A stretch of DNA of 64,000 nucleotides from Nocardioides gilvus (GTDB lineage: Bacteria; Actinomycetota; Actinomycetes; Propionibacteriales; Nocardioidaceae): contig NZ_QHKY01000003.1 in assembly GCF_003194605.1 (NCBI RefSeq), positions 496,001 through 560,000 on the forward strand, in the 5' to 3' direction. Both the position numbers and the translations under genes were made by a program. Of the stretch, positions 1-64,000 are shown one piece after another. Numbering within the stretch: the stretch's first letter is position 1; each line of letters starts with the position of its first letter. The notes beneath the pieces were generated by a model that worked only from the letters and a program-made list of their open reading frames with translations, was not told where the DNA came from and made no database searches.

Positions 1-343
1 GCTCCAACGCTGCCGCCACCAGGGCGACCTGGATCGTGACCGCAGCCCGGCGCCGCAACTTGCCGCCGGCATCTCCGACACACCCCTCGACCGCCTCGGT
101 GATCTGGGCCGCGGTGAAGGTGGGACGCGTGCCGGCCGCCACCTCGACGTCGGGCAGCGCGATCAGGACCGGGATGAGTTGGCTGCCCAGACCCTCGAGC
201 AGCTGGTAGCGCTGGTAGCGGTCCATCGTGGTCCAGTACTCGTCCACGTCGATCTTCTGCTTGCGGAGGTCCTTCCGCCCGGCGAGCACCATCTTGGCGG
301 CGCCGTGCAGTGCCTGGGTGAGCTCGTGCTCGGTGAATCGCAT
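1..343 (-). CDS. Hypothetical protein, C-terminus cut by window edge
   Basis: The reading frame is open from an ATG at 343 to the left edge, giving 114 residues of an incomplete protein. It begins MRFTEHELTQAL and is mostly helical and charged, with no signal peptide or membrane segment. A GAGAGAG stretch ends nine bases before this ATG, which favours it over the in-frame ATG at 361. It lies 38 bp downstream of the 382-957 gene on the same strand, so the two are probably co-transcribed. If the upstream gene is a HigB-type toxin, this would sit in the antitoxin position, but I see no clear helix-turn-helix in the visible part. Function unknown. Confidence 0.6.
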   Translation of the reverse strand, partial: MRFTEHELTQALHGAAKMVLAGRKDLRKQKIDVDEYWTTMDRYQRYQLLEGLGSQLIPVLIALPDVEVAAGTRPTFTAAQITEAVEGCVGDAGGKLRRRAAVTIQVALVAAALE

Positions 344-381
344 GGTGACAGTCTCTCTCATCGCGGTGCTGCGCGCCCGTC

Positions 382-957
382 TCAGACCCTGATGGACTGG
401 CGGTCCGCCCGCACCTTCTCCATCCGCAGGCTGTCGCGCAACCGTAGGTCGTCGCGCACGGCGGCCACGCGCTGCGGCGTGCCCATCTGGGCCAGTCCCA
501 TGGCGATGTGCTCGTCGCCCGGCTCGAAGGCCCTGGTCAGACCCGGCGCAGCGGTCGAACGGCCCGTTGCCCGGTCCCGGAGCCAGTGCTCGACGAGGGC
601 GTCGGTCTGCGCCGCGACGCTGCGATGGAAGAGGTCACCGATGCGGACCAGGTCGCCGGACGAGCTCACGATGACGGCGGCCCGGGTGCCCACCGGGAAC
701 GCGCACCGCAGCCGCACCCAGGCTCCGGAGGGGGCGTGGGCCGAGATCCGCCAGATCGGGTGCCGGGAGGCCTCACGGATCCTGGAGAAGGTCGCGGTCT
801 CCATGGCTCGATCAGGCTGGAAACGCATCTCGTCGAGGTCGGTCAACAGGGCCAGCGCCAGGTCGTGGCGCTCCCGCGCCCTGCCGTCGCCAGCGCTGGC
901 CCGGGTCGCCAGGGCGGCGAGCCAGTCCCAGAATTCGGCGGGGGCTTCAACGATCAC
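382..957 (-). CDS. Hypothetical protein, possible HigB/RelE-like toxin
   Basis: This encodes 191 residues from a GTG at 957, with GGAGGTG 11 bases upstream. The frame stays open further upstream, but that part overlaps the divergent acyltransferase promoter region. The middle (about residues 40-115) has a charged lead-in ending TATFSRIREASRHPIWRIS, then alternating beta-like segments and a helix ending EHWLRD. This pattern resembles the actinobacterial phage-derived Gp49/HigB-like toxins as I remember them. The C-terminal 70 residues are an extra arginine-rich extension not expected in that family. It sits directly upstream of another small gene on the same strand, as in a toxin-antitoxin pair. 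The family assignment is tentative; it could simply be an uncharacterised cytoplasmic protein. Confidence 0.5.
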   Translation of the reverse strand: MIVEAPAEFWDWLAALATRASAGDGRARERHDLALALLTDLDEMRFQPDRAMETATFSRIREASRHPIWRISAHAPSGAWVRLRCAFPVGTRAAVIVSSSGDLVRIGDLFHRSVAAQTDALVEHWLRDRATGRSTAAPGLTRAFEPGDEHIAMGLAQMGTPQRVAAVRDDLRLRDSLRMEKVRADRQSIRV

Positions 958-1097
958 CGCCTGACCATCACCTCCGCAGTGCGGACCCACAAGGGCCAGG
1001 GGCAAATTTGCCCAGTACAGATGATCTGGAGGCCTTCGGACCCTCTCGCCTCCACCTGCGAGAATGTGCCGTCGCACCCCCACGCCCCGAGAGCCCG

Positions 1098-3230
1098 ATG
1101 TCCACCACCCTGCAGGCACCCGCCCCGACGAAGAGCGTCCGGGCGCCCCGCACCGACATCCAGGGGTTGCGGGCCCTCGCCGTCTCGATGGTGCTGATCT
1201 ACCACGTCGCGCCGGCGTCGCTGACCGGCGGTTTCGTCGGGGTGGACGTCTTCTTCGTGATCTCCGGCTTCCTGATCACCTCCCACCTGCTGACCCGCAC
1301 ACCGCGCACCGGTCGTGACTTCGTGGACTTCTGGGCGCGTCGGATCAGACGTCTCCTGCCGGCCTCCCTGCTGGTGCTGGCCGTGACCGTCGTCGCCACC
1401 TGGCTGCTGGGTCCCGAGACCCTCTGGGAGAACACCGCCCGCCAGGCCGGTGCCGCCACGCTCTACTCCGTGAACTGGCTGCTCGCGGCCGATGCCGTCG
1501 ACTACCTCGCCGCGGAGAACGCCGCCACAGGCGTCCAGCACTACTGGTCGCTCGCGGTCGAGGAGCAGTTTTACCTCGTCTGGCCCCTCCTGATCGGACT
1601 GCTCGCCCTCATCGCCCGCCGCTCGGGGTGGCGCCGCGAGCTGGTGTGGGCGACCGGCCTGGGCGCCGTCGCCCTCGCCTCCCTGGTCTGGTCGGTCCGG
1701 CTCACCGCGAGCGATCCGGGCCGCGCCTACTTCGAGTCCCCGACCCGGGTCTGGGAGCTCGCCGCCGGCGGTCTGGTGGCGCTCGCGCTGCTGCACCGTA
1801 CGGAGCGCCCACCGACCCCGGGCACCCGCGCGAGCTTCCTGGCTGTGGGGCTCGGGTGGGCCGGCCTCGGGGCGATCGCCGTCGCCGGTCTCACCTTCGA
1901 CGCCCGGACGCCGTTCCCGAGCTGGACCGCTGCCCTCCCCGTGCTCGGCACCTGCGCCGTGATCGCCGCGCGCGCCGACGCCCGGTGGTGGTCGCCGGGC
2001 GGAGTGCTGGCTCTGCGCCCGGCGCAGTGGTTGGGCGACATCTCCTACTCGGTCTACCTGTGGCACTGGCCGTTGGTCGTCCTCGTCGGCGCCCTGTCGG
2101 CGCCCTTGGGGTTGCTCGACGCCGCCGGGATCGTCGTACTGAGTCTCGGGCTCGCCGCGTTGACCAAGAAGTACGTCGAGGACCCCTTCCGGACGGCCTC
2201 CTGGAACAGACGTACGGGCGCCACGTACGGCTTCGGAGCCGCCGCCATGGCCGTGGTGCTGGTCCTTGCGGGCGCGCTCTGGCTGCACGTCCAGGATCGG
2301 CAGGAGGCTGCCGAGGCACAGGTGCGCGAAGCCCTCGCCGAGGCGGATCCCTGCCTGGGCGCGGGTGCGCTGGACCCGGACCAGACCTGCAGCGAGCCCA
2401 GCGGTGCGCCGATCCCCACTCCGTTGCAGGCGTCCAGCGACAAGTCCCAGGCGTACGGCGACGTCTCCGGTGGCCAGGACTGCTGGTCCTCCCAGCCGTC
2501 GTTCCCGCTGCTCACCTGCGACTTCGGGGACGTCGACGCCGCCCACGACGTGGTGCTGCTCGGCAACTCGCACGCGGGCCACTGGCTCCCCGCCCTGCAG
2601 CAGATCGCCACCGGTCGGGACTGGCGAATCACCACGATGTTGGCCTCGCAGTGCGCCTCCACCGACGCCGACCTCGAATTCTCCACCCCGGCCCGCAGCG
2701 ACGCCTGTCGCGACTGGACCGAGACCGCGGTCGAGGAGATCGTGGAGCGCTCCCCCGATCTGGTGGTGATGTCGAACAGGGTCAGCCTGCCGTTGGCAGG
2801 GGCGACGTACGAACAGAGCGCCGCAGGCTACGCGGACGGCTACGAGCGGGTGCTGCGCCGTCTTGCTGAGGCCGGTGTGGCGGTCGCGGTGCTGCGGGAC
2901 ACGCCGGCGCCGGGCGACGGGGGCGAGATCACCTCGATCCCGGACTGTCTCGCCGAGCACCTCCCCGACGCCGCGGCGTGCGGCGGCCCCCGCGATGACT
3001 GGGTGAGCTTCGACCCGGACCCGGCGGCCACGGCGGCGACGCGGATCGCCGACAAGGGGGTGGGCGTCGTCGACCTCAACGACAGGATCTGCCGCGCGCA
3101 GAACTGTGACGCCGTCGTCGGTGGGGTGATTGTCTACTTCGACGCCTCACACCTCACCGCGACGTACGCCCGCACGCTGGCTCCTGCCCTGGATCGCGCG
3201 CTCGTCTCGGGTGGGCTGATGCCTCGCTGA
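1098..3230 (+). CDS. Acyltransferase family 3 with C-terminal SGNH domain (OafA-like)
   Basis: A 710-residue integral membrane O-acyltransferase. Residues 20-400 form the acyltransferase-3 domain with about ten membrane helices: it opens DIQGLRALAVSMVLIYH (catalytic-type His near residue 36) and continues GVDVFFVISGFLIT. After a linker, residues 480-710 form a periplasm-facing SGNH hydrolase-like domain with block I GNSHAGHW (Ser near 490) and block V DASHLT (Asp 680, His 683). Proteins with this layout transfer acetyl or other acyl groups to cell-surface polysaccharide or peptidoglycan; the acceptor here is unknown. The ATG at 1098 is chosen because the conserved domain starts soon after it. 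It is transcribed away from the 382-957 gene with a 140 bp shared upstream region. Confidence 0.9.
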   Translation: MSTTLQAPAPTKSVRAPRTDIQGLRALAVSMVLIYHVAPASLTGGFVGVDVFFVISGFLITSHLLTRTPRTGRDFVDFWARRIRRLLPASLLVLAVTVVATWLLGPETLWENTARQAGAATLYSVNWLLAADAVDYLAAENAATGVQHYWSLAVEEQFYLVWPLLIGLLALIARRSGWRRELVWATGLGAVALASLVWSVRLTASDPGRAYFESPTRVWELAAGGLVALALLHRTERPPTPGTRASFLAVGLGWAGLGAIAVAGLTFDARTPFPSWTAALPVLGTCAVIAARADARWWSPGGVLALRPAQWLGDISYSVYLWHWPLVVLVGALSAPLGLLDAAGIVVLSLGLAALTKKYVEDPFRTASWNRRTGATYGFGAAAMAVVLVLAGALWLHVQDRQEAAEAQVREALAEADPCLGAGALDPDQTCSEPSGAPIPTPLQASSDKSQAYGDVSGGQDCWSSQPSFPLLTCDFGDVDAAHDVVLLGNSHAGHWLPALQQIATGRDWRITTMLASQCASTDADLEFSTPARSDACRDWTETAVEEIVERSPDLVVMSNRVSLPLAGATYEQSAAGYADGYERVLRRLAEAGVAVAVLRDTPAPGDGGEITSIPDCLAEHLPDAAACGGPRDDWVSFDPDPAATAATRIADKGVGVVDLNDRICRAQNCDAVVGGVIVYFDASHLTATYARTLAPALDRALVSGGLMPR

Positions 3231-3380
3231 CGCACGTCGCCGATCCAGGGATCGCGTCTCGTGTCCGGCAGGTTAACCAGGGTGCAGCTGTGTGAACTCT
3301 GTGTGAGAAGCAGTAGTTCGTGCGCGCTGGTGCCGCACAGTTCACTCAGCGGCTTCCCCGCCCGACCGCCAGGAGGAACA

Positions 3381-4244
3381 GTGCCCCCCACCACCGAACC
3401 TGATTCCACGCCGGACACCACCTTCTCCCTCGGGGTCGATGCAGCCATGCTGGGCGACGACGGTCACGGCGGCCTGCTGGCGGCCTCACTGCGCTACGTC
3501 TGCCGACTCGCCAAGGCCCTGGGAGACGTCCTGGACCTCGGCGACCTCTCCCACGTCGAGACCACCGGCAGCACCATCGTCATCGCGGAGATCGGCTGGG
3601 ACCTGGCCGGAGACTGCCGCCTGCGCGGTCAGGTGCTCCGCTCGACCGCCCCCTCCTCCACAGCCACCGAGGCCGCTGCGCCGGGCGAGGTCGACGAGGT
3701 CGTCGACTCCTGCCTGCAGACCCTCGAGTCGGCCGACTCGGTCCGCTGGGCTGCGGTGGTCCGCCGGGATCTCCCACTCCTGCACACCGACGCGGCCCCG
3801 GCCGCCGCCGCCCTGGGGCAGGTCGGGTTGCGTGCCCTCGGGATCCTCGGGGGCATCGGAGCCGACCTGCGCGAGACCTGTGTCTGGCTGGGATTCGCCC
3901 GCGGCACGCTGATCCTGAGCCCGCTGGGAGCTCACTGCCTGGTCCTCTCGGTCGACACCCAGCGGCTCGACGCCACCGCACTGGTGAGCGACGTCGTCGG
4001 GACGCAGGCAGCGCTCGCTCCGCACGACCTCGCCCGCGCCACCACCCTGGCCGAACGCGCCGCAGCCCTCGCGGAGGCCGAGGCGCGCGCGGCGTACGAG
4101 GACGAGGAGTTCGCGTTGCCGCCGATCAACGACCTCCCCCTCACCGGAGCCCGATTCGCCGGCGCCCCCGGCGCCAAGGCACGCGAGAACAGCGGCGCCC
4201 GGCGGTTCAGGCGACCTCTGGTGCCGATCCCCGTGCGCCGTTGA
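3381..4244 (+). CDS. Hypothetical cytoplasmic protein, possibly roadblock-like
   Basis: This encodes 287 residues from a GTG at 3381, with AGGAGG four bases upstream. The frame is open earlier, but the ribosome site decides this start. There is no signal peptide or membrane segment. Two halves (about residues 15-110 and 135-220) each show a helix followed by short hydrophobic strands, such as GGIGADLRETCVWLGFARG followed by a hydrophobic strand, faintly like Roadblock/LC7 regulatory domains. The tail is rich in Ala, Arg and Pro and ends RRFRRPLVPIPVRR, which is basic. I do not recognise the family. It stands alone between the acyltransferase and the dipeptidase, both on the same strand. Confidence 0.65.
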   Translation: MPPTTEPDSTPDTTFSLGVDAAMLGDDGHGGLLAASLRYVCRLAKALGDVLDLGDLSHVETTGSTIVIAEIGWDLAGDCRLRGQVLRSTAPSSTATEAAAPGEVDEVVDSCLQTLESADSVRWAAVVRRDLPLLHTDAAPAAAALGQVGLRALGILGGIGADLRETCVWLGFARGTLILSPLGAHCLVLSVDTQRLDATALVSDVVGTQAALAPHDLARATTLAERAAALAEAEARAAYEDEEFALPPINDLPLTGARFAGAPGAKARENSGARRFRRPLVPIPVRR

Positions 4245-4297
4245 CGCTGACATGGATGGGGAGTCCGGGAGAGCCTTGGGCTCCCTAGACTCCCGCC

Positions 4298-5515
4298 ATG
4301 ACCAGCCCCGTGGACCCTGACCCTGCGCCCCGACCGACCAGGCGTGTGTGGGTCAGGCGTACCGCGATCGGCGTTGGGCTGGTGCTGGTGCTCGTTGTCG
4401 TCGCGCTCTTCACCGTCGTGCCGGGAGTGGTCGAACGGTCACTCAACAAGGTCGTCCCCGCAGAGTTGCCCGAGGTGAGCGCGCAGAGTCGTGCGGTGCA
4501 CGACCGGATCACGGTCGTCGACATGCACGCCGACACCCTGATGTGGGACCGGGACCTGTTGGAGCGGGGCTCACGCGGACACGTCGACCTGCCCCGGTTG
4601 CAGGAGGGCAACGTGGCTCTCCAGGTCTTCTCGTCGGTCTCGAAGTCGCCGCGCGGCATGAACGTCGACTCCACCAGCGCCGACTCCGACAACATCACCC
4701 TGCTCGCGATCGCCCAGCGACAGCCGTTGCGCACCTGGCGCTCGCTGCTGGAGCGTTCGCTCCACCATGCCGACAAGCTCGACCAGGCCGCCCGGGACTC
4801 CGACGGTCGCCTGCAACTCGTGCGTACGAAGGGCGACCTCGACGACCTGCTGGCCGCCCGCGGCGCGGGTGAGCAGGTGACCGGGGCGATGTTCTCGGTG
4901 GAGGGCCTGCAGAACCTCGAGGGCGACGCGGACAACCTGGCCAAGCTGTTCGACGCCGGGGCCCGGATGGCGGGGTTCACCCACTTCTTCGACAACGAGG
5001 TCTCCGGCTCGATGCACGGCGAGGAGAAGGGGGCGCTCACCGAGTTGGGTCGCGAGGTCCTGGCGGAGATGGAGAGGCTGGGGATGGTCGTCGACGTCGC
5101 CCACATCAGCGAGCCGGCGCTCGCCGAGATCCTCGAGTTGGCGACCCGTCCGGTGGTCTCCAGCCACGGCGGGGTGGCAGCCACCTGCGACACGAACCGC
5201 AACCTCAGCGACGAGCAGATCCGCGGTGTCGCGCAAACAGGTGGTGTGGTGGGGATCGGCTACTGGGAGGCCGCGGTCTGCGAACGCACGGTGACGGCAG
5301 TGGTGGACGCCATCGAGCACGTCATCGAGGTCGGCGGCCTTGAGACCGCAGCTCTCGGGAGTGACTTCGACGGCGCCGTCGCCACGGGTTGGGACACCAG
5401 CCAGATCGCTGCCGTCACCCACGAGCTTTTGGAGCGCGGCCACAGCGAGGCGGACGTCGCCGCGATCATGGGCGGCAACACGCTGCGGGTGCTGCGCGAG
5501 GTGCTGCCCCAGTAG
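4298..5515 (+). CDS. Membrane dipeptidase, peptidase family M19
   Basis: A 405-residue renal-dipeptidase-type zinc metallopeptidase, expected to hydrolyse dipeptides. One N-terminal hydrophobic helix (about residues 24-42, after a run of Arg) anchors it with the catalytic domain outside the cell. Metal-site motifs are visible: VDMHADTL (His 76, Asp 78), the bridging Glu in MFSVEGLQNLEGD, VDVAHIS, VVSSHGG and LGSDFDG. Length and motif order fit the family. The ATG at 4298 directly precedes the charged N-terminus. It follows the hypothetical gene by 53 bp and runs toward the YjbR gene on the other strand. Bacterial M19 enzymes often serve peptide scavenging or cell-wall peptide turnover; which applies here cannot be told. 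Confidence 0.9.
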   Translation: MTSPVDPDPAPRPTRRVWVRRTAIGVGLVLVLVVVALFTVVPGVVERSLNKVVPAELPEVSAQSRAVHDRITVVDMHADTLMWDRDLLERGSRGHVDLPRLQEGNVALQVFSSVSKSPRGMNVDSTSADSDNITLLAIAQRQPLRTWRSLLERSLHHADKLDQAARDSDGRLQLVRTKGDLDDLLAARGAGEQVTGAMFSVEGLQNLEGDADNLAKLFDAGARMAGFTHFFDNEVSGSMHGEEKGALTELGREVLAEMERLGMVVDVAHISEPALAEILELATRPVVSSHGGVAATCDTNRNLSDEQIRGVAQTGGVVGIGYWEAAVCERTVTAVVDAIEHVIEVGGLETAALGSDFDGAVATGWDTSQIAAVTHELLERGHSEADVAAIMGGNTLRVLREVLPQ

Positions 5516-5561
5516 GTGGTCCAGCAGCAGCATCGATGGTCAACGCAGCGGGGCCTCGGGG

Positions 5562-5939
5562 TCAGCCGGGCGGGCGCGGCACCTGGTCGGCCAACTGCTG
5601 GGGCGCTTGGACACAGTAGGAGTCCGTGAGCAACTCGGCCACCTCTTCCCAGTCGGTCTGCCCGTCGACGACCAGACCGATCCCGTCACTGCTCCAGCCC
5701 GTGCAGAAGTAGGGGTCGCCCAGGTGTCGGAAGGCCGCGACCTCGTCCGGCTCGCCGCGGAACGTGACCCGGAAGAGTTGGTCCTCACCGCCGAAGACGT
5801 GGGCGACGGTCCTGCCCCGGACCCGCCACCGGACCCCGGTCCAGGCCGCCTCCTGCTCGACCTCGGGCAGCGCGAGCAGCACCTCACCGATTCGCCGCAC
5901 CCATGCCAGCGGTACCTCAGGACGTTGCACGCGAGCCAT
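5562..5939 (-). CDS. MmcQ/YjbR family protein
   Basis: A 125-residue protein of the MmcQ/YjbR fold, a small alpha/beta family with a CyaY-like or DNA-binding-like surface and no settled biochemical role. Family features visible are the early helix with LPEVEQEAAWTGVRWRVRG, the mid strand HVFGGEDQLFRVTF and the closing segment DWEEVAELLTDSYCVQAPQ. The ATG at 5939 starts MARVQRPEV; a longer frame starting at 5986 lacks support. It converges with the dipeptidase gene (46 bp between stops) and diverges from the ice-binding protein gene. No export signal, so cytoplasmic. Confidence 0.85.
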   Translation of the reverse strand: MARVQRPEVPLAWVRRIGEVLLALPEVEQEAAWTGVRWRVRGRTVAHVFGGEDQLFRVTFRGEPDEVAAFRHLGDPYFCTGWSSDGIGLVVDGQTDWEEVAELLTDSYCVQAPQQLADQVPRPPG

Positions 5940-6111
5940 GGGTCAACTCTCCCACGGAGACCGCGATGACCAAGGCGTGACCACATGTGACGAATTACCC
6001 CATTTTAGGTACCAATAGGTGAGAATGAAGAGACCTGACCGGACTGTCCGGGCAGATCCGCCCAGCACTGATAGGGCACTCAACGCGGGTTGATCCCGTA
6101 TCTGGAGTCGC

Positions 6112-7362
6112 ATGAGCAAGATCCGCACGAACCCCGCCCGCAGCAGCCGGAGCACGTCGACAGGACTGGGGTTCGCGGCAGCGGGACTCCTGGCAGCCGG
6201 GATCGCCATCACGGGCATGAGCCCCGCCAACGCCGCTGAGGCCCCCATCGACCTGGGCACGGTCGCCTCCTTCTCCGTGATGGGCGCGAGCACCGTCACC
6301 AACACCGGCCCCTCCTCCCTCAGCGGCGACCTGGGCCTCTCCCCCGGCTCATCGATCACCGGCTTCCCGCCCGGCAAGTTCGGCGGCACGCGGCACATCT
6401 CCGACGCCGTGGCGAACACAGCGCAGGATGACCTCACGACTGCCTACAACGACGCAGCGGGACGGTCGACCACCAAGGCCGTCACCGCCGACCTGGCTGG
6501 GCAGACCCTCACCTCCGGTGTCCACACCGCACCGACCCTGAACCTGACCGGCGCACTGACGCTGGACGCCAAGGGTGACCCGGACGCGGTCTTCATCTTC
6601 CAGGCCGCCTCCACCCTGATCACCGCCTCGGCCAGCTCCGTCACGCTCATCAACGGTGCGTCCGCGTGCAACGTCTTCTGGCAGGTCGGCAGCTCCGCCA
6701 CCCTGGGCACGAGCACCGACTTCATTGGCACGATCATGGCTCTCACCTCCGTCACGTTGAACAACGACGCCGACGTACGCGGTCGCGTGCTGGCCCGCAA
6801 CGGCGCGGTCACGCTGAACAACAACGAGATCAGCACGCCGAATTGCGACGCCGTGGTCGAGCCCTCCGCGACGCCGACTCCGACGCCGACAGTGGACCCC
6901 TCAGCGACTCCGACCCCCTCGGACTCCCCGAGCTCGACTCCGACCCCGTCGGACTCCCCGAGCTCGACTCCGACCCCGTCGGACTCCCCGAGCTCGACTC
7001 CGACGCCGAGTGAGAGTCCCTCGGAGACTCCCGTCCCGTCGCCGAGCGACACTCCTTCGGAGACGCCGACCGTGCCGACGGAGTCCGTGCCGCCGAGCAC
7101 CCCGACCCCGCCGAGTGACACCGCCGGACCGCCCGCGGGCAATCCCGGCCCCCCGAACGGCACGCCGACGCCCCCGACGGACACTCCGACACCGCCCTCG
7201 GGCACCCCGACCATCCCGGTCGGCCACCCGCCCACGGGCCTCGGCGGCACGCAGGAGACCCTGCCCAACAGCGCGCTCTTCCTCTTCACCCTGGCCGGCC
7301 TCGCGGCAACTGGCGCCATCGCTGTTCCCACGTTGCGCAGGCGCCCGGCGCGCAAGCACTGA
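6112..7362 (+). CDS. Ice-binding-like (DUF3494) surface protein with sortase signal
   Basis: A 416-residue secreted protein. Residues 1-41 are a signal peptide ending SPANA. Residues 44-235 form a DUF3494 domain, the right-handed beta-solenoid of microbial ice-binding proteins, recognisable from the DLGTVASFSVMGASTVTNTG opening, SLSGDLGLSPG, DAVFIFQAASTL and GRVLARNGAVTLNNN. Residues 236-380 are a Pro/Thr/Ser/Asp stalk containing three exact copies of a 10-residue unit. The C-terminus is a cell-wall sorting signal: LPNSA (residues 384-388), a hydrophobic helix, then RRRPARKH. The sortase gene starts 10 bp downstream, so the two are almost certainly co-expressed. GGAG lies four bases before the ATG. 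DUF3494 proteins bind ice or act as adhesins; ice binding here is inferred from fold only. Confidence 0.88.
   Translation: MSKIRTNPARSSRSTSTGLGFAAAGLLAAGIAITGMSPANAAEAPIDLGTVASFSVMGASTVTNTGPSSLSGDLGLSPGSSITGFPPGKFGGTRHISDAVANTAQDDLTTAYNDAAGRSTTKAVTADLAGQTLTSGVHTAPTLNLTGALTLDAKGDPDAVFIFQAASTLITASASSVTLINGASACNVFWQVGSSATLGTSTDFIGTIMALTSVTLNNDADVRGRVLARNGAVTLNNNEISTPNCDAVVEPSATPTPTPTVDPSATPTPSDSPSSTPTPSDSPSSTPTPSDSPSSTPTPSESPSETPVPSPSDTPSETPTVPTESVPPSTPTPPSDTAGPPAGNPGPPNGTPTPPTDTPTPPSGTPTIPVGHPPTGLGGTQETLPNSALFLFTLAGLAATGAIAVPTLRRRPARKH
6921..7010 (+). repeat. Three tandem 30-bp repeats in stalk coding region
   Basis: The unit beginning ggactccccgagctcgac is repeated at 6921, 6951 and 6981, near-exactly, with a period of 30 bp. 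In frame it encodes a Thr-Pro-Ser-Asp-rich decapeptide in the wall-spanning stalk of the ice-binding-like protein. Being a multiple of three it can expand or contract without a frameshift, altering stalk length. Confidence 0.9.
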
Positions 7363-7372
7363 GGCTCCACCC

Positions 7373-8095
7373 ATGACCGGATCGCCAGCTGGACCACCCG
7401 ACGGCGCGGGGCGTACACCCCTGCGCCGCTGGGTGATTCCGGCCTGCTTCTTCGTGGTCTCGGTGACCCTGGTCGTCGCTGGCCTCCTCCTCACCCGTCA
7501 GGACCCGGCGGCGACAGCGTCCGTGGCACGTACGCCCGCCACCTCCGGCCCGGCTTCGACCGACCCCTCTCCGGAGCCCTCGGAAGAGCGCCGTGCGTCC
7601 ACGACAGCCCCCGCGAACAGCACCCCCACGTCTGCCGGGCATGCGTCCACGGTTTCCGCCCCGACCGCTCTCACCATCGAGTCCATCGGCGTGCGCAGCG
7701 ACCTGGTCCGCCTCGGCCTGGAGGATGACCGCACGGTCGAGGTGCCCGAGGACGCTGACCAGGCCGGTTGGTACGAACTCGGCGCCACCCCCGGTGAGGT
7801 CGGCTCGGCGGTGATCCTCGGTCACGTCGACTCGACCGAGGGCCCCGCCGTTTTCCACCGCCTGCGCGAGCTCGCCCCCGGGGACCGGATCAACGTGGCC
7901 ATGGCGGACGGCGACGACGAACTCTTCGAGGTCTCCCGCATCGAGACGGTCCGCAACGCCGACTTCCCGGCCACCGAGGTCTACGGCTCCAAGGATCGAC
8001 CGACCCTGACCCTGGTCACCTGCGGTGGCGAGTACGACAAGGCACGTGGCGGGTACCAGTCCAATGTGATCGTCTACACCGAGCACGTCGGCTGA
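7373..8095 (+). CDS. Class F sortase
   Basis: A 240-residue membrane-anchored transpeptidase that cuts LPxT-type signals and joins proteins to the cell wall. An N-terminal membrane helix lies at about residues 21-40, followed by a low-complexity Ser/Thr/Ala/Pro linker to residue 95. The beta-barrel sortase domain follows, with the catalytic His in VILGHVDS (near 151), Cys in LVTCGGEYD (near 217) and Arg about ten residues later. The short lead-in TIESIGVRSDLVRLGL and the Cys context match class F enzymes common in Actinobacteria. It starts 10 bp after the ice-binding-like gene, whose LPNSA signal is its obvious substrate. The ATG at 7373 is chosen because the membrane segment follows directly. 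Confidence 0.88.
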   Translation: MTGSPAGPPDGAGRTPLRRWVIPACFFVVSVTLVVAGLLLTRQDPAATASVARTPATSGPASTDPSPEPSEERRASTTAPANSTPTSAGHASTVSAPTALTIESIGVRSDLVRLGLEDDRTVEVPEDADQAGWYELGATPGEVGSAVILGHVDSTEGPAVFHRLRELAPGDRINVAMADGDDELFEVSRIETVRNADFPATEVYGSKDRPTLTLVTCGGEYDKARGGYQSNVIVYTEHVG

Positions 8096-8172
8096 GCAGG
8101 CTCAGCCCGGGCCATGGCCCCGTCCGCCCAGGGCCAGTTGCCGATCTGTTGTCCGACCGACAGGATCGCACC

Positions 8173-8376
8173 ATGGGGGACAACGATCGTGACGGGACCG
8201 AACAGGTCACTGGCGTTCCACGGGCGCTGCAGATCCCGTTGTACGTGATCCTGGCGCTGGGCGTGTTGTTCGCGCTCGTCTTCATCGACGCCTCGATCGG
8301 GCACGACGGGCTGCACTGCGAACTCGGGTTCGTGCTCTCCGACAAGGACGATGCCTGCGGCGGATTCTGGCGCTGA
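8173..8376 (+). CDS. Small single-pass membrane protein, unknown
   Basis: A 67-residue protein with one membrane helix (about residues 20-40, PLYVILALGVLFALVFI) and a short C-terminal tail with two cysteines (HCELGF and DDACGGFW) that could pair outside the cell. AGGA seven bases before the ATG at 8173 supports this start over an in-frame TTG at 8149. It follows the sortase by 77 bp on the same strand and is followed by a strong hairpin at 8430. No family recognised. Coding nature is supported by the membrane pattern and the ribosome site but not by homology. Confidence 0.55.
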   Translation: MGDNDRDGTEQVTGVPRALQIPLYVILALGVLFALVFIDASIGHDGLHCELGFVLSDKDDACGGFWR

Positions 8377-8429
8377 CGCCCGCCCCGAGTTGATCGAGAC
8401 AGTTTGGCGCCCAGACCACCTGAACGACT

Positions 8430-8463
8430 CAGCCCCGGTCTGCACAGGTGCAGATCGGGGCTG
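8430..8463. terminator. Hairpin terminator between small membrane gene and tRNA
   Basis: The arms CAGCCCCGGTCTGCAC and GTGCAGATCGGGGCTG pair over 16 positions with one G-T pair and a tiny loop. It lies just past the 3' end of the minus-strand tRNA-Thr gene and 53 bp past the plus-strand gene, so it can serve both directions. Confidence 0.75.
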
Positions 8464-8472
8464 TTGGCGTGG

Positions 8473-8545
8473 GGCCGCCTGTCAGAATCGAACTGACGAC
8501 CTTCTCATTACGAGTGAGATGCTCTACCAACTGAGCTAAGGCGGC
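8473..8545 (-). tRNA. tRNA-Thr (anticodon CGU)
   Basis: Reading the minus strand, all four arms fold: acceptor GCCGCCT with AGGCGGC, D stem GCTC/GAGC, anticodon stem TCTCA/TGAGA around loop CTCGTAA (anticodon CGU, reads ACG threonine codons), and T stem GTCAG/CTGAC around TTCGATT. Total 73 nt including the discriminator. Bases 8472-8470 read CCA on this strand, so the CCA tail is encoded. The discriminator position reads C, whereas A or U is more usual for tRNA-Thr as I recall it. A hairpin terminator lies immediately downstream at 8463-8430. Confidence 0.95.
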
Positions 8546-8691
8546 AAGGTGCTCGCAGTATCCCGGCGGACGGATCCGAGGGACTGACGGACAACCGCGG
8601 ACGAGTATACGGACAGGCGACGGCGCGAGGAAAACGGCACCCCACCCCGGACGTACGGGGCCCGGACGCCCCCGCCGTCATCGCCACTCGG

Positions 8692-10242
8692 TCAGCAGGA
8701 GAGCCCGTCTTCGGGGACCTTCCCGTCGACCAGGTAGGACTCGATGGCCTCGTCCACGCAGGCGTTGCCGGCGTTGTACGCCGTGTGCCCGTCGCCGTCG
8801 CGCCGGATCAGGACGCCTGACTCCAACTGCTCGGCGAGGGCCTCGGCCCAGACCATCGGGGTGGCGGGGTCGCGGGTGGTGCCGGTGACCACGATCGGGG
8901 CTGCGCCGGCACCGTCGATCTCGATCGGCTCGGGCACGTCCTGGTCGAAGAACTGGCAGCCGAGCTGCCCCCAGGCGAAGACCCGTCCGAAGGTCGGTGA
9001 AGCCTCCTCGAAGTCGGCGAAGTCGTCCGGGACCTGCTCGGCCGGCACGAAGCTGGGGTCGTCCAGGCAACGGATGGCTGCGATCGCCTCCACGCTGTTG
9101 TCGGTGTAACCGTTCGGGCCACGCGAGGAGTACAGGTCAGCCAGTTGCAGGAGACCGGAGCCGTCGTTGGCCAGCGCCTTCTCGAGAGCGGCATCGAGCA
9201 TGGGCCAGTAGTCGCGGTTGTAGAGCGGCATCACGATGCCGTAGAACGCGTTGCCGGCACCGAGCTCGCGTCCTCCGCCTGCCTTCATGGGCTGGGCGTC
9301 GACGCGGTCGACCAGATCGGTGAGGGTCTCGAGCCCTGTCTCGACCGAATCACCCAACTGGCACTCACCTTGATCGACGCAGTCCTGGATGTAGGCGCGC
9401 AGCGCGGTCTCGAAGCCACCCGCCTGCACCAAGGACTTGTCACGCTCGGAGGCCGAGACGTCGACTCCCCCGTCGAGCACGAAGTGGCCGACCCGCTCGG
9501 GGAACAGTTCTGCGTACGTCGCCCCGAGTTGGGTGCCGTACGAGGCGCCGAAGTAGTCGAGGCGCTCCTGGCCGAGGGCGGCGCGCAGGACGTCCATGTC
9601 CTTGGCCGCCTCCACGGTGCTGACGTGGTTGACCAGGTCGCCGGACTTCTCCCGGCACCCCTGGGCGAACTTCTTGTTCCAGGCCACGACCTCGGCGACC
9701 TCCGCATCGGTGGTGGGGGCCGGGTCTGCCTTCAGGTAGGCGTCGACGTCGTCGTCGCTGAGGCAGTCGACGGGGTTGCTGCGGCCCGTGCCACGGGGAT
9801 CGAACCCGACGATGTCGAAGTGGCTGAGCACCGGGTCACCGAAGGCGAAAGCGGCCTGCGCGGCGTACGTGGTCCCGGGAGCCCCCGGACCGCCGGGGTT
9901 GACCACCAGCGAGCCGATCCGCTGGTCGGGCTTCTTGGCCAGCGTCTTGAGCAGCAGCAGGTCGAGCTGCTTGCCCTCGGGCGCTGCGTAGTCCTGCGGG
10001 ACCTTCAACCACCCGCACTCGAAACCCGTGCCGCACTCCTCCCAGCTGATCTGCTGGGAGTAGTAGGAGGCCAGCTCGGGTGAGGGCGGCTCGATGACGT
10101 CGGCCGCGGAGCTGCCCTGCTCCTGCAGCGGACGCTCCGGGGAGTCGTCGCTGCTGAGCAACTGCTGGAAGAAGAGCAGCGCGCCCATGATGGTGCCCAG
10201 CACCAGGGCGGCGACGGCAATCAGGGCCACGGCCTTCTTCAT
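8692..10242 (-). CDS. Alpha/beta hydrolase, TAP-like tripeptidyl aminopeptidase family
   Basis: A 516-residue exported serine hydrolase related to the Streptomyces tripeptidyl aminopeptidase/SlpD-SlpE group. An N-terminal hydrophobic segment (residues 4-27) is a signal anchor. The core has the oxyanion motif NPGGPGAPG, FDPRGTGRS, the nucleophile elbow GASYG (Ser near 234), an Asp in TTRDPATPM and a His in GDGHTAY, followed by the C-terminal TAP-like segment. Cysteines across the mature part suggest disulfides. The start ATG has AAGGAGA six bases upstream and overlaps the stop of holB by 4 bp. Likely role: peptide or ester hydrolysis outside the membrane; the substrate is not known. It is the last gene of the tmk-holB operon. 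Confidence 0.9.
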   Translation of the reverse strand: MKKAVALIAVAALVLGTIMGALLFFQQLLSSDDSPERPLQEQGSSAADVIEPPSPELASYYSQQISWEECGTGFECGWLKVPQDYAAPEGKQLDLLLLKTLAKKPDQRIGSLVVNPGGPGAPGTTYAAQAAFAFGDPVLSHFDIVGFDPRGTGRSNPVDCLSDDDVDAYLKADPAPTTDAEVAEVVAWNKKFAQGCREKSGDLVNHVSTVEAAKDMDVLRAALGQERLDYFGASYGTQLGATYAELFPERVGHFVLDGGVDVSASERDKSLVQAGGFETALRAYIQDCVDQGECQLGDSVETGLETLTDLVDRVDAQPMKAGGGRELGAGNAFYGIVMPLYNRDYWPMLDAALEKALANDGSGLLQLADLYSSRGPNGYTDNSVEAIAAIRCLDDPSFVPAEQVPDDFADFEEASPTFGRVFAWGQLGCQFFDQDVPEPIEIDGAGAAPIVVTGTTRDPATPMVWAEALAEQLESGVLIRRDGDGHTAYNAGNACVDEAIESYLVDGKVPEDGLSC

Positions 10243-11408
10243 CGACGCTCTCCTTCGAGCCGCAGCGCGACCATCATGGACTCCAGGGCCATCTGTGGCC
10301 CGACGTTGTGCTCCAGCATCTGTTCGCGGGCGGTGAAGATCGCCTCGATCCGGCGCAGGTGCGCCTCCGGCGTCGAACGCCTGACCAACTGGGCGATGTC
10401 CGCGCGGATCTCCTCGTTGACCAGGGCGGTCGTGGCGCCCACCCCGGTCGCGATCGCATCGCGGTAGACGGAGACCAGGTCCATCAGGGCCCGGTCGATC
10501 ACGTCGAGCAGACGACGCTTGGCCCGACGCTTCTGACCGGCCTCGAGCTCCTTGAGCGCGGGGGCGTACTCGCGAGGACGCTTGCCGCGACCCTCCACTC
10601 CGTACGACCGGTCCAGCTCTGCCTTCTCGCGCAGCTCGATCGCCGCGGTCTGCGCATCGGTCTCGTGCTTGGCCACCTCGATCAGGTTGGCGGCGGCGTT
10701 CATGCAGGAGCCCAGCGAGATCAGCTTGGCGGGCCAGTGCACCACCTCGTTGCGGCGGTTGCGGGTGCCCTCGTCGCGGGCCAGCGCGCGGGCCCGACCG
10801 ATGTGTCCCTGGCTCGCCCGGGCGGCGTGGGCCGCGATCGTCTCGGGGACCTGGTCGTTGCGCACCAGGAACTCGGTGACCTGGGCCGCCGTCGGGGTGG
10901 TGAGCGTGACCGAGCGGCAGCGCGAACGGATCGTCACCAGCACGTCCTCGGAGGTCGGCGCGCAGAGCAACCACACCGTGCGCGCGTTGGGCTCCTCGAT
11001 CGCCTTGAGCAGGGCGTTGAAACCGTGGTCGTTGAGGCGGTCGGCGTCCTCGATGACGATCACCTGCCAGCGCGCCCCGTTGGGCGAGAGGGCGGCCCTG
11101 CGGACCAGGTCGCGGACGTCCTTCACCGCGATCACCAGCGCGTCGGTCCGTACGGCGGTGACGTCGGCGTGGGTGCCTCCCATCACCGTGCGGCACGAGT
11201 GGCACTCGCCGCAGCCGGCCCGGGTGCACTGCAGGGCAGCGGCGAACGCCAGCGCAGCGTTGGAGCGCCCCGACCCGGGCGGGCCGGTGAAGAGCCAGGC
11301 GTGGGTCATGCCGTCGCCGCGGGCAGCCCGGTCGAGCGTCTCGATGACGTGGCGCTGGCCGACCAGGGAGTCCCAGATCGGGGCGGCCTGCACAGCGGGC
11401 GCGCTCAT
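10239..11408 (-). CDS. holB: DNA polymerase III delta' subunit
   Basis: A 389-residue AAA+ protein of the clamp-loader complex, which opens the beta clamp and loads it on primed DNA. Visible features are SLVGQRHVIETL at the N-terminus, a Walker A-like loop GPPGSGRSNAA (Arg in place of the catalytic Lys, so probably no ATP hydrolysis), the four-Cys zinc module CTRAGCGECHSC, IEDADRLND as Walker B region, and SRCRSVTL as sensor/SRC motif. The rest is the helical collar domain. Its start overlaps the tmk stop by 4 bp and its stop overlaps the hydrolase start by 4 bp, indicating translational coupling. The tmk-holB order near topA is a common actinobacterial arrangement. Confidence 0.95.
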   Translation of the reverse strand: MSAPAVQAAPIWDSLVGQRHVIETLDRAARGDGMTHAWLFTGPPGSGRSNAALAFAAALQCTRAGCGECHSCRTVMGGTHADVTAVRTDALVIAVKDVRDLVRRAALSPNGARWQVIVIEDADRLNDHGFNALLKAIEEPNARTVWLLCAPTSEDVLVTIRSRCRSVTLTTPTAAQVTEFLVRNDQVPETIAAHAARASQGHIGRARALARDEGTRNRRNEVVHWPAKLISLGSCMNAAANLIEVAKHETDAQTAAIELREKAELDRSYGVEGRGKRPREYAPALKELEAGQKRRAKRRLLDVIDRALMDLVSVYRDAIATGVGATTALVNEEIRADIAQLVRRSTPEAHLRRIEAIFTAREQMLEHNVGPQMALESMMVALRLEGERR

Positions 11409-12070
11409 CCGACCACCGCCGAAGACAGCAGCGAGGAGACCCGATCGCGGATGGCGGCCGCGATCTCCTCGACCGGCGCGCGAGCGTCGAGCACCAGGTA
11501 GCGCCCCTCCTCACCAGCGGCGGCCAGGGCCAGGAAGGCCTCACGGACCCGCTGGTGGAAGTCGATCGACTCTGCCTCGATCCGGTCGCGCTCGGTGAAG
11601 CGCCCCAGACCGGCCTGCGGCGCCAGGTCCAGCAGCACGGTCAGGTGGGGCCGCAGCCCGCCGGTGGCCCAGCGCATGATCGGCTCCACCTCGTCGGCAC
11701 TGAGCGCACGGCCAGCCCCTTGGTAGGCGAGGGCGGAGTCGACGTAACGGTCGGTGATGACGACCTCGCCGCGGGCCAGGGCCGGAAGCACGACGGTGTC
11801 GACGTGCTCGGCCTTGTCGGCTGCGTAGACCAGGGCCTCCGTACGGTCCGACAGCGCGCCGGTGGCCGGGTCCAGGACGATCTCGCGCAACCGCTGCCCC
11901 ACCGGGGTGTCCCCGGGCTCGAAGGTCAGTACGACGGTGTGCCCCGCAGCCTCCAGCCACTCCTGCAACAGGCGGGACTGGGTCGACTTGCCGGCCCCCT
12001 CGCCGCCCTCGAAACAGACGAAGAGACCCGACTCGGCATGGACCGGGGGCATGGAGGAAGTCACGCCCAC
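11405..12070 (-). CDS. tmk: Thymidylate kinase (dTMP kinase)
   Basis: Phosphorylates dTMP to dTDP with ATP in the dTTP pathway. The protein is 221 residues from a GTG at 12070, or 215 from the ATG at 12052; neither has a strong ribosome site. Motifs are P-loop FEGGEGAGKST (about residues 20-30), the DRY segment VITDRYVDSALAYQGAGR that binds dTMP, and the arginine-bearing LID RFTERDRIEAESIDFHQRV. Length is normal for bacterial TMPK. It leads the tmk-holB-hydrolase operon and diverges from the methyltransferase gene at 12131 with a 60 bp shared promoter region. Confidence 0.95.
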   Translation of the reverse strand: MGVTSSMPPVHAESGLFVCFEGGEGAGKSTQSRLLQEWLEAAGHTVVLTFEPGDTPVGQRLREIVLDPATGALSDRTEALVYAADKAEHVDTVVLPALARGEVVITDRYVDSALAYQGAGRALSADEVEPIMRWATGGLRPHLTVLLDLAPQAGLGRFTERDRIEAESIDFHQRVREAFLALAAAGEEGRYLVLDARAPVEEIAAAIRDRVSSLLSSAVVG

Positions 12071-12130
12071 ACCCTACGGGCGAGCGGTGAGGGCCGGGGC
12101 AGGTGCGTGCACAGGCGTACGGTGAGATCC

Positions 12131-12808
12131 ATGGGCTGGTGGACCGACCACGTCGTGCCGCGACTGACCGACAGCGCGCTCGCCGCACCTGAGATCGGCG
12201 CACTGCGCCGAGTGGCCTGCGCCCCGCTGACCGGGCGCCTCCTCGAGGTCGGCTTCGGCTCGGGGCTCAACCTGCCCCACCTCGGCCCTGAGGTCACGGG
12301 CGTGGACGCCGTCGAGCCCTCCGACGTGGGGTGGGCGCGCTCGGAGTCGCGGCGCCGGGACTTCCCCGTCCCGGTGCGCCGCATCGGCCTGGACGGGCAG
12401 GAGATCAACGCCCCCGACGCGACCTACGACTCCGCGCTGGTCACCTTCTCGCTCTGCACCATCGACGACCCGGCGCGGGCGTTGACCCAGATCCACCGAC
12501 TGCTCCGCCCCGGCGGCGTCCTGGCCTTCCTGGAGCACGGGCTCAGCCCCGAACCGGGCACGGCCCGCTGGCAACGTCGACTCGACCCGCTCCAGCGGAC
12601 CCTCTGCGGCGGCTGCCACCTGAGTCGTGACATCCCGGGGTTGCTGACCGGGGCTGGCTTCGAGATCCACTCGCTGGAGGAGCGGGTGCTGCTCCCCGGC
12701 CCGGCGTTCGCGCGCCCGTGGGCGTACGGGTTCGTGGGTCAGGCGGTCAGAGCAGAGCCTGCGCGAGACCCAGACCGAAGGCGACCACCACCACCAGAGG
12801 GCCACTGA
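12131..12808 (+). CDS. Class I SAM-dependent methyltransferase
   Basis: A 225-residue small-molecule-type methyltransferase of the UbiE/Methyltransf_11 kind. Motif I is LLEVGFGSGLNLPHL (about residues 37-51), motif II is in the VDAVEPSD strand, and the post-motif region is TFSLCTIDDPARALTQIHRL followed by LRPGGVLAFLEHGLSP. Similar proteins are widespread in Actinobacteria without known substrates. The last 62 bp (12747-12808) overlap the 3' end of the convergent membrane-protein gene, and the final Arg/Pro-rich residues encoded there are probably not structured. It sits between tmk and topA, which are neighbours in many relatives. Confidence 0.85.
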   Translation: MGWWTDHVVPRLTDSALAAPEIGALRRVACAPLTGRLLEVGFGSGLNLPHLGPEVTGVDAVEPSDVGWARSESRRRDFPVPVRRIGLDGQEINAPDATYDSALVTFSLCTIDDPARALTQIHRLLRPGGVLAFLEHGLSPEPGTARWQRRLDPLQRTLCGGCHLSRDIPGLLTGAGFEIHSLEERVLLPGPAFARPWAYGFVGQAVRAEPARDPDRRRPPPPEGH

Positions 12809-13523
12809 CCCGGAAGTTGGTCCGCGGGCGCCCACCGAGACCGGTCGGACCACCCAGCAGCAGGTAGGCCGGCACGGCCAGCGTCGGCACCCAGACCAGC
12901 AACCAGAACCAGGCCCACCGGGTGGCACGTAGGGGTTGCGGGCCGAGCACGATCTGCACCAACACGGCCCACCACACGAGGAGCGTCAGTATCCCGGCCC
13001 AGAAGGGCAGCTGGTGGCCGCCGTCTTCGTCGATGTGCCCACCGACGGTGCTGCCGGTGTGACGGGGGCGCTCCACCACCTCGAGGCCCGGTTGCAACTC
13101 CTTCCACTCGGCCACCAGATCGTCGGTGACCACCACCGCGTCGGCGCCGTTGCGGAGGGCTTTCCGTTCCTGTCGCTCCGAGCTGACCTGGGTCACCTCG
13201 GCGAACCGGGGACGGAACTTGTCTCGCCAGTGCACTTCGAGAGTGGCGTACCCGCTTCTTTCCGGCTTCATCCCCGGCATCCCGGCGACTTCGACCCTGG
13301 TCACCTCGCCGCTCTCCAGCGCTTGGGTGAGGGAGTCGTACGGCACGTGCTTGGCGCCCTCGGTCAGCCAGGCCGCGGCGATGGCCAGGGCCGCGAGGGC
13401 CAGGACCCAGCCGTAGATCCGGTGGCCACGCGGCCACCGGTCGCTGCGCGGAGCAGCAGAGCTCGGCGCGTCGATGCCAGCGGACATCACCGCTGCCGAG
13501 GCCGGGACCTGCTCATTCGTCAT
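12747..13523 (-). CDS. Membrane protein of unknown function
   Basis: A 258-residue protein with about four membrane helices: one at residues 37-53 (GWVLALAALAIAAAWL) and a cluster at 175-258. Between them is a soluble loop of about 110 residues facing one side, beginning YDSLTQALESGEVTRVEVAG, which resembles the short extracytoplasmic domain at the start of FtsH-type proteins (residues that set substrate entry), although no ATPase or protease follows. The ATG at 13523 begins MTNEQVPASAAV. Its 3' end overlaps the convergent methyltransferase gene by 62 bp. No family is recognised with confidence. Confidence 0.7.
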   Translation of the reverse strand: MTNEQVPASAAVMSAGIDAPSSAAPRSDRWPRGHRIYGWVLALAALAIAAAWLTEGAKHVPYDSLTQALESGEVTRVEVAGMPGMKPERSGYATLEVHWRDKFRPRFAEVTQVSSERQERKALRNGADAVVVTDDLVAEWKELQPGLEVVERPRHTGSTVGGHIDEDGGHQLPFWAGILTLLVWWAVLVQIVLGPQPLRATRWAWFWLLVWVPTLAVPAYLLLGGPTGLGGRPRTNFRVSGPLVVVVAFGLGLAQALL

Positions 13524-13622
13524 GAGCGGACCCTAGCGACACATCACCCCGTCCGGCTTCAATCTCGACCGGACGGTTCTTGGGACACGTCCAGAGAGAG
13601 GAGTGAAGCGAAATCGCCACAC

Positions 13623-13660
13623 CCGACACATTGGCCACTGATGTTTCACCCAGGCGAAAC
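13623..13660 (+). promoter_or_regulatory. GlnR-like operator upstream of 13757 gene
   Basis: Four five-base boxes spaced by exactly six bases all end in AC: CCGAC, GCCAC, TTCAC, GAAAC. This is the spacing of actinobacterial GlnR operators (gTnAC-n6-GaAAC repeated). The last half is nearly identical to the one before urtA: TCACCCAGGCGAAACACT here against TCACGCAGGCGAAACACT there, 17 of 18 bases. It ends 96 bp before the start of the small gene at 13757. The upstream two boxes are weaker matches. Confidence 0.5.
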
Positions 13661-13756
13661 ACTTCTGACCCACCCCGGTCGCATCCGGCGCACAGACTCT
13701 CCAGCAGACGGTCGGACCAATCCGCCGAGCACCGTCACCACCGAAGGGAGACGACG

Positions 13757-14089
13757 ATGATGTGGACCGTGAAGGCAATCTTCACCGACCGACGCAACGG
13801 CGTCGCGGCGGTGGCGACCGGAGCCGCCGATCACAACCTGGTGCTGATGGGCCTGCGCAGTCGCCCCGGGTGGAAGGCGCTGCTCGTCGACGAGCTCGTC
13901 CTCGCCACCCCGGGCGGTTGGAGCGCGGAGCGACTGGAGGCGTTCATGGTGACCGCGGGCGCGGCCACCGTGCAGGTCTCTCCGCTCATCGAGGAGCCGG
14001 CCGGGGCCAAGGCCCCGACCGAGATCGCAGCTCGTCGCGCCCACCCGGCCGGCTCCGGGTCCTGGCTGACCCACGCCCAGGCGTCCTGA
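13757..14089 (+). CDS. Small hypothetical protein, possibly nitrogen-regulated
   Basis: This encodes 110 residues. The start is the first of two overlapping ATGs (13757 and 13760), with GGGAGA five bases upstream. The protein begins MMWTVKAIFTDRRNGVAAVA and contains HNLVLMGLRSRPGWKALLVDELV, with no membrane segment, signal or known motif. The final 30 residues are Ala/Pro-rich. It is flanked by a GlnR-like operator upstream and a perfect hairpin terminator downstream, so it is a single-gene transcription unit. The operator suggests expression under nitrogen limitation, which is inference. Function unknown. Confidence 0.7.
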   Translation: MMWTVKAIFTDRRNGVAAVATGAADHNLVLMGLRSRPGWKALLVDELVLATPGGWSAERLEAFMVTAGAATVQVSPLIEEPAGAKAPTEIAARRAHPAGSGSWLTHAQAS

Positions 14090-14128
14090 GCAAGGACGCC
14101 TCCACAGTTCTGGCTCCCTCCAGAAACG

Positions 14129-14159
14129 CGTAGGGCCCCGTCACCGACGGGGCCCTACG
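14129..14159. terminator. Perfect hairpin terminator between convergent genes
   Basis: Arms CGTAGGGCCCCGTC and GACGGGGCCCTACG pair perfectly over 14 bp around the loop ACC. It lies between the stop of the 13757 gene and the stop of topA (14181), so it probably ends transcription from both sides. Confidence 0.85.
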
Positions 14160-14180
14160 TCTGGGTGGTGCCGGGTCGGC

Positions 14181-16958
14181 TCAGGCCTTCTTGGCGGCAG
14201 CCTTCGTCGCAGTCTTCTTCGTGGTGGTCTTCTTGGCCGTCGCCTTCTTGGCGGTGGCCTTCTTGGCAGGCGTCTTCTTCGCGGCGCTCGTCTTGGTGGC
14301 CGCCTTCTTGGCAGGCGCCTTCTTGGCGCTCTTCTTGGCCGTCTTCTTCGCCGGGCCCTTGTCGCGACGGTCCTGGAGCAGCTCGGCCGCCCGCTCGAGG
14401 GTGAGCTCCTCGACCGAGTCGTCCTTGCGGAGGGTGGCGTTGTACTCGCCGTCGGTCACGTACTCACCGAAGCGGCCCGCCTTGACGACGATCGGCTGCC
14501 CGGAGACCGGGTCGTTGCCGAGCTCCTTGAGCGGCGGGGTCGCGGCGCCACGACCCCGGGCCTTGGGCTGGGCGTAGATGGCCAGCGCCTCGTCCAGGGT
14601 GATGGTGAGCAGCTTCTCCTCCGAATCGATGGTGCGCGAGTCGGTGCCCTTCTTCAGGTACGGGCCGTAGCGGCCGTTCTGGGCGGTGATCTCGACGCCC
14701 TCGGGGTCGGTGCCGACGACGCGCGGCAGCGAGAGCAGCTGGACGGCCTCGTCGAGCGATACGGTGTCGATCGACATGGTCTTGAAGAGGGAGCTCGTAC
14801 GCGGCTTGACGGCGTTCTTGCCGGTCTTCGGCGCATCCTCGGGGAGCAGCTCGGTCACGTACGGGCCGTAGCGACCGTTCTTTGCAACGACGACCAGGCC
14901 GGTCTCGGGGTGGTTGCCGAGCACGGCCTCCTCGCCTGCAGGTGTCTCCAGCAGCTCCAGTGCCTTGGCCATGGTCAGCTCGTCGGGCGGCAGGTCGTCG
15001 GGCACGTTGGCGCGGCGACCGGCGGTGGTGCCGTCCTCGTCGGGGCCGGCGACCTCCTCCACGTAGGGGCCGTAGCGGCCGACACGCAGGTGGATCTTCG
15101 AGTCGGGGCTGCCGATCGGGAAGGTCGCGAGCTCGCGGGCGTCGATGTCGCCCAGACCGGTGACCAGCGGGTGCAGGCCCTTGATGCGCTCGGAGCCGTA
15201 GTAGAACTCGTCGAGCTCGGAGACCCGGTCACGACGCCCGCCGGCGATGTCGTCGAGGACCGACTCCATCTCCGCGGTGAACTCGTAGGAGATCTGACGG
15301 GCGAAGTGCTCCTCCATCAGGCGGATGACTGAGAAGGCGATCCAGGCGGGGACGAGCGCCGTGCCCTTCTTGTAGACGTAGCCACGGTTGATGATCGTGG
15401 AGATGATCGAGGCGTACGTCGAGGGGCGGCCGATCTCGCGGTCCTCGAGCTCCTTGATCAGGGTCGCCTCGGTGTAGCGCGAGGGCGGCTTGGTCTCGTG
15501 GCCGTTCGCGGAGATGGAGGCCGAGCTGACCGAGGCACCCTCGACCAGCTCAGGCAGGCGGGTCTCCTGGTCGTCACGCTGTTTGGAGGAGTCGTCGAGT
15601 CCCTCCACGTAGGCCTTGAGGAAACCGTGGAAGGTGATGACGCGGCCCGAGGCCCCGAAGACCACGTCGCGGCCGTCGGAGGCCGCACCCCCGAGACGTA
15701 CGGAGACGGACTGGCCGACGGCGTCCTTCATCTGCGACGCGATGGTGCGCATCCAGATGAGCTCGTAGAGGCGGAACTGATCGCCCTTGAGCCCCGTCTG
15801 GGCGGGCGTCTGGAAGGTGTCACCGGCAGGACGGATCGCCTCGTGGGCCTCTTGCGCGTTCTTCACCTTCGAGGCGTAGACGCGAGGACTGTCGGGCACG
15901 TACTCGGCGCCGTACAGCTCCCGGACCTGCTCGCGCGCCGACTCGACCGCGGAGGCCGAGATCGTCGTCGAGTCGGTACGCATGTAGGTGATGAAGCCGT
16001 TCTCGTACAGGCGCTGCGCCACCGACATCGCGACCTGCGCGCTCATGCCGAGCTTGCGGCCGGCCTCCTGCTGCAGCGTCGTCGTGCGGAAGGGGGCGTA
16101 CGGGGAGCGCTTGTAGGGCTTGGACTCGACCGAGCGGACCGTGTACGTGGTGTCGTACAGCCCGTCGGCCAGCGCCTCGGCGCCCTTGCGGTCGAGGTGC
16201 ACCACCGCGTCGGGCGACTTGAGCTCGCCGCCCTGGGTGAAGTCGGAACCGCGGGCGACGCGCTTGGCGTCGATGGAGTGCAGCTTGGCCGGGAACATCC
16301 GCGGGTCGACGTCGGCGCCGCCGTCGAAGGTGCCCTCGAGGTCCCAGTAGGAGGCGATGCGGAACTTCATCCGCTCCTTCTCCTTGTCGACCACGAGTCG
16401 GGTGGCGACCGACTGCACGCGGCCGGCGGAGAGGCCGCTCATGACCTTCTTCCACAGCACCGGGGAGACCTCGTACCCGTACAGGCGGTCGAGGATCCGG
16501 CGCGCCTCCTGGGCCTCGACCAGGTCCATGTCGAGCTCGCGCGGGTTGGCGGCGGCGGCGAGGATCGCGGGCTTGGTGATCTCGTGGAAGACCATCCGGC
16601 GCACCGGGATGCCCTTGGGCTTCAACTCGTCGAGGAGGTGCCAGGCGATGGCCTCACCCTCGCGGTCCTCATCGGTGGCGAGGAAGAGTTCGTCGGCGTC
16701 CTTGAGCAGCTTCTTCAGCTTGCTCATGTGGGCCTTCTTGTCCCGCGGAACGACGTAGTACGGCACGAAGCCGTTCTCCACGTCGACGCCCAGTCGGCCC
16801 CACTTCTTGTCCTTGATCGCCGTCGGGGTGTCGGCAGCACTCTGCGGAAGGTCACGGATGTGTCCGATGGAGGACTCGACGACATACCCCTTGCCGAGGT
16901 ATTCACCGATCTTCTGCGCCTTGGTGGGCGACTCCACGATGACCAACTTGTGTGCCAC
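14181..16958 (-). CDS. topA: DNA topoisomerase I
   Basis: A 925-residue type IA topoisomerase that relaxes negative supercoils by a transient 5'-phosphotyrosine break. The start is a GTG at 16958 (MAHKLVIVESPTKAQKI), with AAGGAA six bases upstream. The Toprim domain is at residues 1-140, with the ATDEDREGEAIAWHL metal site. The catalytic Tyr is Y325 in GFITYMRTDS. The C-terminal half has four repeats built on GRYGPYV/GRFGEYV (TopA C-terminal modules without zinc cysteines). The last 60 residues are a tail of Lys-Lys-Ala/Thr blocks, known in mycobacterial and Streptomyces TopA to raise DNA affinity and processivity. It diverges from the urt operon across a 268 bp region. Length is normal for Actinobacteria. 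Confidence 0.97.
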   Translation of the reverse strand: MAHKLVIVESPTKAQKIGEYLGKGYVVESSIGHIRDLPQSAADTPTAIKDKKWGRLGVDVENGFVPYYVVPRDKKAHMSKLKKLLKDADELFLATDEDREGEAIAWHLLDELKPKGIPVRRMVFHEITKPAILAAAANPRELDMDLVEAQEARRILDRLYGYEVSPVLWKKVMSGLSAGRVQSVATRLVVDKEKERMKFRIASYWDLEGTFDGGADVDPRMFPAKLHSIDAKRVARGSDFTQGGELKSPDAVVHLDRKGAEALADGLYDTTYTVRSVESKPYKRSPYAPFRTTTLQQEAGRKLGMSAQVAMSVAQRLYENGFITYMRTDSTTISASAVESAREQVRELYGAEYVPDSPRVYASKVKNAQEAHEAIRPAGDTFQTPAQTGLKGDQFRLYELIWMRTIASQMKDAVGQSVSVRLGGAASDGRDVVFGASGRVITFHGFLKAYVEGLDDSSKQRDDQETRLPELVEGASVSSASISANGHETKPPSRYTEATLIKELEDREIGRPSTYASIISTIINRGYVYKKGTALVPAWIAFSVIRLMEEHFARQISYEFTAEMESVLDDIAGGRRDRVSELDEFYYGSERIKGLHPLVTGLGDIDARELATFPIGSPDSKIHLRVGRYGPYVEEVAGPDEDGTTAGRRANVPDDLPPDELTMAKALELLETPAGEEAVLGNHPETGLVVVAKNGRYGPYVTELLPEDAPKTGKNAVKPRTSSLFKTMSIDTVSLDEAVQLLSLPRVVGTDPEGVEITAQNGRYGPYLKKGTDSRTIDSEEKLLTITLDEALAIYAQPKARGRGAATPPLKELGNDPVSGQPIVVKAGRFGEYVTDGEYNATLRKDDSVEELTLERAAELLQDRRDKGPAKKTAKKSAKKAPAKKAATKTSAAKKTPAKKATAKKATAKKTTTKKTATKAAAKKA

Positions 16959-17075
16959 TGACGATTCCTTGCTCTCACACGCCCCGAACGAGGCCGATCG
17001 CCGACACGGTAGCGCGTGCGGCTGAACCACAGCCCCTCCGGCCGACCCGGGGCACGTCGGACGAGACGCGCAGGG

Positions 17076-17090
17076 CTGTCACGGTGACAG
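17076..17090. promoter_or_regulatory. 15-bp perfect palindrome between topA and urtA
   Basis: CTGTCAC-G-GTGACAG is an exact inverted repeat lying 117 bp upstream of topA and 136 bp upstream of urtA. Its size and position suit a dimeric regulator binding site; which gene it serves, and the protein, are not known. Confidence 0.4.
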
Positions 17091-17119
17091 TGATGCAGGA
17101 CACGTTCGATCCGAAGATG

Positions 17120-17157
17120 CTCACGCGAACGTGACCATCTGGTCACGCAGGCGAAAC
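17120..17157 (+). promoter_or_regulatory. GlnR-type operator upstream of the urea operon
   Basis: Four boxes at 17120, 17131, 17142 and 17153 read CTCAC, GTGAC, GTCAC and GAAAC, each separated by exactly six bases. This fits the gTnAC-n6-GaAAC-n6-gTnAC-n6-GaAAC pattern of GlnR, the OmpR-type nitrogen regulator of Actinobacteria, with the 3' half a perfect match. The site ends 69 bp before the urtA start. GlnR control of urease and urea uptake is known in other Actinobacteria. Overlapping inverted repeats (CACGTTCG at 17101 with CGAACGTG at 17126; GTGACC with GGTCAC at 17131-17146) may add further regulator contacts. Confidence 0.72.
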
Positions 17158-17226
17158 ACTCCGCCACCAGATTCCTCCTCATCAGCATGGCCTGGTCCAC
17201 AGGCCTCCCAGGGAGGGAAAGAACTC

Positions 17227-18519
17227 GTGCGCAACCACACCACCATCCGGCGCCGCGCCTTCGCGGCCGCCTCAGTCCTCGTCTTCACTCTGACCACTGC
17301 CGCCTGCGGTGGCGCCAAGGCAACCGACGACGACGACAAGCCCGCCGCGAAGCCGGCGGAGTCCTGCGTCGACGTGTCGGGAGACACCGTCAAGCTCGGC
17401 TTCGTCAACTCCCTCACCGGCGCGATGGCCATCTCGGAGAAGACGGTCTCGTCCGTGCTCGGGATGGCTGCCGAGGAGATCAACGCATCCGGCGGGATCA
17501 TGGGCAAGAAGATCGAACCTGTCCAGGAGGACGGCGCGACCGACTGGCCCACCTTCGCGGAGAAGACCGAGAAGCTGCTCACCGACGACTGCGTCGCAGC
17601 GGTCTTCGGCGGCTGGACCTCCTCGTCGCGCAAGGCGATGAAGCCGGTCGTGGAGAAGCACAACGGGCTGCTCTTCTACCCGGTCCAGTACGAGGGCCTC
17701 GAGGCGTCGAAGAACATCTACTACACGGGCGCGACGACCAACCAGCAGATCCTCCCGGCGATGGAGTTCCTCAAGGCCGAGGGTGTGAAGACGCTCTTCC
17801 TGGCCGGCTCCGACTACGTGTTCCCGCGCACCGCCAACGCGATCATCAAGCTGTACGCCGCGGAGCTGGGCATCGAGATCGTGGGTGAGGAGTACGTGCC
17901 GCTCGACAAGGACGACTGGACCACCCAGGTCTCCAAGATCGTCAAGGCCAAGCCGGACTTCATCTTCAACACCATCAACGGCTCGTCCAACGTCGGCTTC
18001 GTCAAGGCCTACACCGACGCCGGGCTGAAGGCCGAGACGACGCCGATCATCTCGGTGTCGATCGCGGAGGAGGAGGCCCCCAACATGGGCGCCTCGGTCG
18101 AGGGCCAGTACGCCGCGTGGAACTACTTCCAGTCGGTCGAGTCGCCGGCCAACGAGAAGTTCATCAAGGACTGGGTCGCCTACGACGGTCCCAGCGACGT
18201 GACGTCCGACCCGATGGAGGCGGCGTACATCTCGCTCTACCTCTACAAGGCGATGGTGGAGAAGGCAGGATCCTTCGACGTCGACAAGATCAACGAGGCC
18301 GCCGACGGCGTCTCCTTCGACGCACCCGAGGGCAAGGTCGTGATCGACGGCGAGAACCACCACATCAGCAAGCCGGGGCTGATCGGAAAGATCAACGCGG
18401 ACAACCAGTTCGACGTCGTCTGGTCGTCGGACGCTCCGATCGAGCCGGACCCGTTCCTCAAGGGCTACGACTGGTTCCCGGAGTCGACGCGTGACGCCCT
18501 GGTGAAGGCCGCCGGCTGA
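17227..18519 (+). CDS. urtA: Urea ABC transporter substrate-binding lipoprotein
   Basis: A 430-residue urea receptor outside the membrane. The GTG at 17227 has GGAGG upstream and starts a lipoprotein signal: Arg-rich N-terminus, hydrophobic core, and lipobox TTAACGG with the lipidated Cys at 27. A Lys/Ala/Asp linker follows. The mature part is a type 1 periplasmic-binding fold of the branched-chain amino acid/urea/amide family: GFVNSLTGAMAISEK, EEINASGGIMGKKIEPV, AVFGGWTSSSRKAMKPV, and YPVQYEGLEASKNIYYTGAT, a segment typical of UrtA. It heads the operon urtABCDE-ureABCFGD behind a GlnR-type site. A strong hairpin after the gene probably keeps receptor mRNA more abundant than the permease part. 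Confidence 0.95.
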   Translation: MRNHTTIRRRAFAAASVLVFTLTTAACGGAKATDDDDKPAAKPAESCVDVSGDTVKLGFVNSLTGAMAISEKTVSSVLGMAAEEINASGGIMGKKIEPVQEDGATDWPTFAEKTEKLLTDDCVAAVFGGWTSSSRKAMKPVVEKHNGLLFYPVQYEGLEASKNIYYTGATTNQQILPAMEFLKAEGVKTLFLAGSDYVFPRTANAIIKLYAAELGIEIVGEEYVPLDKDDWTTQVSKIVKAKPDFIFNTINGSSNVGFVKAYTDAGLKAETTPIISVSIAEEEAPNMGASVEGQYAAWNYFQSVESPANEKFIKDWVAYDGPSDVTSDPMEAAYISLYLYKAMVEKAGSFDVDKINEAADGVSFDAPEGKVVIDGENHHISKPGLIGKINADNQFDVVWSSDAPIEPDPFLKGYDWFPESTRDALVKAAG

Positions 18520-18532
18520 CGTTGCTGCACCA

Positions 18533-18568
18533 GTGAGGGGTCCCGCACCTCGGTGCGGGGCCCCTCAC
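18533..18568 (+). terminator. Hairpin between urtA and urtB (probable attenuator)
   Basis: Arms GTGAGGGGTCCCGCAC and GTGCGGGGCCCCTCAC pair over 16 positions with one mismatch or wobble and a four-base loop. It begins 14 bp after the urtA stop and lies inside the operon, without a long T run, so partial termination or 3'-end protection of urtA mRNA is likelier than full stop. Confidence 0.7.
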
Positions 18569-18603
18569 ATCCCGCTCGTCCCCCTTCACCTGAGAGGCCA
18601 GCC

Positions 18604-19485
18604 ATGGACTCCCTGATTGCGCCGTTCCTCAACGGCACCGCCGACGGCGCGCTCCTGCTCATCGCCGCCCTCGGCCTCGCCCTCACCTTCGGGCAGATGG
18701 GCGTCATCAACATGGCGCACGGGGAGTTCCTGCTCGCCGGCGCCGTCTGCGCCTTCTGGACCCAGCAGGTCGTTGCGAGCACCGACGTCTCGATCCTGGT
18801 GGCGCTCCCCGTCGCGTTCGTGGTCGCCGGCCTGCTCGGACTCGTCCTCGAGGCCACGATCCTGCAGTGGATGTACGACCGTCCGCTGGACACCCTGTTG
18901 GCCACCGTGGGCGTGAGCCTGGCGCTGCAGCAGATCTTCCTCCAGAACTATCCCAGCGGAGTCCCCGTCGAGAAGCCGAGCCTGCTCGACGGCCAGATCG
19001 ACGTCCTGGGCTACGCCTGGCCGTTGCGTCAGGTGTTCACGATCGTGCTCGCCGTGGCGTGCCTGGCCGCTCTCGGCGCGCTGCTGAAGTACAGCTCGTT
19101 CGGTCGGCGGATCCGGGCCACGGTGCAGAACCGTGCGCTCGCCGAGACGCTGGGGGTCGCCACCCGATCGGTCGACCGCATGACGTTCTTCATCGGCTCC
19201 GGCTTGGCCGGCATCGGCGGCGTGGCCGCTTCGCTGATCGGCGGCACCAACTCCCAGATGGGAACGCGCTACATCATCCTGGCCTTCCTCGTCGTCGTCG
19301 CGGGTGGTCTCGGGCAGCTACGTGGGACCGTCATCGCGGCCTGGACAGTCGGCGTGGTGACGGCGTACCTGGCCGACTGGACGACGGGCAGCCTGGCCCA
19401 GGTGATCACCTTCGTGCTCGTCGTGGTCTTCCTGCAGGTGAGGCCGAACGGCCTCTTCACCGTCCGAACGCGAGGTCTGGCATGA
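18604..19485 (+). CDS. urtB: Urea ABC transporter permease UrtB
   Basis: A 293-residue inner-membrane permease of the LivH type with about eight helices, forming the urea channel with UrtC. Key features are GLALTFGQMGVINMAHGEF near the N-terminus (the conserved G-N-AHGE motif of LivH/UrtB), QNRALAETLGVATRSVDRMTF (the EAA-like loop that contacts the ATPase), and GGLGQLRGTVIAAW. The ATG at 18604 follows GAGAGG. Unlike many proteobacterial UrtB proteins there is no long N-terminal extension, so it is the short form. Its stop overlaps the urtC start by ATGA. Confidence 0.93.
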   Translation: MDSLIAPFLNGTADGALLLIAALGLALTFGQMGVINMAHGEFLLAGAVCAFWTQQVVASTDVSILVALPVAFVVAGLLGLVLEATILQWMYDRPLDTLLATVGVSLALQQIFLQNYPSGVPVEKPSLLDGQIDVLGYAWPLRQVFTIVLAVACLAALGALLKYSSFGRRIRATVQNRALAETLGVATRSVDRMTFFIGSGLAGIGGVAASLIGGTNSQMGTRYIILAFLVVVAGGLGQLRGTVIAAWTVGVVTAYLADWTTGSLAQVITFVLVVVFLQVRPNGLFTVRTRGLA

Positions 19486-20666
19486 GCACCCCCACCGACG
19501 TCGAGAGCCCGTTCCTCCCGGTGGCGGCCACACCCACGGACCGTCGCCGCCTCCCTCGATCCTCGCCCCGCTTGTCCCGGGACACGGTGTCGCTGATCGG
19601 CATCGGGGTGTTCGCGGTCCTCATGCTGCTGGTGGCCCCCGCGGTGCTGAGCGACTTCCGGCTGAACAACCTCGGCAAGTACGCCTGCTGGGCGATGGTC
19701 GCGGTCGGCATCGGCCTGGCGTGGGGGCGTGGCGGCATGTTGGTGCTGGGACAGGGGGTCTACTTCGCCCTGGGTGCCTACGCCATGGCGATGCACCTCA
19801 CCCTGGAGACCGCCGGGCCCGACGCGATCCCCGTGTTCATGATCCTCTACGACCCGCTGGCCCCGCTGCCAGGCTTCTGGGAGCCGTTCCGCAGCGGCGC
19901 GTTCACGCTGCTGGCCGTCGTCGGTGCCCCGGTGCTGCTCGCAGGCACGCTCGGCTACGCGATCTTCAAGCGTCGGGTCAAGGGGGCGTACTTCGCCATC
20001 CTGTCCCAGGCGCTGGCCGTCGCCCTGGCGTACCTCATCGGCGGCACGATCAAGTTGACCGGAGGCGACACCGGACTGAGCGACTTCAAGTACTTCTTCG
20101 GCTACGACCTGTCCGACCCGATCAACAAGCGGATGATCTACAGCATCACGGCCGGCCTCCTGGTGCTGTGCCTCCTCGTGGTCTGGCAGCTCTACCGCAG
20201 CCGGTTCGGCGAGCTGCTCGTCGCGACGCGGGACGCCGAGGAACGGGTCCGGTTCCTGGGGCACGACCCGGCCAACATCAAGCTCGTCGCCTACGTGACG
20301 GCAGCCGTGATGGCGAGCATCGGTGGCGCCCTGTTCGTGCCCATCGCGGGCATCATCTCGCCCAAGGAGATCGGCGCGGCAGCATCGATCTTCCTGATCG
20401 CCGGCGCCGCCTTCGGTGGGCGCGCCACACTGTTCGGCCCCGTCCTGGGGGCGCTGCTGCTGGGATATGGCCGCTCCTCGCTCTCGGAGCAGTGGGAGAA
20501 CGGGTGGATCTACGTCCTCGCGCTGATGTTCATCCTGGTGACACTGCTGGCCCCGGAGGGGGTGGCCTCGATCCCGCGTCGCGCTGCAGGACTGCTCGGC
20601 TCACTGCGTAGACCCACGGAGAGCCGACCCCCCAGGAACACCGCAGCGAAGGAGACCAAGTCATGA
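19482..20666 (+). CDS. urtC: Urea ABC transporter permease UrtC
   Basis: A 394-residue permease of the LivM type, partner of UrtB. An N-terminal cytoplasmic arm of about 35 residues precedes roughly ten membrane helices. Motifs are LAWGRGGMLVLGQGVYFALG, RVKGAYFAILSQALAVAL, TGGDTGLSDF, and the ATPase-contact loop ATRDAEERVRFLGHDPANIKL. The tail is basic. The ATG overlaps the urtB stop by 4 bp, and the stop overlaps urtD by 4 bp, so the three are translationally coupled. Length and motif order are as expected for UrtC. Confidence 0.93.
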   Translation: MSTPTDVESPFLPVAATPTDRRRLPRSSPRLSRDTVSLIGIGVFAVLMLLVAPAVLSDFRLNNLGKYACWAMVAVGIGLAWGRGGMLVLGQGVYFALGAYAMAMHLTLETAGPDAIPVFMILYDPLAPLPGFWEPFRSGAFTLLAVVGAPVLLAGTLGYAIFKRRVKGAYFAILSQALAVALAYLIGGTIKLTGGDTGLSDFKYFFGYDLSDPINKRMIYSITAGLLVLCLLVVWQLYRSRFGELLVATRDAEERVRFLGHDPANIKLVAYVTAAVMASIGGALFVPIAGIISPKEIGAAASIFLIAGAAFGGRATLFGPVLGALLLGYGRSSLSEQWENGWIYVLALMFILVTLLAPEGVASIPRRAAGLLGSLRRPTESRPPRNTAAKETKS

Positions 20667-21418
20667 CGGGCCAGGACTACGTGGAGGTCCAGGGGCTGAC
20701 CGTCGACTTCGACGGCTTCAAGGCCAACGAGGAGGTCGACGTGACCTTCCTCCAGGGCCGCATCCACTTCCTGATCGGCCCCAACGGTGCCGGCAAGACC
20801 ACGCTGGTGGATGCGCTCACCGGGCTGGTGAAGGGGACGGGGCGTGCGCGCTACGGCAACCTGGACCTGCTGTCGCTGAAGTCCCACCAGATCTCGCGAG
20901 CCGGTGTGGGTCGGACCTTCCAGACGGCCACCGTCTTCGAGGAGCTCTCGGTCCTGCAGAACCTCGACATCGCCGGCGGGGTGCACCGCAAGGCGTGGGG
21001 CATGCTCCGGGCGCGCAAGGGAATCCCGGACTACGTCCAGGAGGCGATGGAGACCGTGGGCCTCGCCGACCTCAGGGACCGTCCTGCCGGGGTGCTCGCC
21101 CACGGCCAGAAGCAGTGGCTCGAGATCGGCATGCTGCTGGTGCAGGACGCGAAGGTGATGTTCCTCGACGAGACGGTCGCCGGGATGAGCCACGAGGAAC
21201 GGGACGAGACCGGCGAGCTGCTTCGTCGGATCGCCCCGAGCCGCACCATCGTCGTCATCGAGCACGACATGGACTTCGTGCGCAACCACGCTGACTTCGT
21301 CACCGTGCTGCACGCCGGCAAGGTGCTGGCGGAGGGGTCGGTCGCCGACATCCAGGGGAACCCACGCGTCCAGGAGGTCTACCTCGGACGCAACATTGAA
21401 GAGGTGTCACATGAGTGA
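20663..21418 (+). CDS. urtD: Urea ABC transporter ATP-binding protein UrtD
   Basis: A 251-residue ATPase of the LivG type. The Walker A is GPNGAGKTT (about residues 39-47), the Q-loop lies in GVGRTFQTATVFEELSV, the signature is VLAHGQKQWLEIGM (an AHGQ form in place of SGGQ, usual for UrtD), the Walker B is VMFLDETVAGM with Thr where most have Pro, and the switch His is in VIEHDMDFVR. The divergence in signature and D-loop region is compatible with activity because UrtD pairs with UrtE, which has canonical motifs. The start overlaps urtC by 4 bp and the end overlaps urtE by 8 bp. Confidence 0.93.
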   Translation: MTGQDYVEVQGLTVDFDGFKANEEVDVTFLQGRIHFLIGPNGAGKTTLVDALTGLVKGTGRARYGNLDLLSLKSHQISRAGVGRTFQTATVFEELSVLQNLDIAGGVHRKAWGMLRARKGIPDYVQEAMETVGLADLRDRPAGVLAHGQKQWLEIGMLLVQDAKVMFLDETVAGMSHEERDETGELLRRIAPSRTIVVIEHDMDFVRNHADFVTVLHAGKVLAEGSVADIQGNPRVQEVYLGRNIEEVSHE

Positions 21419-22103
21419 GTCGATGCTCGAGCTGGTCGGTGTCACTGCGGGCTACGGCCGGAGCATGGTGCTGCACGACGTGAGCCTGACGGTCGCGTCC
21501 GGCGGCGGGACGGCGCTGATGGGGCACAACGGAGCCGGCAAGACCACGCTGCTGCGCGTGGCCGTCGGCCTGCTCCCGGTGCGCAGCGGCAAGGTGCTGC
21601 TGGACGGCGAGGACGTGACGAAGCTCCGGCCCAACGCGCGGGTACGGCGTGGGCTGGGCTACGTGCCGCAGGGGCAGCTCTGCTTCCCGCAGATGACCAC
21701 ACTGGAGAACCTCCAGCTCGTGACCGGCAACCGCACGGAGATCGACGGGGTCCTGGACACCTTCCCCGCCCTCACCCAGCTCCTGTCGCGTCGCGCAGGC
21801 CTGCTGTCCGGCGGTCAGCGCCAGCAGTTGGCGATCGCGCGCACGCTGCTGACCAAGCCGCGGATGCTGATCCTCGACGAGCCGACCGAGGGCATCCAGC
21901 CCAACGTGGTCGAGGACATCGAGCAGGTCATCACCGACCTGTCCCGACGCGGTGACCTCTCGGTCCTCCTGGTCGAGCAGCACGTGGGCTTCGCGCTCCG
22001 GGCCACCAGCGACTACTTCGTGCTGGAGTCGGGCAGGGTCACCGCGTCCGGGGTGGGCGGCGCCAGCGCCATCGAGACCGTCCGCGACGCGATGGCGGTG
22101 TGA
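21411..22103 (+). CDS. urtE: Urea ABC transporter ATP-binding protein UrtE
   Basis: A 230-residue ATPase of the LivF type. The Walker A is GHNGAGKTT, the Q-loop lies in [19 protein letters not shown] (PQG-Q is typical of UrtE/LivF), the signature is [14 protein letters not shown], the Walker B is [13 protein letters not shown], and the switch His is in [10 protein letters not shown]. With UrtD it forms the energising pair. The ATG at 21411 ([11 protein letters not shown]) is chosen over an in-frame ATG at 21396 because of spacing. It overlaps urtD by 8 bp, and ureA starts 1 bp after its stop, tying transport to hydrolysis. Confidence 0.93.
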
Positions 22104-22104
22104 G

Positions 22105-22407
<303 letters not shown>

Positions 22408-22418
22408 GGAACTCTGCG

Positions 22419-22775
22419 ATGTCTGCCTTCTCCGCCACCGGACCCGGGGCGATCCGTACCGCTCCGGGCACCATCGTCCTGAACGGGGACCGTGGGCCCG
22501 ACGAACGGCTCACCCTCGTCGTGCTCAACACCGGCGACCGGCCCGTGCAGATCGGCTCGCACGTGCACTTCCCGCTGGTCAACGCCGCGTTGCAGTTCGA
22601 CCGGGTCGCTGCCGAGGGGTTCCGCCTCGACGTCCCGTCCGGCACCTCGCAGCGCTTTGAACCGGGCGCTTCGCGCGAGGTCGACCTGGTGGCGCTGCGC
22701 GGTCTCCGTACGGTCCCCGGCATCCAGCTCGAGCAGGTGCAGGGCGGCACGGCCAGCGAGCTCATCCATGGTTGA
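22419..22775 (+). CDS. ureB: Urease beta subunit
   Basis: A 118-residue beta subunit. The ATG at 22419 follows GAGGAA by seven bases and is preferred to an in-frame TTG at 22404. Family features are [14 protein letters not shown] near the start, [21 protein letters not shown] (the conserved GDRPIQVGSHYHF region) and the ends [17 protein letters not shown]. It overlaps ureC by 8 bp. It forms the small beta-rich subunit that packs against UreC and stabilises the active-site flap. Confidence 0.95.
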
Positions 22776-24471
22776 GATCTCACGAGAGGCGTACGCCGCC
22801 CTCTACGGCCCGACCGTGGGCGACCAGGTGCGTCTGGGCGACACCGACCTGTGGATCGAGGTCACCGAGGACCGCACGGTCGGTGGCGAGGAGGCCGTCT
22901 TCGGCGGGGGCAAGTCGATCCGCGAGTCGATGGCCCAGTCGACCCGGTCACGGGCCGAGGGAGCGCTGGACACCGTCATCACCAACGCCGTCGTGCTCGA
23001 CCACTGGGGGGTGGTCCGCGCCGACGTCGGGATCCGCGACGGACGGATCGTCGCCCTCGGACGCGCCGGCAACCCCGACATCGCCGACGGCGTGCACCCT
23101 GACCTGGTGATCGGGCCGTCGACCGACGTGGTCTCCGGCGAGGGCAAGATCCTCACCGCCGGGGCGATCGACGTGCACGTGCACTTCCTGTCGCGTTCGC
23201 AGATCCACGAGGCGCTGGCCACCGGCATCACCACCGTCGGGGGCGGCGGCACCGGCCCCTCCGAGGGCTCCAAGGCCACCACCGTGACTCCCGGCGCCTG
23301 GCACCTGCGCGCGATCCACCGAGCGCTGGACCCGTTGCCGGTCAACGTCCTGCTGATGGGCAAGGGCAACACCGTCTCCGCCGCCGGCCTGGCCGAGCAG
23401 GCGCTCGCGGGCGCGGCGGCGTACAAGGTGCACGAGGACTGGGGATCGACGCCCGCGGCGATCAACGCGGCGCTGCGCGCGGCCGACGAGCACGGGCTCC
23501 AGGTCGCTCTGCACTCCGACAGTCTGAACGAGGCCGGCTTCCTGGAGTCGACGCTCGCGGCGATCGGCGGTCGCAGCATCCACGCCTTCCACGCCGAGGG
23601 TGCCGGCGGCGGGCACGCGCCCGACATCATCAAGGTCGCGGGGCAGCCGCACGTGATCCCCGGGTCGACCAACCCGACCCTGCCGCACACCGTCAACACC
23701 GTCGCCGAGCACCTCGACATGCTGATGGTCTGCCACCACCTCAACCCCGCCGTGCCGGAGGACCTGGCCTTCGCGGAGTCGCGGATCCGGGAGACCACCA
23801 TCTCGGCCGAGGACCTGCTGCACGACCTCGGCGCGATGTCGATCACCTCCTCCGACGCCCAGGCGATGGGTCGCATCGGCGAGGTGATCTGCCGGACGTG
23901 GCAGGTCGCGCACGTGATGAAGGCGCGTTACGGCGCTCTCGGGAGGAGCCAACCGGCCGACAACGAACGCGCCCGCCGCTACGTCGCGAAGTACACGATC
24001 AATCCCGCCATCGCCCACGGGATCAGCCACGAGGTGGGGTCGGTCGAGCCGGGCAAGTTGGCCGACCTGGTGCTCTGGGACCCGCGCTTCTTCGGCATCC
24101 GGCCCCAGGTCGTGATGAAGGGCGGCGCATTGGTGTGGGCCGCCCTCGGCGACCCGAACGCCTCCATCCCGACCCCGCAACCGGTCCTGATGCGCCCGAC
24201 CCTGATCGAGGAGTCCGGGGCCGACCACTCGCTCACCTTCGTCTCCCCCGCCGCGATCGCCGACGGGCTGGGTGAGCGGCTCGGGCTGCGGCGCCAGCTG
24301 GCGGCGATCACGCCGACCCGGCACATCGGCAAGGCCGACATGGTCAACAACTCGGCACTGCCCGACATCGAGGTCGACTCGGAGACGTTCGCGATCACCG
24401 TCGACGGCGAGCTCGTCACCCCGTCCCCCGCGACCGAGCTGCCGTTGGCGCAGCGCTACAGCCTCTTCTGA
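22768..24471 (+). CDS. ureC: Urease alpha (catalytic) subunit
   Basis: A 567-residue nickel amidohydrolase. All catalytic residues are present: His137 and His139 in DVHVHFLS, the carbamylated Lys220 and His222 in [11 protein letters not shown], His in [13 protein letters not shown], His in [15 protein letters not shown], the flap His in [10 protein letters not shown], and Asp in [10 protein letters not shown]. The segment around 140-215 ([39 protein letters not shown]) differs from the classic PQQIEEAL/NATTCTPG form, so it is a divergent but apparently functional lineage. The start overlaps ureB by 8 bp. Accessory genes follow at once. Confidence 0.96.
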
Positions 24472-24478
24472 GCCGACG

Positions 24479-25171
24479 ATGACTCCCCGCGACCTGCTCC
24501 CCCCGATGGCGTCGGAGCGACCTCTGCACCCGGAGGCCCTGGCGCTGCTGCTGGCCGATGCCCGGCTGCCGGTGGCGGGCCACACCCAGTCGGCCGGCCT
24601 GGAGCCGGCGCTGGTGGCCGGACCCGTCGACGTGCCGGCGTACGTGGCGCTGCGACTGCGGACCGTCACCCGCACCGAGGCCGCCACCGCCGTGGTGGCC
24701 CGCGCCGCAGTGCTGGGCGGCACCTCCCTCGAGGCGGTGCAGGACGCGTGGGCCGTACGTACGCCGTCAGCAGCGATGCGTCGCACCTCGCGGGTGATGG
24801 GCCGAGCCCTCGTACGCCTGGCTCCGCGCCTGGTCGCCGCAGAACACGTCGCGCTGCTGCCGTGCGAGCCGGTACGCCCGGTGGTGCTGGGGCTGCTGGC
24901 GGCCGTCGGCGGACTGGACGCGGCAACGACCGCGCGCATCGTCGGCTACGACGACATCCAGACGGTGGTCGCGGCCGCCCTCAAGCTGACCCCGCTCGAC
25001 CCGGCCGAGGCGACCGGGTGGGTCGTCCGCGCCTTCCCTGCTCTGGAGGGGTTGGTCGCCGGCGTCGTCGACCTCGCGTGCCCCGAGGAGATCCCTGCCC
25101 GCAACGCGCCGGTCATCGAGGACCACGCCGAACGTCACGCCCACACCACCAGGAGGTTGTTCAGTGCTTGA
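24479..25171 (+). CDS. ureF: Urease accessory protein UreF
   Basis: A 230-residue all-helical protein that, with UreD and UreG, gates nickel insertion and Lys carbamylation in UreC. Family cues are [20 protein letters not shown] at residues 20-40 (the LPVGGFSYSxGLE motif in variant form), the central Ala/Val/Arg helices and [11 protein letters not shown] near the C-terminus (the conserved KLxPLGQxxGQ region). Sequence is diverged, as in other actinobacterial UreF. It starts 7 bp after ureC and overlaps ureG by 8 bp. Confidence 0.88.
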
Positions 25172-25952
25172 TCCCCAGGCTGATTTCCAGGCTCACACCC
25201 ACCCGTCCGCAGCTGGTCGGCGCGCCCTGCGCCTGGGCATCTGCGGCCCGGTCGGGACGGGCAAGAGTTCGCTGATCATGCTGCTCTGCTCCCGGCTCGC
25301 CGCGACCCTGGAGATCGGCGTCGTCACCAACGACATCTACACCGACGAGGACGCCCGGATGATCCGCGCCGCCGGCGTGCTCGACCCGGACCGCGTGGTC
25401 GCCGTCGAGACCGGCGCCTGCCCGCACACCGCGATCCGCGACGACATCACCGCCAACCTGATCGCCGCCGAGGACCTGGAGGCCGACGTGCTCTCGGCTG
25501 GCGCAGCACTGGACTTGGTGCTGATCGAGTCGGGCGGTGACAACCTCACCGCCACCTTCTCCCCTGCCCTGGTCGACACCCAGATCTTCGTGATCGACGT
25601 CGCCGGCGGCGGGGACGTGGCCCGCAAGGGGGGTCCGGGCATAGAGCGCGCCGACCTGCTGGTGGTCAACAAGACCGACCTCGCGCCGTACGTCGGGGTG
25701 GATGCGGTGCAGATGAAGTCCGACGCCGTGGCTGCGCGCGGAGGGGGTCCGGTGGTCGCGCTGTCGCGCACCGACGAGTCCTCCGTGGAGGAGCTGCTGA
25801 CGTGGGTCCGCGGCCAGCTCGCCGCGCACGCGGGTGGCGTACTGGTGCCGAGCGACCCGGGCCCGATGGCGCCGCACAGCCACGCAGGTGGCCCTGGACA
25901 CAGCCACGCGGAATCACCCACCCACTCACACGCGCACTCCCACACCCACTGA
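25164..25952 (+). CDS. ureG: Urease accessory GTPase UreG with His-rich C-terminus
   Basis: A 262-residue SIMIBI-class GTPase that powers nickel delivery to urease. The GTG at 25164 has AGGAGG seven bases upstream. The P-loop is [14 protein letters not shown], the metal-binding CPH motif is in [13 protein letters not shown], and [15 protein letters not shown] and [12 protein letters not shown] (guanine specificity NKTD) follow. The last 30 residues contain eight or more histidines in HSHAGG, GHSHAE and HSHAHSHTH blocks. Where UreG proteins carry His-rich tracts these are usually N-terminal. As no ureE nickel chaperone is in the cluster, this tail may store or hand over nickel. Confidence 0.94.
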
Positions 25953-25954
25953 CG

Positions 25955-26743
25955 ATGGGCACTCCCGTGTCCCAGCACCGCTCGGAGGCGGCCGGCTCCG
26001 TCGAGGTCACCCGGCTATCCCTGCGTACCACCGCGACAGGCGGCTGCCGGGTCGCCGGCGGTGGGGGCGCGTTCCGGGCGGTGCAGCAGCGCGTCACCCG
26101 TCACTCGGCCCGGGTCGCGCTGGTCCCCGACCGGGCCCTGCTGCTCGCCGGGGACGACGTGGCCCTCGAGGTCGAGGTGGATCCGGGACTGCACCTGACG
26201 TTGGTCGAGACCAGCGGGACGGTGGCCTACGACATGCGTGGCGGCCGGGCGAGCTGGTCGACCCTCTTCCGGATCGGGGCCGGGGCCACGGTGGTGCACG
26301 AGACCCTGCCGTGGGTCTCCGCGGCGGGCTCCGACGTGACGCGCACCCTGCACGTCGAGTTGGGCCGCGGCGGCCGGGCTCTGATGCGGGAGACGCTCGT
26401 GCTGGGACGCCACGGCGAGGAGCCCGGCCGGTTGCGGACCCGCAACCACGTACGCCGCGAGGGGGCCGACGTGTTCGTCGAGGAGACCGACAGCGTTGAC
26501 CTCGCGCCCCACCGGGTGTTGGACCAGGTGGCAGCCTTCGGCGAGTTCCACCCGGCCAGCGTCTCGCCCGCAGTGCCGCCGTACGTCCGCGCGGACGCCA
26601 TCGCGACCCACCTCCCGCCAGCCGCGCCCGGGGTGACGTGCCTCGAGCTGGCCAGCGGGGACACGCTCTGGCGGCGCCTCGACGAGCAGGCGCACGTCGC
26701 AGCGGCGGGTCTGGATCGCATCTTCTGCGCGTTGCGCGACTGA
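25955..26743 (+). CDS. ureD: Urease accessory protein UreD
   Basis: A 262-residue beta-helical scaffold (UreD/UreH) that binds apo-urease and channels nickel from UreG via UreF. Family cues are LVPDRALLLAGDDVALEVEV (GDxxxxxVxV), LVETSGTVAYDMRGG, and LHVELGRGGRALMRETLVLGR. The ATG at 25955 is two bases after the ureG stop. It ends the operon; a 49-bp perfect palindrome 105 bp beyond its stop is the likely terminator. The family is poorly conserved, but position and motifs agree. Confidence 0.87.
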   Translation: MGTPVSQHRSEAAGSVEVTRLSLRTTATGGCRVAGGGGAFRAVQQRVTRHSARVALVPDRALLLAGDDVALEVEVDPGLHLTLVETSGTVAYDMRGGRASWSTLFRIGAGATVVHETLPWVSAAGSDVTRTLHVELGRGGRALMRETLVLGRHGEEPGRLRTRNHVRREGADVFVEETDSVDLAPHRVLDQVAAFGEFHPASVSPAVPPYVRADAIATHLPPAAPGVTCLELASGDTLWRRLDEQAHVAAAGLDRIFCALRD

Positions 26744-26847
26744 GCAAGCCGGCTCGCCCGTGGACCGGGCGGGGGCAGGTGCCCCAGATCGACGTCGCAG
26801 TGGGTCCTAGGCACCTGCCGGGCGCCCCGAATGAGCCCCACCATTGC

Positions 26848-26896
26848 CTTGTGCGGTGTCTGGGTGTCACCTGGTGACACCCAGACACCGCACAAG
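26848..26896. terminator. Perfect 24-bp-arm palindrome at ureD end (repeat copy 1)
   Basis: The left arm 26848-26871 and right arm 26873-26896 are exact reverse complements around a single T, with core GGTGTCACC-T-GGTGACACC. It sits between the convergent ends of ureD and the 26908 gene. The same element recurs at 29638-29682 with three base changes, two of them compensating, so it belongs to a repeat family that acts as bidirectional terminator or is a mobile palindrome inserted at gene ends. Confidence 0.8.
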
Positions 26897-26907
26897 CAGA
26901 TCGACGG

Positions 26908-28749
26908 TCAGATCCCGGCAGGACCGTCCCAACGGGCCAGGACCCGGTACGCCGGGCCGGTCTCGTCGCGCATCGACTTGGTCGCCTCGGCCACCACGGC
27001 TCCGGTGACGGCCACCGGGGCGGCGACGGCGACGGCTGCGGCCCGAGCAGCGCGGTCACCGAGCGTGGGACGCCGACGCCACGGCATCCACAGACGCGGG
27101 ACCAGGTGCCCGACCAGGAAGAAGGCCGCGGTCACCATCTCGAAGGCGGGCCTGGGACTCGCGCGATAGGTGTCGAGCACCGTGAAGCCGCGTTCCTCCA
27201 GAGCCGCCTGCAACAGACCGATCGAGAGGAACTGCTGGTGCTGCGGCTGGAGCCACGCCATCCAGTAGCGGCCGAGCCTGCGACCCGCCGTACTTTCCGG
27301 GTCCGGCACCTCGATCAGGAACAGTCCACCCGGCTTCAGTGCGATGGCGGCGGCGTCGAGCTCCTCGGCGGGCTCGCGGGTGTGCTCGAGGTAGTGGTGC
27401 ATGCTCACCACGTCGAACTGGCCCGCGAGCTCGGGGGCCAGCTCAGGGAACTGGCCCCGATAGGCCCGGTCCACCCAACCGCGCTGGGCTGCTTCTTCGA
27501 TCGCGGAGCCCATCTCGAGCCCTTCGAAGGAGGTGTCGGGGAAGGTCTCGCGGGCGATCAGGCAGAAGTGCGCGTGCCCGCTGCCCACGTCCAACCACCG
27601 CTCGGGGGACGGGTCGACGGCGTGCACCATCGCGGCGCGACCTTGGTAGTCGTCCTCCTGCGAGGCGAACATCCCCTCCATCTCGTCGCCGCCGAAGCCG
27701 TCGTAGCAATCCTTGTAGTAGAAGTCGAGGCCCTCGGGAGTGAGGCGCGGGTTCTGGAAGACGAGGCCACAGCCGGCGCACTCGTCGAGACGGAAGGTGC
27801 CCGGCTTGTGCTGCATCAGGTCGGGCGTGGTGAAGAGACAGCTGATCTCGGTCGAGCCACACCACCGGCACTTGTCGACCGGCGCCTCGAAGAACCGGTC
27901 GGTCCCCAGGGCGACCTCCTCGGCGTACGCGGGGCGGAGCTCGTCGGCGGTGCGGAAGGTCTTGGCCAGCGGCGCGTCGGCCCGGAGCAGGTCAGCGAGC
28001 CGTCCCGTCTCAGCGGCCCACCGGGTGGCGCTCTGCCGACCCAGGTCACGTGGGGCCAACCCGCCCGGCCGTCCGCGCAGCACCCAGGCAGGCTGGGCCT
28101 GGTGGGCAGCGAGTGCGGCGAGGCCTGCCGGGCGCGAGGCCAGCACCCCGGCGCCGAGCACGGCCAGCCCGCCAGCCATGAGGCCCAGGTTCAACACCCC
28201 GTACCGGTCGAAGGTGGTGCGCTGCACCGCCAACTGCTCGTCAGGCGACCACCCGACGGCGCGTTCGGCTGGAGCGACCACGAAGTCGAAGCTGCGCGGG
28301 GCGAAGCGCTTGACCTGGCGAGCGACCTCGATCATCTCGGCCGGTGCGACCGGAGCCGTGGACAGTTCGGCCCGCTCGACCAGGTCACTGCGTACCACCA
28401 GCGCATGACCGACGGTGCGGCCCTGCGTCATCGGTGCGTCACGGTAGGCCGCGAGGTCCACGAGGCGCAGCAGGTCCAGCGCACGCACGACCGGCAGGTC
28501 CCCGGGCACCAGGTCGACCGCGTCCAGACCTTGTCCGTCCGCCCAGGCCACCGCTGCGGGCAAGGTGTCGGGATGCAGTTCGACGCCGTTCGCGGCCAGC
28601 ACGCGCCAGCCACTCGTGTCCACGGGCTCGGCAGGCACCTGCCCCAGCCCCTTCAGGTGCCCGGCGCGATCGCGAAGCCTGCGGCTGTTGAGGGCGACAC
28701 TCACCGTGGTGAGCACGCTGAGGGCGGGAAGGGTACGGATCTTCGGCAT
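26908..28749 (-). CDS. Two-domain protein with C-terminal SAM methyltransferase
   Basis: A 613-residue protein from the ATG at 28749 (AGGA just upstream). The C-terminal half (about residues 325-560) is a class I methyltransferase preceded by a zinc-binding four-Cys module (CRWCG ... CAGCGLVFQNPR), a layout seen in enzymes acting on sugar-nucleotide or polyketide substrates. Motif I is RWLDVGSGHAHFCLIA, and later VVSMHHYLEHTREP and LKPGGLFLIEVPDPES. The C-terminal 60 residues are hydrophobic and basic. The N-terminal 300 residues are unlike anything I recognise, with one hydrophobic stretch near 195-225, and may be a degenerate glycosyltransferase-like region. A polysaccharide or lipid-glycan modification role is inference only. 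It converges on ureD. Confidence 0.72.
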   Translation of the reverse strand: MPKIRTLPALSVLTTVSVALNSRRLRDRAGHLKGLGQVPAEPVDTSGWRVLAANGVELHPDTLPAAVAWADGQGLDAVDLVPGDLPVVRALDLLRLVDLAAYRDAPMTQGRTVGHALVVRSDLVERAELSTAPVAPAEMIEVARQVKRFAPRSFDFVVAPAERAVGWSPDEQLAVQRTTFDRYGVLNLGLMAGGLAVLGAGVLASRPAGLAALAAHQAQPAWVLRGRPGGLAPRDLGRQSATRWAAETGRLADLLRADAPLAKTFRTADELRPAYAEEVALGTDRFFEAPVDKCRWCGSTEISCLFTTPDLMQHKPGTFRLDECAGCGLVFQNPRLTPEGLDFYYKDCYDGFGGDEMEGMFASQEDDYQGRAAMVHAVDPSPERWLDVGSGHAHFCLIARETFPDTSFEGLEMGSAIEEAAQRGWVDRAYRGQFPELAPELAGQFDVVSMHHYLEHTREPAEELDAAAIALKPGGLFLIEVPDPESTAGRRLGRYWMAWLQPQHQQFLSIGLLQAALEERGFTVLDTYRASPRPAFEMVTAAFFLVGHLVPRLWMPWRRRPTLGDRAARAAAVAVAAPVAVTGAVVAEATKSMRDETGPAYRVLARWDGPAGI

Positions 28750-28924
28750 GCGTCCTGCTCCTGGGCTGGGCGAGAAGTCACCCGAAGGTAGCGGTTCAGG
28801 AGCCGCTCGGGAACAGGTCAGCAGCCAACGCTCCGCGGGGTGAGACGTCATCGCCTGTGCCCAGATTCAGGCATTGCCGTCGGCAGGAGCCACGAATGCC
28901 CCGGCGGAGGTGTAGGAAGGTCGC

Positions 28925-29566
28925 ATGGTCTCGACCTACAGCATCCTCGGCGTCGCCGTCATCGCCCTGGGGATGGTGCTCACGCCCGGCCCCAACATGA
29001 TCTACCTCGCGTCCCGGTCGATCTCGCAAGGTCGCTCGGCGGGTCTCGTCTCGCTGGGTGGCGTGGCCCTCGGCTTCGTCTTCTACCTGGGTGCGGCGGG
29101 TCTGGGCCTCGCGGCACTCTTCGCGGCGGTCCCGGCGGCGTACGACGTCGTCAAGATCGCCGGGGCCCTCTACCTCGCGTACCTCGCGTGGGGGATGCTC
29201 CGGCCGGGCGGGTCGTCGCCGTTCCAGACACGCGAACTCGCGCCGCACTCGCGGCGGCGTCTCTTCACGATGGGGCTGATCACCAATCTGCTCAACCCCA
29301 AGATCGCGCTGATGTACGCAGCCCTGATCCCTCAGTTCATCGACCCGGCCGCAGGGTCCACGCTCGGGCAGTTCGCCCAGCTCGGACTCGTCCAGATCGT
29401 GATCGCAGTCTCCGTGAATGCACTGATCGTCGTGGGTGCCTCGTCGGCGAGCGCGTTCCTGTCGACGCGACCGGTCGCCATGCAGATCCAGAGGATCGTC
29501 TCGGGCAGCGTGCTGGGCGGATTCGCTGCCCACCTGCTCGTGAGTGAGGCGCCCACGACGTCCTGA
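28925..29566 (+). CDS. LysE/RhtB family exporter
   Basis: A 213-residue inner-membrane exporter of the LysE superfamily, which pushes out amino acids or related small molecules. Six hydrophobic segments are visible. The conserved N-terminal motif is MVLTPGPNMIYLASRSISQG and the mid motif is MGLITNLLNPKIALMYAALI. GGAAGG lies four bases before the ATG at 28925. It diverges from the 26908-28749 gene (175 bp between starts) and is followed by the second copy of the long palindrome. Substrate is not predictable; no LysG-like regulator is adjacent. Confidence 0.9.
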   Translation: MVSTYSILGVAVIALGMVLTPGPNMIYLASRSISQGRSAGLVSLGGVALGFVFYLGAAGLGLAALFAAVPAAYDVVKIAGALYLAYLAWGMLRPGGSSPFQTRELAPHSRRRLFTMGLITNLLNPKIALMYAALIPQFIDPAAGSTLGQFAQLGLVQIVIAVSVNALIVVGASSASAFLSTRPVAMQIQRIVSGSVLGGFAAHLLVSEAPTTS

Positions 29567-29637
29567 TGCGCACGACCGGCCGACGAGTTGGACTCGTCGC
29601 AGGCATGACCGGGAAAGATCCCGGCGGCCGTACTCAC

Positions 29638-29682
29638 TGTGCGGTGCCTGGGTGTCACCTGGTGGCACCCAGGCACCGCACA
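29638..29682. terminator. Long palindrome between convergent genes (repeat copy 2)
   Basis: Arms 29638-29659 and 29661-29682 pair over 22 positions around a single T, with one T-G wobble. The sequence matches the element at 26848-26896 except for a T-to-C and its partner A-to-G change, plus the wobble base. It lies between the LysE exporter and the 29811 gene ends, as copy 1 does between two other convergent genes. Confidence 0.8.
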
Positions 29683-29691
29683 AGCGGTTCT

Positions 29692-29824
29692 GCGCTCACT
29701 CCAGCTCGAATCCACGGTCGTGGAGCTGACCCTCCGCTCGTGCCTCGCTGCGCTCACTCCAACTCGAGCTGATGGTCGTGGAGCTGACCTCCGCTCGTGC
29801 CTCGCTGCGCTCACTCCAACTCGA
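29692..29824. repeat. Imperfect tandem repeat (57-58 bp) spanning a gene end
   Basis: The string gcgctcactcca starts at 29692, 29750 and 29807, and the sequence between follows the same order (ctcga, ggtcgtggagctgac, ctccgctcgtgcctcgct). The third copy covers the last codons and stop of the minus-strand methyltransferase (stop at 29811-29813), so the gene end appears to have been duplicated twice into the downstream region. Confidence 0.8.
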
Positions 29825-31331
29825 GGAACCCCTCAGCGACCATCTCGCGCACCGCCGGAAGCACCTGCGTACGCACCTCGGCGGCGTCCTGCTCCAGCAG
29901 GCTGGCCACGGCGTCGAGGATCTGCCCGACGCTCAGGTCGCCGTCGCAGGCGCCCACCACGGCGGCCTCGAGGGTGTCGACCTGCCGGGCGCGGCGCATC
30001 CCGCGCTGCTGACGGAGCACGATCGTCTCGGGGTCCTCGGCACCCGGCGCTCCCTGGGTCTCCTGGCGTACGTCGTTGCGCAGCACGAGCCGCTCGGCAG
30101 CCAGCGCCTCGAGGTCGGCGACCCCGGCAAGCGCGTCCTGGGCTGCCTCCCACTCCTCGATGGCCGGCGCGATGGGCTGCTCGACCTCGTACGGCCAGTC
30201 GACGAGCTCGCGGGCGTCACCGCCCTTGCGCACGCTGATCCACCCGAAGCCGATGCCCTCGACGCCCTGGGCCTCCAGCCAGCCCAACCAGGTGTCGTAG
30301 CGCTCGGTGTAACCAGGCCCGCCGTGCAGGCCGGCGTCCTTCAGCCACAGCTCGACGTAACCGGCGGGGTCGATGACCTCGCGCTGCACGACGAAGGCAG
30401 AGGTGTCGTCGGGGAGCCAGGAGGCGAGACGTTCGTCCCAGGGCGTGCCCTCGGCGACCACCCAGTTGGCGAGCACCTGGAGCCAGCCGCCGTCGGCGAG
30501 GTGGTCGACGCCGCGGCGTACGACGTGCTCGACGGCCTGGTCACCGGGCAAGCCGGAGTCGCGGTAGACGAGCCGCTCACCGGTGGCCGGCGAGATCACG
30601 AAGGGCGGGTTGGTGGCGATCAGGTCGAACACGTCACCCAGGACCGGCTCGAAGAAGGACCCGTCCCGGACCTCGACGTTGTCGATCCCGTTGAGCGCCA
30701 TGTTGAACCGAGTCATCGCGAGGGCGCGGGCGTTGACGTCGGTGGCCACGACCCGCTCGGCGTGGGTGGCCAGGTGCAGGGACTGGACGCCGCAGCCGGT
30801 GCCGAGGTCGAGCGCGCGACCGACGGGTGTGCGCATCGTGAGCTGGGCCAGCGAGGTCGAAGCCGGGCTGACGCCGAGCACGTAGTCGCCGCTCACCTGG
30901 TTGGGGCGCCCGTCCATCCCCGGAGTCAGGTCGCTCAGGATCCAGCGGTCGGCCGCGCCTGCGCCCCCGTCGAGGCCGGCGTCGTCACTGGCGTACGGGC
31001 GTACGTCGAGGCGGGCCCTGACCTCGTCGCCGGAGGTGGTCAGGATGCCAGCGGTGGCCATGCGGTCCACCAGTCCGCCGAGCGCCCGGTCGGCGCGCGC
31101 GCGGGTGACGGGGCGCTGCAGGGTGAAGAGACGCGTCAGGGTCTCCAGAGCTGAGCTCCCCCGGGTGGCTCGCTCACCGGGTGTGGTCTCGTTGCGCCCG
31201 AGGGCGGAGTGCGCCTGCGGGCCGAGCAGGTCGGCGACCGCGTCGTAGGTGAAGGTGGCAGAGGCCAGGGCGTCGCCCAGGAGGCGAGGCAGGTCAGGGT
31301 GGTCGAGGCGTTCGTCAGGCAGACCGGGCAT
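29811..31331 (-). CDS. Class I methyltransferase with NPPF motif (PrmC/RlmG-like)
   Basis: A 506-residue protein. The ATG at 31331 has GCGAGG nine bases upstream and is preferred to an ATG at 31340. The N-terminal 160 residues are helical (a winged-helix-like module seen in these proteins). The central domain has motif I GRALDLGTGCGVQSLHLA, the acidic VVATDVNARALAM, and the NATNPPF-type active-site motif IATNPPFVIS, typical of enzymes methylating amide or amino nitrogens in protein or nucleic acid. The last 150 residues form another helical domain ending with ELE before the stop. Substrate is unknown. Related genes occur near hppA and topA in other actinobacteria. Confidence 0.85.
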   Translation of the reverse strand: MPGLPDERLDHPDLPRLLGDALASATFTYDAVADLLGPQAHSALGRNETTPGERATRGSSALETLTRLFTLQRPVTRARADRALGGLVDRMATAGILTTSGDEVRARLDVRPYASDDAGLDGGAGAADRWILSDLTPGMDGRPNQVSGDYVLGVSPASTSLAQLTMRTPVGRALDLGTGCGVQSLHLATHAERVVATDVNARALAMTRFNMALNGIDNVEVRDGSFFEPVLGDVFDLIATNPPFVISPATGERLVYRDSGLPGDQAVEHVVRRGVDHLADGGWLQVLANWVVAEGTPWDERLASWLPDDTSAFVVQREVIDPAGYVELWLKDAGLHGGPGYTERYDTWLGWLEAQGVEGIGFGWISVRKGGDARELVDWPYEVEQPIAPAIEEWEAAQDALAGVADLEALAAERLVLRNDVRQETQGAPGAEDPETIVLRQQRGMRRARQVDTLEAAVVGACDGDLSVGQILDAVASLLEQDAAEVRTQVLPAVREMVAEGFLELE

Positions 31332-31366
31332 GGCGCCCATCCTCGCAGCAGCCGGAGGGGCTCAGG

Positions 31367-31957
31367 TCACCCGGCGCTGGACTCGAGCTGCACCAGATAG
31401 TCGGTGAGGAAGCCGTTGAAGCACTTCTCCAGCTTGCGGTTGAAGACCTTGGAGGCCCCGTCATTGGTCTTGTCGCCGACGATCATGCTCACGAAGATCG
31501 CCTTCATGTTCTCCGGCGTCCCCGCCTTCTCGACACAGGTGGAGGCACCCTCGGAAATTTCCGGGATCGCGGCGAGCTCCCCCAACGACTCGGGGTCGGA
31601 GAACTCGGCGAACAGGAGCTGGCGCATGTCGACGCCACAACCACCGAAGTGGTCGTAGATGGCCTGTCCCTCCGACTGCGTGAGGTTGAGCTCGGGGTAC
31701 TCCAACGTGCCGGCCTCCGTGGCGAACCTGCTCAGCCCGTACGCCTCCTGCAGGCGGTCGGTGCCGACGGTGTCCACGAACTTCGACCCGATGCAGCGGC
31801 CCTTGGCCTCGTTGACACCCATGTCGTTGCTGGCCAGGGAACTGGCCATCGTGTCGATGTACTTGTCCTTGCGGTCACCCTCGGACTCGCCTCCGCAGGC
31901 TGAGAGGAGGACCACGAGCAGGGGCAGGACCCACAGGGAGCGCAGCGACACGAGCAT
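31367..31957 (-). CDS. Hypothetical lipoprotein
   Basis: A 196-residue secreted protein with a lipoprotein signal: hydrophobic residues 4-19 and lipobox LLSACGG with Cys 21 lipidated. The mature part is acidic and helical, with five further Cys residues (in KGRCIGSK, FGGCGVDM, ASTCVEKAG and EKCFNGF among them), suggesting disulfides outside the cell. The repeated pattern of a Cys within a helix resembles other small actinobacterial lipoproteins of unknown role. It lies 35 bp after the start of the methyltransferase gene on the same strand, probably in one unit reading from 31957 through 29811. Confidence 0.75.
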   Translation of the reverse strand: MLVSLRSLWVLPLLVVLLSACGGESEGDRKDKYIDTMASSLASNDMGVNEAKGRCIGSKFVDTVGTDRLQEAYGLSRFATEAGTLEYPELNLTQSEGQAIYDHFGGCGVDMRQLLFAEFSDPESLGELAAIPEISEGASTCVEKAGTPENMKAIFVSMIVGDKTNDGASKVFNRKLEKCFNGFLTDYLVQLESSAG

Positions 31958-32031
31958 TTCCTTCCACCACGGAGACGCCCTTCGCCCCCGGACGCGACCC
32001 TAAAGGGTCCGCGCGGTCAGCGGAAGGGGTC

Positions 32032-34437
32032 TCACCCGACGTGCTGACCGTCCGAGCTGCCTCTGGAGGCACTCCCACCATCCGGTCCGGTGTTCATCTC
32101 ATCGTTCGGCGCCGGGTCCGGCCCCGGGTCCGGGACCTGGTCGGAGAGCAGAGGGCCGTGTTCCTTCACGTTGCTCTCGGGGCCCTTCGCGTAGATCAAC
32201 GCCCCGATGATGACGAGCAGCGCGAAGGCAGCGATGCCGTAGCGCACCCACGGGTTCTCGTCGGCGCCCATGCTGACCTGGACGATCGTGCTGGCGATCA
32301 GCAACGAGACCAGGTTCATCACCTTGAGCAGCGGGTTGATCGCCGGTCCGGCGGTGTCCTTGAACGGGTCTCCGACGGTGTCTCCGATGACCACCGCTGC
32401 GTGCGCCTCCGACCCCTTGCCGCCGTGGTGGCCGTCCTCGACGACCTTCTTGGCGTTGTCCCAGGCTCCGCCGGAGTTGGCCAGGAAGACCGCCATCAGG
32501 ACCCCCGTCCCGATGGCGCCCGCCAGGAAACCGGCGAGCGACTCAACGCCGAGACCGAAGCCGACGGCGATCGGGGCCATCACGGCCAGGACACCGGGGG
32601 TGATCAGTTCACGCAGGGAGTCACGGGTGACGATGTCGACGACCTTGCCGTACTCGGGTCGCCCGGTGCCCTCCATGATCCCGGGGATCTCGCGGAACTG
32701 GCGGCGCACCTCCATCACGACCGCACCCGCGGCCCGGGCCACGGCGTTGATCGCGAGGCCCGAGAAGAGGAAGACAACCGCACCGCCGAGCAGTACGCCG
32801 ACCAGGACGGCCGGGCTGAAGACGGTGAAGTCGAGTACGTCCGTGGCCCCCGAGTCGACGAGCGCGGAGGCGACCGAGGTCGCGTACGACCCGAAGAGCG
32901 CCGTGGCCGCGAGCACCGCGGTGGCGATCGCGATGCCCTTGGTGATCGCCTTGGTGGTGTTGCCGACTGCATCGAGCTCGGTGAGGATCTGTGCCCCCTC
33001 CTCGCTCACGTCCCCCGACATCTCGGCGATGCCCTGGGCGTTGTCGGAGACCGGCCCGAAGGTGTCCATCGCGACGATCACCCCGACGGTGGTGAGCAGT
33101 CCACAACCGGCCAGCGCGACCGCGAAGAGGGAGAGCGTGAGGGTAGCCCCGCCGAGCAGGAACCCGCCGAAGACCGCCGCCCCGATCACCATCGTGGTGT
33201 AGACCGCCGACTCGAATCCGACGCTGAGACCAGAGAGGAGGACGGTGGCCGCGCCGGTCAGGGACGTGCGTCCGACCTCACGGACGGGACGGTGCTCGGT
33301 GCCGGTGTAGTAACCGGTCAGCGTCAGGATCGCGGCAGCCATCACCACGCCGATGACCACGGCGAGCGAGGCGATCAGGCGCGGGTCGCCGGTCGCGCTC
33401 CCCATGTCGACCCCGGTCACGTTGTCGAACTCCGCAAAGGTCGCCGGGAGGTAGACGTAGGCCAGGACGACGCAACCCAGGGCACCGACGGCCGAGGAGA
33501 TGTAGAAGGCCCGGTTGATGGTGGTCAACCCGTTCTCGCCCACCTTCGCCCGGGTGAGGAAGATGCCCAGCACTGCGGTCAGGGCGCCGATCGCGGGGAT
33601 CAGCAGGGGGAAGACGAGACCCGCGTCGCCGAACGCCTGGGACCCGAGGATCAGCGCGGCGACCAGGGTGACGGCGTACGACTCGAAGAGGTCGGCGGCC
33701 ATTCCGGCGCAGTCGCCGACGTTGTCGCCCACGTTGTCGGCGATGGTGGCGGCGTTGCGTGGGTCGTCCTCCGGGATGCCCTGTTCGACCTTGCCGACGA
33801 GGTCGGCCCCGACGTCGGCGGCCTTGGTGAAGATGCCGCCCCCGACCCTCATGAACATCGCGAGCAGCGCAGCTCCGAAGCCGAAGCCTTCCAGCACGTG
33901 CGCGGCCTCGTCACGGAAGATCAGCACCACCGAGCTCGCGCCCAGCAGGCCGAGCCCCACGGTGGCCATGCCGACGAAGGCACCGGTGCGGAATCCGATC
34001 GTCATCGCCGGCTCACGACCCTGGGTGTTGGCGGCGGCCGCGACGCGCAGGTTGGCGCGTACGGCCAGCGACATCCCGAGGTAGCCGATCGCTGCCGAGA
34101 AGCCCGCGCCCAGCAGGAAGAAGATCGACCTACCCACCCGGACGCCCATGTCGGCGGCAGGCAGCGCCAGCAGCACGAAGAAGGCGATGGCCGCGAAGAT
34201 CGCGAGCGTGCGGAACTGGCGGGCGAGGTAGGCGTTGGCCCCTTCCTGCACGGCCAGGGCGATCTCCTTCATGCCGGCCGTGCCTTCGCCCGCGGCCAGC
34301 ACCTGCGCCCGGAAGACGGCCGCCATCGCGAGCGCTGCCAGCGAGATCGCGAGGACCACCACAACCAGGATGAAGTTGGTGCCGACGAGTTCGGGCGTGG
34401 CAGCGGGATCGACCACTGCAGGGATGGGACCGGTCAT
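32032..34437 (-). CDS. hppA: Membrane-bound H+-translocating pyrophosphatase
   Basis: An 801-residue integral membrane pump that couples hydrolysis of pyrophosphate to proton export. About sixteen helices are visible. Substrate-site motifs are GGGIFTKAADVGADLVGKVE (with EDDPRN following), DNVGDNVGDCAGMAADLFES, and near the C-terminus DNAKKVVEDG and GDTVGDPFKDTAGPAINPL. The motif GNTTKAITKG carries Lys and Thr at the two positions that mark the K+-independent subclass. The C-terminal 40 residues are a soluble Pro/Asp/Gly tail. GGAGG lies five bases before the ATG at 34437. In Streptomyces, as I recall, the same gene neighbours bldG and topA. Confidence 0.96.
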   Translation of the reverse strand: MTGPIPAVVDPAATPELVGTNFILVVVVLAISLAALAMAAVFRAQVLAAGEGTAGMKEIALAVQEGANAYLARQFRTLAIFAAIAFFVLLALPAADMGVRVGRSIFFLLGAGFSAAIGYLGMSLAVRANLRVAAAANTQGREPAMTIGFRTGAFVGMATVGLGLLGASSVVLIFRDEAAHVLEGFGFGAALLAMFMRVGGGIFTKAADVGADLVGKVEQGIPEDDPRNAATIADNVGDNVGDCAGMAADLFESYAVTLVAALILGSQAFGDAGLVFPLLIPAIGALTAVLGIFLTRAKVGENGLTTINRAFYISSAVGALGCVVLAYVYLPATFAEFDNVTGVDMGSATGDPRLIASLAVVIGVVMAAAILTLTGYYTGTEHRPVREVGRTSLTGAATVLLSGLSVGFESAVYTTMVIGAAVFGGFLLGGATLTLSLFAVALAGCGLLTTVGVIVAMDTFGPVSDNAQGIAEMSGDVSEEGAQILTELDAVGNTTKAITKGIAIATAVLAATALFGSYATSVASALVDSGATDVLDFTVFSPAVLVGVLLGGAVVFLFSGLAINAVARAAGAVVMEVRRQFREIPGIMEGTGRPEYGKVVDIVTRDSLRELITPGVLAVMAPIAVGFGLGVESLAGFLAGAIGTGVLMAVFLANSGGAWDNAKKVVEDGHHGGKGSEAHAAVVIGDTVGDPFKDTAGPAINPLLKVMNLVSLLIASTIVQVSMGADENPWVRYGIAAFALLVIIGALIYAKGPESNVKEHGPLLSDQVPDPGPDPAPNDEMNTGPDGGSASRGSSDGQHVG

Positions 34438-34559
34438 CTGAGCCTCCGTTGAGAGAGCGCCGAGCGTGTGGGGCCGCCTACAAGTTCACTTGGCTGAGCA
34501 GTGTACGCAGATGTGAGGCAGGTCACGCCAGACCCAATTCGGGTCGCGACACGAAACAC

Positions 34560-34592
34560 GACACCCGCCCTGCCAGTGGCAGGGCGGGTGTC
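34560..34592. terminator. Hairpin terminator downstream of STAS gene
   Basis: Arms GACACCCGCCCTGCC and GGCAGGGCGGGTGTC pair perfectly over 15 bp around AGT. It lies 64 bp past the stop of the STAS gene and about 120 bp upstream of hppA on the same strand, separating the two transcription units. Confidence 0.82.
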
Positions 34593-34656
34593 GGAGGCGT
34601 GAGAAAGAGGCGTGGAGAAAGAAGTCAGCCCGCGTCAGTGCTGGATCGGGCTCGGC

Positions 34657-34992
34657 TCAGTTGGCGAGGGCAGTGGCCTGGTCGGGGTGGATCTCGAAGA
34701 CCTTGGCGAGTCCGGTGATCCGGAAGATCTTGAGCAGACGGTCCTGCCCACAGATCAGGGACAACGAACCGTCGTTGGCGCGCACCTTCTTCAGGCCGCC
34801 CACCAGCACACCCAGGCCGGTCGAGTCCAGGAACTCGACCGCACTCAGGTCGATGATCAGGTCGTAGACGCCCGCACCGACCAGGTCGGTGATGGTGTCA
34901 CGCAACTTGGGGGCGGTGTAGACATCGATCTCGCCGCCGACCTCGATCACGGTGCGACCATCAACGTCGCGGGACTCCAAAGTCAGATCCAC
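34657..34992 (-). CDS. BldG-like anti-sigma factor antagonist (STAS domain)
   Basis: A 111-residue single STAS domain of the SpoIIAA/RsbV type, which when unphosphorylated binds an anti-sigma factor and frees its sigma factor. The GTG at 34992 has AGGAGC six bases upstream. Motifs are [18 protein letters not shown] and [19 protein letters not shown], the latter carrying the phosphorylated Ser/Thr. Synteny with hppA and a divergent helicase matches Streptomyces bldG as I remember it. In Streptomyces an anti-sigma gene follows bldG; here none is adjacent, and a terminator follows, so its partner must lie elsewhere. Confidence 0.9.
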
Positions 34993-35125
34993 GGTGTCGC
35001 TCCTAAAGTTCACGCTCGACCGCGCGGTCGAGAGGCCGTCCGAATCCCCACTGTGCGGGCAGCGTGACGAAGGCTAGCAAACGTCTCGGTCGGCAGTCGT
35101 CGGCCGCACCCGTCAGACTGTCTGC

Positions 35126-37444
35126 GTGTCTTCCCCCAACCGAGTCCACGAGGTCATGGCGCGCCTGGCCCAGGTCCCGGGACGCGAAGAGCGGCTGCGT
35201 CATCTCCGGGTCCTGCCGGCGCGCGAGGCGACGGTCGAACCCTGGCCACAGTGGAGCCACCCCGTGGTCCGAGCGGCCTTCGAGCGCCGCGGCGTCGCCA
35301 GCCCGTGGCTCCACCAGGTGGTCACGGCCGACGCGGTGCACGCCGGGCAGCACGTGGTCCTGGCGACCGGGACCGCCTCGGGCAAGTCGTTGGCCTACCA
35401 GCTGCCGGTGCTCTCGGGGATCCTCGCGGCGCGTGGCGCTCGCGACGAACGCGGCGCGACCGCTCTCTACCTCTCCCCGACCAAGGCGCTGGCCAACGAC
35501 CAGTTGGCCGGTCTGCTCGAGTTGGCCAGCGGCGTGCGCGCCACCACGCACGACGGCGACAGCACCCGCGAGCAGCGTGACTGGGCCCGTGACCACGGCG
35601 AGTACCTGCTCACCAACCCCGACATGGTGCACCGTTCGCTGCTGCCCAACCACCAACGGTGGGCCAAGTTCTTCGCCAAGCTGCAGTACGTCGTGATCGA
35701 CGAGTGCCACCACTACCGCGGTGTGTTCGGGGCCCACGTCGCCCAGGTCCTGCGGCGGCTGCGGCGGGTCTGCGCCCTGTACGGCGCCTCCCCCACCTTC
35801 GTGCTCTGCTCCGCGACGGTGGCCCAGCCCGAGGTCGCCGCCCACCGCCTGACGGGTCTCGACCACGTCGCGCTCACCGCCGACCACTCGCCGCGCGGAC
35901 GGGTCTCGATCGGTCTCTGGGAGCCGCCGCTGACGACGTACGGCGGGGAGAACGGCGCCCCCGTACGCCGCGCCGCCTCCTCGGAGTCCGCCGACCTGCT
36001 CGCCGATCTCGTCGCCGAGGGTGTCGCGACCTTGGCCTTCATCCGTTCGCGCCGTGGTGCCGAGCAGGTGGCGGTGCACGCGCAACGGTTGCTGGCCGAG
36101 GTGGATCCGTCGCTGCCCGGCAAGGTCGCGGCGTACCGCGGTGGCTACCTGCCCGAAGAGCGTCGCGAGCTCGAGCGGGCGTTGCGCAGCGGCGAACTGA
36201 CCGGTCTGGCCGCCACCAACGCCCTCGAGCTCGGGATCGACATCTCCGGGCTGGACGCTGTGCTGATCGCTGGCTTTCCCGGCACCCGGGCCGCGATGTG
36301 GCAGCAGATCGGTCGGGCCGGGCGCGAGGGTCAGGACGCGCTGGCCGTTCTGATCGCCCGCGACGACCCCCTCGACACCTATCTCGTGGCGCACCCCGAC
36401 GCGCTGCTCGGGGCTCCGGTGGAAGCCACCGCCTTCGACCCCGACAACCACTACGTGCTGGCGCCGCACCTGTGCTCCGCGGCCCACGAGTCGCCGCTCA
36501 CCGAGCAGGACTTCGCGCTCTTCGGCCCCGAGACTCGAACAGTCGTGGACGGCCTCGTGGCCGCCGGTCTGCTCCGGAAGCGGCCGCACGGCTGGTTCTG
36601 GACCGACGCCTCGCGGCCGAGCGACCACACCGACATCCGTTCGACGGGCGGAGCGGCGTTCTCCCTGATCGAGGCCGAGAGCGGCCGGGTGGTCGGCACC
36701 GTCGACGGGGCGTCCGTGCACAGCACTGCCCATGAGGGTGCGGTCTACCTGCACCGCGGCGAGACCTGGGTGGTGGGACGTCTCGACCTCGACGACCACG
36801 TCGCCGAGATGTCGCGGCGCGACGTCAACTTCTCCACCGCGGCGCGCGAGACGATCGACATCGCCGTCGTCACCGAGCGCGAGCACGAGGTCTGGGGCGA
36901 CTGCCGTCTGAGCTTCGGTGAGGTCGACGTGACCTCCCAGGTCGTCTCCTACCTCGTACGCCGTCAGCCCGGCGGCGACGTCGTCGCGGAGCACCCACTC
37001 GATCTGCCGCCCCGCAGTCTGCGTACGACGTCGGTCTGGTGGACGGTCCCGGACCACGTGCTGGCCGAGGCCGGCCTGGCGGCAGCCGACCTGCCCGGCA
37101 GTGCCCACGCCGCCGAGCACTGTTCGATCGGTCTGCTGCCCCTCTTCGCCACCTGCGACAGGTGGGACATCGGCGGGGTGTCGACCGCACGCCATCCCGA
37201 CACCGGGGTGCTGACGGTCTTCGTGCACGACGGTCACCCGGGCGGCGCCGGCTTCTCCGAGCGCGGTTACCGCGCCGCTCGGGAGTGGCTGACCGCGACC
37301 CGCGACACCATCGAGGCGTGTGAGTGCCTGGACGGCTGCCCCTCCTGCATCCAGTCACCGAAGTGCGGCAACCAGAACAATCCGCTCGACAAGGTCGGTG
37401 CGCGGCAGCTCCTGGACGTGCTGCTCGCCGGCGCACCCCGCTGA
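35126..37444 (+). CDS. DEAD/DEAH-box helicase, MrfA/YprA type with DUF1998 domain
   Basis: A 772-residue superfamily 2 helicase of the helicase/secretion neighbourhood family. The motif I is ATGTASGKSLAYQ, Ia is YLSPTKALANDQ, II is VIDECHHYRG (DECH form), III is LCSATVAQP, and motif VI is QQIGRAGREGQDALAV. The C-terminal third (MZB/DUF1998 domain) carries the four-Cys cluster in CECLDGCPSCIQSPKCGN, a zinc site needed by Bacillus MrfA, which repairs mitomycin-type DNA damage. The GTG at 35126 is used; an ATG at 35156 is an alternative. It diverges from the STAS gene with 133 bp between starts, a conserved pairing. Confidence 0.93.
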   Translation: MSSPNRVHEVMARLAQVPGREERLRHLRVLPAREATVEPWPQWSHPVVRAAFERRGVASPWLHQVVTADAVHAGQHVVLATGTASGKSLAYQLPVLSGILAARGARDERGATALYLSPTKALANDQLAGLLELASGVRATTHDGDSTREQRDWARDHGEYLLTNPDMVHRSLLPNHQRWAKFFAKLQYVVIDECHHYRGVFGAHVAQVLRRLRRVCALYGASPTFVLCSATVAQPEVAAHRLTGLDHVALTADHSPRGRVSIGLWEPPLTTYGGENGAPVRRAASSESADLLADLVAEGVATLAFIRSRRGAEQVAVHAQRLLAEVDPSLPGKVAAYRGGYLPEERRELERALRSGELTGLAATNALELGIDISGLDAVLIAGFPGTRAAMWQQIGRAGREGQDALAVLIARDDPLDTYLVAHPDALLGAPVEATAFDPDNHYVLAPHLCSAAHESPLTEQDFALFGPETRTVVDGLVAAGLLRKRPHGWFWTDASRPSDHTDIRSTGGAAFSLIEAESGRVVGTVDGASVHSTAHEGAVYLHRGETWVVGRLDLDDHVAEMSRRDVNFSTAARETIDIAVVTEREHEVWGDCRLSFGEVDVTSQVVSYLVRRQPGGDVVAEHPLDLPPRSLRTTSVWWTVPDHVLAEAGLAAADLPGSAHAAEHCSIGLLPLFATCDRWDIGGVSTARHPDTGVLTVFVHDGHPGGAGFSERGYRAAREWLTATRDTIEACECLDGCPSCIQSPKCGNQNNPLDKVGARQLLDVLLAGAPR

Positions 37445-37472
37445 GGACCGCGCACCTGCTGCGTGTCCCTCG

Positions 37473-38468
37473 TCAACCCCGCAGTGCCCGCACCGCGCGG
37501 CGTAGGCGTGAGCCCTCTTCGGCCTTCTTCAGGCGAGAGCGCAGACGCCGTACGCGCAGTCGTTCCCGCTCGAGCAGCGCGGCGTCGTCGGTGGACCGCG
37601 CGGAGGCAGCGCGGGCACGGACGCCCAGGATCTCGTTGACGACCTCGACCACCTCTGCGGGGGCGACGCGCTGCAGGGTGAGCCGCTGGAGCTCGGCCAG
37701 GAAGAGCGGGTAGTACCCCATCTCGTAGTGCACGTGGAAGGGTCCCCACGGGTGGTCGTCGATCGTGGCCCACTCGCTGGCGGTGAGGTCGATGACCTCG
37801 GCCCCCAGCAGCGCCGCCAGCTCGTCGTCGAGGGCGCGCCAGCGGGGATTGACCTCCTCGACCCGGATCCTCTTCCCACCTCTGGCCCGGTGGAGGCCGA
37901 CCGTGCCGGGCTTCTCCGGCAGGCGGAGCCGCGAGGTGCTGTGCCCGCGATGCACGATCACCTGGGTGTCGGGCAGGTTGCGGGAGACGAAGTCGGCGAA
38001 ACGACTGGCGGCGTCGCGCCAGAGCGCGAGGTATTCGTCGGCGTCGGCCACCGGGTCGATGACGCGCAGCCGACCGCTGTCCGCCATCTCCTGGTACCAG
38101 GAGGTGTGGTGCATGGTCCACCGGTTGTCGGTGACGTGGGTGACGCCGTCGACCTCGACCACTCCCAGGTGCACGTCACCGAAGTGGTCGATGACGAGGT
38201 GGTCGGGCTGGAGCGCCACCAGGTCGCTGAGGAACGACTTGTCGAACTCGCTCTCGATGCGACGCACGCCCTCGGCGTTGAACTCCTTGGTGGCGACCCA
38301 CTCGGGTGAGAACGCGGATGCCATCACCGAGATCAAGGACGACTGGTTCTGCAGCAGGTCGCAGCTGTACCAGCGCTTGTAGTCGGGGTTGAAGCGCGAG
38401 TTGAAGTTGTCGCGGGTGATGCAACTGCCGAGGACTGCCACCGAAGCGGGGCGACGCGGCTGCTCCAT
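37473..38468 (-). CDS. DUF6270-type protein (SGNH-like fold)
   Basis: A 331-residue cytoplasmic protein beginning VAVLGSCITRDNFNSRFNPD, a GSC-x-RD motif typical of DUF6270 proteins, which occur in capsule and wall-polysaccharide gene clusters and look like SGNH-type hydrolases. Further cues are VIDHFGDVH, TSWYQEMADSGRLRVIDP and HPWGPFHVHYEMGYYP near residue 240. The final 45 residues are strongly basic and heptad-like (ERERLRVRRLRSRLKKAEEG), probably a coiled coil. It converges with the helicase gene and separates it from the tad genes. Substrate unknown. Confidence 0.78.
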   Translation of the reverse strand: MEQPRRPASVAVLGSCITRDNFNSRFNPDYKRWYSCDLLQNQSSLISVMASAFSPEWVATKEFNAEGVRRIESEFDKSFLSDLVALQPDHLVIDHFGDVHLGVVEVDGVTHVTDNRWTMHHTSWYQEMADSGRLRVIDPVADADEYLALWRDAASRFADFVSRNLPDTQVIVHRGHSTSRLRLPEKPGTVGLHRARGGKRIRVEEVNPRWRALDDELAALLGAEVIDLTASEWATIDDHPWGPFHVHYEMGYYPLFLAELQRLTLQRVAPAEVVEVVNEILGVRARAASARSTDDAALLERERLRVRRLRSRLKKAEEGSRLRRAVRALRG

Positions 38469-38624
38469 GCGGTGCTCCTCATCGAAGTCGGCGGTGGCTC
38501 GGCGCGACCCCGACGGAGGGGATGCGGCGGGATGGCGAGGCGAGTGTAGATGCCCGATGTGTCATCCCGGTACGTCCGTTCGCCCGAGGCCGACTCCTCG
38601 TCAGGCTCTCGATCAGGCGACCGA

Positions 38625-39059
38625 TCAGGAGGGGCCTGCGCGTGCGGCTCCGGACAGCTCGGCATCCAGACCGGGCCACGCGGGACCCGGGACGGTCACG
38701 GTGACGTGCACGACCTCGCCCTGTACGTCGCACCCGGCCAGGGCTGCGCCGTTGGCCGTCGCCACCGATGCCGCCTCCGCACAACCGTCCGCCCCCACCG
38801 TGAGCGCCCGCGCGCCGGCCAGGGCCGCCAGGTCGGCCGCCGACTGGGCCATCCGATGGGCGCGCACCAACCCCGCACAGAGCACCAGCGCGATGGTGAC
38901 GAAGAGCAGAACACCCGTCATGGTCACGACCAGCATCGAGGCGGAGCCGCGCTCACGGACAGCGGCGGAGCCGCGCTCACGCATCGAGGCGGAGCCGAGC
39001 TCACGCATCGAGGCGGAGCCGAGCTCACGCACAGAGGCGGAGCCGCGCTCGGGTCTCAC
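38625..39059 (-). CDS. TadG-like pilus/secretion protein with repeated N-terminus
   Basis: A 144-residue TadE/TadG-like minor pilin family member of the helicase/secretion neighbourhood. The family normally starts with a short charged leader such as RERGSASM, then one membrane helix. Here the leader is present five times (residues 3-42) before the helix LVVTMTGVLLFVTIALVLCAG. The downstream QSAADLAALAGARAL is the diagnostic TadG N-terminal helix, and two Cys (GADGCAEA, LAGCDVQG) may form a disulfide outside the membrane. The GTG at 39059 overlaps the tadE stop by 4 bp. It is last in its operon. Confidence 0.85.
   Translation of the reverse strand: MRPERGSASVRELGSASMRELGSASMRERGSAAVRERGSASMLVVTMTGVLLFVTIALVLCAGLVRAHRMAQSAADLAALAGARALTVGADGCAEAASVATANGAALAGCDVQGEVVHVTVTVPGPAWPGLDAELSGAARAGPS
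38934..39053 (-). repeat. Five in-frame 24-bp repeats in TadG-like gene
   Basis: On the minus strand five consecutive 24-bp units encode PERGSASV, RELGSASM, RELGSASM, RERGSAAV and RERGSASM. The DNA units share gaggcggagccg.gctcacg on the plus strand with few changes. Expansion keeps the frame and only lengthens the cytoplasmic leader before the membrane helix. Confidence 0.9.
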
Positions 39060-39409
39060 GAGCCCTCCAGCACGGCGACCGCGGTGGCCCGCACCCGAGC
39101 CGGGCCGGTGCCGCGGAAGAGGCCGCCCGGCCCGGCGACGGACCCTCGTACGGTCACCGTGACCCGCTCCTCCCCCACCTCCACCTCGATCTCCGCGCCC
39201 TCGGGGGCCACCCGCGAGCCGACCTCGACGGCCGCGGCAGTGTCGTCGCCGCGAGCGACCGCCCGGGCGGTCTCCCTGGCCGCGTCGACCACCCGGATCT
39301 GGTCTGCCGCCACGGCGAGCACCCAGACCATCCCGACGGTCAACGCAGCCAGGAGCGGCATCCCCAGGGCCAGCTCGGCGGTGACCGCGCCACGCTCACC
39401 GCGCCTCAT
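39056..39409 (-). CDS. TadE family pilus assembly protein
   Basis: A 117-residue TadE-like pseudopilin. The N-terminus MRRGERGAVTAELALGMPLL has a glycine followed by AVTAE, fitting the class III (prepilin peptidase) cleavage pattern G-xxxx-E before a hydrophobic helix (residues 13-33). The remainder is a small extracytoplasmic beta-rich domain (IEVEVGEERVTVTVRGSVAG). Its ends overlap the DUF4244 gene and the TadG-like gene by 4 bp each. No prepilin peptidase gene (TadV/CpaA) is in the window. Confidence 0.9.
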   Translation of the reverse strand: MRRGERGAVTAELALGMPLLAALTVGMVWVLAVAADQIRVVDAARETARAVARGDDTAAAVEVGSRVAPEGAEIEVEVGEERVTVTVRGSVAGPGGLFRGTGPARVRATAVAVLEGS

Positions 39410-39747
39410 CCCACGCCCAGCAGGGACAGGACGTGGTCGAAGAGCGTTGTCAGCATCTTGTCGCCGAAACCGCCGACGACCATGGCGTAGAGCACCCCGG
39501 CCAACCCCGCCCCGGCCGCGGTGCCGACGGCGTACTCGGCGGTCGTGATGCCCTGCTCCTGAAGTTCGCGAGCCTCCTCGAGCTCAGGAGCCTCCTGAAG
39601 TTCGCGAGCCTCCTGGGGTTCATGTCCCCCCTCGGATCGTCGGACCTCGAGCCTGCTCCAGGCGGTCTGCGCCAGACGTACGACGCGGGTCGAGCCTGCT
39701 GCGCGCAGGACGCGTGCGATGCGTGCGGTGCCGATCAGGTGGGTCAT
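39406..39747 (-). CDS. DUF4244 Flp-pilin-like protein
   Basis: A 113-residue protein in the usual pilin position of actinobacterial tad loci. GGGAGGAA lies five bases before the ATG at 39747. Residues 73-95 (EQGITTAEYAVGTAAGAGLA) hold the Flp-type cleavage motif G-ITTAEY followed by the hydrophobic helix, so the mature subunit would be about 38 residues. The leader is unusually long (about 70 residues) and contains repeated Glu/Leu/Gln/Ala segments (HEPQEARELQE, EAPELEEARELQEQ). It is probably the major subunit of an envelope-spanning filament. It is the first gene of the 39747-38625 operon. Confidence 0.85.
   Translation of the reverse strand: MTHLIGTARIARVLRAAGSTRVVRLAQTAWSRLEVRRSEGGHEPQEARELQEAPELEEARELQEQGITTAEYAVGTAAGAGLAGVLYAMVVGGFGDKMLTTLFDHVLSLLGVG
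39556..39614 (-). repeat. 36-bp period direct repeat in DUF4244 leader
   Basis: The plus-strand string ctcctgaagttcgcgagcct occurs at 39556 and again at 39592, a 36-bp spacing, giving a duplicated 12-residue Glu/Ala/Leu/Gln block in the pilin leader. The period is a multiple of three, so the frame is kept. Confidence 0.8.
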
Positions 39748-39984
39748 GGTTCTTCCTCCCGGTGATGAGGCCGCGGATCGGCCTGCACCCACCACATTCG
39801 TGGGTCCCGGACGCTTCTCGAGTGGCGCTGTGGGTCGCGCTGTGGAGGAGCCCATGAAGCGCCGAACTGTGGAGAGGCGGAGCCAGGAGCCGACCCGTCC
39901 GGGACTTTGTCGATCCGCCTGAATTTCGCCCGGCACGGAGTTACCGTCAGGGCCCTCATCCCGTTCGATCCGAAGGTCTCGCCC

Positions 39985-40569
39985 GTGCGCCAATTCATCG
40001 CTGCCGTGACCTTCGCGTTGCTGGTCTCGCTCGCTCCGCACCTCGACCAGGCGACCACCACGACGCAGGCGGTCGACCTGACCCCGACGGGGAGCAGTTC
40101 ATACGCGACGACGACGGCCGAGTCCGTCGCTCCCCTCGCGGCCCCCAGGACCGTGCGCCAGAAGGGTCGGATCACGAAGGTGGTCGACGGTGACACCGTG
40201 GACGTACGGCTGACGCGCTCGCGGCGCACGATCCGGGTGCGGATGATCGGCATCGACACGCCGGAGGTCCACGGCCAGGTCGAGTGCGGCGGGCCCAAGG
40301 CTTCTCGTTGGCTGAAGAAGCGCCTTCCCCGCGGCACCAAGGTGCGGTTGGCGAGCGACTCGACCCAGGACCGCTCCGACCACTACGGGCGCGCGTTGCG
40401 CTACGTCATCCGCGCGAAGGACGGCAAGGACATGAACCGGGCGCAGGTCCGGGTCGGCAACGCCGAGGTCTACGTCTTCGACCGGACCTCGCCCTTCAAG
40501 CGTGTCGCGAAGTACCGCGCCAGCGAGCGCCGGGCCAAGAAGGCACGCCGCGGCATCTGGAGCTGCTGA
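39985..40569 (+). CDS. Secreted thermonuclease-like protein (SNase domain)
   Basis: A 194-residue calcium-type nuclease of the staphylococcal nuclease fold. The GTG at 39985 follows GAAGG by eight bases and starts a signal peptide (RQFIAAVTFALLVSLAPH); the frame is open further upstream to a TTG at 39907. After a Thr/Ser linker the SNase domain has KVVDGDTVDVRL, RMIGIDTPEVHG (catalytic Arg and Glu region) and SDHYGRALRYV (second catalytic Arg), then a basic C-terminus. It would cut DNA or RNA outside the cell. It lies on the plus strand inside the minus-strand tad locus, between the DUF4244 and tadC genes. Confidence 0.88.
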   Translation: MRQFIAAVTFALLVSLAPHLDQATTTTQAVDLTPTGSSSYATTTAESVAPLAAPRTVRQKGRITKVVDGDTVDVRLTRSRRTIRVRMIGIDTPEVHGQVECGGPKASRWLKKRLPRGTKVRLASDSTQDRSDHYGRALRYVIRAKDGKDMNRAQVRVGNAEVYVFDRTSPFKRVAKYRASERRAKKARRGIWSC

Positions 40570-40582
40570 GCCACTCCTCCCG

Positions 40583-41317
40583 TCAGCCCAGTGCCAGTTG
40601 GGAGACCAGGCCGGCCACCGACGGCACGATGCCGAGCAGCAGGAACGCAGGCAGCAGGCAGACGCCCAACGGCAGCGCGGCGCGTACGCCGACGGCACGC
40701 GCCCGGTCCTCCACCGTTGCCCTCGCCTCGGCGGCGAGATTGCTGGCCAGCGAGTCGATGCCTTCAGCGACCGATGCCCCGGTCTCGTGAGCCCGGGCGA
40801 GCGTGCGGCCCAACGGACCGAGGACGGGGTCGCCGGCGAGGTCGGCCCAGACTTCGGCCGGGTCGGCTCCCCAGACCAGGCGAGGGCGTAGGTCAGCCAT
40901 CAGGTCGGCGGCCGGTCCGGGCAGTGCTCGGCAGGCCGCTTCGAGGGCCGCGGGTGGCGCCGCACCCGCCTTCAACCCGGCGGCCAGCAGTCCGATCAGG
41001 TGGGGCAGCTCCCGCATCGCCGCCTCGTGCTCGCGTCGCTCACCGCCCCCGGCACTGCGGGTGAGCAGGCGCCGGGCTCCGAACGCCACCAACGTCGTGA
41101 CCACGAGGGTGCCGACCAGGCCACCCCCGACGAGCAGACCCGCTGCAAGCCCCGCCGCCAGGGACAGGACCAGGTGCCACCGAGGCGAACTCGGGCCTCC
41201 GCCCGGGCTGCGTACCGACCCCGCCCGGGTGCGGCTCGCCACGTCGGGTCGTACGGGAAGAAGCAACCAGCCAGCCAGGCCGACCAGCGCCGCCGCGGCC
41301 CAGACCACGGCAGTCAT
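40583..41317 (-). CDS. Type II secretion F family protein, TadC-like
   Basis: A 244-residue inner-membrane platform protein. Hydrophobic segments lie at residues 3-18 and 45-80 and at the C-terminus (PLGVCLLPAFLLLGIVPSVAGLV). Between them the T2SF domain carries ELPHLIGLLAAGLKAGAAPPAALEAAC and LARAHETGASVAEGIDSLA. With TadB and the TadA ATPase it forms the motor base that assembles Flp-like filaments. The ATG at 41317 overlaps the tadB stop by 4 bp. The convergent nuclease gene ends 13 bp away. Confidence 0.9.
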   Translation of the reverse strand: MTAVVWAAAALVGLAGWLLLPVRPDVASRTRAGSVRSPGGGPSSPRWHLVLSLAAGLAAGLLVGGGLVGTLVVTTLVAFGARRLLTRSAGGGERREHEAAMRELPHLIGLLAAGLKAGAAPPAALEAACRALPGPAADLMADLRPRLVWGADPAEVWADLAGDPVLGPLGRTLARAHETGASVAEGIDSLASNLAAEARATVEDRARAVGVRAALPLGVCLLPAFLLLGIVPSVAGLVSQLALG

Positions 41318-42006
41318 GCGTCGCGTTCCACGTCGTCGGCGATGGAGTCGATCCATCGCAGTCCGCCCCACGCCAGCCCGAGGCCGAGACCGAGGCAGAG
41401 ATGGCCGGCCAGCGACCCGAGGAAGAACTCCCAGGGGCGACCCCCGCCCGCGGCGCCGGCGAGCATCGCCAGGACGGGCAGCGCCACCAGCAGCCGCGCG
41501 GTGGCGCGGGCCGAGGCCAGTTCCGAAGTCACCACCCGTCGGGTCGCCCGGCTGGCCCGCAACCCTTCGACCACCCGGGCGAGAGCCTCGCCCAGGCCGC
41601 GTCCGCTGCGGCTGGCCACCTGCCACGCTGCCCCGACGAAGCGCATCTCCTCGAGCCCCGTACGCCGCAGGGCCGTCGGCACGTCGGCTCCCAACTCCTG
41701 CGCACCCAGGACCGGGACCAGCTCGGGACACCAGCGGGACGCCAGCGACAGGGCCGCTTCGGGCGAACGCCCCGCCCGGAGTTCGTCGGCCATCACCGCG
41801 CAGGCTTCGAGCGCGCGATCGGAGCGTTCGGTCCGCGCCCGACGCGCGCGACGTCCGGCCCCGGGTCGCAGCCGGGCGAGGCTCGGCGAAGGCCGCGCCG
41901 GCAGCAGCGGGCCTCTCAACGATCGGGGCAAGCCGGGTCGCAGGCACAACAGCAGCGCGACCCCACTCAGGCACCCACTGAGCCACATCGCCGCAATCCC
42001 GCTCAC
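41314..42006 (-). CDS. Type II secretion F family protein, TadB-like
   Basis: A 230-residue platform protein. The start is the GTG at 42006, preceded by GGCGGTGAT six bases upstream; a GTG at 42057 overlapping tadA is an alternative. An N-terminal membrane segment ([15 protein letters not shown]) is followed by a basic stretch, the T2SF domain with [19 protein letters not shown] and [19 protein letters not shown], and two C-terminal helices. It forms the pair with TadC below the filament. Located between the ATPase gene (40 bp upstream) and tadC (4 bp overlap). Confidence 0.88.
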
Positions 42007-42046
42007 GCCGCGATCACCGCCACGCGGGCGCAGGCACGTCCGGACT

Positions 42047-43219
42047 TCACGCAGCACCCCTCAGGCGGCGGGCGAGGACGTCGGCAGCCGGCCCCTCACG
42101 CATCCGCCCGTCCGCATCGAACTCCAACGCCCACCGGGCCTCCAGACCCGCCTCGGTCAGCAGGGGCACGGCCACCTGCGCGAGTCGGCGACGACCGTCC
42201 GGTCCGCGGGTCACGTGCAGGACCACGTCGACCGCCGCACTCACCTGGCTGGCCACCGCGTGGCGACCCAGCCCTGCGGGGCCCGCCAAGGCCTCGATCC
42301 GGGCGAGCACCTGGGTGGCGGAATTGGCGTGCAGCGTGCCGCAGCCGCCCTCGTGGCCGGTGTTCATCGCCGCCAGGAGGTCGACCACCTCCACTCCACG
42401 CACCTCTCCGAGGACCAGGCGGTCGGGTCGCATCCGCAGGGCCTGACGGACCAACGTACGCAGGTCGACCGCGCCCGTACCCTCGGCGCTGGCCGGGCGC
42501 GCCTCGAGGCCGACGACCTGCGGGTGGGCGGGGCGCAACTCCGCGGAGTCCTCCACCAGGACGATCCGTTCGTGGCTGGGCACCATCGCGAGCATCGTGG
42601 CCAACAAGGTGGTCTTGCCCGAACCTGTCCCGCCACTGACCAGGAAGGCCAGGCGTCCTGCCACGACGTCACGCAGCAGTCGCGCGCCCGGCGCGGTCAG
42701 CGTCCCGGCGTCGACCAGGTCGTCCAGCGTGAACCCGCGCGCCCGCGGCACACGCAGCGAGATCGCGGTGCCGGGACGCGAGACCGGAGCCAGCACAGCG
42801 TGGAAGCGGGTGCCGTCGGGCAGGCGTACGTCGCACCACGGCGTCGCGTCGTCGAGCCGACGCCCACCCAGTGAGGCCAGTCGCTGGGCGAGGCGCCGCA
42901 CCTCCGACTCCGAGGTCAGGACGACGGGGCTGGACTCCACACCGTGGCCACGGTCGATCCACACCGGCCCCGCGCCGTTGACGAGGATGTCGGTGACCCT
43001 CGGGTCGGCGACGAGGGCGGCGAGCGGACCCAGACCGAAGGCGCTGCGCTGCAGGTCCTCGTGCACGGCGCGGACCACCTCGGCTCCCACCGGACGCCCC
43101 TGCCGCTGCAACACCTCGGCCACCCGATGAGGCGACAGCTCCCCCGCCTCCCGCGCGAGCGCGTCGCGGACCGCTTCCAGGACCTCGACCGGAGCTCCCC
43201 GGGACGCCGAGTGCGTCAT
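42047..43219 (-). CDS. Secretion ATPase, TadA/CpaF-like
   Basis: A 390-residue hexameric ATPase of the type II/IV secretion (GspE) superfamily that powers Flp-type pilus assembly. The N-terminal domain includes [21 protein letters not shown]. The Walker A is [17 protein letters not shown], the Asp box is [11 protein letters not shown], Walker B is [23 protein letters not shown], and the His box is [11 protein letters not shown]. It overlaps the CpaE-like gene by 4 bp. It matches the helicase/secretion neighbourhood ATPase family, normally found with the helicase and HAD-IB genes as here. Confidence 0.94.
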
Positions 43220-44274
43220 GCTGCCCGGCGTCCGGCGCCGGCACCCAGCGCGTCGAGCAGCCCGGTGGCCGTGCGTCCCAACGGGGACCTGAGCGAGCGC
43301 AACGGTCCGAGCCCCAGGTCGACGGCCTCGTCGAGTCCGCGTTGATCGCCCATCTGGGCCATCACCTCTGCTCCCACTGACCGCGCCAGGGAGTCGAGCC
43401 CCACTCCGCGGCCCCGGACGACCAGTCCGACGCGGGTGTCCAGCGCCCCCACCTGGCGGGCAGCCGCCGCCACGCCGGTGACGGTGGGCCGGACGACCAG
43501 CAGCACCTGGTCGCTGCGGGCCACGACCTCGCGCACGACGTCGTCGTCGCCGCGGGGCAGGTCGACCACGACCACGTCGTGGACCCGTCGGGCCGCCTCC
43601 ACCACGTCGCGGACGCAGGCGGCGTCCAGGGCGGTGGGCCGCGACGCCGAGGCCCCGCCCCAGGTCAGCAGGCCGAGCTCGCCCCTTCGAGGCACTGCGC
43701 TGCGCAACGACTCCCCCGAGATCCGACCCGGGCTGGCGGTCAGTGCCGTCCAACGCAGTCCGAGCTGTGACTCGAGCCCGAGGATCCGGTCGACGCCCGC
43801 CCCGCGCGGGTCACAGTCGATGACCAGGGCGCGACCGCGGGCCGCCGCAGCCTGGGCGAGCGCGCAGGCCAACGTACTGGCTCCTGCTCCACCGGAGCCG
43901 GGAACCACGGCGACCACCTGCCCGGGTGGGCGGGACTCGGCCCGCTCGGCGAGCAGGTCGGCGATCACTCCGCTCTCCCGCGCATTCGCGATGACGCTCT
44001 CGGCCCCCACGTCGACGGCGGCCCGGAAGTGCAGCTCGTCGGCCTCTCCCAGGCACACCAGGTGGACGTGCGGCCGCCGTCTCGGACTGGCCCGCCCCAG
44101 CGCCACCGCCAGGTCGGCTCCCACCAGCACCGCCGCAGCGGAGGCCCAGTGCGCCAGCGCGACCCCGGTCTCACGTGCCTGCTGAAGCGGCAGTCCCGCC
44201 CCAGCGGCTGATCGCTGCACCTCCTGGAGCAGCGCTGCATCGTCGGTCACCACGAGTACCCCCGGATTCGTCAT
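43216..44274 (-). CDS. CpaE/Ssd-like septum-site or pilus-localising protein
   Basis: A 352-residue protein with an N-terminal receiver-like domain (residues 1-115, without a clear phosphoacceptor site) and a C-terminal MinD/ParA-type ATPase fold (VVAVVPGSGGAGASTLACAL, a deviant Walker A with Gly-Ala-Gly-Ala-Ser, then LVIDCDPRGAGVDRIL). The mycobacterial relative Ssd affects septum placement; Caulobacter CpaE localises Tad machinery. The missing canonical Lys suggests weak or no ATP hydrolysis, as in its relatives. It leads the operon CpaE-TadA-TadB-TadC and diverges from the HAD-IB gene. Confidence 0.9.
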   Translation of the reverse strand: MTNPGVLVVTDDAALLQEVQRSAAGAGLPLQQARETGVALAHWASAAAVLVGADLAVALGRASPRRRPHVHLVCLGEADELHFRAAVDVGAESVIANARESGVIADLLAERAESRPPGQVVAVVPGSGGAGASTLACALAQAAAARGRALVIDCDPRGAGVDRILGLESQLGLRWTALTASPGRISGESLRSAVPRRGELGLLTWGGASASRPTALDAACVRDVVEAARRVHDVVVVDLPRGDDDVVREVVARSDQVLLVVRPTVTGVAAAARQVGALDTRVGLVVRGRGVGLDSLARSVGAEVMAQMGDQRGLDEAVDLGLGPLRSLRSPLGRTATGLLDALGAGAGRRAA

Positions 44275-44448
44275 GCCCGCAAGACTCGCCGCGCGGTGAC
44301 CTCTGCCGCTCCGAGGGCGGCTCGAGCCTGTGCGTCACGGTCACCGACGCATCCCTGTGGACTTCCAGCGGCGCTCGCGGGGGCCCGGGGCCGACGCCAG
44401 CGACGCCGTTCCTGCCCCCGATCCCGACACTCTGCCTACGATGAAGGC

Positions 44449-45255
44449 ATGCCCCGCCCCGTAGCGGCCTTCTTCGATCTCGACAAGACGATCATCGCCG
44501 CATCGAGCACCCTTGCCTTCAGCCGTCATTTCCAGTCGGGCGGACTGATCACCAAGCGCGCCATGCTGCGCTCGGCGTACGCGCAGTTCGTCTTCGCCGT
44601 GGGCGGCGCCGACCACGACCAGATGGACAAGTTGCGTGAGTTCCTCTCCGCCCTGGTGACCGGGTGGGACGTGGCCACCGTGCGCGAGATCGTGGCCGAC
44701 ACCCTGCACCACACCGTCGACCCGTTGGTCTACGACGAGGCCGTCACCCTGATCGAGGAGCACCGCGCGGCCGGTCACGACGTCATCATCGTCTCCGCCA
44801 GCGGCACCGAGGTGGTCGATCCGATCGGGACCATGCTGGGGGCGCACGCCGTCGTGGCCACGGAGTTGGAGATCTCCGCGGAGGGCAAGTACACCGGCGA
44901 GATCAAGCGCTATGTCTTCGGCGAGGAGAAGGCGCGCGCGATCCGCAGCCTCGCCGACGAGAAGGGCTACGACCTCGATGAGTGCCACGCCTACAGCGAC
45001 TCGGTCACCGACGTCCCGATGCTCGAGGCAGTCGGTCATCCCTTCGCCGTGAACCCCGACAAGGAGTTGCGCCGGATCGCCGAGGAGAACGGGTGGCCGA
45101 TCCTGGTCTTCACCCGTCCGGTCGGCCTGCGCAGCCGCTCCCTGCCCTCCACGCCCACCCTGGCGGCGCTGGCCGTCGGCGGAGCCGTGGCCGTCGGCGG
45201 ATACGTCTGGGCCAACTCCTGGGCCAACGCACGGCGACGCCCCCCTGCAGTCTGA
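44449..45255 (+). CDS. HAD-IB family phosphatase
   Basis: A 268-residue phosphoserine-phosphatase-like hydrolase. Motif I is FFDLDKTI (nucleophile Asp 10, acid Asp 12), motif II Ser in IIVSASGTEVV, Lys in FGEEKARAI, motif III/IV YSDSVTDVPMLEAVG. The C-terminus has a membrane helix (LAALAVGGAVAVGGYVWA), placing the enzyme at the membrane. It is the HAD-IB member regularly found beside CpaE-like genes in Actinobacteria (Rv3661 type in M. tuberculosis, from memory). Candidate substrates include phospholipid or glycerol phosphates, unproven. The ATG at 44449 has no strong ribosome site. Confidence 0.9.
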   Translation: MPRPVAAFFDLDKTIIAASSTLAFSRHFQSGGLITKRAMLRSAYAQFVFAVGGADHDQMDKLREFLSALVTGWDVATVREIVADTLHHTVDPLVYDEAVTLIEEHRAAGHDVIIVSASGTEVVDPIGTMLGAHAVVATELEISAEGKYTGEIKRYVFGEEKARAIRSLADEKGYDLDECHAYSDSVTDVPMLEAVGHPFAVNPDKELRRIAEENGWPILVFTRPVGLRSRSLPSTPTLAALAVGGAVAVGGYVWANSWANARRRPPAV

Positions 45256-45294
45256 GCACAGCCACGACTGCACCTGCGACCCTGCTCTGCATCC

Positions 45295-45320
45295 GCGCGC
45301 AGGCGCGCGCAGGCGCGCGA
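45295..45320. repeat. Short GC tandem repeat (cgcgcgcagg)
   Basis: The 10-bp unit cgcgcgcagg occurs twice and a third time in part just after the HAD-IB gene. It belongs to a 328-bp stretch without protein genes (45256-45583) that otherwise holds the candidate RNA gene described below. Confidence 0.6.
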
Positions 45321-45352
45321 ATTGCGCCACCGAAACTGTGCGAAGTCAACCC

Positions 45353-45381
45353 TTGATAGTGGCCATGGTTCGGCGTAGACA
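45353..45381 (+). promoter_or_regulatory. Sigma-70-type promoter for candidate RNA
   Basis: TTGATA at 45353-45358 and TAGACA at 45376-45381 are separated by exactly 17 bases, the optimum for vegetative sigma promoters. Nothing protein-coding follows on this strand before the terminator at 45525, so the promoter appears to serve a non-coding transcript starting near 45389. Confidence 0.55.
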
Positions 45382-45388
45382 TGGGTTC

Positions 45389-45556
45389 AGAAGTGAACAG
45401 TGCAGCACGTGAGATCGGGACCCACGCGGCGACCATCCCTTCGAAAGGGCGCTGACCAGGCGGATCCTCCGCAGGTCACAACATGAGACAGCACGCTTGA
45501 TACCCGACCATCACGTGTCAGAGACGGCACCCGGCTCTCGCAGCCGGGTGCCGTTT
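45389..45556 (+). ncRNA. Candidate structured non-coding RNA (about 165 nt)
   Basis: The transcript predicted from the promoter to the terminator folds into nested helices. CACGTGA (45406-45412) pairs with TCACGTG (45511-45517), and just inside TCGGG (45415-45419) pairs with CCCGA (45503-45507), closing a junction. Inside it are CCCTT/AAGGG (45437-45449) and a stem TGACC-GCGGA (from 45453) pairing with TCCGC-GGTCA (to 45478). A strong terminator hairpin ends it. M. tuberculosis carries the 6C-family RNA B11 beside the equivalent genes as I recall, but the C-rich loops of 6C are not evident here, so identity is open. It may alternatively be a long 3' UTR. Confidence 0.5.
45525..45553. terminator. 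Hairpin terminator after candidate RNA
   Basis: Arms CGGCACCCGGCT and AGCCGGGTGCCG pair perfectly over 12 bp around CTCGC and are followed by TTT. It ends the candidate RNA on the plus strand and may also stop transcription of the convergent gene ending at 45584. Confidence 0.85.
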
Positions 45557-45583
45557 GCATGTCCCCACGCGGTCAGGGCCGAC

Positions 45584-46366
45584 TCAGGCAGGCAGGTCGC
45601 CCAGGTCGACGGGCTCGGCGTCACGGCGCGGACGCTTCACCGGCCGCAGCGGGCTCAACTCCATGCCCTTGGCGTACGCCTCGGCGGCGTACAGCGCCCA
45701 GGCGTGGACGCCGCGCTGGGTGGCGGAGGCGTACGCACGCAGGTTGGACTCGTACTGCTCACGCAGGGCCAGGTGGCCGGCCTCGGTCACCATCAGCGAC
45801 TTCGGGTCGACGCCGCGCGAGACGATGACGAGGCGTTCGGCGGCCCGCGCCACGATCCCGTTGTGGGAGGCGAACGGCTTCGCCGTGGCGATGTCGGCGT
45901 GGACCATGGCGGCGACCAGCAGCGCGGGGGCCGCGGTGTCGCTCAGGATCAACTCGGAGACGGTCCGCAGACGCGCCGCCGACGCCGCGTCGCGCGGGCG
46001 CCCCAGCTGTTCGGCGGGCAGCGCGGTGCCGGCAGCCACGGCGTGCAGCCGCGCGAAGGCCTGCAACGGCGACTGCTTCATCAGCGGCACCAACGACAGC
46101 ACCGAGGCGGAGAGCCGCAGCGAGTCCTGGGCGATCTCGTCGCCACCCCCGTCGGCGATCTCCGCGATCGTGGAACGTGAGCCCTCGAGCACTGCGGACG
46201 CGTGGGCGCCGATGGCCAGGGCTTCGGCGGTCGTCTGCGGCTCGGTCTTGCGCAGGCCGCGGTCGCGCAGCATCGCGTCGATACCGTCGCGGGTGGCCGC
46301 GTAGGCCGAGCCGACGCCGTCGAGCGCAACGAGCCACGCGATTCGATCAGTGCTCACGACGCTCAC
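45584..46366 (-). CDS. Fic/DOC-like protein with altered active-site motif
   Basis: A 260-residue protein starting at GTG 46366 (AAGG eight bases upstream). It has the helical layout of Fic proteins, with an inhibitory-helix-like segment GAHASAVLEGSRSTI (compare [ST]xxxE[GN]) at about residues 50-65 and, near 180, a region IATAKPFASHNGIVARAAE in the place of HPFxxGNGRxxR. The catalytic His is Lys and the GNGR core is SHNG-IVAR, so AMP transfer is doubtful. The gene family is conserved beside the HAD-IB/CpaE genes of Actinobacteria. Activity unknown. It diverges from the methyltransferase gene with only 18 bp between starts. Confidence 0.7.
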   Translation of the reverse strand: MSVVSTDRIAWLVALDGVGSAYAATRDGIDAMLRDRGLRKTEPQTTAEALAIGAHASAVLEGSRSTIAEIADGGGDEIAQDSLRLSASVLSLVPLMKQSPLQAFARLHAVAAGTALPAEQLGRPRDAASAARLRTVSELILSDTAAPALLVAAMVHADIATAKPFASHNGIVARAAERLVIVSRGVDPKSLMVTEAGHLALREQYESNLRAYASATQRGVHAWALYAAEAYAKGMELSPLRPVKRPRRDAEPVDLGDLPA

Positions 46367-46384
46367 GCTAGTAGCCTTGCCACC

Positions 46385-47338
46385 ATGGCCAGCGAACGCC
46401 CCCCGGGAGAGACACGCGGCAGCGCCAGCGTGGCAGCTGCCCATCTGCACGGACGCCCGGGCCATCCCCCCGAGGCAGTGAAGTGGTTGGTGCCGGGCAA
46501 CGCCAAGACCGTCCTCGAGTTGGGCGCCGGGATCGGTCGGCTCACCGAGCACCTGGTCGCTGCCGGACACGCCGTGCACGCCGTGGACCGGGATCCCGCG
46601 ATGGTCCAGATCCTGCGGGAGCGGGTGAGCGTCCCGGTCACCGAGGGCACCGTCGAGGACCTGGACCTGGAGCACCGGTCGGTCGACGCGGTGGTCTGCA
46701 GCACCGCATTCACCAGCTTCGACCTCGAGACCGCCCTTCCGGCGATCGCGAAGGCGCTGCGGACCGGCGGCCACCTGAGCGTCGTCTGGCACGAGCGTGA
46801 CGGCAGGATCCCGTGGGTCCGCCGTCTCGGCACCTTCCTCGAAGGACCTCTGGGTGGCCGCGACAACGAGCCGAGCAGCCACTCCATCACCGAACACCTC
46901 CTGGCCTCCCCCCTCTTCAGCTTCGTGGAGGAGGAGACCTACACGGTCTGGCAGGACGTCAACCACGACAACGTGGCCGACCTGGTCCTGTCACGCTCGT
47001 GGGTCGCCGACCTGAGCCCCCAGGCCCGGGAGCAGGCGGTCGCCGAGGTCCGCGCGTTCTACGACGACTACGGTCGCGGCATGGACGGCATGCAGCTGCC
47101 GTACAAGGTCCACTGCGTGCGCACCCAGGTCGTGCACCAACCCGGGCTCTTCGACGACGGCACCGACGCGTTGAAACTGACGTCGGACCAGGCCGACGGC
47201 GAGTCCGAGGCCGACGGAGCCGACGAGGGTGAGGCCGGTGACTCCGGTCGACGCCGCAGGACTCCGTTCCGCTTCGACGAGGACCTCTTCCTCTCCGACG
47301 GCACCGACACCGACATGCTCCTGATCGACTTCCGCTGA
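46385..47338 (+). CDS. Class I SAM-dependent methyltransferase
   Basis: A 317-residue enzyme with motif I TVLELGAGIGRLTEHLVAAG (residues 43-62), acidic VHAVDRDPAM, and VDAVVCSTAFTSFDLETAL with LRTGGHLSVVWHERDGRIPW, a methyltransferase type common in Actinobacteria for small or lipid substrates. The last 70 residues are an acidic low-complexity stretch (DGESEADGADEGEAGD) followed by a conserved-looking end FRFDEDLFLSDGTDTDMLL. The acidic linker suggests a protein or nucleic-acid partner. It diverges from the Fic-like gene and precedes the two-component genes by 38 bp. Confidence 0.83.
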   Translation: MASERPPGETRGSASVAAAHLHGRPGHPPEAVKWLVPGNAKTVLELGAGIGRLTEHLVAAGHAVHAVDRDPAMVQILRERVSVPVTEGTVEDLDLEHRSVDAVVCSTAFTSFDLETALPAIAKALRTGGHLSVVWHERDGRIPWVRRLGTFLEGPLGGRDNEPSSHSITEHLLASPLFSFVEEETYTVWQDVNHDNVADLVLSRSWVADLSPQAREQAVAEVRAFYDDYGRGMDGMQLPYKVHCVRTQVVHQPGLFDDGTDALKLTSDQADGESEADGADEGEAGDSGRRRRTPFRFDEDLFLSDGTDTDMLLIDFR

Positions 47339-47376
47339 GCACGCCCGCGCCGTCACCTCTCGGCTAGCGTCGGCAC

Positions 47377-48489
47377 ATGGACTGGTTGCGGTTGCCTCGG
47401 CGCCCACCTCTGGGCAGCGAGGCCGATCGCGCCACGTTCGCCGCGCTGCACACGATCTCCCAGGCCTCCCCGGCGCTGCGCGAAGGGCTGACCGCCTCCA
47501 GCGCGGAGCGCGCGGTCAAGCACCTGCGTACGCTCCTGGGCACGCCCGCCGTGGCGCTGGCCGACACGGCGGGGATGTTGGTGTGGGACGGCATGGGGCG
47601 CCACCATGCCGCGCAGGTCACCGAACTCATCGCCACCACCCTCGAGCTCGGCGACACCGGCGCCACCACCCTGGAGTGCGACAGACCGGGCTGCCGGCTG
47701 CGTCACGCGATCGCAACACCGTTGGCCATCGAGGACCGGGTCGTCGGGGTGCTGCTCGCGATGTCGCCCGGCCCGACCGCGGGTCTGCTGCTGGCCACCC
47801 ACGAGGTCGCGCTGTGGGTCAGCGGGCAGTTGGAGCTCGCGAACCTCGACGCCGAACGTACGCGGGCGATGGAGGCGGAGGTCAGGGCCCTGCGCGCCCA
47901 GATCAGCCCGCACTTCATCTACAACTCGCTCGGTGCGATCGCCAGCTTCGTGCGTACGGACCCGGACCGGGCCCGCGACCTCTTGCTGGAGTTCGCCGAC
48001 TTCACCCGCTACTCCTTCCGCAGCCACGGCGAGTTCACGACGCTCGCCGAGGAGCTCCGCTCGATCGAGCGCTACCTGATGCTCGAGCAGGCCCGTTTCG
48101 GCGACCGGTTGCAGGTGTCCCTGCGGATCGCGCCCGAGGTGCTGCCGGCCAGCGTGCCGTTCCTCTGCATCCAACCGCTCGTCGAGAACGCCGTACGCCA
48201 CGGGTTGGAGTCGGTCGAGGGGGTCGGTCAGCTCACCATCACCGCCCGCGACCTGGGCCAGGAGTGCGTGGTCGAGGTCGAGGACAACGGGGTCGGCGAG
48301 GACCCCGACCTGGTCCGCCGCGCGCTGGCCGGTGACCGCAGTCTGGACTCCGTCGGTCTCGGAAATGTGGACGCCAGGCTGCGCAATGCCTTCGGGGACG
48401 ACTACGGTCTGGTGGTCGAGACCGCACCGGGCGCTGGCACGAAGGTGATCGTGCGGGTGCCGAAGTTCGCTCCGGGAGTCCATCCATGA
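47377..48489 (+). CDS. LytS-type sensor histidine kinase
   Basis: A 370-residue soluble kinase. Residues 20-160 look like a GAF-type sensor domain with Cys residues in ECDRPGCRLRHAI that could bind a ligand or metal. The His_kinase motif RALRAQISPHFIYNSLGAI (phosphorylated His near 179) is of the LytS/YpdA type, and the ATPase domain has LVENAVRHGLES, VEDNGVGED and GLGNVDARL. No membrane helices, unlike BtsS/LytS, so it senses a cytoplasmic signal. It overlaps its response regulator by 4 bp and lies upstream of two symporter genes, implying control of carboxylate uptake. Confidence 0.92.
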   Translation: MDWLRLPRRPPLGSEADRATFAALHTISQASPALREGLTASSAERAVKHLRTLLGTPAVALADTAGMLVWDGMGRHHAAQVTELIATTLELGDTGATTLECDRPGCRLRHAIATPLAIEDRVVGVLLAMSPGPTAGLLLATHEVALWVSGQLELANLDAERTRAMEAEVRALRAQISPHFIYNSLGAIASFVRTDPDRARDLLLEFADFTRYSFRSHGEFTTLAEELRSIERYLMLEQARFGDRLQVSLRIAPEVLPASVPFLCIQPLVENAVRHGLESVEGVGQLTITARDLGQECVVEVEDNGVGEDPDLVRRALAGDRSLDSVGLGNVDARLRNAFGDDYGLVVETAPGAGTKVIVRVPKFAPGVHP

Positions 48490-49217
48490 ATCAGTCGAGC
48501 GGCCTGCGGGTCCTGGTCGTCGACGACGAGCAGCCGGCCCTCGACGAGCTCTCCTTCCTCCTGCGCCGTGACCCGCGCATCGCCTCGGTGCTGACCAGCG
48601 GGTCGGCGACCGACGCCCTGCGGGTGTTGCGCGAGAACGAGGTCGACGCGGTCTTCCTCGACATCTCGATGCCCGGTCTCAACGGTCTCGAGATGGCGCA
48701 GGTGCTGGCGCGTTTCCGTACGCCGCCGCCCATCGTCTTCGTCACCGCCCACGAGCAGCACGCGGTCGAGGCCTTCGAGCTCGCCGCCGTCGACTACGTG
48801 CTCAAGCCCGTGCGCGAGGCCCGGCTGGCCGAGGCGGTCCGCAGAGTGGTGGAGGGGTCGACCACCCCGGTCTCCGACGCCGACGAGCAGATCCCGGTCG
48901 AGCTCGGTGGTGTCACCCGGTTCGTGAGCCGCCGCGACGTCACTCACGTCGAGGCCCACGGCGACTACGTACGCCTGCACACCGGCGGGGTCTCCCACCT
49001 GCTGCGGGCGCCGTTGTCACAGTTGGAGCAGGACTGGGCAGAGGCCGGCTTCGTCCGGATCCACCGTTCGTTGCTGGTCCAGGTCTCCCACATCGAGGAG
49101 GTCCGGATGGAGCAGGGGCGGTGCACGGTCATGGTGGCGGGCAACGAGCTCACCGTCAGCCGGCGCCACACCAGGGCCCTGCGCGAGTTGCTCGTGAAGC
49201 GTCGCGGCCAGGCATGA
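48486..49217 (+). CDS. LytTR-family response regulator
   Basis: A 243-residue regulator. The receiver domain (residues 8-120) has VVDDEQPAL, the phosphorylated Asp59 in VFLDISMPG, Thr in FVTAHEQ and Lys in VLKPV. The LytTR DNA-binding domain (residues 135-240) shows VTHVEAHGDYVRLHT, FVRIHRSLLVQVSHIEEV and ELTVSRRHTRALREL. It overlaps the kinase gene and the next gene by 4 bp each. It is expected to activate the downstream symporter genes on a carbon-source signal, as LytTR systems do for pyruvate or acetate uptake elsewhere. Confidence 0.93.
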   Translation: MNQSSGLRVLVVDDEQPALDELSFLLRRDPRIASVLTSGSATDALRVLRENEVDAVFLDISMPGLNGLEMAQVLARFRTPPPIVFVTAHEQHAVEAFELAAVDYVLKPVREARLAEAVRRVVEGSTTPVSDADEQIPVELGGVTRFVSRRDVTHVEAHGDYVRLHTGGVSHLLRAPLSQLEQDWAEAGFVRIHRSLLVQVSHIEEVRMEQGRCTVMVAGNELTVSRRHTRALRELLVKRRGQA

Positions 49218-49648
49218 GCCCCGGCTCCGGCGAGCGCCCACCCGAACGGGTCCGGGTCACGGGTCCGCCCCGCCACACGGTGCAGTCGCGTCGCCCCGGC
49301 ACCGGTGACATCGACGAGGGCACCCCGATCGGCGCCATCCTCTTCGGCAGCCTGGTCAGCGAACAACGCCGGCTGGCGATCCTCATCCTGTCGGTCCTCG
49401 GGCTGGTGGTGGTCTCGCTGCCGCTGCTCTTCAGCTCGTACGAGTCACTCGCGCAGATCCGGCTGCTCGGGATCCCGTTGGCCTACCTGCTCCTGTGGGT
49501 CCTGGTGCATCCGCTGCTGATCGGCCTGGGCTGGTTCTACGTGCGCCGCGCAGAGGCCAACGAGGCAGCGTTCGCCGAGCTGGTCGCCGAGGACGAGCCG
49601 GAGGGTGACTGGGACGAGCGCGACTGGGACGAGCGGGAGCGCGGGTGA
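49214..49648 (+). CDS. Small membrane protein next to symporter (DUF485-like role)
   Basis: A 144-residue protein with two membrane helices (LAILILSVLGLVVVSLPLLF and LGIPLAYLLLWVLVHPLLIGL) between a basic, Pro-rich N-terminus and an acidic C-terminus (WDERDWDERERG). Small two-helix proteins of this shape commonly accompany sodium/solute symporters in Actinobacteria and are thought to be accessory subunits. It overlaps both the response-regulator stop and the symporter start by 4 bp, so all are translationally coupled. Confidence 0.8.
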   Translation: MSPGSGERPPERVRVTGPPRHTVQSRRPGTGDIDEGTPIGAILFGSLVSEQRRLAILILSVLGLVVVSLPLLFSSYESLAQIRLLGIPLAYLLLWVLVHPLLIGLGWFYVRRAEANEAAFAELVAEDEPEGDWDERDWDERERG

Positions 49649-51180
49649 TCGAGTCCTGGGCAGCCCTGGTCGGGGTCGTGTCGGTCGTGGTCGCCACGTT
49701 GGCGATCGGCACGTGGTCGCTGCGCTTCTCCCGCACCACGAGCGACTTCCTGGTGGCCTCGCGCAGCGTACGTCCGGCGTTGAACGCCTCCGCGATCTCA
49801 GGGGAGTACATCTCCGCCGCCTCCTTCCTCGGGGTCGCGGGGCTGGTCCTCGTCTTCGGCGCCGAGATGCTCTGGTATCCGGTGGGCTGGACGGCCGGCT
49901 ACCTGGTGCTGCTGGTCCTGGTGGCCGCGCCGCTGCGGCGCTCAGGGGCGTACACGCTGCCGGACTTCGCGGAGGCCCGGTTGGAGTCGCGCACCGTGCG
50001 CGCGCTCTGCTCCCTGCTCGTGGTGGTGGTCGGGTGGCTCTACCTGCTGCCCCAGTTCAGCGGTGCCGGCCTGACCCTGCGGGCCGCTGTCGGGCTGCCG
50101 ACCTGGGTGGGTACGACGGTGGTCGCCCTGGTCGTCCTGGCCGGCGTCGCGGGCGGAGGGATGCGGTCGATCACCTTCGTCCAGGCCTTCCAGTACTGGC
50201 TCAAGCTGACCGCGCTGCTGATCCCGGCGATGGTGCTGCTGGCGGTGTGGGTCGGCGACGGCGCCACCAACCCGGCCGACATCGCGCCGGTGGGGAGTGC
50301 CGCGGGCACGGACACGAGCTGGTCGCTGCCGATCGGTGCGGGCACCCAGGGCCTGTACGCGACGTACTCGCTGATCATCGCCACCTTCCTGGGCACCATG
50401 GGCCTGCCGCACGTGGTGGTGCGCTTCTACACGAACCCTGACGGTCGAGCGGCGCGTCGCACCACGTTGGTGGTGCTGATGATGCTGGCGGCCTTCTACC
50501 TGCTGCCCCCGATCTACGGCGGCCTCGGTCGGGTCTACGCCGACCGCCTCGGCGACCTCGACCAGAGCGACTCGCTGGTCCTCGAGCTGCCCCGCGTGAT
50601 GTTGCCCGGGATCGGCGGGGAGATCCTGACCGGGTTGTTGACCGCCGGCGCCTTCGCGGCCTTCCTCTCGACCGCCTCCGGGCTCACCATCGCCGTCGCG
50701 GGGGTGCTCGGCCAGGACGTGACCGGCCGCCGGTTCGGCCGCGTACGCCTCTCGGGGATCTCAGCCTTCCGGGTCGGCGCCTGCCTGGCGGTGGTGGTGC
50801 CGGCGCTGCTCGCCTTCACGACCCTCGAGGTGGGGGTGGCGCGCATGGTGGGGTTGGCCTTCGCGGTCTCCGCCTCCACCTTCTGCCCTCTGCTGGTGCT
50901 CGGCATCTGGTGGCAGGGGCTGACCGCCCCCGGCGCGGTGGCGGGGCTGCTGGTCGGGGGGATCGGGTCAGGGGTGGCCGTGGTCTGGACGCTGTTCGAA
51001 ATTTCGACGACCGGATGGCCGGCCGTCCTGCTGGGCTCCCCGGCAGCGTGGAGCGTGCCCGCCGCCTTCCTCACCATGGTCGTGGTGAGCCGAGCCACCC
51101 GCGGCCGCACCCCGGCCGGGACGCGTCGTTTCCTCGTACGGCTGCACACCCCGGAGGTCGTGCCGCTCGACCGTGGCTGA
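49645..51180 (+). CDS. Sodium/solute symporter (SSS family)
   Basis: A 511-residue transporter with about thirteen membrane helices. Family features are SDFLVASRSVRPALNASAISGEYISAAS near the N-terminus (the GxYxS-type substrate/sodium region), YTLPDFAEARL, GLPHVVVRFYTNPD and LTAGAFAAFLSTASGLTIA. The GLPHxxxRF motif is typical of acetate/pyruvate ActP/MctC-like members. The GTG at 49645 overlaps the upstream stop. The C-terminal tail is short and basic. The likely substrate is a small carboxylate, inferred from family and from the second symporter downstream. Confidence 0.9.
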   Translation: MIESWAALVGVVSVVVATLAIGTWSLRFSRTTSDFLVASRSVRPALNASAISGEYISAASFLGVAGLVLVFGAEMLWYPVGWTAGYLVLLVLVAAPLRRSGAYTLPDFAEARLESRTVRALCSLLVVVVGWLYLLPQFSGAGLTLRAAVGLPTWVGTTVVALVVLAGVAGGGMRSITFVQAFQYWLKLTALLIPAMVLLAVWVGDGATNPADIAPVGSAAGTDTSWSLPIGAGTQGLYATYSLIIATFLGTMGLPHVVVRFYTNPDGRAARRTTLVVLMMLAAFYLLPPIYGGLGRVYADRLGDLDQSDSLVLELPRVMLPGIGGEILTGLLTAGAFAAFLSTASGLTIAVAGVLGQDVTGRRFGRVRLSGISAFRVGACLAVVVPALLAFTTLEVGVARMVGLAFAVSASTFCPLLVLGIWWQGLTAPGAVAGLLVGGIGSGVAVVWTLFEISTTGWPAVLLGSPAAWSVPAAFLTMVVVSRATRGRTPAGTRRFLVRLHTPEVVPLDRG

Positions 51181-51324
51181 CCGCCGGGCGCGCTGCAGGC
51201 ACCGCTGGGCGACAACTGCTCTCCGCTGACCGCGCCAGGGGTCCGGGACGGGTGCCGATGGGTGTGACCTGCGCCACCGTGGGAGCACGTCACGTCCACC
51301 GACATCGGGCAGGGAGTCCCCCCA

Positions 51325-51732
51325 GTGAGCCAACCCAAGCAGGATCAGGCCGCCAGGCACGATCCGATCTACGACCACCTGGCGGCGAAGGACGAGTTCG
51401 CGCAACTGCGCCACCTCTACCGCCGCTTCATCATCCCGGCCACCGCGGTCTTCATGGGCTGGTACGCCCTGTACGTGGTGATGTCGATGTTCGCCTCCGA
51501 CTTCATGAACCACGTGCTCTTCGCCAACATCAACGTCGCGCTGATCTTCGGACTGCTGCAGTTCGTCAGCACGTTCGGGATCGCGTTCCTCTACAGCCGC
51601 TACTCGACCACCCACCTGGACCCGCTGGCCAAGCAGCTGGCCCGGGAGTACGACGCCGAGCTGCTGGACCGCGCCGCGGTGGCTGCTGGCAACACCACGC
51701 CCGGCACCACGCCCGTCACCGAGGAGAACTGA
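51325..51732 (+). CDS. DUF485 membrane protein
   Basis: A 135-residue two-helix protein starting at GTG 51325. The DUF485 signature is visible: EFAQLRHLYRRFIIPATAVFMGWYALYVVMS and a second helix with FLYSRYSTTHLDPLAKQL. DUF485 proteins (YjcH type) are encoded directly before acetate permeases and are thought to assist them. It ends one base before actP-like ATG. The 144-bp gap from the upstream symporter may contain a separate promoter. Confidence 0.9.
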   Translation: MSQPKQDQAARHDPIYDHLAAKDEFAQLRHLYRRFIIPATAVFMGWYALYVVMSMFASDFMNHVLFANINVALIFGLLQFVSTFGIAFLYSRYSTTHLDPLAKQLAREYDAELLDRAAVAAGNTTPGTTPVTEEN

Positions 51733-51733
51733 C

Positions 51734-53329
51734 ATGGACGGCAACCAGATCCTCACCTCAGGACTCTTCCTCCTGGTCGTCCTGCTCACCATCCTGGTGA
51801 CGCTGCGGGCGAGTCGCCAGACCTCCGGGGCCGACGACTACTACGCCGGCGGCCGCGGCTTCTCCGGCCTCCAGAACGGGCTCGCCATCGGCGGCGACTA
51901 CATGTCGGCCGCCTCGTTCCTGGGCATCACCGGAGCCATCGCGCTCTACGGCTACGACGGCTTCCTCTACTCGGTCGGCTTCCTGGTCGCCTGGCTGGTC
52001 GCGCTCCTGCTGGTCGCGGAGGTGCTACGCAACTCCGGCAAGTACACGATGGCCGACCAGCTGGCCTTCCGGATGAGCAAGCGTCCCGTCCGTACGGCCG
52101 CAGCCACCTCGACGGTGGTCGTCTCGATCTTCTACCTGCTCGCCCAGATGGTCGGCGCGGGCGCGCTGGTCTCCCTGCTGCTCGGCATCGACTCAGGCCT
52201 CGTCAAGAACCTGACCATCTTCGTGGTCGGCGCCCTGATGATCTTCTACGTCACCGTCGGCGGCATGAAGGGCACGACGTACGTGCAGATGATCAAGGCC
52301 GTGCTGCTGATGAGCGGCTCCGCGCTGGTCGTGGTCCTGGTGCTGATCCAGTTCAACTTCAACATCGCCGACCTGCTCGGCTCGGCCGCCGACAACTCGG
52401 GCGCCGGCCAGGCGTTCCTCGAGCCCGGACTGAAGTACGGCTCCTCGACGACCTCCAAGATCGACTTCATCTCCCTGGGCCTGGCCCTGGTCCTGGGCAC
52501 GGCGGGTCTGCCGCACATCCTGATCCGCTTCTACACCACACCCACCTCCCAGGCAGCCCGCAAGTCGGTGCTGTGGGCGATCGGCCTGATCGGCACCTTC
52601 TACCTCTTCACGTTGGTGCTGGGCTTCGGCGCTGCGGCACTGCTCAGCAAGAGCGACTACGACGTGGCCGGCAACCTGGCCGCACCCAAGTTGGCCGAGG
52701 AGGTCGGTGGCGGCATCGGCTCCACCAGTGGCGCGGTGATGCTGGCCCTGATCGCGGCAGTCGCCTTCGCCACGATCCTGGCCGTCGTCGCAGGGCTGAC
52801 CCTGACCTCGTCGATGTCGGTGGCTCACGACGTGTGGAACCCCGTCTTCCGCAACGGAGAGGCGACCGAGAAGGAGGAGATGAAGGTCTCCAGGATCGCA
52901 GCCGGCGGGATCGGACTGGTCGCGATCCTGCTGGCCATCCCGGCGCAGTCGCTGAACATCGCCTTCCTGGTGGCGCTCGCCTTCGCGGTGGCGGCCTCGG
53001 CGAACCTGCCCGCCATCCTGATGAATCTCTTCTGGCGCCGCTTCAACACCCGCGGCGCGGTCTGGAGCATCTACGGTGGCCTGCTCTCCTCCGTCGGCCT
53101 CGTCTTCTTCTCCCCGGTCATGTCCGGGTCGGAGACGGCGTTGCTCAGCAGCGTGGACTTCGCGTGGTTCCCGTTGCAGAACCCGGGCATCGTCTCGATC
53201 CCGCTCGGTTTCCTGTTCGGTGTGATCGGGACGCTCACCAAGCCGGAGCCCTCGGCCGAGGAGCGCTACACCGAGCTCGAGGTCCGCGCCCTGACGGGCG
53301 CCGGGGCGGAGGGCGAGTTCAGGCACTGA
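51734..53329 (+). CDS. Cation/acetate symporter, ActP-like
   Basis: A 531-residue sodium/solute symporter with thirteen helices. Cues are DDYYAGGRGFSGLQNGLAIG, GDYMSAASFLGITGAIALYG, YTMADQLAFRM, VGGMKGTTYVQMIKAVLLM, GLPHILIRFYTTP and AFATILAVVAGLTLTSS. Paired with DUF485 it matches the YjcH-ActP unit that imports acetate and other short carboxylates such as pyruvate. Together with the LytS/LytTR pair upstream it forms a carbon-uptake cluster. A strong hairpin 19 bp after the stop ends the unit. The symbol actP is probable, but substrate choice is not proven. Confidence 0.92.
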   Translation: MDGNQILTSGLFLLVVLLTILVTLRASRQTSGADDYYAGGRGFSGLQNGLAIGGDYMSAASFLGITGAIALYGYDGFLYSVGFLVAWLVALLLVAEVLRNSGKYTMADQLAFRMSKRPVRTAAATSTVVVSIFYLLAQMVGAGALVSLLLGIDSGLVKNLTIFVVGALMIFYVTVGGMKGTTYVQMIKAVLLMSGSALVVVLVLIQFNFNIADLLGSAADNSGAGQAFLEPGLKYGSSTTSKIDFISLGLALVLGTAGLPHILIRFYTTPTSQAARKSVLWAIGLIGTFYLFTLVLGFGAAALLSKSDYDVAGNLAAPKLAEEVGGGIGSTSGAVMLALIAAVAFATILAVVAGLTLTSSMSVAHDVWNPVFRNGEATEKEEMKVSRIAAGGIGLVAILLAIPAQSLNIAFLVALAFAVAASANLPAILMNLFWRRFNTRGAVWSIYGGLLSSVGLVFFSPVMSGSETALLSSVDFAWFPLQNPGIVSIPLGFLFGVIGTLTKPEPSAEERYTELEVRALTGAGAEGEFRH

Positions 53330-53347
53330 CGCCTGCGAGCTCTCCGG

Positions 53348-53389
53348 GTTGCCCCGGGTGCGGTCCTTGCGGATCGCACCCGGGGCAAC
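53348..53389. terminator. Long hairpin terminator after symporter operon
   Basis: Arms GTTGCCCCGGGTGCGGTCC and GGATCGCACCCGGGGCAAC pair over 19 positions with one G-T pair and a four-base loop, 19 bp past the symporter stop. Confidence 0.88.
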
Positions 53390-53444
53390 TCCCAATTGTG
53401 GTGTGGGTCACGCTCGGTAGCGGCCGTTTGCCCGAGTCTGACGA

Positions 53445-53474
53445 TTGACATGTTTGGTGACGATCCGATTACTT
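53445..53474 (+). promoter_or_regulatory. Candidate promoter of oligopeptide transporter operon
   Basis: TTGACA at 53445-53450 is a consensus -35 element; 16-18 bases later GATTAC or TTACTT gives a weak -10. It lies about 110 bp before the binding-protein start, following the upstream terminator. Confidence 0.45.
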
Positions 53475-53563
53475 CCGGGCCTCGACTCTTTCTGAGAGCG
53501 ACTTCCCGGTGGTACCCATGGGGAAGCGCGCGTACGTGCGCACACCACTCTCAGGAGGAATGC

Positions 53564-55198
53564 ATGCGATTCTCTCGGCGCACCCGCATGGCGGGTATCG
53601 CGTTGGTCGCGGCCAGCAGTCTCGTGCTCGCTGCCTGCGGCAGCGACGACGACGGCGGCGGCAGTGACGGCGACGCAGTCATCAGCGTGTACGGCACCAA
53701 CCCGCAGAACCCCTTGATCCCGACGGCCACCAACGAGGTCGGCGGCGGTGACCCGCTGAACAACCTCTTCGCCGGTCTGGTCTCGTACAACACCGACGGC
53801 TCCGTCGAGAACGAGGTCGCCGAGTCCATCGAGGGCAACGACGACAGCACCGTCTGGACGATCAAGCTCAAGGACTGGAAGTTCACCGACGGCTCCGACG
53901 TGACTGCAGAGTCCTTCGTGAACGCCTGGAACTACGGCGCCAACCCGGACAACAAGCAGCTGAACAACTACTTCTTCTACCCGATCGAGGGCACCGACGA
54001 CATCGGGAACACCACCGGTGGTGACACCGTCTCCGGTCTCAAGGTCATCGACGAGAAGACCTTCGAGATCACGCTCAAGAAGTCGGAGTCGGACTTCCCG
54101 CTCCGTCTCGGCTACTCGGCGTACTTCCCGGTCCCCGAAGCCGCCTACGGTGACGACGGCAAGATCACCAAGGAGTACGGCGAGCGCCCGATCGGCAACG
54201 GCGCGTACATGCTGACCGAGTCCGGTTGGGAGCGCAACAAGCAGATCGCCATGGAGCCCAACCCGGACTACGACGGCAACCACAAGGCCCAGAACGGCGG
54301 CCTCGTCTTCAAGTTCTACGCCGGTGGCGGCGCTGACTCGGCCTACACCGACGTGCAGTCGGGCAACCTGGACGTGCTCGACCAGGTCCCGCCGAGCGCG
54401 CTGGAGACGTTCGAGGGCGACAACCAGGTCCAGGCCTTCAACGAGCCCGGCTCCAACTTCGCCTCGTTCACCATCCCGGAGCGCCTCGAGCACTTCAGTG
54501 GCGAAGAGGGCAAGCTGCGTCGTCAGGCGCTGTCGATGGCGATCAACCGTGACGAGGTCACGGACAAGATCTACAACGGCACCCGCACGTCGGCCTCCGA
54601 CTTCACCTCCCCCGTGCTCGACGGTTGGACCGACGAGATCGAGGGCAACGACGTCCTGGAGTTCAACGAGGAAGAGGCCAAGAAGCTGTGGGCCGAGGCT
54701 GACGCCATCGCCCCGTGGACCGGCGAGTTCCAGATTGCGTTCAACAACGACGGTGCAGGCAACCGTGAGTTCGTCGAGGCTCTGACGAACCAGATCACCA
54801 ACGTCCTGGGCATCGAGTCTTCGCCGAAGGTCTACCCGACCTTCGACGAGCTCCGCAAGGAGGTCACCGACCGCTCGATCCAGACCGCGTTCCGTACCGG
54901 TTGGCAGGCCGACTACCCGTCGATGCTCAACTACCTCGGACCGATCTACGCCACGGGCGCCGGTTCCAACGACGGTGACTACTCCAACAAGGAGTTCGAC
55001 TCCTTGGTGACGGAGGCCTCCGCCACCCAGGGTGACGAGCGCTACGAGCTCATCACCGACGCGCAGGAGATCCTCCTCGAGGAGCTTCCCGCCATCCCGC
55101 TGTGGTACGCCAACGCGACCGCAGCAGTCTCCACGGACCTCAAGGGGTTCGAGTTCAACTGGCAGCAGAAGCCGGAGTACTACAAGCTCACCAAGTAG
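53564..55198 (+). CDS. Oligopeptide ABC transporter substrate-binding lipoprotein
   Basis: A 544-residue peptide-binding protein of the OppA/DppA type. AGGAGGAA precedes the ATG by three bases. The lipoprotein signal ends LVLAACGS with lipidated Cys25, followed by an Asp/Gly/Ser linker. Family cues are ISVYGTNPQNPLIPT, DGSDVTAESFVNAWNYG, GERPIGNGAYMLTESGWER, MAINRDEVTDKIYNGT and a C-terminal EELPAIPLWYANATAAVS. The sequence is less GC-biased at many codons (AAG, AAC, GAG), typical of high expression. It leads the operon with oppB, oppC and a fused ATPase gene; an intergenic hairpin follows. Confidence 0.94.
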   Translation: MRFSRRTRMAGIALVAASSLVLAACGSDDDGGGSDGDAVISVYGTNPQNPLIPTATNEVGGGDPLNNLFAGLVSYNTDGSVENEVAESIEGNDDSTVWTIKLKDWKFTDGSDVTAESFVNAWNYGANPDNKQLNNYFFYPIEGTDDIGNTTGGDTVSGLKVIDEKTFEITLKKSESDFPLRLGYSAYFPVPEAAYGDDGKITKEYGERPIGNGAYMLTESGWERNKQIAMEPNPDYDGNHKAQNGGLVFKFYAGGGADSAYTDVQSGNLDVLDQVPPSALETFEGDNQVQAFNEPGSNFASFTIPERLEHFSGEEGKLRRQALSMAINRDEVTDKIYNGTRTSASDFTSPVLDGWTDEIEGNDVLEFNEEEAKKLWAEADAIAPWTGEFQIAFNNDGAGNREFVEALTNQITNVLGIESSPKVYPTFDELRKEVTDRSIQTAFRTGWQADYPSMLNYLGPIYATGAGSNDGDYSNKEFDSLVTEASATQGDERYELITDAQEILLEELPAIPLWYANATAAVSTDLKGFEFNWQQKPEYYKLTK

Positions 55199-55218
55199 TG
55201 GTCGACCCGGTGTGACGG

Positions 55219-55249
55219 ACGGAGGTGGCCCCCCGCGGGCCACCTCCGT
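55219..55249 (+). terminator. Hairpin between binding-protein and permease genes
   Basis: Arms ACGGAGGTGGCCC and GGGCCACCTCCGT pair perfectly over 13 bp around CCCGC, starting 20 bp after the stop. Being inside the operon it probably causes partial termination, leaving more binding-protein than permease message. Confidence 0.75.
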
Positions 55250-55401
55250 TCGCTCGTCTGGGATTCTTTTGTCTCCCCCTCCCTTCCCCTGGCGTGTCAG
55301 CCGTTCTCGGCTCAACGTCGCGGCACCCCTCCGTCGCGGACCGGTCGTCGTGACCGAGAGGTTCCGCGGCTCCCACGCTCCCCTAATCCAGGAGGCCACT
55401 C

Positions 55402-56328
55402 GTGTGGTGGTACGTCGGCAAACGATTGCTGCAAACCATTCCCGTGTTCCTCGGCGCGACGCTGATCCTGTTCTCCCTGCTCAAGCTGCGCCCCGGTGAC
55501 CCGATCCTCAACCTGGCTGGCAACAAGCCGGTCTCCCAGGAAGTACGCGACGCGCTCGCCGCGCAGTACAACCTCGACGACCCGCTCTTCGTGCAGTGGG
55601 TCCTCTTCGTCAAGAACGCCATCACGTTCAACTTCGGTGAGACCTTCTCCGGTCAGCCGGTCTTCGACCTGATCAAGGACACCTTCCCGGTCACGGTCGT
55701 GCTCGCCGTGATGGCGCTGGCGATCGACGCGATCCTCGGCATCATCCTCGGCACGCTCGCCGGCCTGCGCCGCAACGGCGCCTTCGACACCGTCGTCCTG
55801 GTGATCTCCCTGATCCTGATCTCGGTGCCGATCTTCGTGGTCGGCTTCGTGGCGCAGTTGACGTTCGGGGTGAAACTCCAATGGGTGCCAGCCACGGTCG
55901 GTGGCGACTGGACGCTCTCAGAGCTGGTCCTCCCGGCGATCGTCCTGGCGGTCGCCAACTTCGCCTACACGATCCGGCTGACCCGCACCTCTGTCGCGGA
56001 GAACCTGACCGCCGACCACGTGCGTACGGCGCGGGCCAAGGGACTCTCCAACCGCCTCGTCGTACGCAACCACGTGTTGCGCAACTCGCTGGTGCCGGTC
56101 GTCACCTACCTCGGCATCAACCTGGGCGCACTGATGGCGGGCGCCATCATCACCGAGACCATCTTCAACATCCCCGGCGTGGGCAACACCGCCTTCCTGG
56201 CCATCCAGCGCGGCGAGACCTCGACCGTCGTCGCCATCGTGACCTTCATGGTCATGGTCTACGTGCTGATGAGCCTCCTGGTTGACCTCCTCTACGCCGT
56301 ACTCGACCCGAGGATCCGCTATGTCTGA
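55402..56328 (+). CDS. Oligopeptide ABC transporter permease (OppB type)
   Basis: A 308-residue permease with six helices. The GTG at 55402 has AGGAGG six bases upstream. It starts with the typical WWYVGKRLLQTIPVFLGATL, then RPGDPI, a periplasmic loop, FNFGETFSGQPV, and the ATPase-contact loop RTARAKGLSNRLVVRNHVLRNSLVP. The C-terminal VMVYVLMSLLVDLLYAVLDPRIRY is characteristic. It pairs with the next gene product to form the peptide channel. It overlaps that gene by 8 bp. Confidence 0.94.
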   Translation: MWWYVGKRLLQTIPVFLGATLILFSLLKLRPGDPILNLAGNKPVSQEVRDALAAQYNLDDPLFVQWVLFVKNAITFNFGETFSGQPVFDLIKDTFPVTVVLAVMALAIDAILGIILGTLAGLRRNGAFDTVVLVISLILISVPIFVVGFVAQLTFGVKLQWVPATVGGDWTLSELVLPAIVLAVANFAYTIRLTRTSVAENLTADHVRTARAKGLSNRLVVRNHVLRNSLVPVVTYLGINLGALMAGAIITETIFNIPGVGNTAFLAIQRGETSTVVAIVTFMVMVYVLMSLLVDLLYAVLDPRIRYV

Positions 56329-57292
56329 CATCCGTGCCGGACAGGAGCGCTTCGTCGCTCCCGTCGAGGAGACCCCGCTGCGCGCGATCGACGCCGTCGA
56401 CGTCGACGCGGTCCCCGAGAACCAGTGGAAGGAGGCCTGGAAGCGCCTGCGTACCTCGCCGATCTTCTGGTTGGCCTCGCTGATCCTGCTGGTCGTGGCG
56501 GTGATGATCGCCTTCCCCACGCTCTTCACCGACGCTGACCCCACCAAGGGGAGCCTGTCCCTGAGCTTTGAGCCGGCCAGCGAGGGACACCCGTTCGGCT
56601 ACACCCGACAGGGCTACGACGTCTGGGCGCGCACGGTCTACGGCGCCCGCGCCTCGGTCTCGGTCGGCGTGATCACCGCCATCCTCACCGCCATTCTCGG
56701 GATGATCACCGGTGCGATCGCGGGCTTCTACGGTGGCTTGGCCGACAGCCTGATGTCTCGGTTCAGCGACATCTTCTTCTCGATCCCGCTGCTGCTGGGC
56801 TGCATCGTCGTGGTGGCGGTCCTCAACAACACCTTCCCCGAGCGTGGTTACTGGGGATCCGTGATGGTCGTCGTGGCGGCACTGGCTCTCTTCGCCTGGC
56901 CCCAGGTCACGCGTCAGATGCGGGCCGCCGTGCTGGAGGTCAAGAACCTGGAGTTCGTCGACGCGGCCACCGCGATCGGCGCGAGCAAGTTCCAGAACCT
57001 GCGCCGCCACATCGTCCCCAACTCGCTGGCCCCGGTGATCGTGACCACCACGATCTCCTTGGGCGTCTTCATCGTCGCCGAGTCGTCGCTCTCGTTCCTG
57101 GGGCTCGGCCTGCCGACCAACGTGGTCTCGTGGGGCAATGACATCTCGGCCGCGCAGAACCAGATCCGTTCGGGTCAGAACCTCCAGGTCATGTTCCTGC
57201 CCGCTGCTGCCCTGGCCTTCACGGTCCTCGGTTTCATCCTGCTGGGTGAGGCTGTCCGTGAGGCCCTCGACCCGAAGGCGAGGAAGAAGTGA
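56321..57292 (+). CDS. Oligopeptide ABC transporter permease (OppC type)
   Basis: A 323-residue permease. A cytoplasmic arm of about 45 residues (with WKEAWKRLRTSPIFW) leads to six helices. Cues are GHPFGYTRQGYDVWARTVYGARASVSVG (the OppC GTDxxGRDxxSR region in variant form), ATAIGASKFQNLRRHIVPNSLAP (ATPase-contact loop) and ESSLSFLGLGLP. The ATG at 56321 overlaps the OppB-type stop, and its own stop overlaps the ATPase start by 4 bp. Confidence 0.94.
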   Translation: MSDIRAGQERFVAPVEETPLRAIDAVDVDAVPENQWKEAWKRLRTSPIFWLASLILLVVAVMIAFPTLFTDADPTKGSLSLSFEPASEGHPFGYTRQGYDVWARTVYGARASVSVGVITAILTAILGMITGAIAGFYGGLADSLMSRFSDIFFSIPLLLGCIVVVAVLNNTFPERGYWGSVMVVVAALALFAWPQVTRQMRAAVLEVKNLEFVDAATAIGASKFQNLRRHIVPNSLAPVIVTTTISLGVFIVAESSLSFLGLGLPTNVVSWGNDISAAQNQIRSGQNLQVMFLPAAALAFTVLGFILLGEAVREALDPKARKK

Positions 57293-58998
57293 CCGAGCAA
57301 CCGCTCCTGGAGGTCAAGGACCTCAAGGTCGGCTTCCGCGCCGGCAAGGAACTGCTGACCGCCGTCGACGGCGCCAGCCTGACCATCTACCCCGGCCAGA
57401 CCATCGCCATCGTCGGTGAGTCAGGGTCCGGCAAGTCGACGCTGGCCCACGCCGTGATCGGGCTCCTGCCCGGCAACGGCCACGTCACCGGCGGGGAGAT
57501 CCTCTTCGAGGGTCGTGACATCGCCGCGGCCAACAAGAGCCAGATCATGAGCCTGCGCGGCTCCTCGATCGGTCTGGTCCCGCAGGACCCGATGTCCAAC
57601 CTCAACCCGCTGTGGCGGGTCGGCCACCAGATCAAGGAAGCGTTGGTCGCCAACGGGGTGGCGACGGGCAAGGCTGCCGACCAGCGGGTCATCGAGCTTC
57701 TCGAGGAGGCGGGACTGCCCGACGCCGAGCGGCGCGCCCGGCAGTACCCCCACGAGTTCTCCGGCGGGATGCGCCAGCGGGCGCTCATCGCGATGGGTCT
57801 GGCGGCACGTCCCAAACTGTTGATCGCCGACGAGCCGACCTCGGCCCTCGACGTGACGGTGCAGCAGCAGATCCTGGACCACCTCGACACCCTCACCGAG
57901 ACGCTCGGCGTCGCGGTCATGCTGATCACTCACGACTTGGGGTTGGCCGCCGAACGGGCCGACCACCTGGTGGTGATGTACCGCGGGCGGATCGTGGAGT
58001 CCGGTCCTGCTGCCGAGATCCTCCAGGCACCAGAGCACCCGTACACCCAGCGTCTTGTTGCCAAGGCGCCGTCCATCGCCTCGCTGCGCCTCTCCTCGGT
58101 CAAGGAGCGGGCCCACATCCGCGAGCAGGCGGAGCAGGCGGCGTCGGCGGTCGCCGACAAGATCGCCCACGGCACCGCTGGCCTCGGGGTGGGGAGCAGC
58201 GACATCGTCGTCGCCGAGAACCTCACCAAGATCTTCAAACTGCGGGGCGCACGACCGTGGGAGTCGGTCGACTTCACCGCCGTCGACAACGTCTCCTTCA
58301 CCCTGCGTCGCGGCACCACCACCGCGATCGTCGGCGAGTCGGGTTCCGGCAAGTCGACGGTGGCCCGCATGGTGCTCGACCTGTTGCCGCCCACGTCGGG
58401 TCGGGTGCTCTTCGACGGCGTCGACGTGAAGTCACTGAGCGGCAAGCAGCAGCAGCTCGAGCTGCGTCGCCAGATGCAGCCGGTCTTCCAGAACCCCTAC
58501 GCCTCGCTCGACCCGCTCTACTCCATCTACCAGTCGATCGTGGAGCCGCTGCGCACCCACGGTGTCGGGTCGAAGAAGGAGCAGGAGGCGAAGGTGCTCG
58601 ACCTGCTCGACAAGGTCTCCCTGCCGACGACCGTGATGTCGCGCTACCCCGGGGAGCTCTCCGGTGGCCAACGTCAGCGGGTCGCGATCGCCCGTGCGCT
58701 CGCCCTCGACCCCGAGGTCGTCATCTGCGACGAGGCGGTCTCCGCGCTCGACGTACTCGTCCAGGCCCAGATCCTCGAGCTGCTCAACGACCTCCAGGCC
58801 GAGCTCGGGCTGAGCTACCTCTTCATCACCCACGACCTCGCGGTCGTACGCCAGATCGCCGACGAGGTACTGGTGATGCAGGACGGCAAGGTCGTCGAGG
58901 CTGCCTCGGTCACCCAGGTCTTCGACAACCCGGCCGAGGAGTACACGCAGCGCCTGCTGGGTGCAATCCCCGGCGCGTCGATCGCCCTGGGCAGCTGA
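57289..58998 (+). CDS. Oligopeptide ABC transporter, fused double ATPase (OppD-OppF)
   Basis: A 569-residue protein with two complete ABC domains, replacing separate OppD and OppF. Domain 1 (about residues 5-260) has GESGSGKSTL near 42, FSGGMRQRALIAMGL and LLIADEPTSALD, with the peptide-importer tail PYTQRLVAKAPS. Domain 2 (about 305-569) has GESGSGKSTV near 348, LSGGQRQRVAIARAL and VVICDEAVSALD, ending EYTQRLLGAIPG. Both have their switch His in ITHDL. It drives the import of peptides bound by the upstream lipoprotein. It is the last gene of the operon; a hairpin terminator follows at 59024. Confidence 0.95.
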   Translation: MTEQPLLEVKDLKVGFRAGKELLTAVDGASLTIYPGQTIAIVGESGSGKSTLAHAVIGLLPGNGHVTGGEILFEGRDIAAANKSQIMSLRGSSIGLVPQDPMSNLNPLWRVGHQIKEALVANGVATGKAADQRVIELLEEAGLPDAERRARQYPHEFSGGMRQRALIAMGLAARPKLLIADEPTSALDVTVQQQILDHLDTLTETLGVAVMLITHDLGLAAERADHLVVMYRGRIVESGPAAEILQAPEHPYTQRLVAKAPSIASLRLSSVKERAHIREQAEQAASAVADKIAHGTAGLGVGSSDIVVAENLTKIFKLRGARPWESVDFTAVDNVSFTLRRGTTTAIVGESGSGKSTVARMVLDLLPPTSGRVLFDGVDVKSLSGKQQQLELRRQMQPVFQNPYASLDPLYSIYQSIVEPLRTHGVGSKKEQEAKVLDLLDKVSLPTTVMSRYPGELSGGQRQRVAIARALALDPEVVICDEAVSALDVLVQAQILELLNDLQAELGLSYLFITHDLAVVRQIADEVLVMQDGKVVEAASVTQVFDNPAEEYTQRLLGAIPGASIALGS

Positions 58999-59023
58999 GC
59001 CCGGAGCGACACCCAGACCGATC

Positions 59024-59059
59024 GAGAGCCCGTCCCGCGTCAACGCGGGGCGGGTTCTC
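59024..59059. terminator. Hairpin terminator after oligopeptide operon
   Basis: Arms GAGAGCCCGTCCCGCGT and ACGCGGGGCGGGTTCTC pair over 17 positions with two wobble or mismatched pairs and a two-base loop, between the convergent fused-ATPase and CbiX-like genes. Confidence 0.82.
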
Positions 59060-59119
59060 GTCGTTGACTCCCCCGGACGTCATCACGAGCGGTTGCTCCG
59101 ACGACCGCTGACGATGACG

Positions 59120-59830
59120 TCAGGAGGCGGCGGCCACGGCGTGCGTGGCCCGCTGGGCGATCAGCTCAGCGAGGAGCGGGTGCGGGCCCAGGACCGGCGC
59201 GATCACCGTGGCCGCCGCCCCCTCGTCGCGAGTCCGGGTCGCGAAGAACCCCTCCGCGAGCAGGTAGGGCGAGACCGCGTCTCCCGGGCGTACGACCTCC
59301 ACCGGTCGGTCCAGGGGACCCGCCAGCGCAGCCAACCGCACTTCACCGCTCCAGGCCTCGGCGAGGTGGTCCCGCGCCTGCTCCAGGTCGGCAACCGCCA
59401 GCCGGTCCCGGGAGCCGGCCGCCACCATCACGACGTCCTGGCCGGGCTCCGCGCCGGCGAGCAGGAGGCGTACGACCTGGACCCGGGCGAGCAGCGGGTC
59501 CGGCCCCAGCGGCGGAGCCATCGCCACCGGCGCGGGGCTGCCGTCGACGGCGGCGGGCAGGTCGTGCCGCACGTGAAAACCGGTGGAGAGCAGCAGCGGT
59601 ACGACCGTGGTCGCCGCACCGCACTCGCGCATCACGTCGGTGAGGAGCGGCGCGCAGAGTTCGACGTACGACACCTGGGCCGGGACACCGAGCAGGTCGC
59701 CGGCCAGCTGGGTGAGCTCCGCGGCGACGTCGTTGCCGCTCGGGTGGCGGGTCCCGTGGGCCACGGTCACCAGTCGGGTCACCGGGCGGGTCACCGGCGA
59801 CGCACCAACATCTTCAGGGGCGACGTCCAT
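59120..59830 (-). CDS. CbiX-like chelatase (sirohydrochlorin chelatase family)
   Basis: A 236-residue protein with two halves of the CbiX/SirB chelatase fold. The N-terminal half has VTVAHGTRHPSGNDVAAEL, carrying the metal-binding His of the family, and VVPLLLSTGFHVRHDLPAAV, carrying a second His. It would insert ferrous iron into sirohydrochlorin to make siroheme, the cofactor of the nitrite reductase encoded upstream. It starts immediately at the hemD stop and ends the nirB-nirD-hemD-cbiX unit. The C-terminal half lacks the His pair, as is common in two-domain versions. Cobalt use (cobalamin) is an alternative but less fitting here. Confidence 0.85.
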   Translation of the reverse strand: MDVAPEDVGASPVTRPVTRLVTVAHGTRHPSGNDVAAELTQLAGDLLGVPAQVSYVELCAPLLTDVMRECGAATTVVPLLLSTGFHVRHDLPAAVDGSPAPVAMAPPLGPDPLLARVQVVRLLLAGAEPGQDVVMVAAGSRDRLAVADLEQARDHLAEAWSGEVRLAALAGPLDRPVEVVRPGDAVSPYLLAEGFFATRTRDEGAAATVIAPVLGPHPLLAELIAQRATHAVAAAS

Positions 59831-61020
59831 CAGGCGACCGCCAGTCGGTAGCCGCGTTTGATCACCGTCTGCACGCTACGGGTGCCCAGCGCGGCCCGCA
59901 GACGGGCCACCGCCATCTCGACAGCATGCTCCGAGCCGGCGCCGCCGCTGGGCAGCAGGGTCAGGAGCTCGGCGCGCGACACCACCTGCCCAGGGTTGGT
60001 GACCAGGGCGTTGAGCACCGCCAGCGGAGCACCGGAGAGGTGCACCTCGACCCCGTCCAGCAGGACCGCGTCGGCGTGCAACAACAAGGTGGCCCCGGTG
60101 GCCAGGTTGAGGGTGAAGCCCCGGCGTCGCAGGGGCAGCTCCGTCTCCAGCAGACGCACCATGGCGCCCAGGCGGGAGCGTTCGGGATAGACCGTCGGGA
60201 CGCCCCAGAGCTCGAAGGCGGCCGCCGCGACGGGTCCGACGCAGCAGGCCAGGACGTCGGACTGGAAGGCGCTGACCACTTCGTCACGACGACCCGTGGA
60301 GCCGGCAGCCTCCATCAGTGAGGCGACCGCAGGAGCGGCGGTGAACGTGACGGCGTCCAGCGCGCCGGCGGCGATCTGGTCGATCAGCGCGAAGAGGGGG
60401 CCCGGGTCCTCGGCCCGTTCGACGCGATAGATGGCGACCGTCTCCACCTCGGCGCCCTGGCGACGCAGCGCGTGGGCGACCATCGACAGTGACTGGCCGT
60501 GCTCCTGGACGACGATCCGCTTGCCGGTGAGGTCTCGTCCCCGCAGGTGTGCGAGCACGTCGTCGAAGCACTCGGAGTCAGGGGCCCACAGCTCGCGCAG
60601 GCCGTTGCGGCGCAGCACCCCGACGCTCTTGGGGCCGCGCGCCAGGATCTCGGCGGAGGCCAGGTGGGCGACGAGGTCGTCGTACAAATCCCACTCGCGG
60701 GTCGCGTCGAACCAACCCTTCATCCCGACGCCGGTGGTGGCCAGGAAGAGGTCGGCCGGTTGGGCCAGGACGCGCGCCGTGGCGGCGCGCAGCTCGTCGG
60801 CGTCCACGTGGTTGGGGCTCTGCGAGAGCGCAGGGGCCCACACGACCTCGGCCCCTCGACGGGTGAAGAGTGCGGTCTGCTCCTCGACCTTGCGGGCGGC
60901 GGTGATGCCGACCCGGAAGCCCTCGAGCGGGCCGGGACCCTCGGCGTACGTCCGCACCAACTCGTCGGGGTCGCGGGGGCGCGCGGCGACTGAGCCCATC
61001 AACGTGCCCAGTGGCGTCAC
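59830..61020 (-). CDS. hemD: Uroporphyrinogen-III synthase with C-terminal winged helix
   Basis: A 396-residue protein. Residues 30-290 form the HemD fold (PLEGFRVGITAARKVEEQTALF; VVQEHGQSLSMVAHALRRQG; AVTFTAAPAVASLMEAAG; CVGPVAAAAFELWGV), which would convert hydroxymethylbilane to uroporphyrinogen III, the precursor of siroheme and haem. Residues 300-396 are an OmpR/PhoB-type winged helix (VLNALVTNPGQVVSRAELLTLL ... TRSVQTVIKRGYRLA), a fusion known in Actinobacteria and suggesting a DNA-binding or regulatory role. The GTG at 61020 overlaps the nirD stop by GTGA. No second hemD is visible in the window; this copy may be dedicated to nitrogen metabolism. Confidence 0.9.
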   Translation of the reverse strand: MTPLGTLMGSVAARPRDPDELVRTYAEGPGPLEGFRVGITAARKVEEQTALFTRRGAEVVWAPALSQSPNHVDADELRAATARVLAQPADLFLATTGVGMKGWFDATREWDLYDDLVAHLASAEILARGPKSVGVLRRNGLRELWAPDSECFDDVLAHLRGRDLTGKRIVVQEHGQSLSMVAHALRRQGAEVETVAIYRVERAEDPGPLFALIDQIAAGALDAVTFTAAPAVASLMEAAGSTGRRDEVVSAFQSDVLACCVGPVAAAAFELWGVPTVYPERSRLGAMVRLLETELPLRRRGFTLNLATGATLLLHADAVLLDGVEVHLSGAPLAVLNALVTNPGQVVSRAELLTLLPSGGAGSEHAVEMAVARLRAALGTRSVQTVIKRGYRLAVA

Positions 61021-61415
61021 GTGCTCTCCCCTTCCGGAACGGACTTCTCCCCTCCGACCCACACCCGACCGTCCAGGACACGGACGTCGTACATCGTCAG
61101 ACGGACCGATTCGTCATCGAGACACCGGCCCGTACGCAGGTCGAAGGCCTGCTTGTGCATCGGCGAGGCCACAAAGGGTACGTCGCCACGGGTGCCGACG
61201 ATCCCTCGGGACATCACCGAGGCACGTGACCAAGGGTCGTAGTTGGAGGTTGCGTAGATGTTTCCTTCCCATGTCCGGAAGAGTGCAATCGCGCGGCCTC
61301 CCACCAGGGCGGCGACCCCACCCTCCAGCGGCACCTGGTCGACGCGGCAGACCTGAACCATCTCGCCCATCGCGTCCGACGCCCCCGTCGTGTCCCGCGT
61401 GTTCACCGTGCTCAC
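61017..61415 (-). CDS. nirD: Nitrite reductase small subunit
   Basis: A 132-residue subunit of the assimilatory NADH-nitrite reductase. It is a Rieske-like fold that lacks the Cys-His iron ligands (LFRTWEGNIYATSNYDPWSR, RGDVPFVASPMHKQAFDLRTGRCLDDE, which is the NirD form). The GTG at 61415 overlaps the nirB stop by 4 bp, and its stop overlaps hemD by 4 bp, showing translational coupling. It supports the large subunit in the six-electron reduction of nitrite to ammonium. Confidence 0.94.
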   Translation of the reverse strand: MSTVNTRDTTGASDAMGEMVQVCRVDQVPLEGGVAALVGGRAIALFRTWEGNIYATSNYDPWSRASVMSRGIVGTRGDVPFVASPMHKQAFDLRTGRCLDDESVRLTMYDVRVLDGRVWVGGEKSVPEGEST

Positions 61416-63979
61416 GGCGTGGCTCCGGCCGGGGCACCGACACCGATCGAGGCACCCAGCAGCACCGGGCCCGTCGACTCCGCGGGGACGATCTGGTCGC
61501 GTGAGGTGTCGAAGGTGATGTGCGCATCGGGCACGTCCGGGGCGTTGACGAACGAGGTGAACCTCGCCAGCTTCTCGGGGTTGTCGAGGGTCGCCTTCCA
61601 CTCGTCGAAGTAGCCGCCCACGTGCTTGGCCATCGCCGCCTCGAGCTCGGAGCCGAGACCGAGGGCGTCGTCGACGACGATCTCGCGGACCCGCTCGAGA
61701 CCTCCCTCGAGTGAGTCGATCCAGGTCGACGTGCGCTGCAGCCGGTCGGCGGTGCGCACGTAGTACATGAGAAAGCGGTCGATGTAGCGCACCAAGGTCT
61801 CGTCGTCGAGGTCACTGGCCAGGAGCTGGGCGTGTGCGGGCACGGCGCCGCCGTTGCCACCCACGTACAGGTTCCAGCCCTTCTCGGTGGCGATGATCCC
61901 GAAGTCCTTGCCCCGGGCCTCGGCACACTCGCGGGCACAGCCCGATACGCCGCCCTTCAGCTTGTGCGGCGAACGCAGACCGCGGTAGCGCAGCTCCAGG
62001 TCGATCGCCATCGTCGTCGAGTCCTGCACCCCGAAGCGGCACCAGGTCGAGCCGACGCACGACTTCACGGTCCGCAGGGACTTGCCGTACGCGTGCCCCG
62101 ACTCGAAGCCGGCGTCGACGAGGCGCTTCCAGATCACCGGAAGGTCCTCCATCCGGGCCCCGAAGAGGTCGATCCGCTGCCCGCCGGTGATCTTGGTGTA
62201 GAGCCCGTGGTCGCGGGCGACCTCGCCGATCACGATCAGCTTCTCCGGGGTGATCTCGCCGCCCGGGATCCGCGGCACGACCGAGTAGGAGCCGTTCTTC
62301 TGGATGTTGGCCAGGTAGCGGTCGTTGGTGTCCTGGAGGTTGACCGCGTCGTCGTCGAGCACGTGGTGGTTGAGCAGGCTGGCCAGGATCGAGGCGATCG
62401 CCGGCTTGCAGATCTCGCAGCCGCGCCCGCGGCCGTGGGCGGAGACGATCTCGTCGAAGCGGGTGTAGCCGTGCACGGCGACCAGGTCGAAGAGCTCGGC
62501 CCGGGTCATCGAGAAGTGCTCGCACAGCGACCGGTCGATCGTCCTGCCCACGGAGGCGAAGTGGTCCTCGACGATCTTCTTCACCAACGGCTTGCAGGAG
62601 CCGCACGTCGCGCCCGCTTTGGAGCAGGCGGTGACGCAGGCGGAGTCCGCGCACGGGTCGTCCTCGCGAGCCACCCGGTCGGTGATCTCCGCCTTGGTGA
62701 CGTTGTTGCAGGAGCAGACCACGGCCTCGTCGGGCAGACCGACCTGCACGCTGGTGCCGCTGCTGGCGGGGAGGATCAGCTCCTCCGGGTTGTCGGGCAG
62801 CGCGAGCCCGGAGGCGGCCATCGGCCGCAGGATCCCGTACGCCGATGCGTCACCGACCAGGATCCCGCCCAGCAGCTTGGTGCCGCAGTCGCTGATGACC
62901 AGCTTCTTGTAGACCCCCGCCACGGCGTCGGAGTAGACGAGCTCGAGGCTGTCCGGGGTGGTCGCGAAGGCGTCACCGAAGGAGGCGACGTCGACGCCCA
63001 TCAACTTGAGCTTGGTCGACATGTCGGCGCCGGTGAAGGTGCCGGGTCCCTCCAGGAGGGCGTCGGCGACGACCTCGGCCATCGCGTAGCCCGGGGCGAC
63101 CAGGCCGTACATCTTGCCCGCCGGGGCGGCGCACTCGCCGATGGCGAAGACGTGGGGGTCGGAGGTGCGGCACTGCTCGTCGACCAGGACACCACCCCGC
63201 TCGGCGACCTCGAGGCCGGCAATGCACGCGAGGGCGTCGCGGGGGCGGATGCCAGCGGAGAAGACGACGACGTCGGCCGCGACCGGCTCGTCGCGGTCGG
63301 CAAGCTGGAGACCGCCTGCGCGGCCGTCGACCTCGACGACGCCCTTGGTCATGGCGCCGGCGTGGATGGTCAGGCCGAGCTTCTCGATGTGACGGCGCAG
63401 CATCGAGCCGCCGGCATCGTCGATCTGGACGGCCATCAAGCGCGGGGCCATCTCGACGACGTGGGTCTCCAGCCCGAGTTGGGCCAGCGCGTTGGCGGCC
63501 TCCAACCCGAGGAGTCCACCGCCGATCACGGCCCCGACCTTGGCGGTGGCCGCCGCGTCGCGGATCGCCTCGAGGTCATCGATGGTGCGGTAGACGAAGC
63601 AACCCGGCAGGTCGTGGCCCGGCACCGGCGGCACGAAGGGTGCCGCACCGGTGGCCAGCACGGCGGTGTCGTACGCGAGCACCTCCCCGTCGGCCAGCGT
63701 CACGGTCTGCGCGGCCGGGTCGAGCGCGGTGACCTCGACGCCGGTGACCAGGCGTACGCGGGGATCGTCGTAGACACCCTCGGGCAGCAGGGAGAGCGCG
63801 TCGGCGCCGACCTCGAAGAAGGACGTGAGGGCCACGCGGTCGTAGGCAGGTCGGGTCTCCTCGCCGACGACGACGACGTCGTGGGTCTCGGTGAGGCCGC
63901 GTTCGATGGCGGCCTGGACGAAGCGGTGGCCGACCATGCCGTGGCCGATGACCACGAGCCTCTTGCGTTGGTTCGTCAT
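61412..63979 (-). CDS. nirB: Nitrite reductase large subunit
   Basis: An 855-residue NADH-dependent siroheme nitrite reductase, cytoplasmic. The FAD/NADH domain (residues 8-400) has VVIGHGMVGHRF and ATGAAPFVPPVPG and GAVIGGGLLGLEAANAL. The BFD-type [2Fe-2S] site has VVCSCNNVTKAEI (Cys near 421 and 423) and GATCGSCKPLV (near 460). The siroheme/[4Fe-4S] domain has SCVGSTWCRFG (near 638) and GVSGCARECAEA (near 680). All four cluster cysteines are present. AGGGAG lies just before the ATG at 63979. The promoter lies past the window edge, so its GlnR control cannot be seen. It leads nirB-nirD-hemD-cbiX. Confidence 0.96.
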   Translation of the reverse strand: MTNQRKRLVVIGHGMVGHRFVQAAIERGLTETHDVVVVGEETRPAYDRVALTSFFEVGADALSLLPEGVYDDPRVRLVTGVEVTALDPAAQTVTLADGEVLAYDTAVLATGAAPFVPPVPGHDLPGCFVYRTIDDLEAIRDAAATAKVGAVIGGGLLGLEAANALAQLGLETHVVEMAPRLMAVQIDDAGGSMLRRHIEKLGLTIHAGAMTKGVVEVDGRAGGLQLADRDEPVAADVVVFSAGIRPRDALACIAGLEVAERGGVLVDEQCRTSDPHVFAIGECAAPAGKMYGLVAPGYAMAEVVADALLEGPGTFTGADMSTKLKLMGVDVASFGDAFATTPDSLELVYSDAVAGVYKKLVISDCGTKLLGGILVGDASAYGILRPMAASGLALPDNPEELILPASSGTSVQVGLPDEAVVCSCNNVTKAEITDRVAREDDPCADSACVTACSKAGATCGSCKPLVKKIVEDHFASVGRTIDRSLCEHFSMTRAELFDLVAVHGYTRFDEIVSAHGRGRGCEICKPAIASILASLLNHHVLDDDAVNLQDTNDRYLANIQKNGSYSVVPRIPGGEITPEKLIVIGEVARDHGLYTKITGGQRIDLFGARMEDLPVIWKRLVDAGFESGHAYGKSLRTVKSCVGSTWCRFGVQDSTTMAIDLELRYRGLRSPHKLKGGVSGCARECAEARGKDFGIIATEKGWNLYVGGNGGAVPAHAQLLASDLDDETLVRYIDRFLMYYVRTADRLQRTSTWIDSLEGGLERVREIVVDDALGLGSELEAAMAKHVGGYFDEWKATLDNPEKLARFTSFVNAPDVPDAHITFDTSRDQIVPAESTGPVLLGASIGVGAPAGATP

Positions 63980-64000
63980 TGTCTGCTCCCTTGCTGGCGT

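Follow-up and report, generated by a model that had tools for sequence, protein, structure and literature searches.

The small gene at positions 13757-14089 of the window, by which we mean the whole 64,000-nucleotide stretch of Nocardioides gilvus DNA analysed here, raises two questions: does it belong to the nitrogen regulon governed by GlnR, and what kind of protein does it encode? The initial annotation had noticed that a site ahead of this gene resembles one ahead of urtA, and had proposed an unknown, nitrogen-linked protein of 110 residues. Here the promoter is compared with those of orthologs, of known nitrogen genes and of a related protein family, AAPatA, and the protein itself is assigned to a fold. 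Genomes of relatives are named by our own labels, G000 being the genome of the window.

Results

The likeness between the two sites is real. TCACCCAGGCGAAACACT (13646-13663) and TCACGCAGGCGAAACACT (17143-17160), the latter ahead of urtA, are identical in 17 of 18 bases as had been claimed, and they are the only two places in the window within three mismatches of the 18-mer, against 0.07 expected from shuffles. Nor is the sequence scattered at random over the genome, the outcome which had been named as speaking against a shared operator: TCACNCAGGCGAAACACT has exactly two copies in the 3.33 Mb genome, and its reversed control has none. Overlapping the 18-mer, TTCAC-n6-GAAAC at 13645-13660 is, as judged by its letters, a GlnR box pair, which fits the actinomycete consensus gTnAc-n6-GaAAc given in PMC10704036. 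Box 1 (TTCAC, 13645-13649) and box 2 (GAAAC, 13656-13660), separated by six bases, are followed by box 3 (GACCC, 13667-13671) and box 4 (GTCGC, 13678-13682), and the four make up an array on the plus strand in an 11-bp register (13645-13682), recognised from the sequence and from comparison with orthologs; boxes 3 and 4 are poor fits to the published GlnR consensus. Ten bases past box 4 stands a predicted -10-like hexamer, CAGACT (13693-13698, plus strand), whose spacing is kept in orthologs, and the ribosome-binding region GAAGGGAGACGACG (13743-13756, plus strand) was recognised by eye.

Five of the 17 bases that match the urtA site fall in the 6-base spacer, which differs among GlnR sites and among orthologs, and the near-identity of the two 18-mers is therefore partly luck. 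On this comparison the regulatory signal is the boxes rather than the full 18-mer, and the exact 18-mer was dropped as a regulatory unit because its spacer is unconserved. A palindromic reading (GTTTCaCC..GGcGAAAC), prompted by the inverted-repeat look of boxes 1 and 2 in G000 and G023, was dropped as well, since by eye the urtA, amtB and G232 sites differ.

Could such boxes have arisen by chance in intergenic DNA that is rich in GC? TTCAC-n6-GAAAC with at most one mismatch occurs at 67 genome places against 28 in the reversed control, so that many single box matches are noise. The stricter KTNACN6GAAAC occurs at 19 places against 6 in the reversed control, and nine of the 19 fall within called coding sequences. 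Three genes recognised as nitrogen-related are among the 19: urtA, GSIII and the small gene, called the ACT gene hereafter. Genome-wide box counts alone are insufficient to establish GlnR control of the ACT gene. The perfect pair, however, reaches P 0.002 in the window region alone and recurs in diverged orthologs, and the promoter geometry is conserved, which makes mere chance hardly credible. Two further GlnR-like intergenic pairs were observed in this genome, one near an ABC-transporter-like gene (C2:313354, L040; by eye) and one preceding an amidase-domain gene (C6:60725, L050).

Orthologs were sought in 215 genomes of the genus at E 1e-9, and stand-alone ACT proteins were found in four of them (G000, G106, G023 and G232); a scan of a named-species collection, which used a peptide-pattern prefilter and may not include near copies of the window genome, added one further locus, in Nocardioides malaquae. 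In a search of 391 genomes of the order, every open frame among the matches listed from outside the genus has at least 273 aa. The stand-alone proteins are 40-51% identical to that of the window, and their promoters are thus diverged, though related by descent. All five of these promoters contain a box pair in forward direction, one of them with a single mismatch: TTCAC/GAAAC in three, TTCAC/GTTAC in one, and a pair with the mismatched box TTCAT in one. The best forward-strand pairs are TTCACccaggcGAAAC in G000 (P 0.0023 for the pair score in dinucleotide shuffles), TTCACctccccGAAAC in G023 (P 0.0013), TTCATctccccGAAAC in G106 (P 0.036), TTCACgtacgcGTTAC in G232 (P 0.0030) and TTCACcgacccGAAAC in N. 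malaquae (P 0.0007, for an intergenic region that is a 170-base piece cut by hand), where the box score and its threshold are our own. TTCAT is box 1 of G106, and G232 has a different box pair plus a one-base register shift.

Further downstream, boxes 3 and 4 (GACCC or GAAGC, then GTCGC) keep the 11-bp register in four of the five promoters. The hexamer, as CAGACT, CAGGCT, CAGGCT or CACGCT, stands exactly 32 nt past box 2, or n10 past box 4, in 4/5, and in G232 CAGACT stands 33 nt past box 2. By chance, a given promoter would have [TCG]AnnnT at exactly 32 nt with a probability of 0.012-0.024, and somewhere in the four allowed registers with a probability of 0.044-0.099. Comparison of these promoters brings out the candidate operator together with its conservation and its geometry. 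The two AC-ended boxes that had been noticed upstream, CCGAC (13623-13627) and GCCAC (13634-13638), are present on the plus strand, but the other four promoters have CGCCA/CGGGG, CCGCC/CCGGG, TCGCC/CCAGA and GCACG/CTTCG in their place; an array extending upstream (13623-13638) was consequently dropped as unconserved, and the array that is kept runs downstream. In three orthologs (L004, L075 and L209) we also observed a second kept pair, TTCAC-n6-GCCAC, which precedes the main pair by about 31 bp, is absent from the window promoter and is possibly a second GlnR or PhoP site.

The genome encodes GlnR itself, beside mshD, with a match to PF21695 (GlnR_1st) at E 1.7e-42 and solved-structure matches that include one named GlnR. 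Among 16 known nitrogen promoters of this genome and its relatives (urtA 3, amtB 6, glnA 3, GSIII 4), 12 hold a pair that is perfect by our score, those of the window genome being TTCACacggacGTAAC at amtB, GTCACgcaggcGAAAC at urtA and TTAACatgcctGAAAC at GSIII; urtA and GSIII of G232, amtB of G124 and glnA of G000 fall short of it. The order of a box, n10 and NAnnnT, counted under a loose box rule and without control, appears at amtB in 6/6, at GSIII in 4/4, at glnA in 2/3 and at urtA in 2/3, the exceptions being glnA of G000 and, with a spacing of 11, urtA of G023. The 11-bp register is kept strictly at urtA in G000 and G232 and at glnA in G023 and G106; the last amtB box does not keep it relative to the main pair, and that of GSIII is one base short. 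The urtA gene of the window (17227-18519, plus strand; likely start GTG at 17227), whose product matches TIGR03407 with 521.6 bits, above the cut-off, as a urea ABC transporter substrate-binding protein, is preceded by the array CTCAC, GTGAC, GTCAC and GAAAC (17120-17157, plus strand) and, n10 past its last box, by the -10-like hexamer CAGATT (17168-17173, plus strand). Four boxes in register agree with the GlnR activation complex as described in PMC10704036, where four DNA-binding domains lie head-to-tail on four sites.

Some features around these promoters deserve mention for themselves. The GSIII gene of G000 (726 aa, L117:904-3084 on C2, with GSIII_N) has a GlnR-like pair and GTAAC-n10-TAGGGT in L117:800-910, and the GSIII promoters of relatives have a perfect pair in G023 and G106 and other boxes in G232. 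Directly before urtA there is a MarR-like regulator gene in G023 and G232 (L084:662-1150 and L083:573-1052), an assignment based on a domain scan of the G023 protein; the gene is not in the window.

Repeats of 11 bp are also recognised by other OmpR-type regulators, and the operator might be bound mainly by PhoP or MtrA and answer to phosphate or cell-cycle signals. MtrA reportedly binds GlnR boxes, PhoP is said to compete with GlnR at glnA and amtB, and the extra TTCAC-n6-GCCAC pair kept in three orthologs would suit such a regulator. However, the second box is GAAAC and the spacing is as at amtB, urtA and GSIII of the same genomes, and Sven_0867, a relative of the ACT gene through AAPatA, is a GlnR target according to the results reported in PMC3087709, so we regard PhoP or MtrA as unlikely and GlnR as the preferred regulator.

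The protein had been called unknown, and family models do leave it so: Pfam ACT models match none of the five stand-alone proteins, NCBIfam has no match for the window protein, and a PDB sequence search with it returned nothing useful. It can now be assigned nevertheless. When 58 relatives were searched, the window protein matched the N-terminal part of proteins of about 300 residues, whose N-termini match Pfam ACT PF01842 (15/15 at E <= 0.01); towards the C-terminus they are GNAT acetyltransferases, as a scan of two of them showed. Such ACT-GNAT proteins are the AAPatA family, where the motif DxPGxL with its conserved Gly is described as important by Lu et al. (2017, PMC6434083). By hhalign, the stand-alone form aligns with the AAPatA ACT domain over residues 1-82 at 97.9% probability (E 5.9e-13). 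A structure model built from two sequences (pLDDT 69.9, with residues 80-110, the last 31, under 50) has the secondary structure E2-9 H12-25 E29-37 E43-50 H57-67 E69-76, which is the ACT order, and its top solved match in Foldseek is the stand-alone ACT protein 1zpv (E 2.7e-4); VIA-align placed other ferredoxin-like folds (EF-1B, ribosomal S6) above ACT chains, a ranking taken as reflecting the common ferredoxin-like arrangement. These comparisons identify the protein of 110 residues as a stand-alone ACT domain whose relatives are the sensor domains of AAPatA.

Comparison also brings out the loss of residues. Position 14 is Gly in 34/34 AAPatA proteins and N, S, S, A and T in the five stand-alone proteins; position 29 is Asn in 33 of the 34, presumably a ligand-site residue of AAPatA, and V, A, A, A and A in the stand-alone five; and the motif DxPGxL has become DRRNGV in the window protein. 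All five stand-alone proteins have Gly at position 15, so a shifted ligand pocket is possible. In a tree of ACT domains the stand-alone forms are one group (95/97), with root and origin unresolved and G232 on a long branch. A search of G000, G023, G106 and G232 at E 1e-3 found no separate AAPatA, the sole matches being the small gene itself (G000, G232). As its sequence relationships suggest, the stand-alone ACT domain either derives from the domain with which AAPatA senses amino acids or is a sister of that domain.

With the GNAT domain and the ligand residues gone, and AAPatA absent from the four genomes tested, one may ask whether the window protein is a functionless, decaying remnant of AAPatA. 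We think this very unlikely, for equal length, neighbourhood and promoter are kept in five species at a protein identity of 40-51% and a C-terminal stretch, E..AR.AHP.G...W, is conserved, so that the ACT protein looks selected.

The promoters of AAPatA genes give a further view. AAPatA is found at E 1e-15 in 164 of 209 genus genomes, and 106 upstream regions were drawn from these 164, with 58 genomes outside the sample: 29 of the 30 loci of one set (G061 was dropped, its first codon being no start), 60 stretches taken down the match listing with some places skipped before the sequence was seen, and 17 other loci. Two upstreams with a doubtful start were kept among the 106 and dropped in the later promoter analysis. 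A pair scoring at least 7 of 8 lies between -75 and -45 in 66/106, at -60/-61 in 50 of these 66, and 40 upstreams are without one. Such a score is reached by 0.7% of mononucleotide shuffles and, among 742 control windows from the same upstreams, by 22. Box 2 stands at -60/-61 in 62 of the 106, which give 57 distinct 16-mers, the other 44 being outside this test. Although box 2 was the sole criterion for choosing the 57 sites, they also show boxes 1 and 4 and the G of box 3, and 53 of them have [TCG]AnnnT n10 past box 4; no other spacing between 2 and 19 has it in more than 4 sites. The hexamer distance in the ACT promoters equals that in the AAPatA promoters. Orthology inflates these counts, yet spacers vary while boxes stay. 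In the promoters of this set only some 7 nt separate the end of the -10-like hexamer from the start codon, and their transcripts are therefore probably leaderless. In another family of the order, all five AAPatA loci score 8, at -85 to -108 (L022, L024 and L029-L031).

Published data point the same way for Streptomyces. SvePatA is Sven_0867, as stated in PMC6434083, and among the GlnR targets that Pullan et al. (2011, PMC3087709) report from ChIP-chip is Sven_0867, with the site TTAACCCGTCAGTCAC; it is 6.7-fold induced in nitrogen starvation and 9.1-fold lower in a glnR mutant. In S. coelicolor the homolog SCO1293 appears to be induced under nitrogen limitation (PMC3073908). Combined, the statements of PMC6434083 and PMC3087709 place AAPatA among the GlnR targets of Streptomyces venezuelae. 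The text of the AAPatA paper PMC6434083 has no occurrence of GlnR, no paper joining AAPatA with GlnR was found in the open-access literature searched, and passages of PMC8007912, which contains both words, showed no link between the two.

The neighbourhood of the ACT gene is also conserved. The predicted reading frame downstream of the site exists as described (13757-14089, plus strand, stop at 14087-14089), and its product has 109-111 aa in five species. Between it and the convergent topA there is a perfect, terminator-like hairpin (14129-14159; -36.7 kcal/mol, z -5.26), which had been regarded as the own terminator of the gene; the hairpin is strong indeed, but without a T-run on the plus strand it is better read as a terminator shared with topA, probably a two-way one. 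The ACT gene adjoins topA in the four genus genomes (G000, G023, G106 and G232), and in N. malaquae one small ORF (L209:4393-4992, a putative lipoprotein by eye) separates the two. It had been suggested to look for homologs near glnA, amtB or nirB, but the nitrogen link does not appear in that form: the ACT gene stays by topA, and none of these genes was recognised beside AAPatA in five loci, three of which have a guaB-like neighbour named by eye.

On its other side the ACT gene has a divergent neighbour (12747-13523, minus strand), encoding a protein of 258 aa that is membrane-like by eye and has a weak FtsH_ext (FtsH extracellular) match under the cut-off. Homologs of this protein are encoded beside the ACT gene in G106 (E 2.9e-24), G023 (E 4.3e-23), G232 (E 9.8e-15) and N. 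malaquae (E 2.3e-19), the two genes being adjacent in 5/5 species. GlnR might act on this constant neighbour and the ACT gene be a mere bystander: both genes border the intergenic region that holds the site, which could serve as a common operator, and GlnR of M. smegmatis is described as governing divergent pairs in PMC3662644. But the boxes and the -10 hexamer face the ACT gene, at 32 nt in 4/5 and 33 in one, AAPatA genes, the relatives of the ACT gene, carry the same promoter, and a relative of the divergent protein was found at 0/34 AAPatA loci (E 1e-3), all of which makes a bystander role improbable.

Discussion

The membership in the nitrogen regulon that had been proposed is supported by promoter comparison, with the pair in 5/5 orthologs, GlnR encoded in the genome and the AAPatA relative Sven_0867 a GlnR target. 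From sequence evidence we consider it likely that the ACT gene belongs to the nitrogen regulon, is activated by GlnR, and encodes an AAPatA-like stand-alone ACT domain working by protein contact. GlnR activation, dimerisation, a partner and a physiological effect we infer along the following lines. Under nitrogen limitation, GlnR would occupy the four boxes at 13645-13682, which are spaced by 11 bp, in a head-to-tail arrangement. The array ends 10 bp before CAGACT, and GlnR bound to it would bring in RNA polymerase in the same way as at glnA and urtA; the promoter geometry may be read as GlnR replacing the -35 contact. The product would fold as an ACT domain, probably dimerise, and may have its role in nitrogen or amino-acid metabolism, either as the small regulatory subunit of another protein or as its partner. 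Because a catalytic domain is missing and two near-invariant ligand-site residues are lost, protein contact is most likely its way of working, and not Asn/Cys sensing of the AAPatA type.

A further scenario is more tentative, and we think it less likely than not: in a small lineage, an ACT domain that had been freed and re-tooled may have taken the place of the GlnR-regulated AAPatA; it would have kept the promoter and would act in trans on an enzyme or a separate acetyltransferase, retuning nitrogen or acetate metabolism in starvation. That the gene belongs to the regulon extends what is known on solid ground, if in an ordinary way; what is unusual is the freed and re-tooled ACT domain.

What is gained is first that an orphan protein of 110 residues now has a fold, a family and a predicted regulator. 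Moreover, GlnR control of the AAPatA family is suggested to be common in the genus of the window and to extend to another family of its order, which links nitrogen starvation to the control of protein acetylation in a directly testable way. For these genomes there is also a promoter rule by which GlnR-activated genes can be sought, namely four boxes in an 11-bp register, then n10 and NAnnnT.

Compared with known systems, the ACT gene shares gTnAc-n6-GaAAc pairs with the established GlnR regulon (glnA, amtB-glnK-glnD, urea and nitrite genes) and differs from it in that the target is an ACT-only protein, which in the literature searched was not found as a named GlnR target. The S. pneumoniae protein 1zpv, like the window protein as modelled, is a single stand-alone ACT fold, though at 15% identity the likeness is one of fold alone. 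A third counterpart is AAPatA (SvePatA Sven_0867, AmiPatA, MaKat), which has a homologous ACT domain and a GlnR-type promoter with equal spacing, while the window protein differs from it in being without a GNAT domain, in having lost the DxPGxL motif and Asn29, and in having its gene beside topA.
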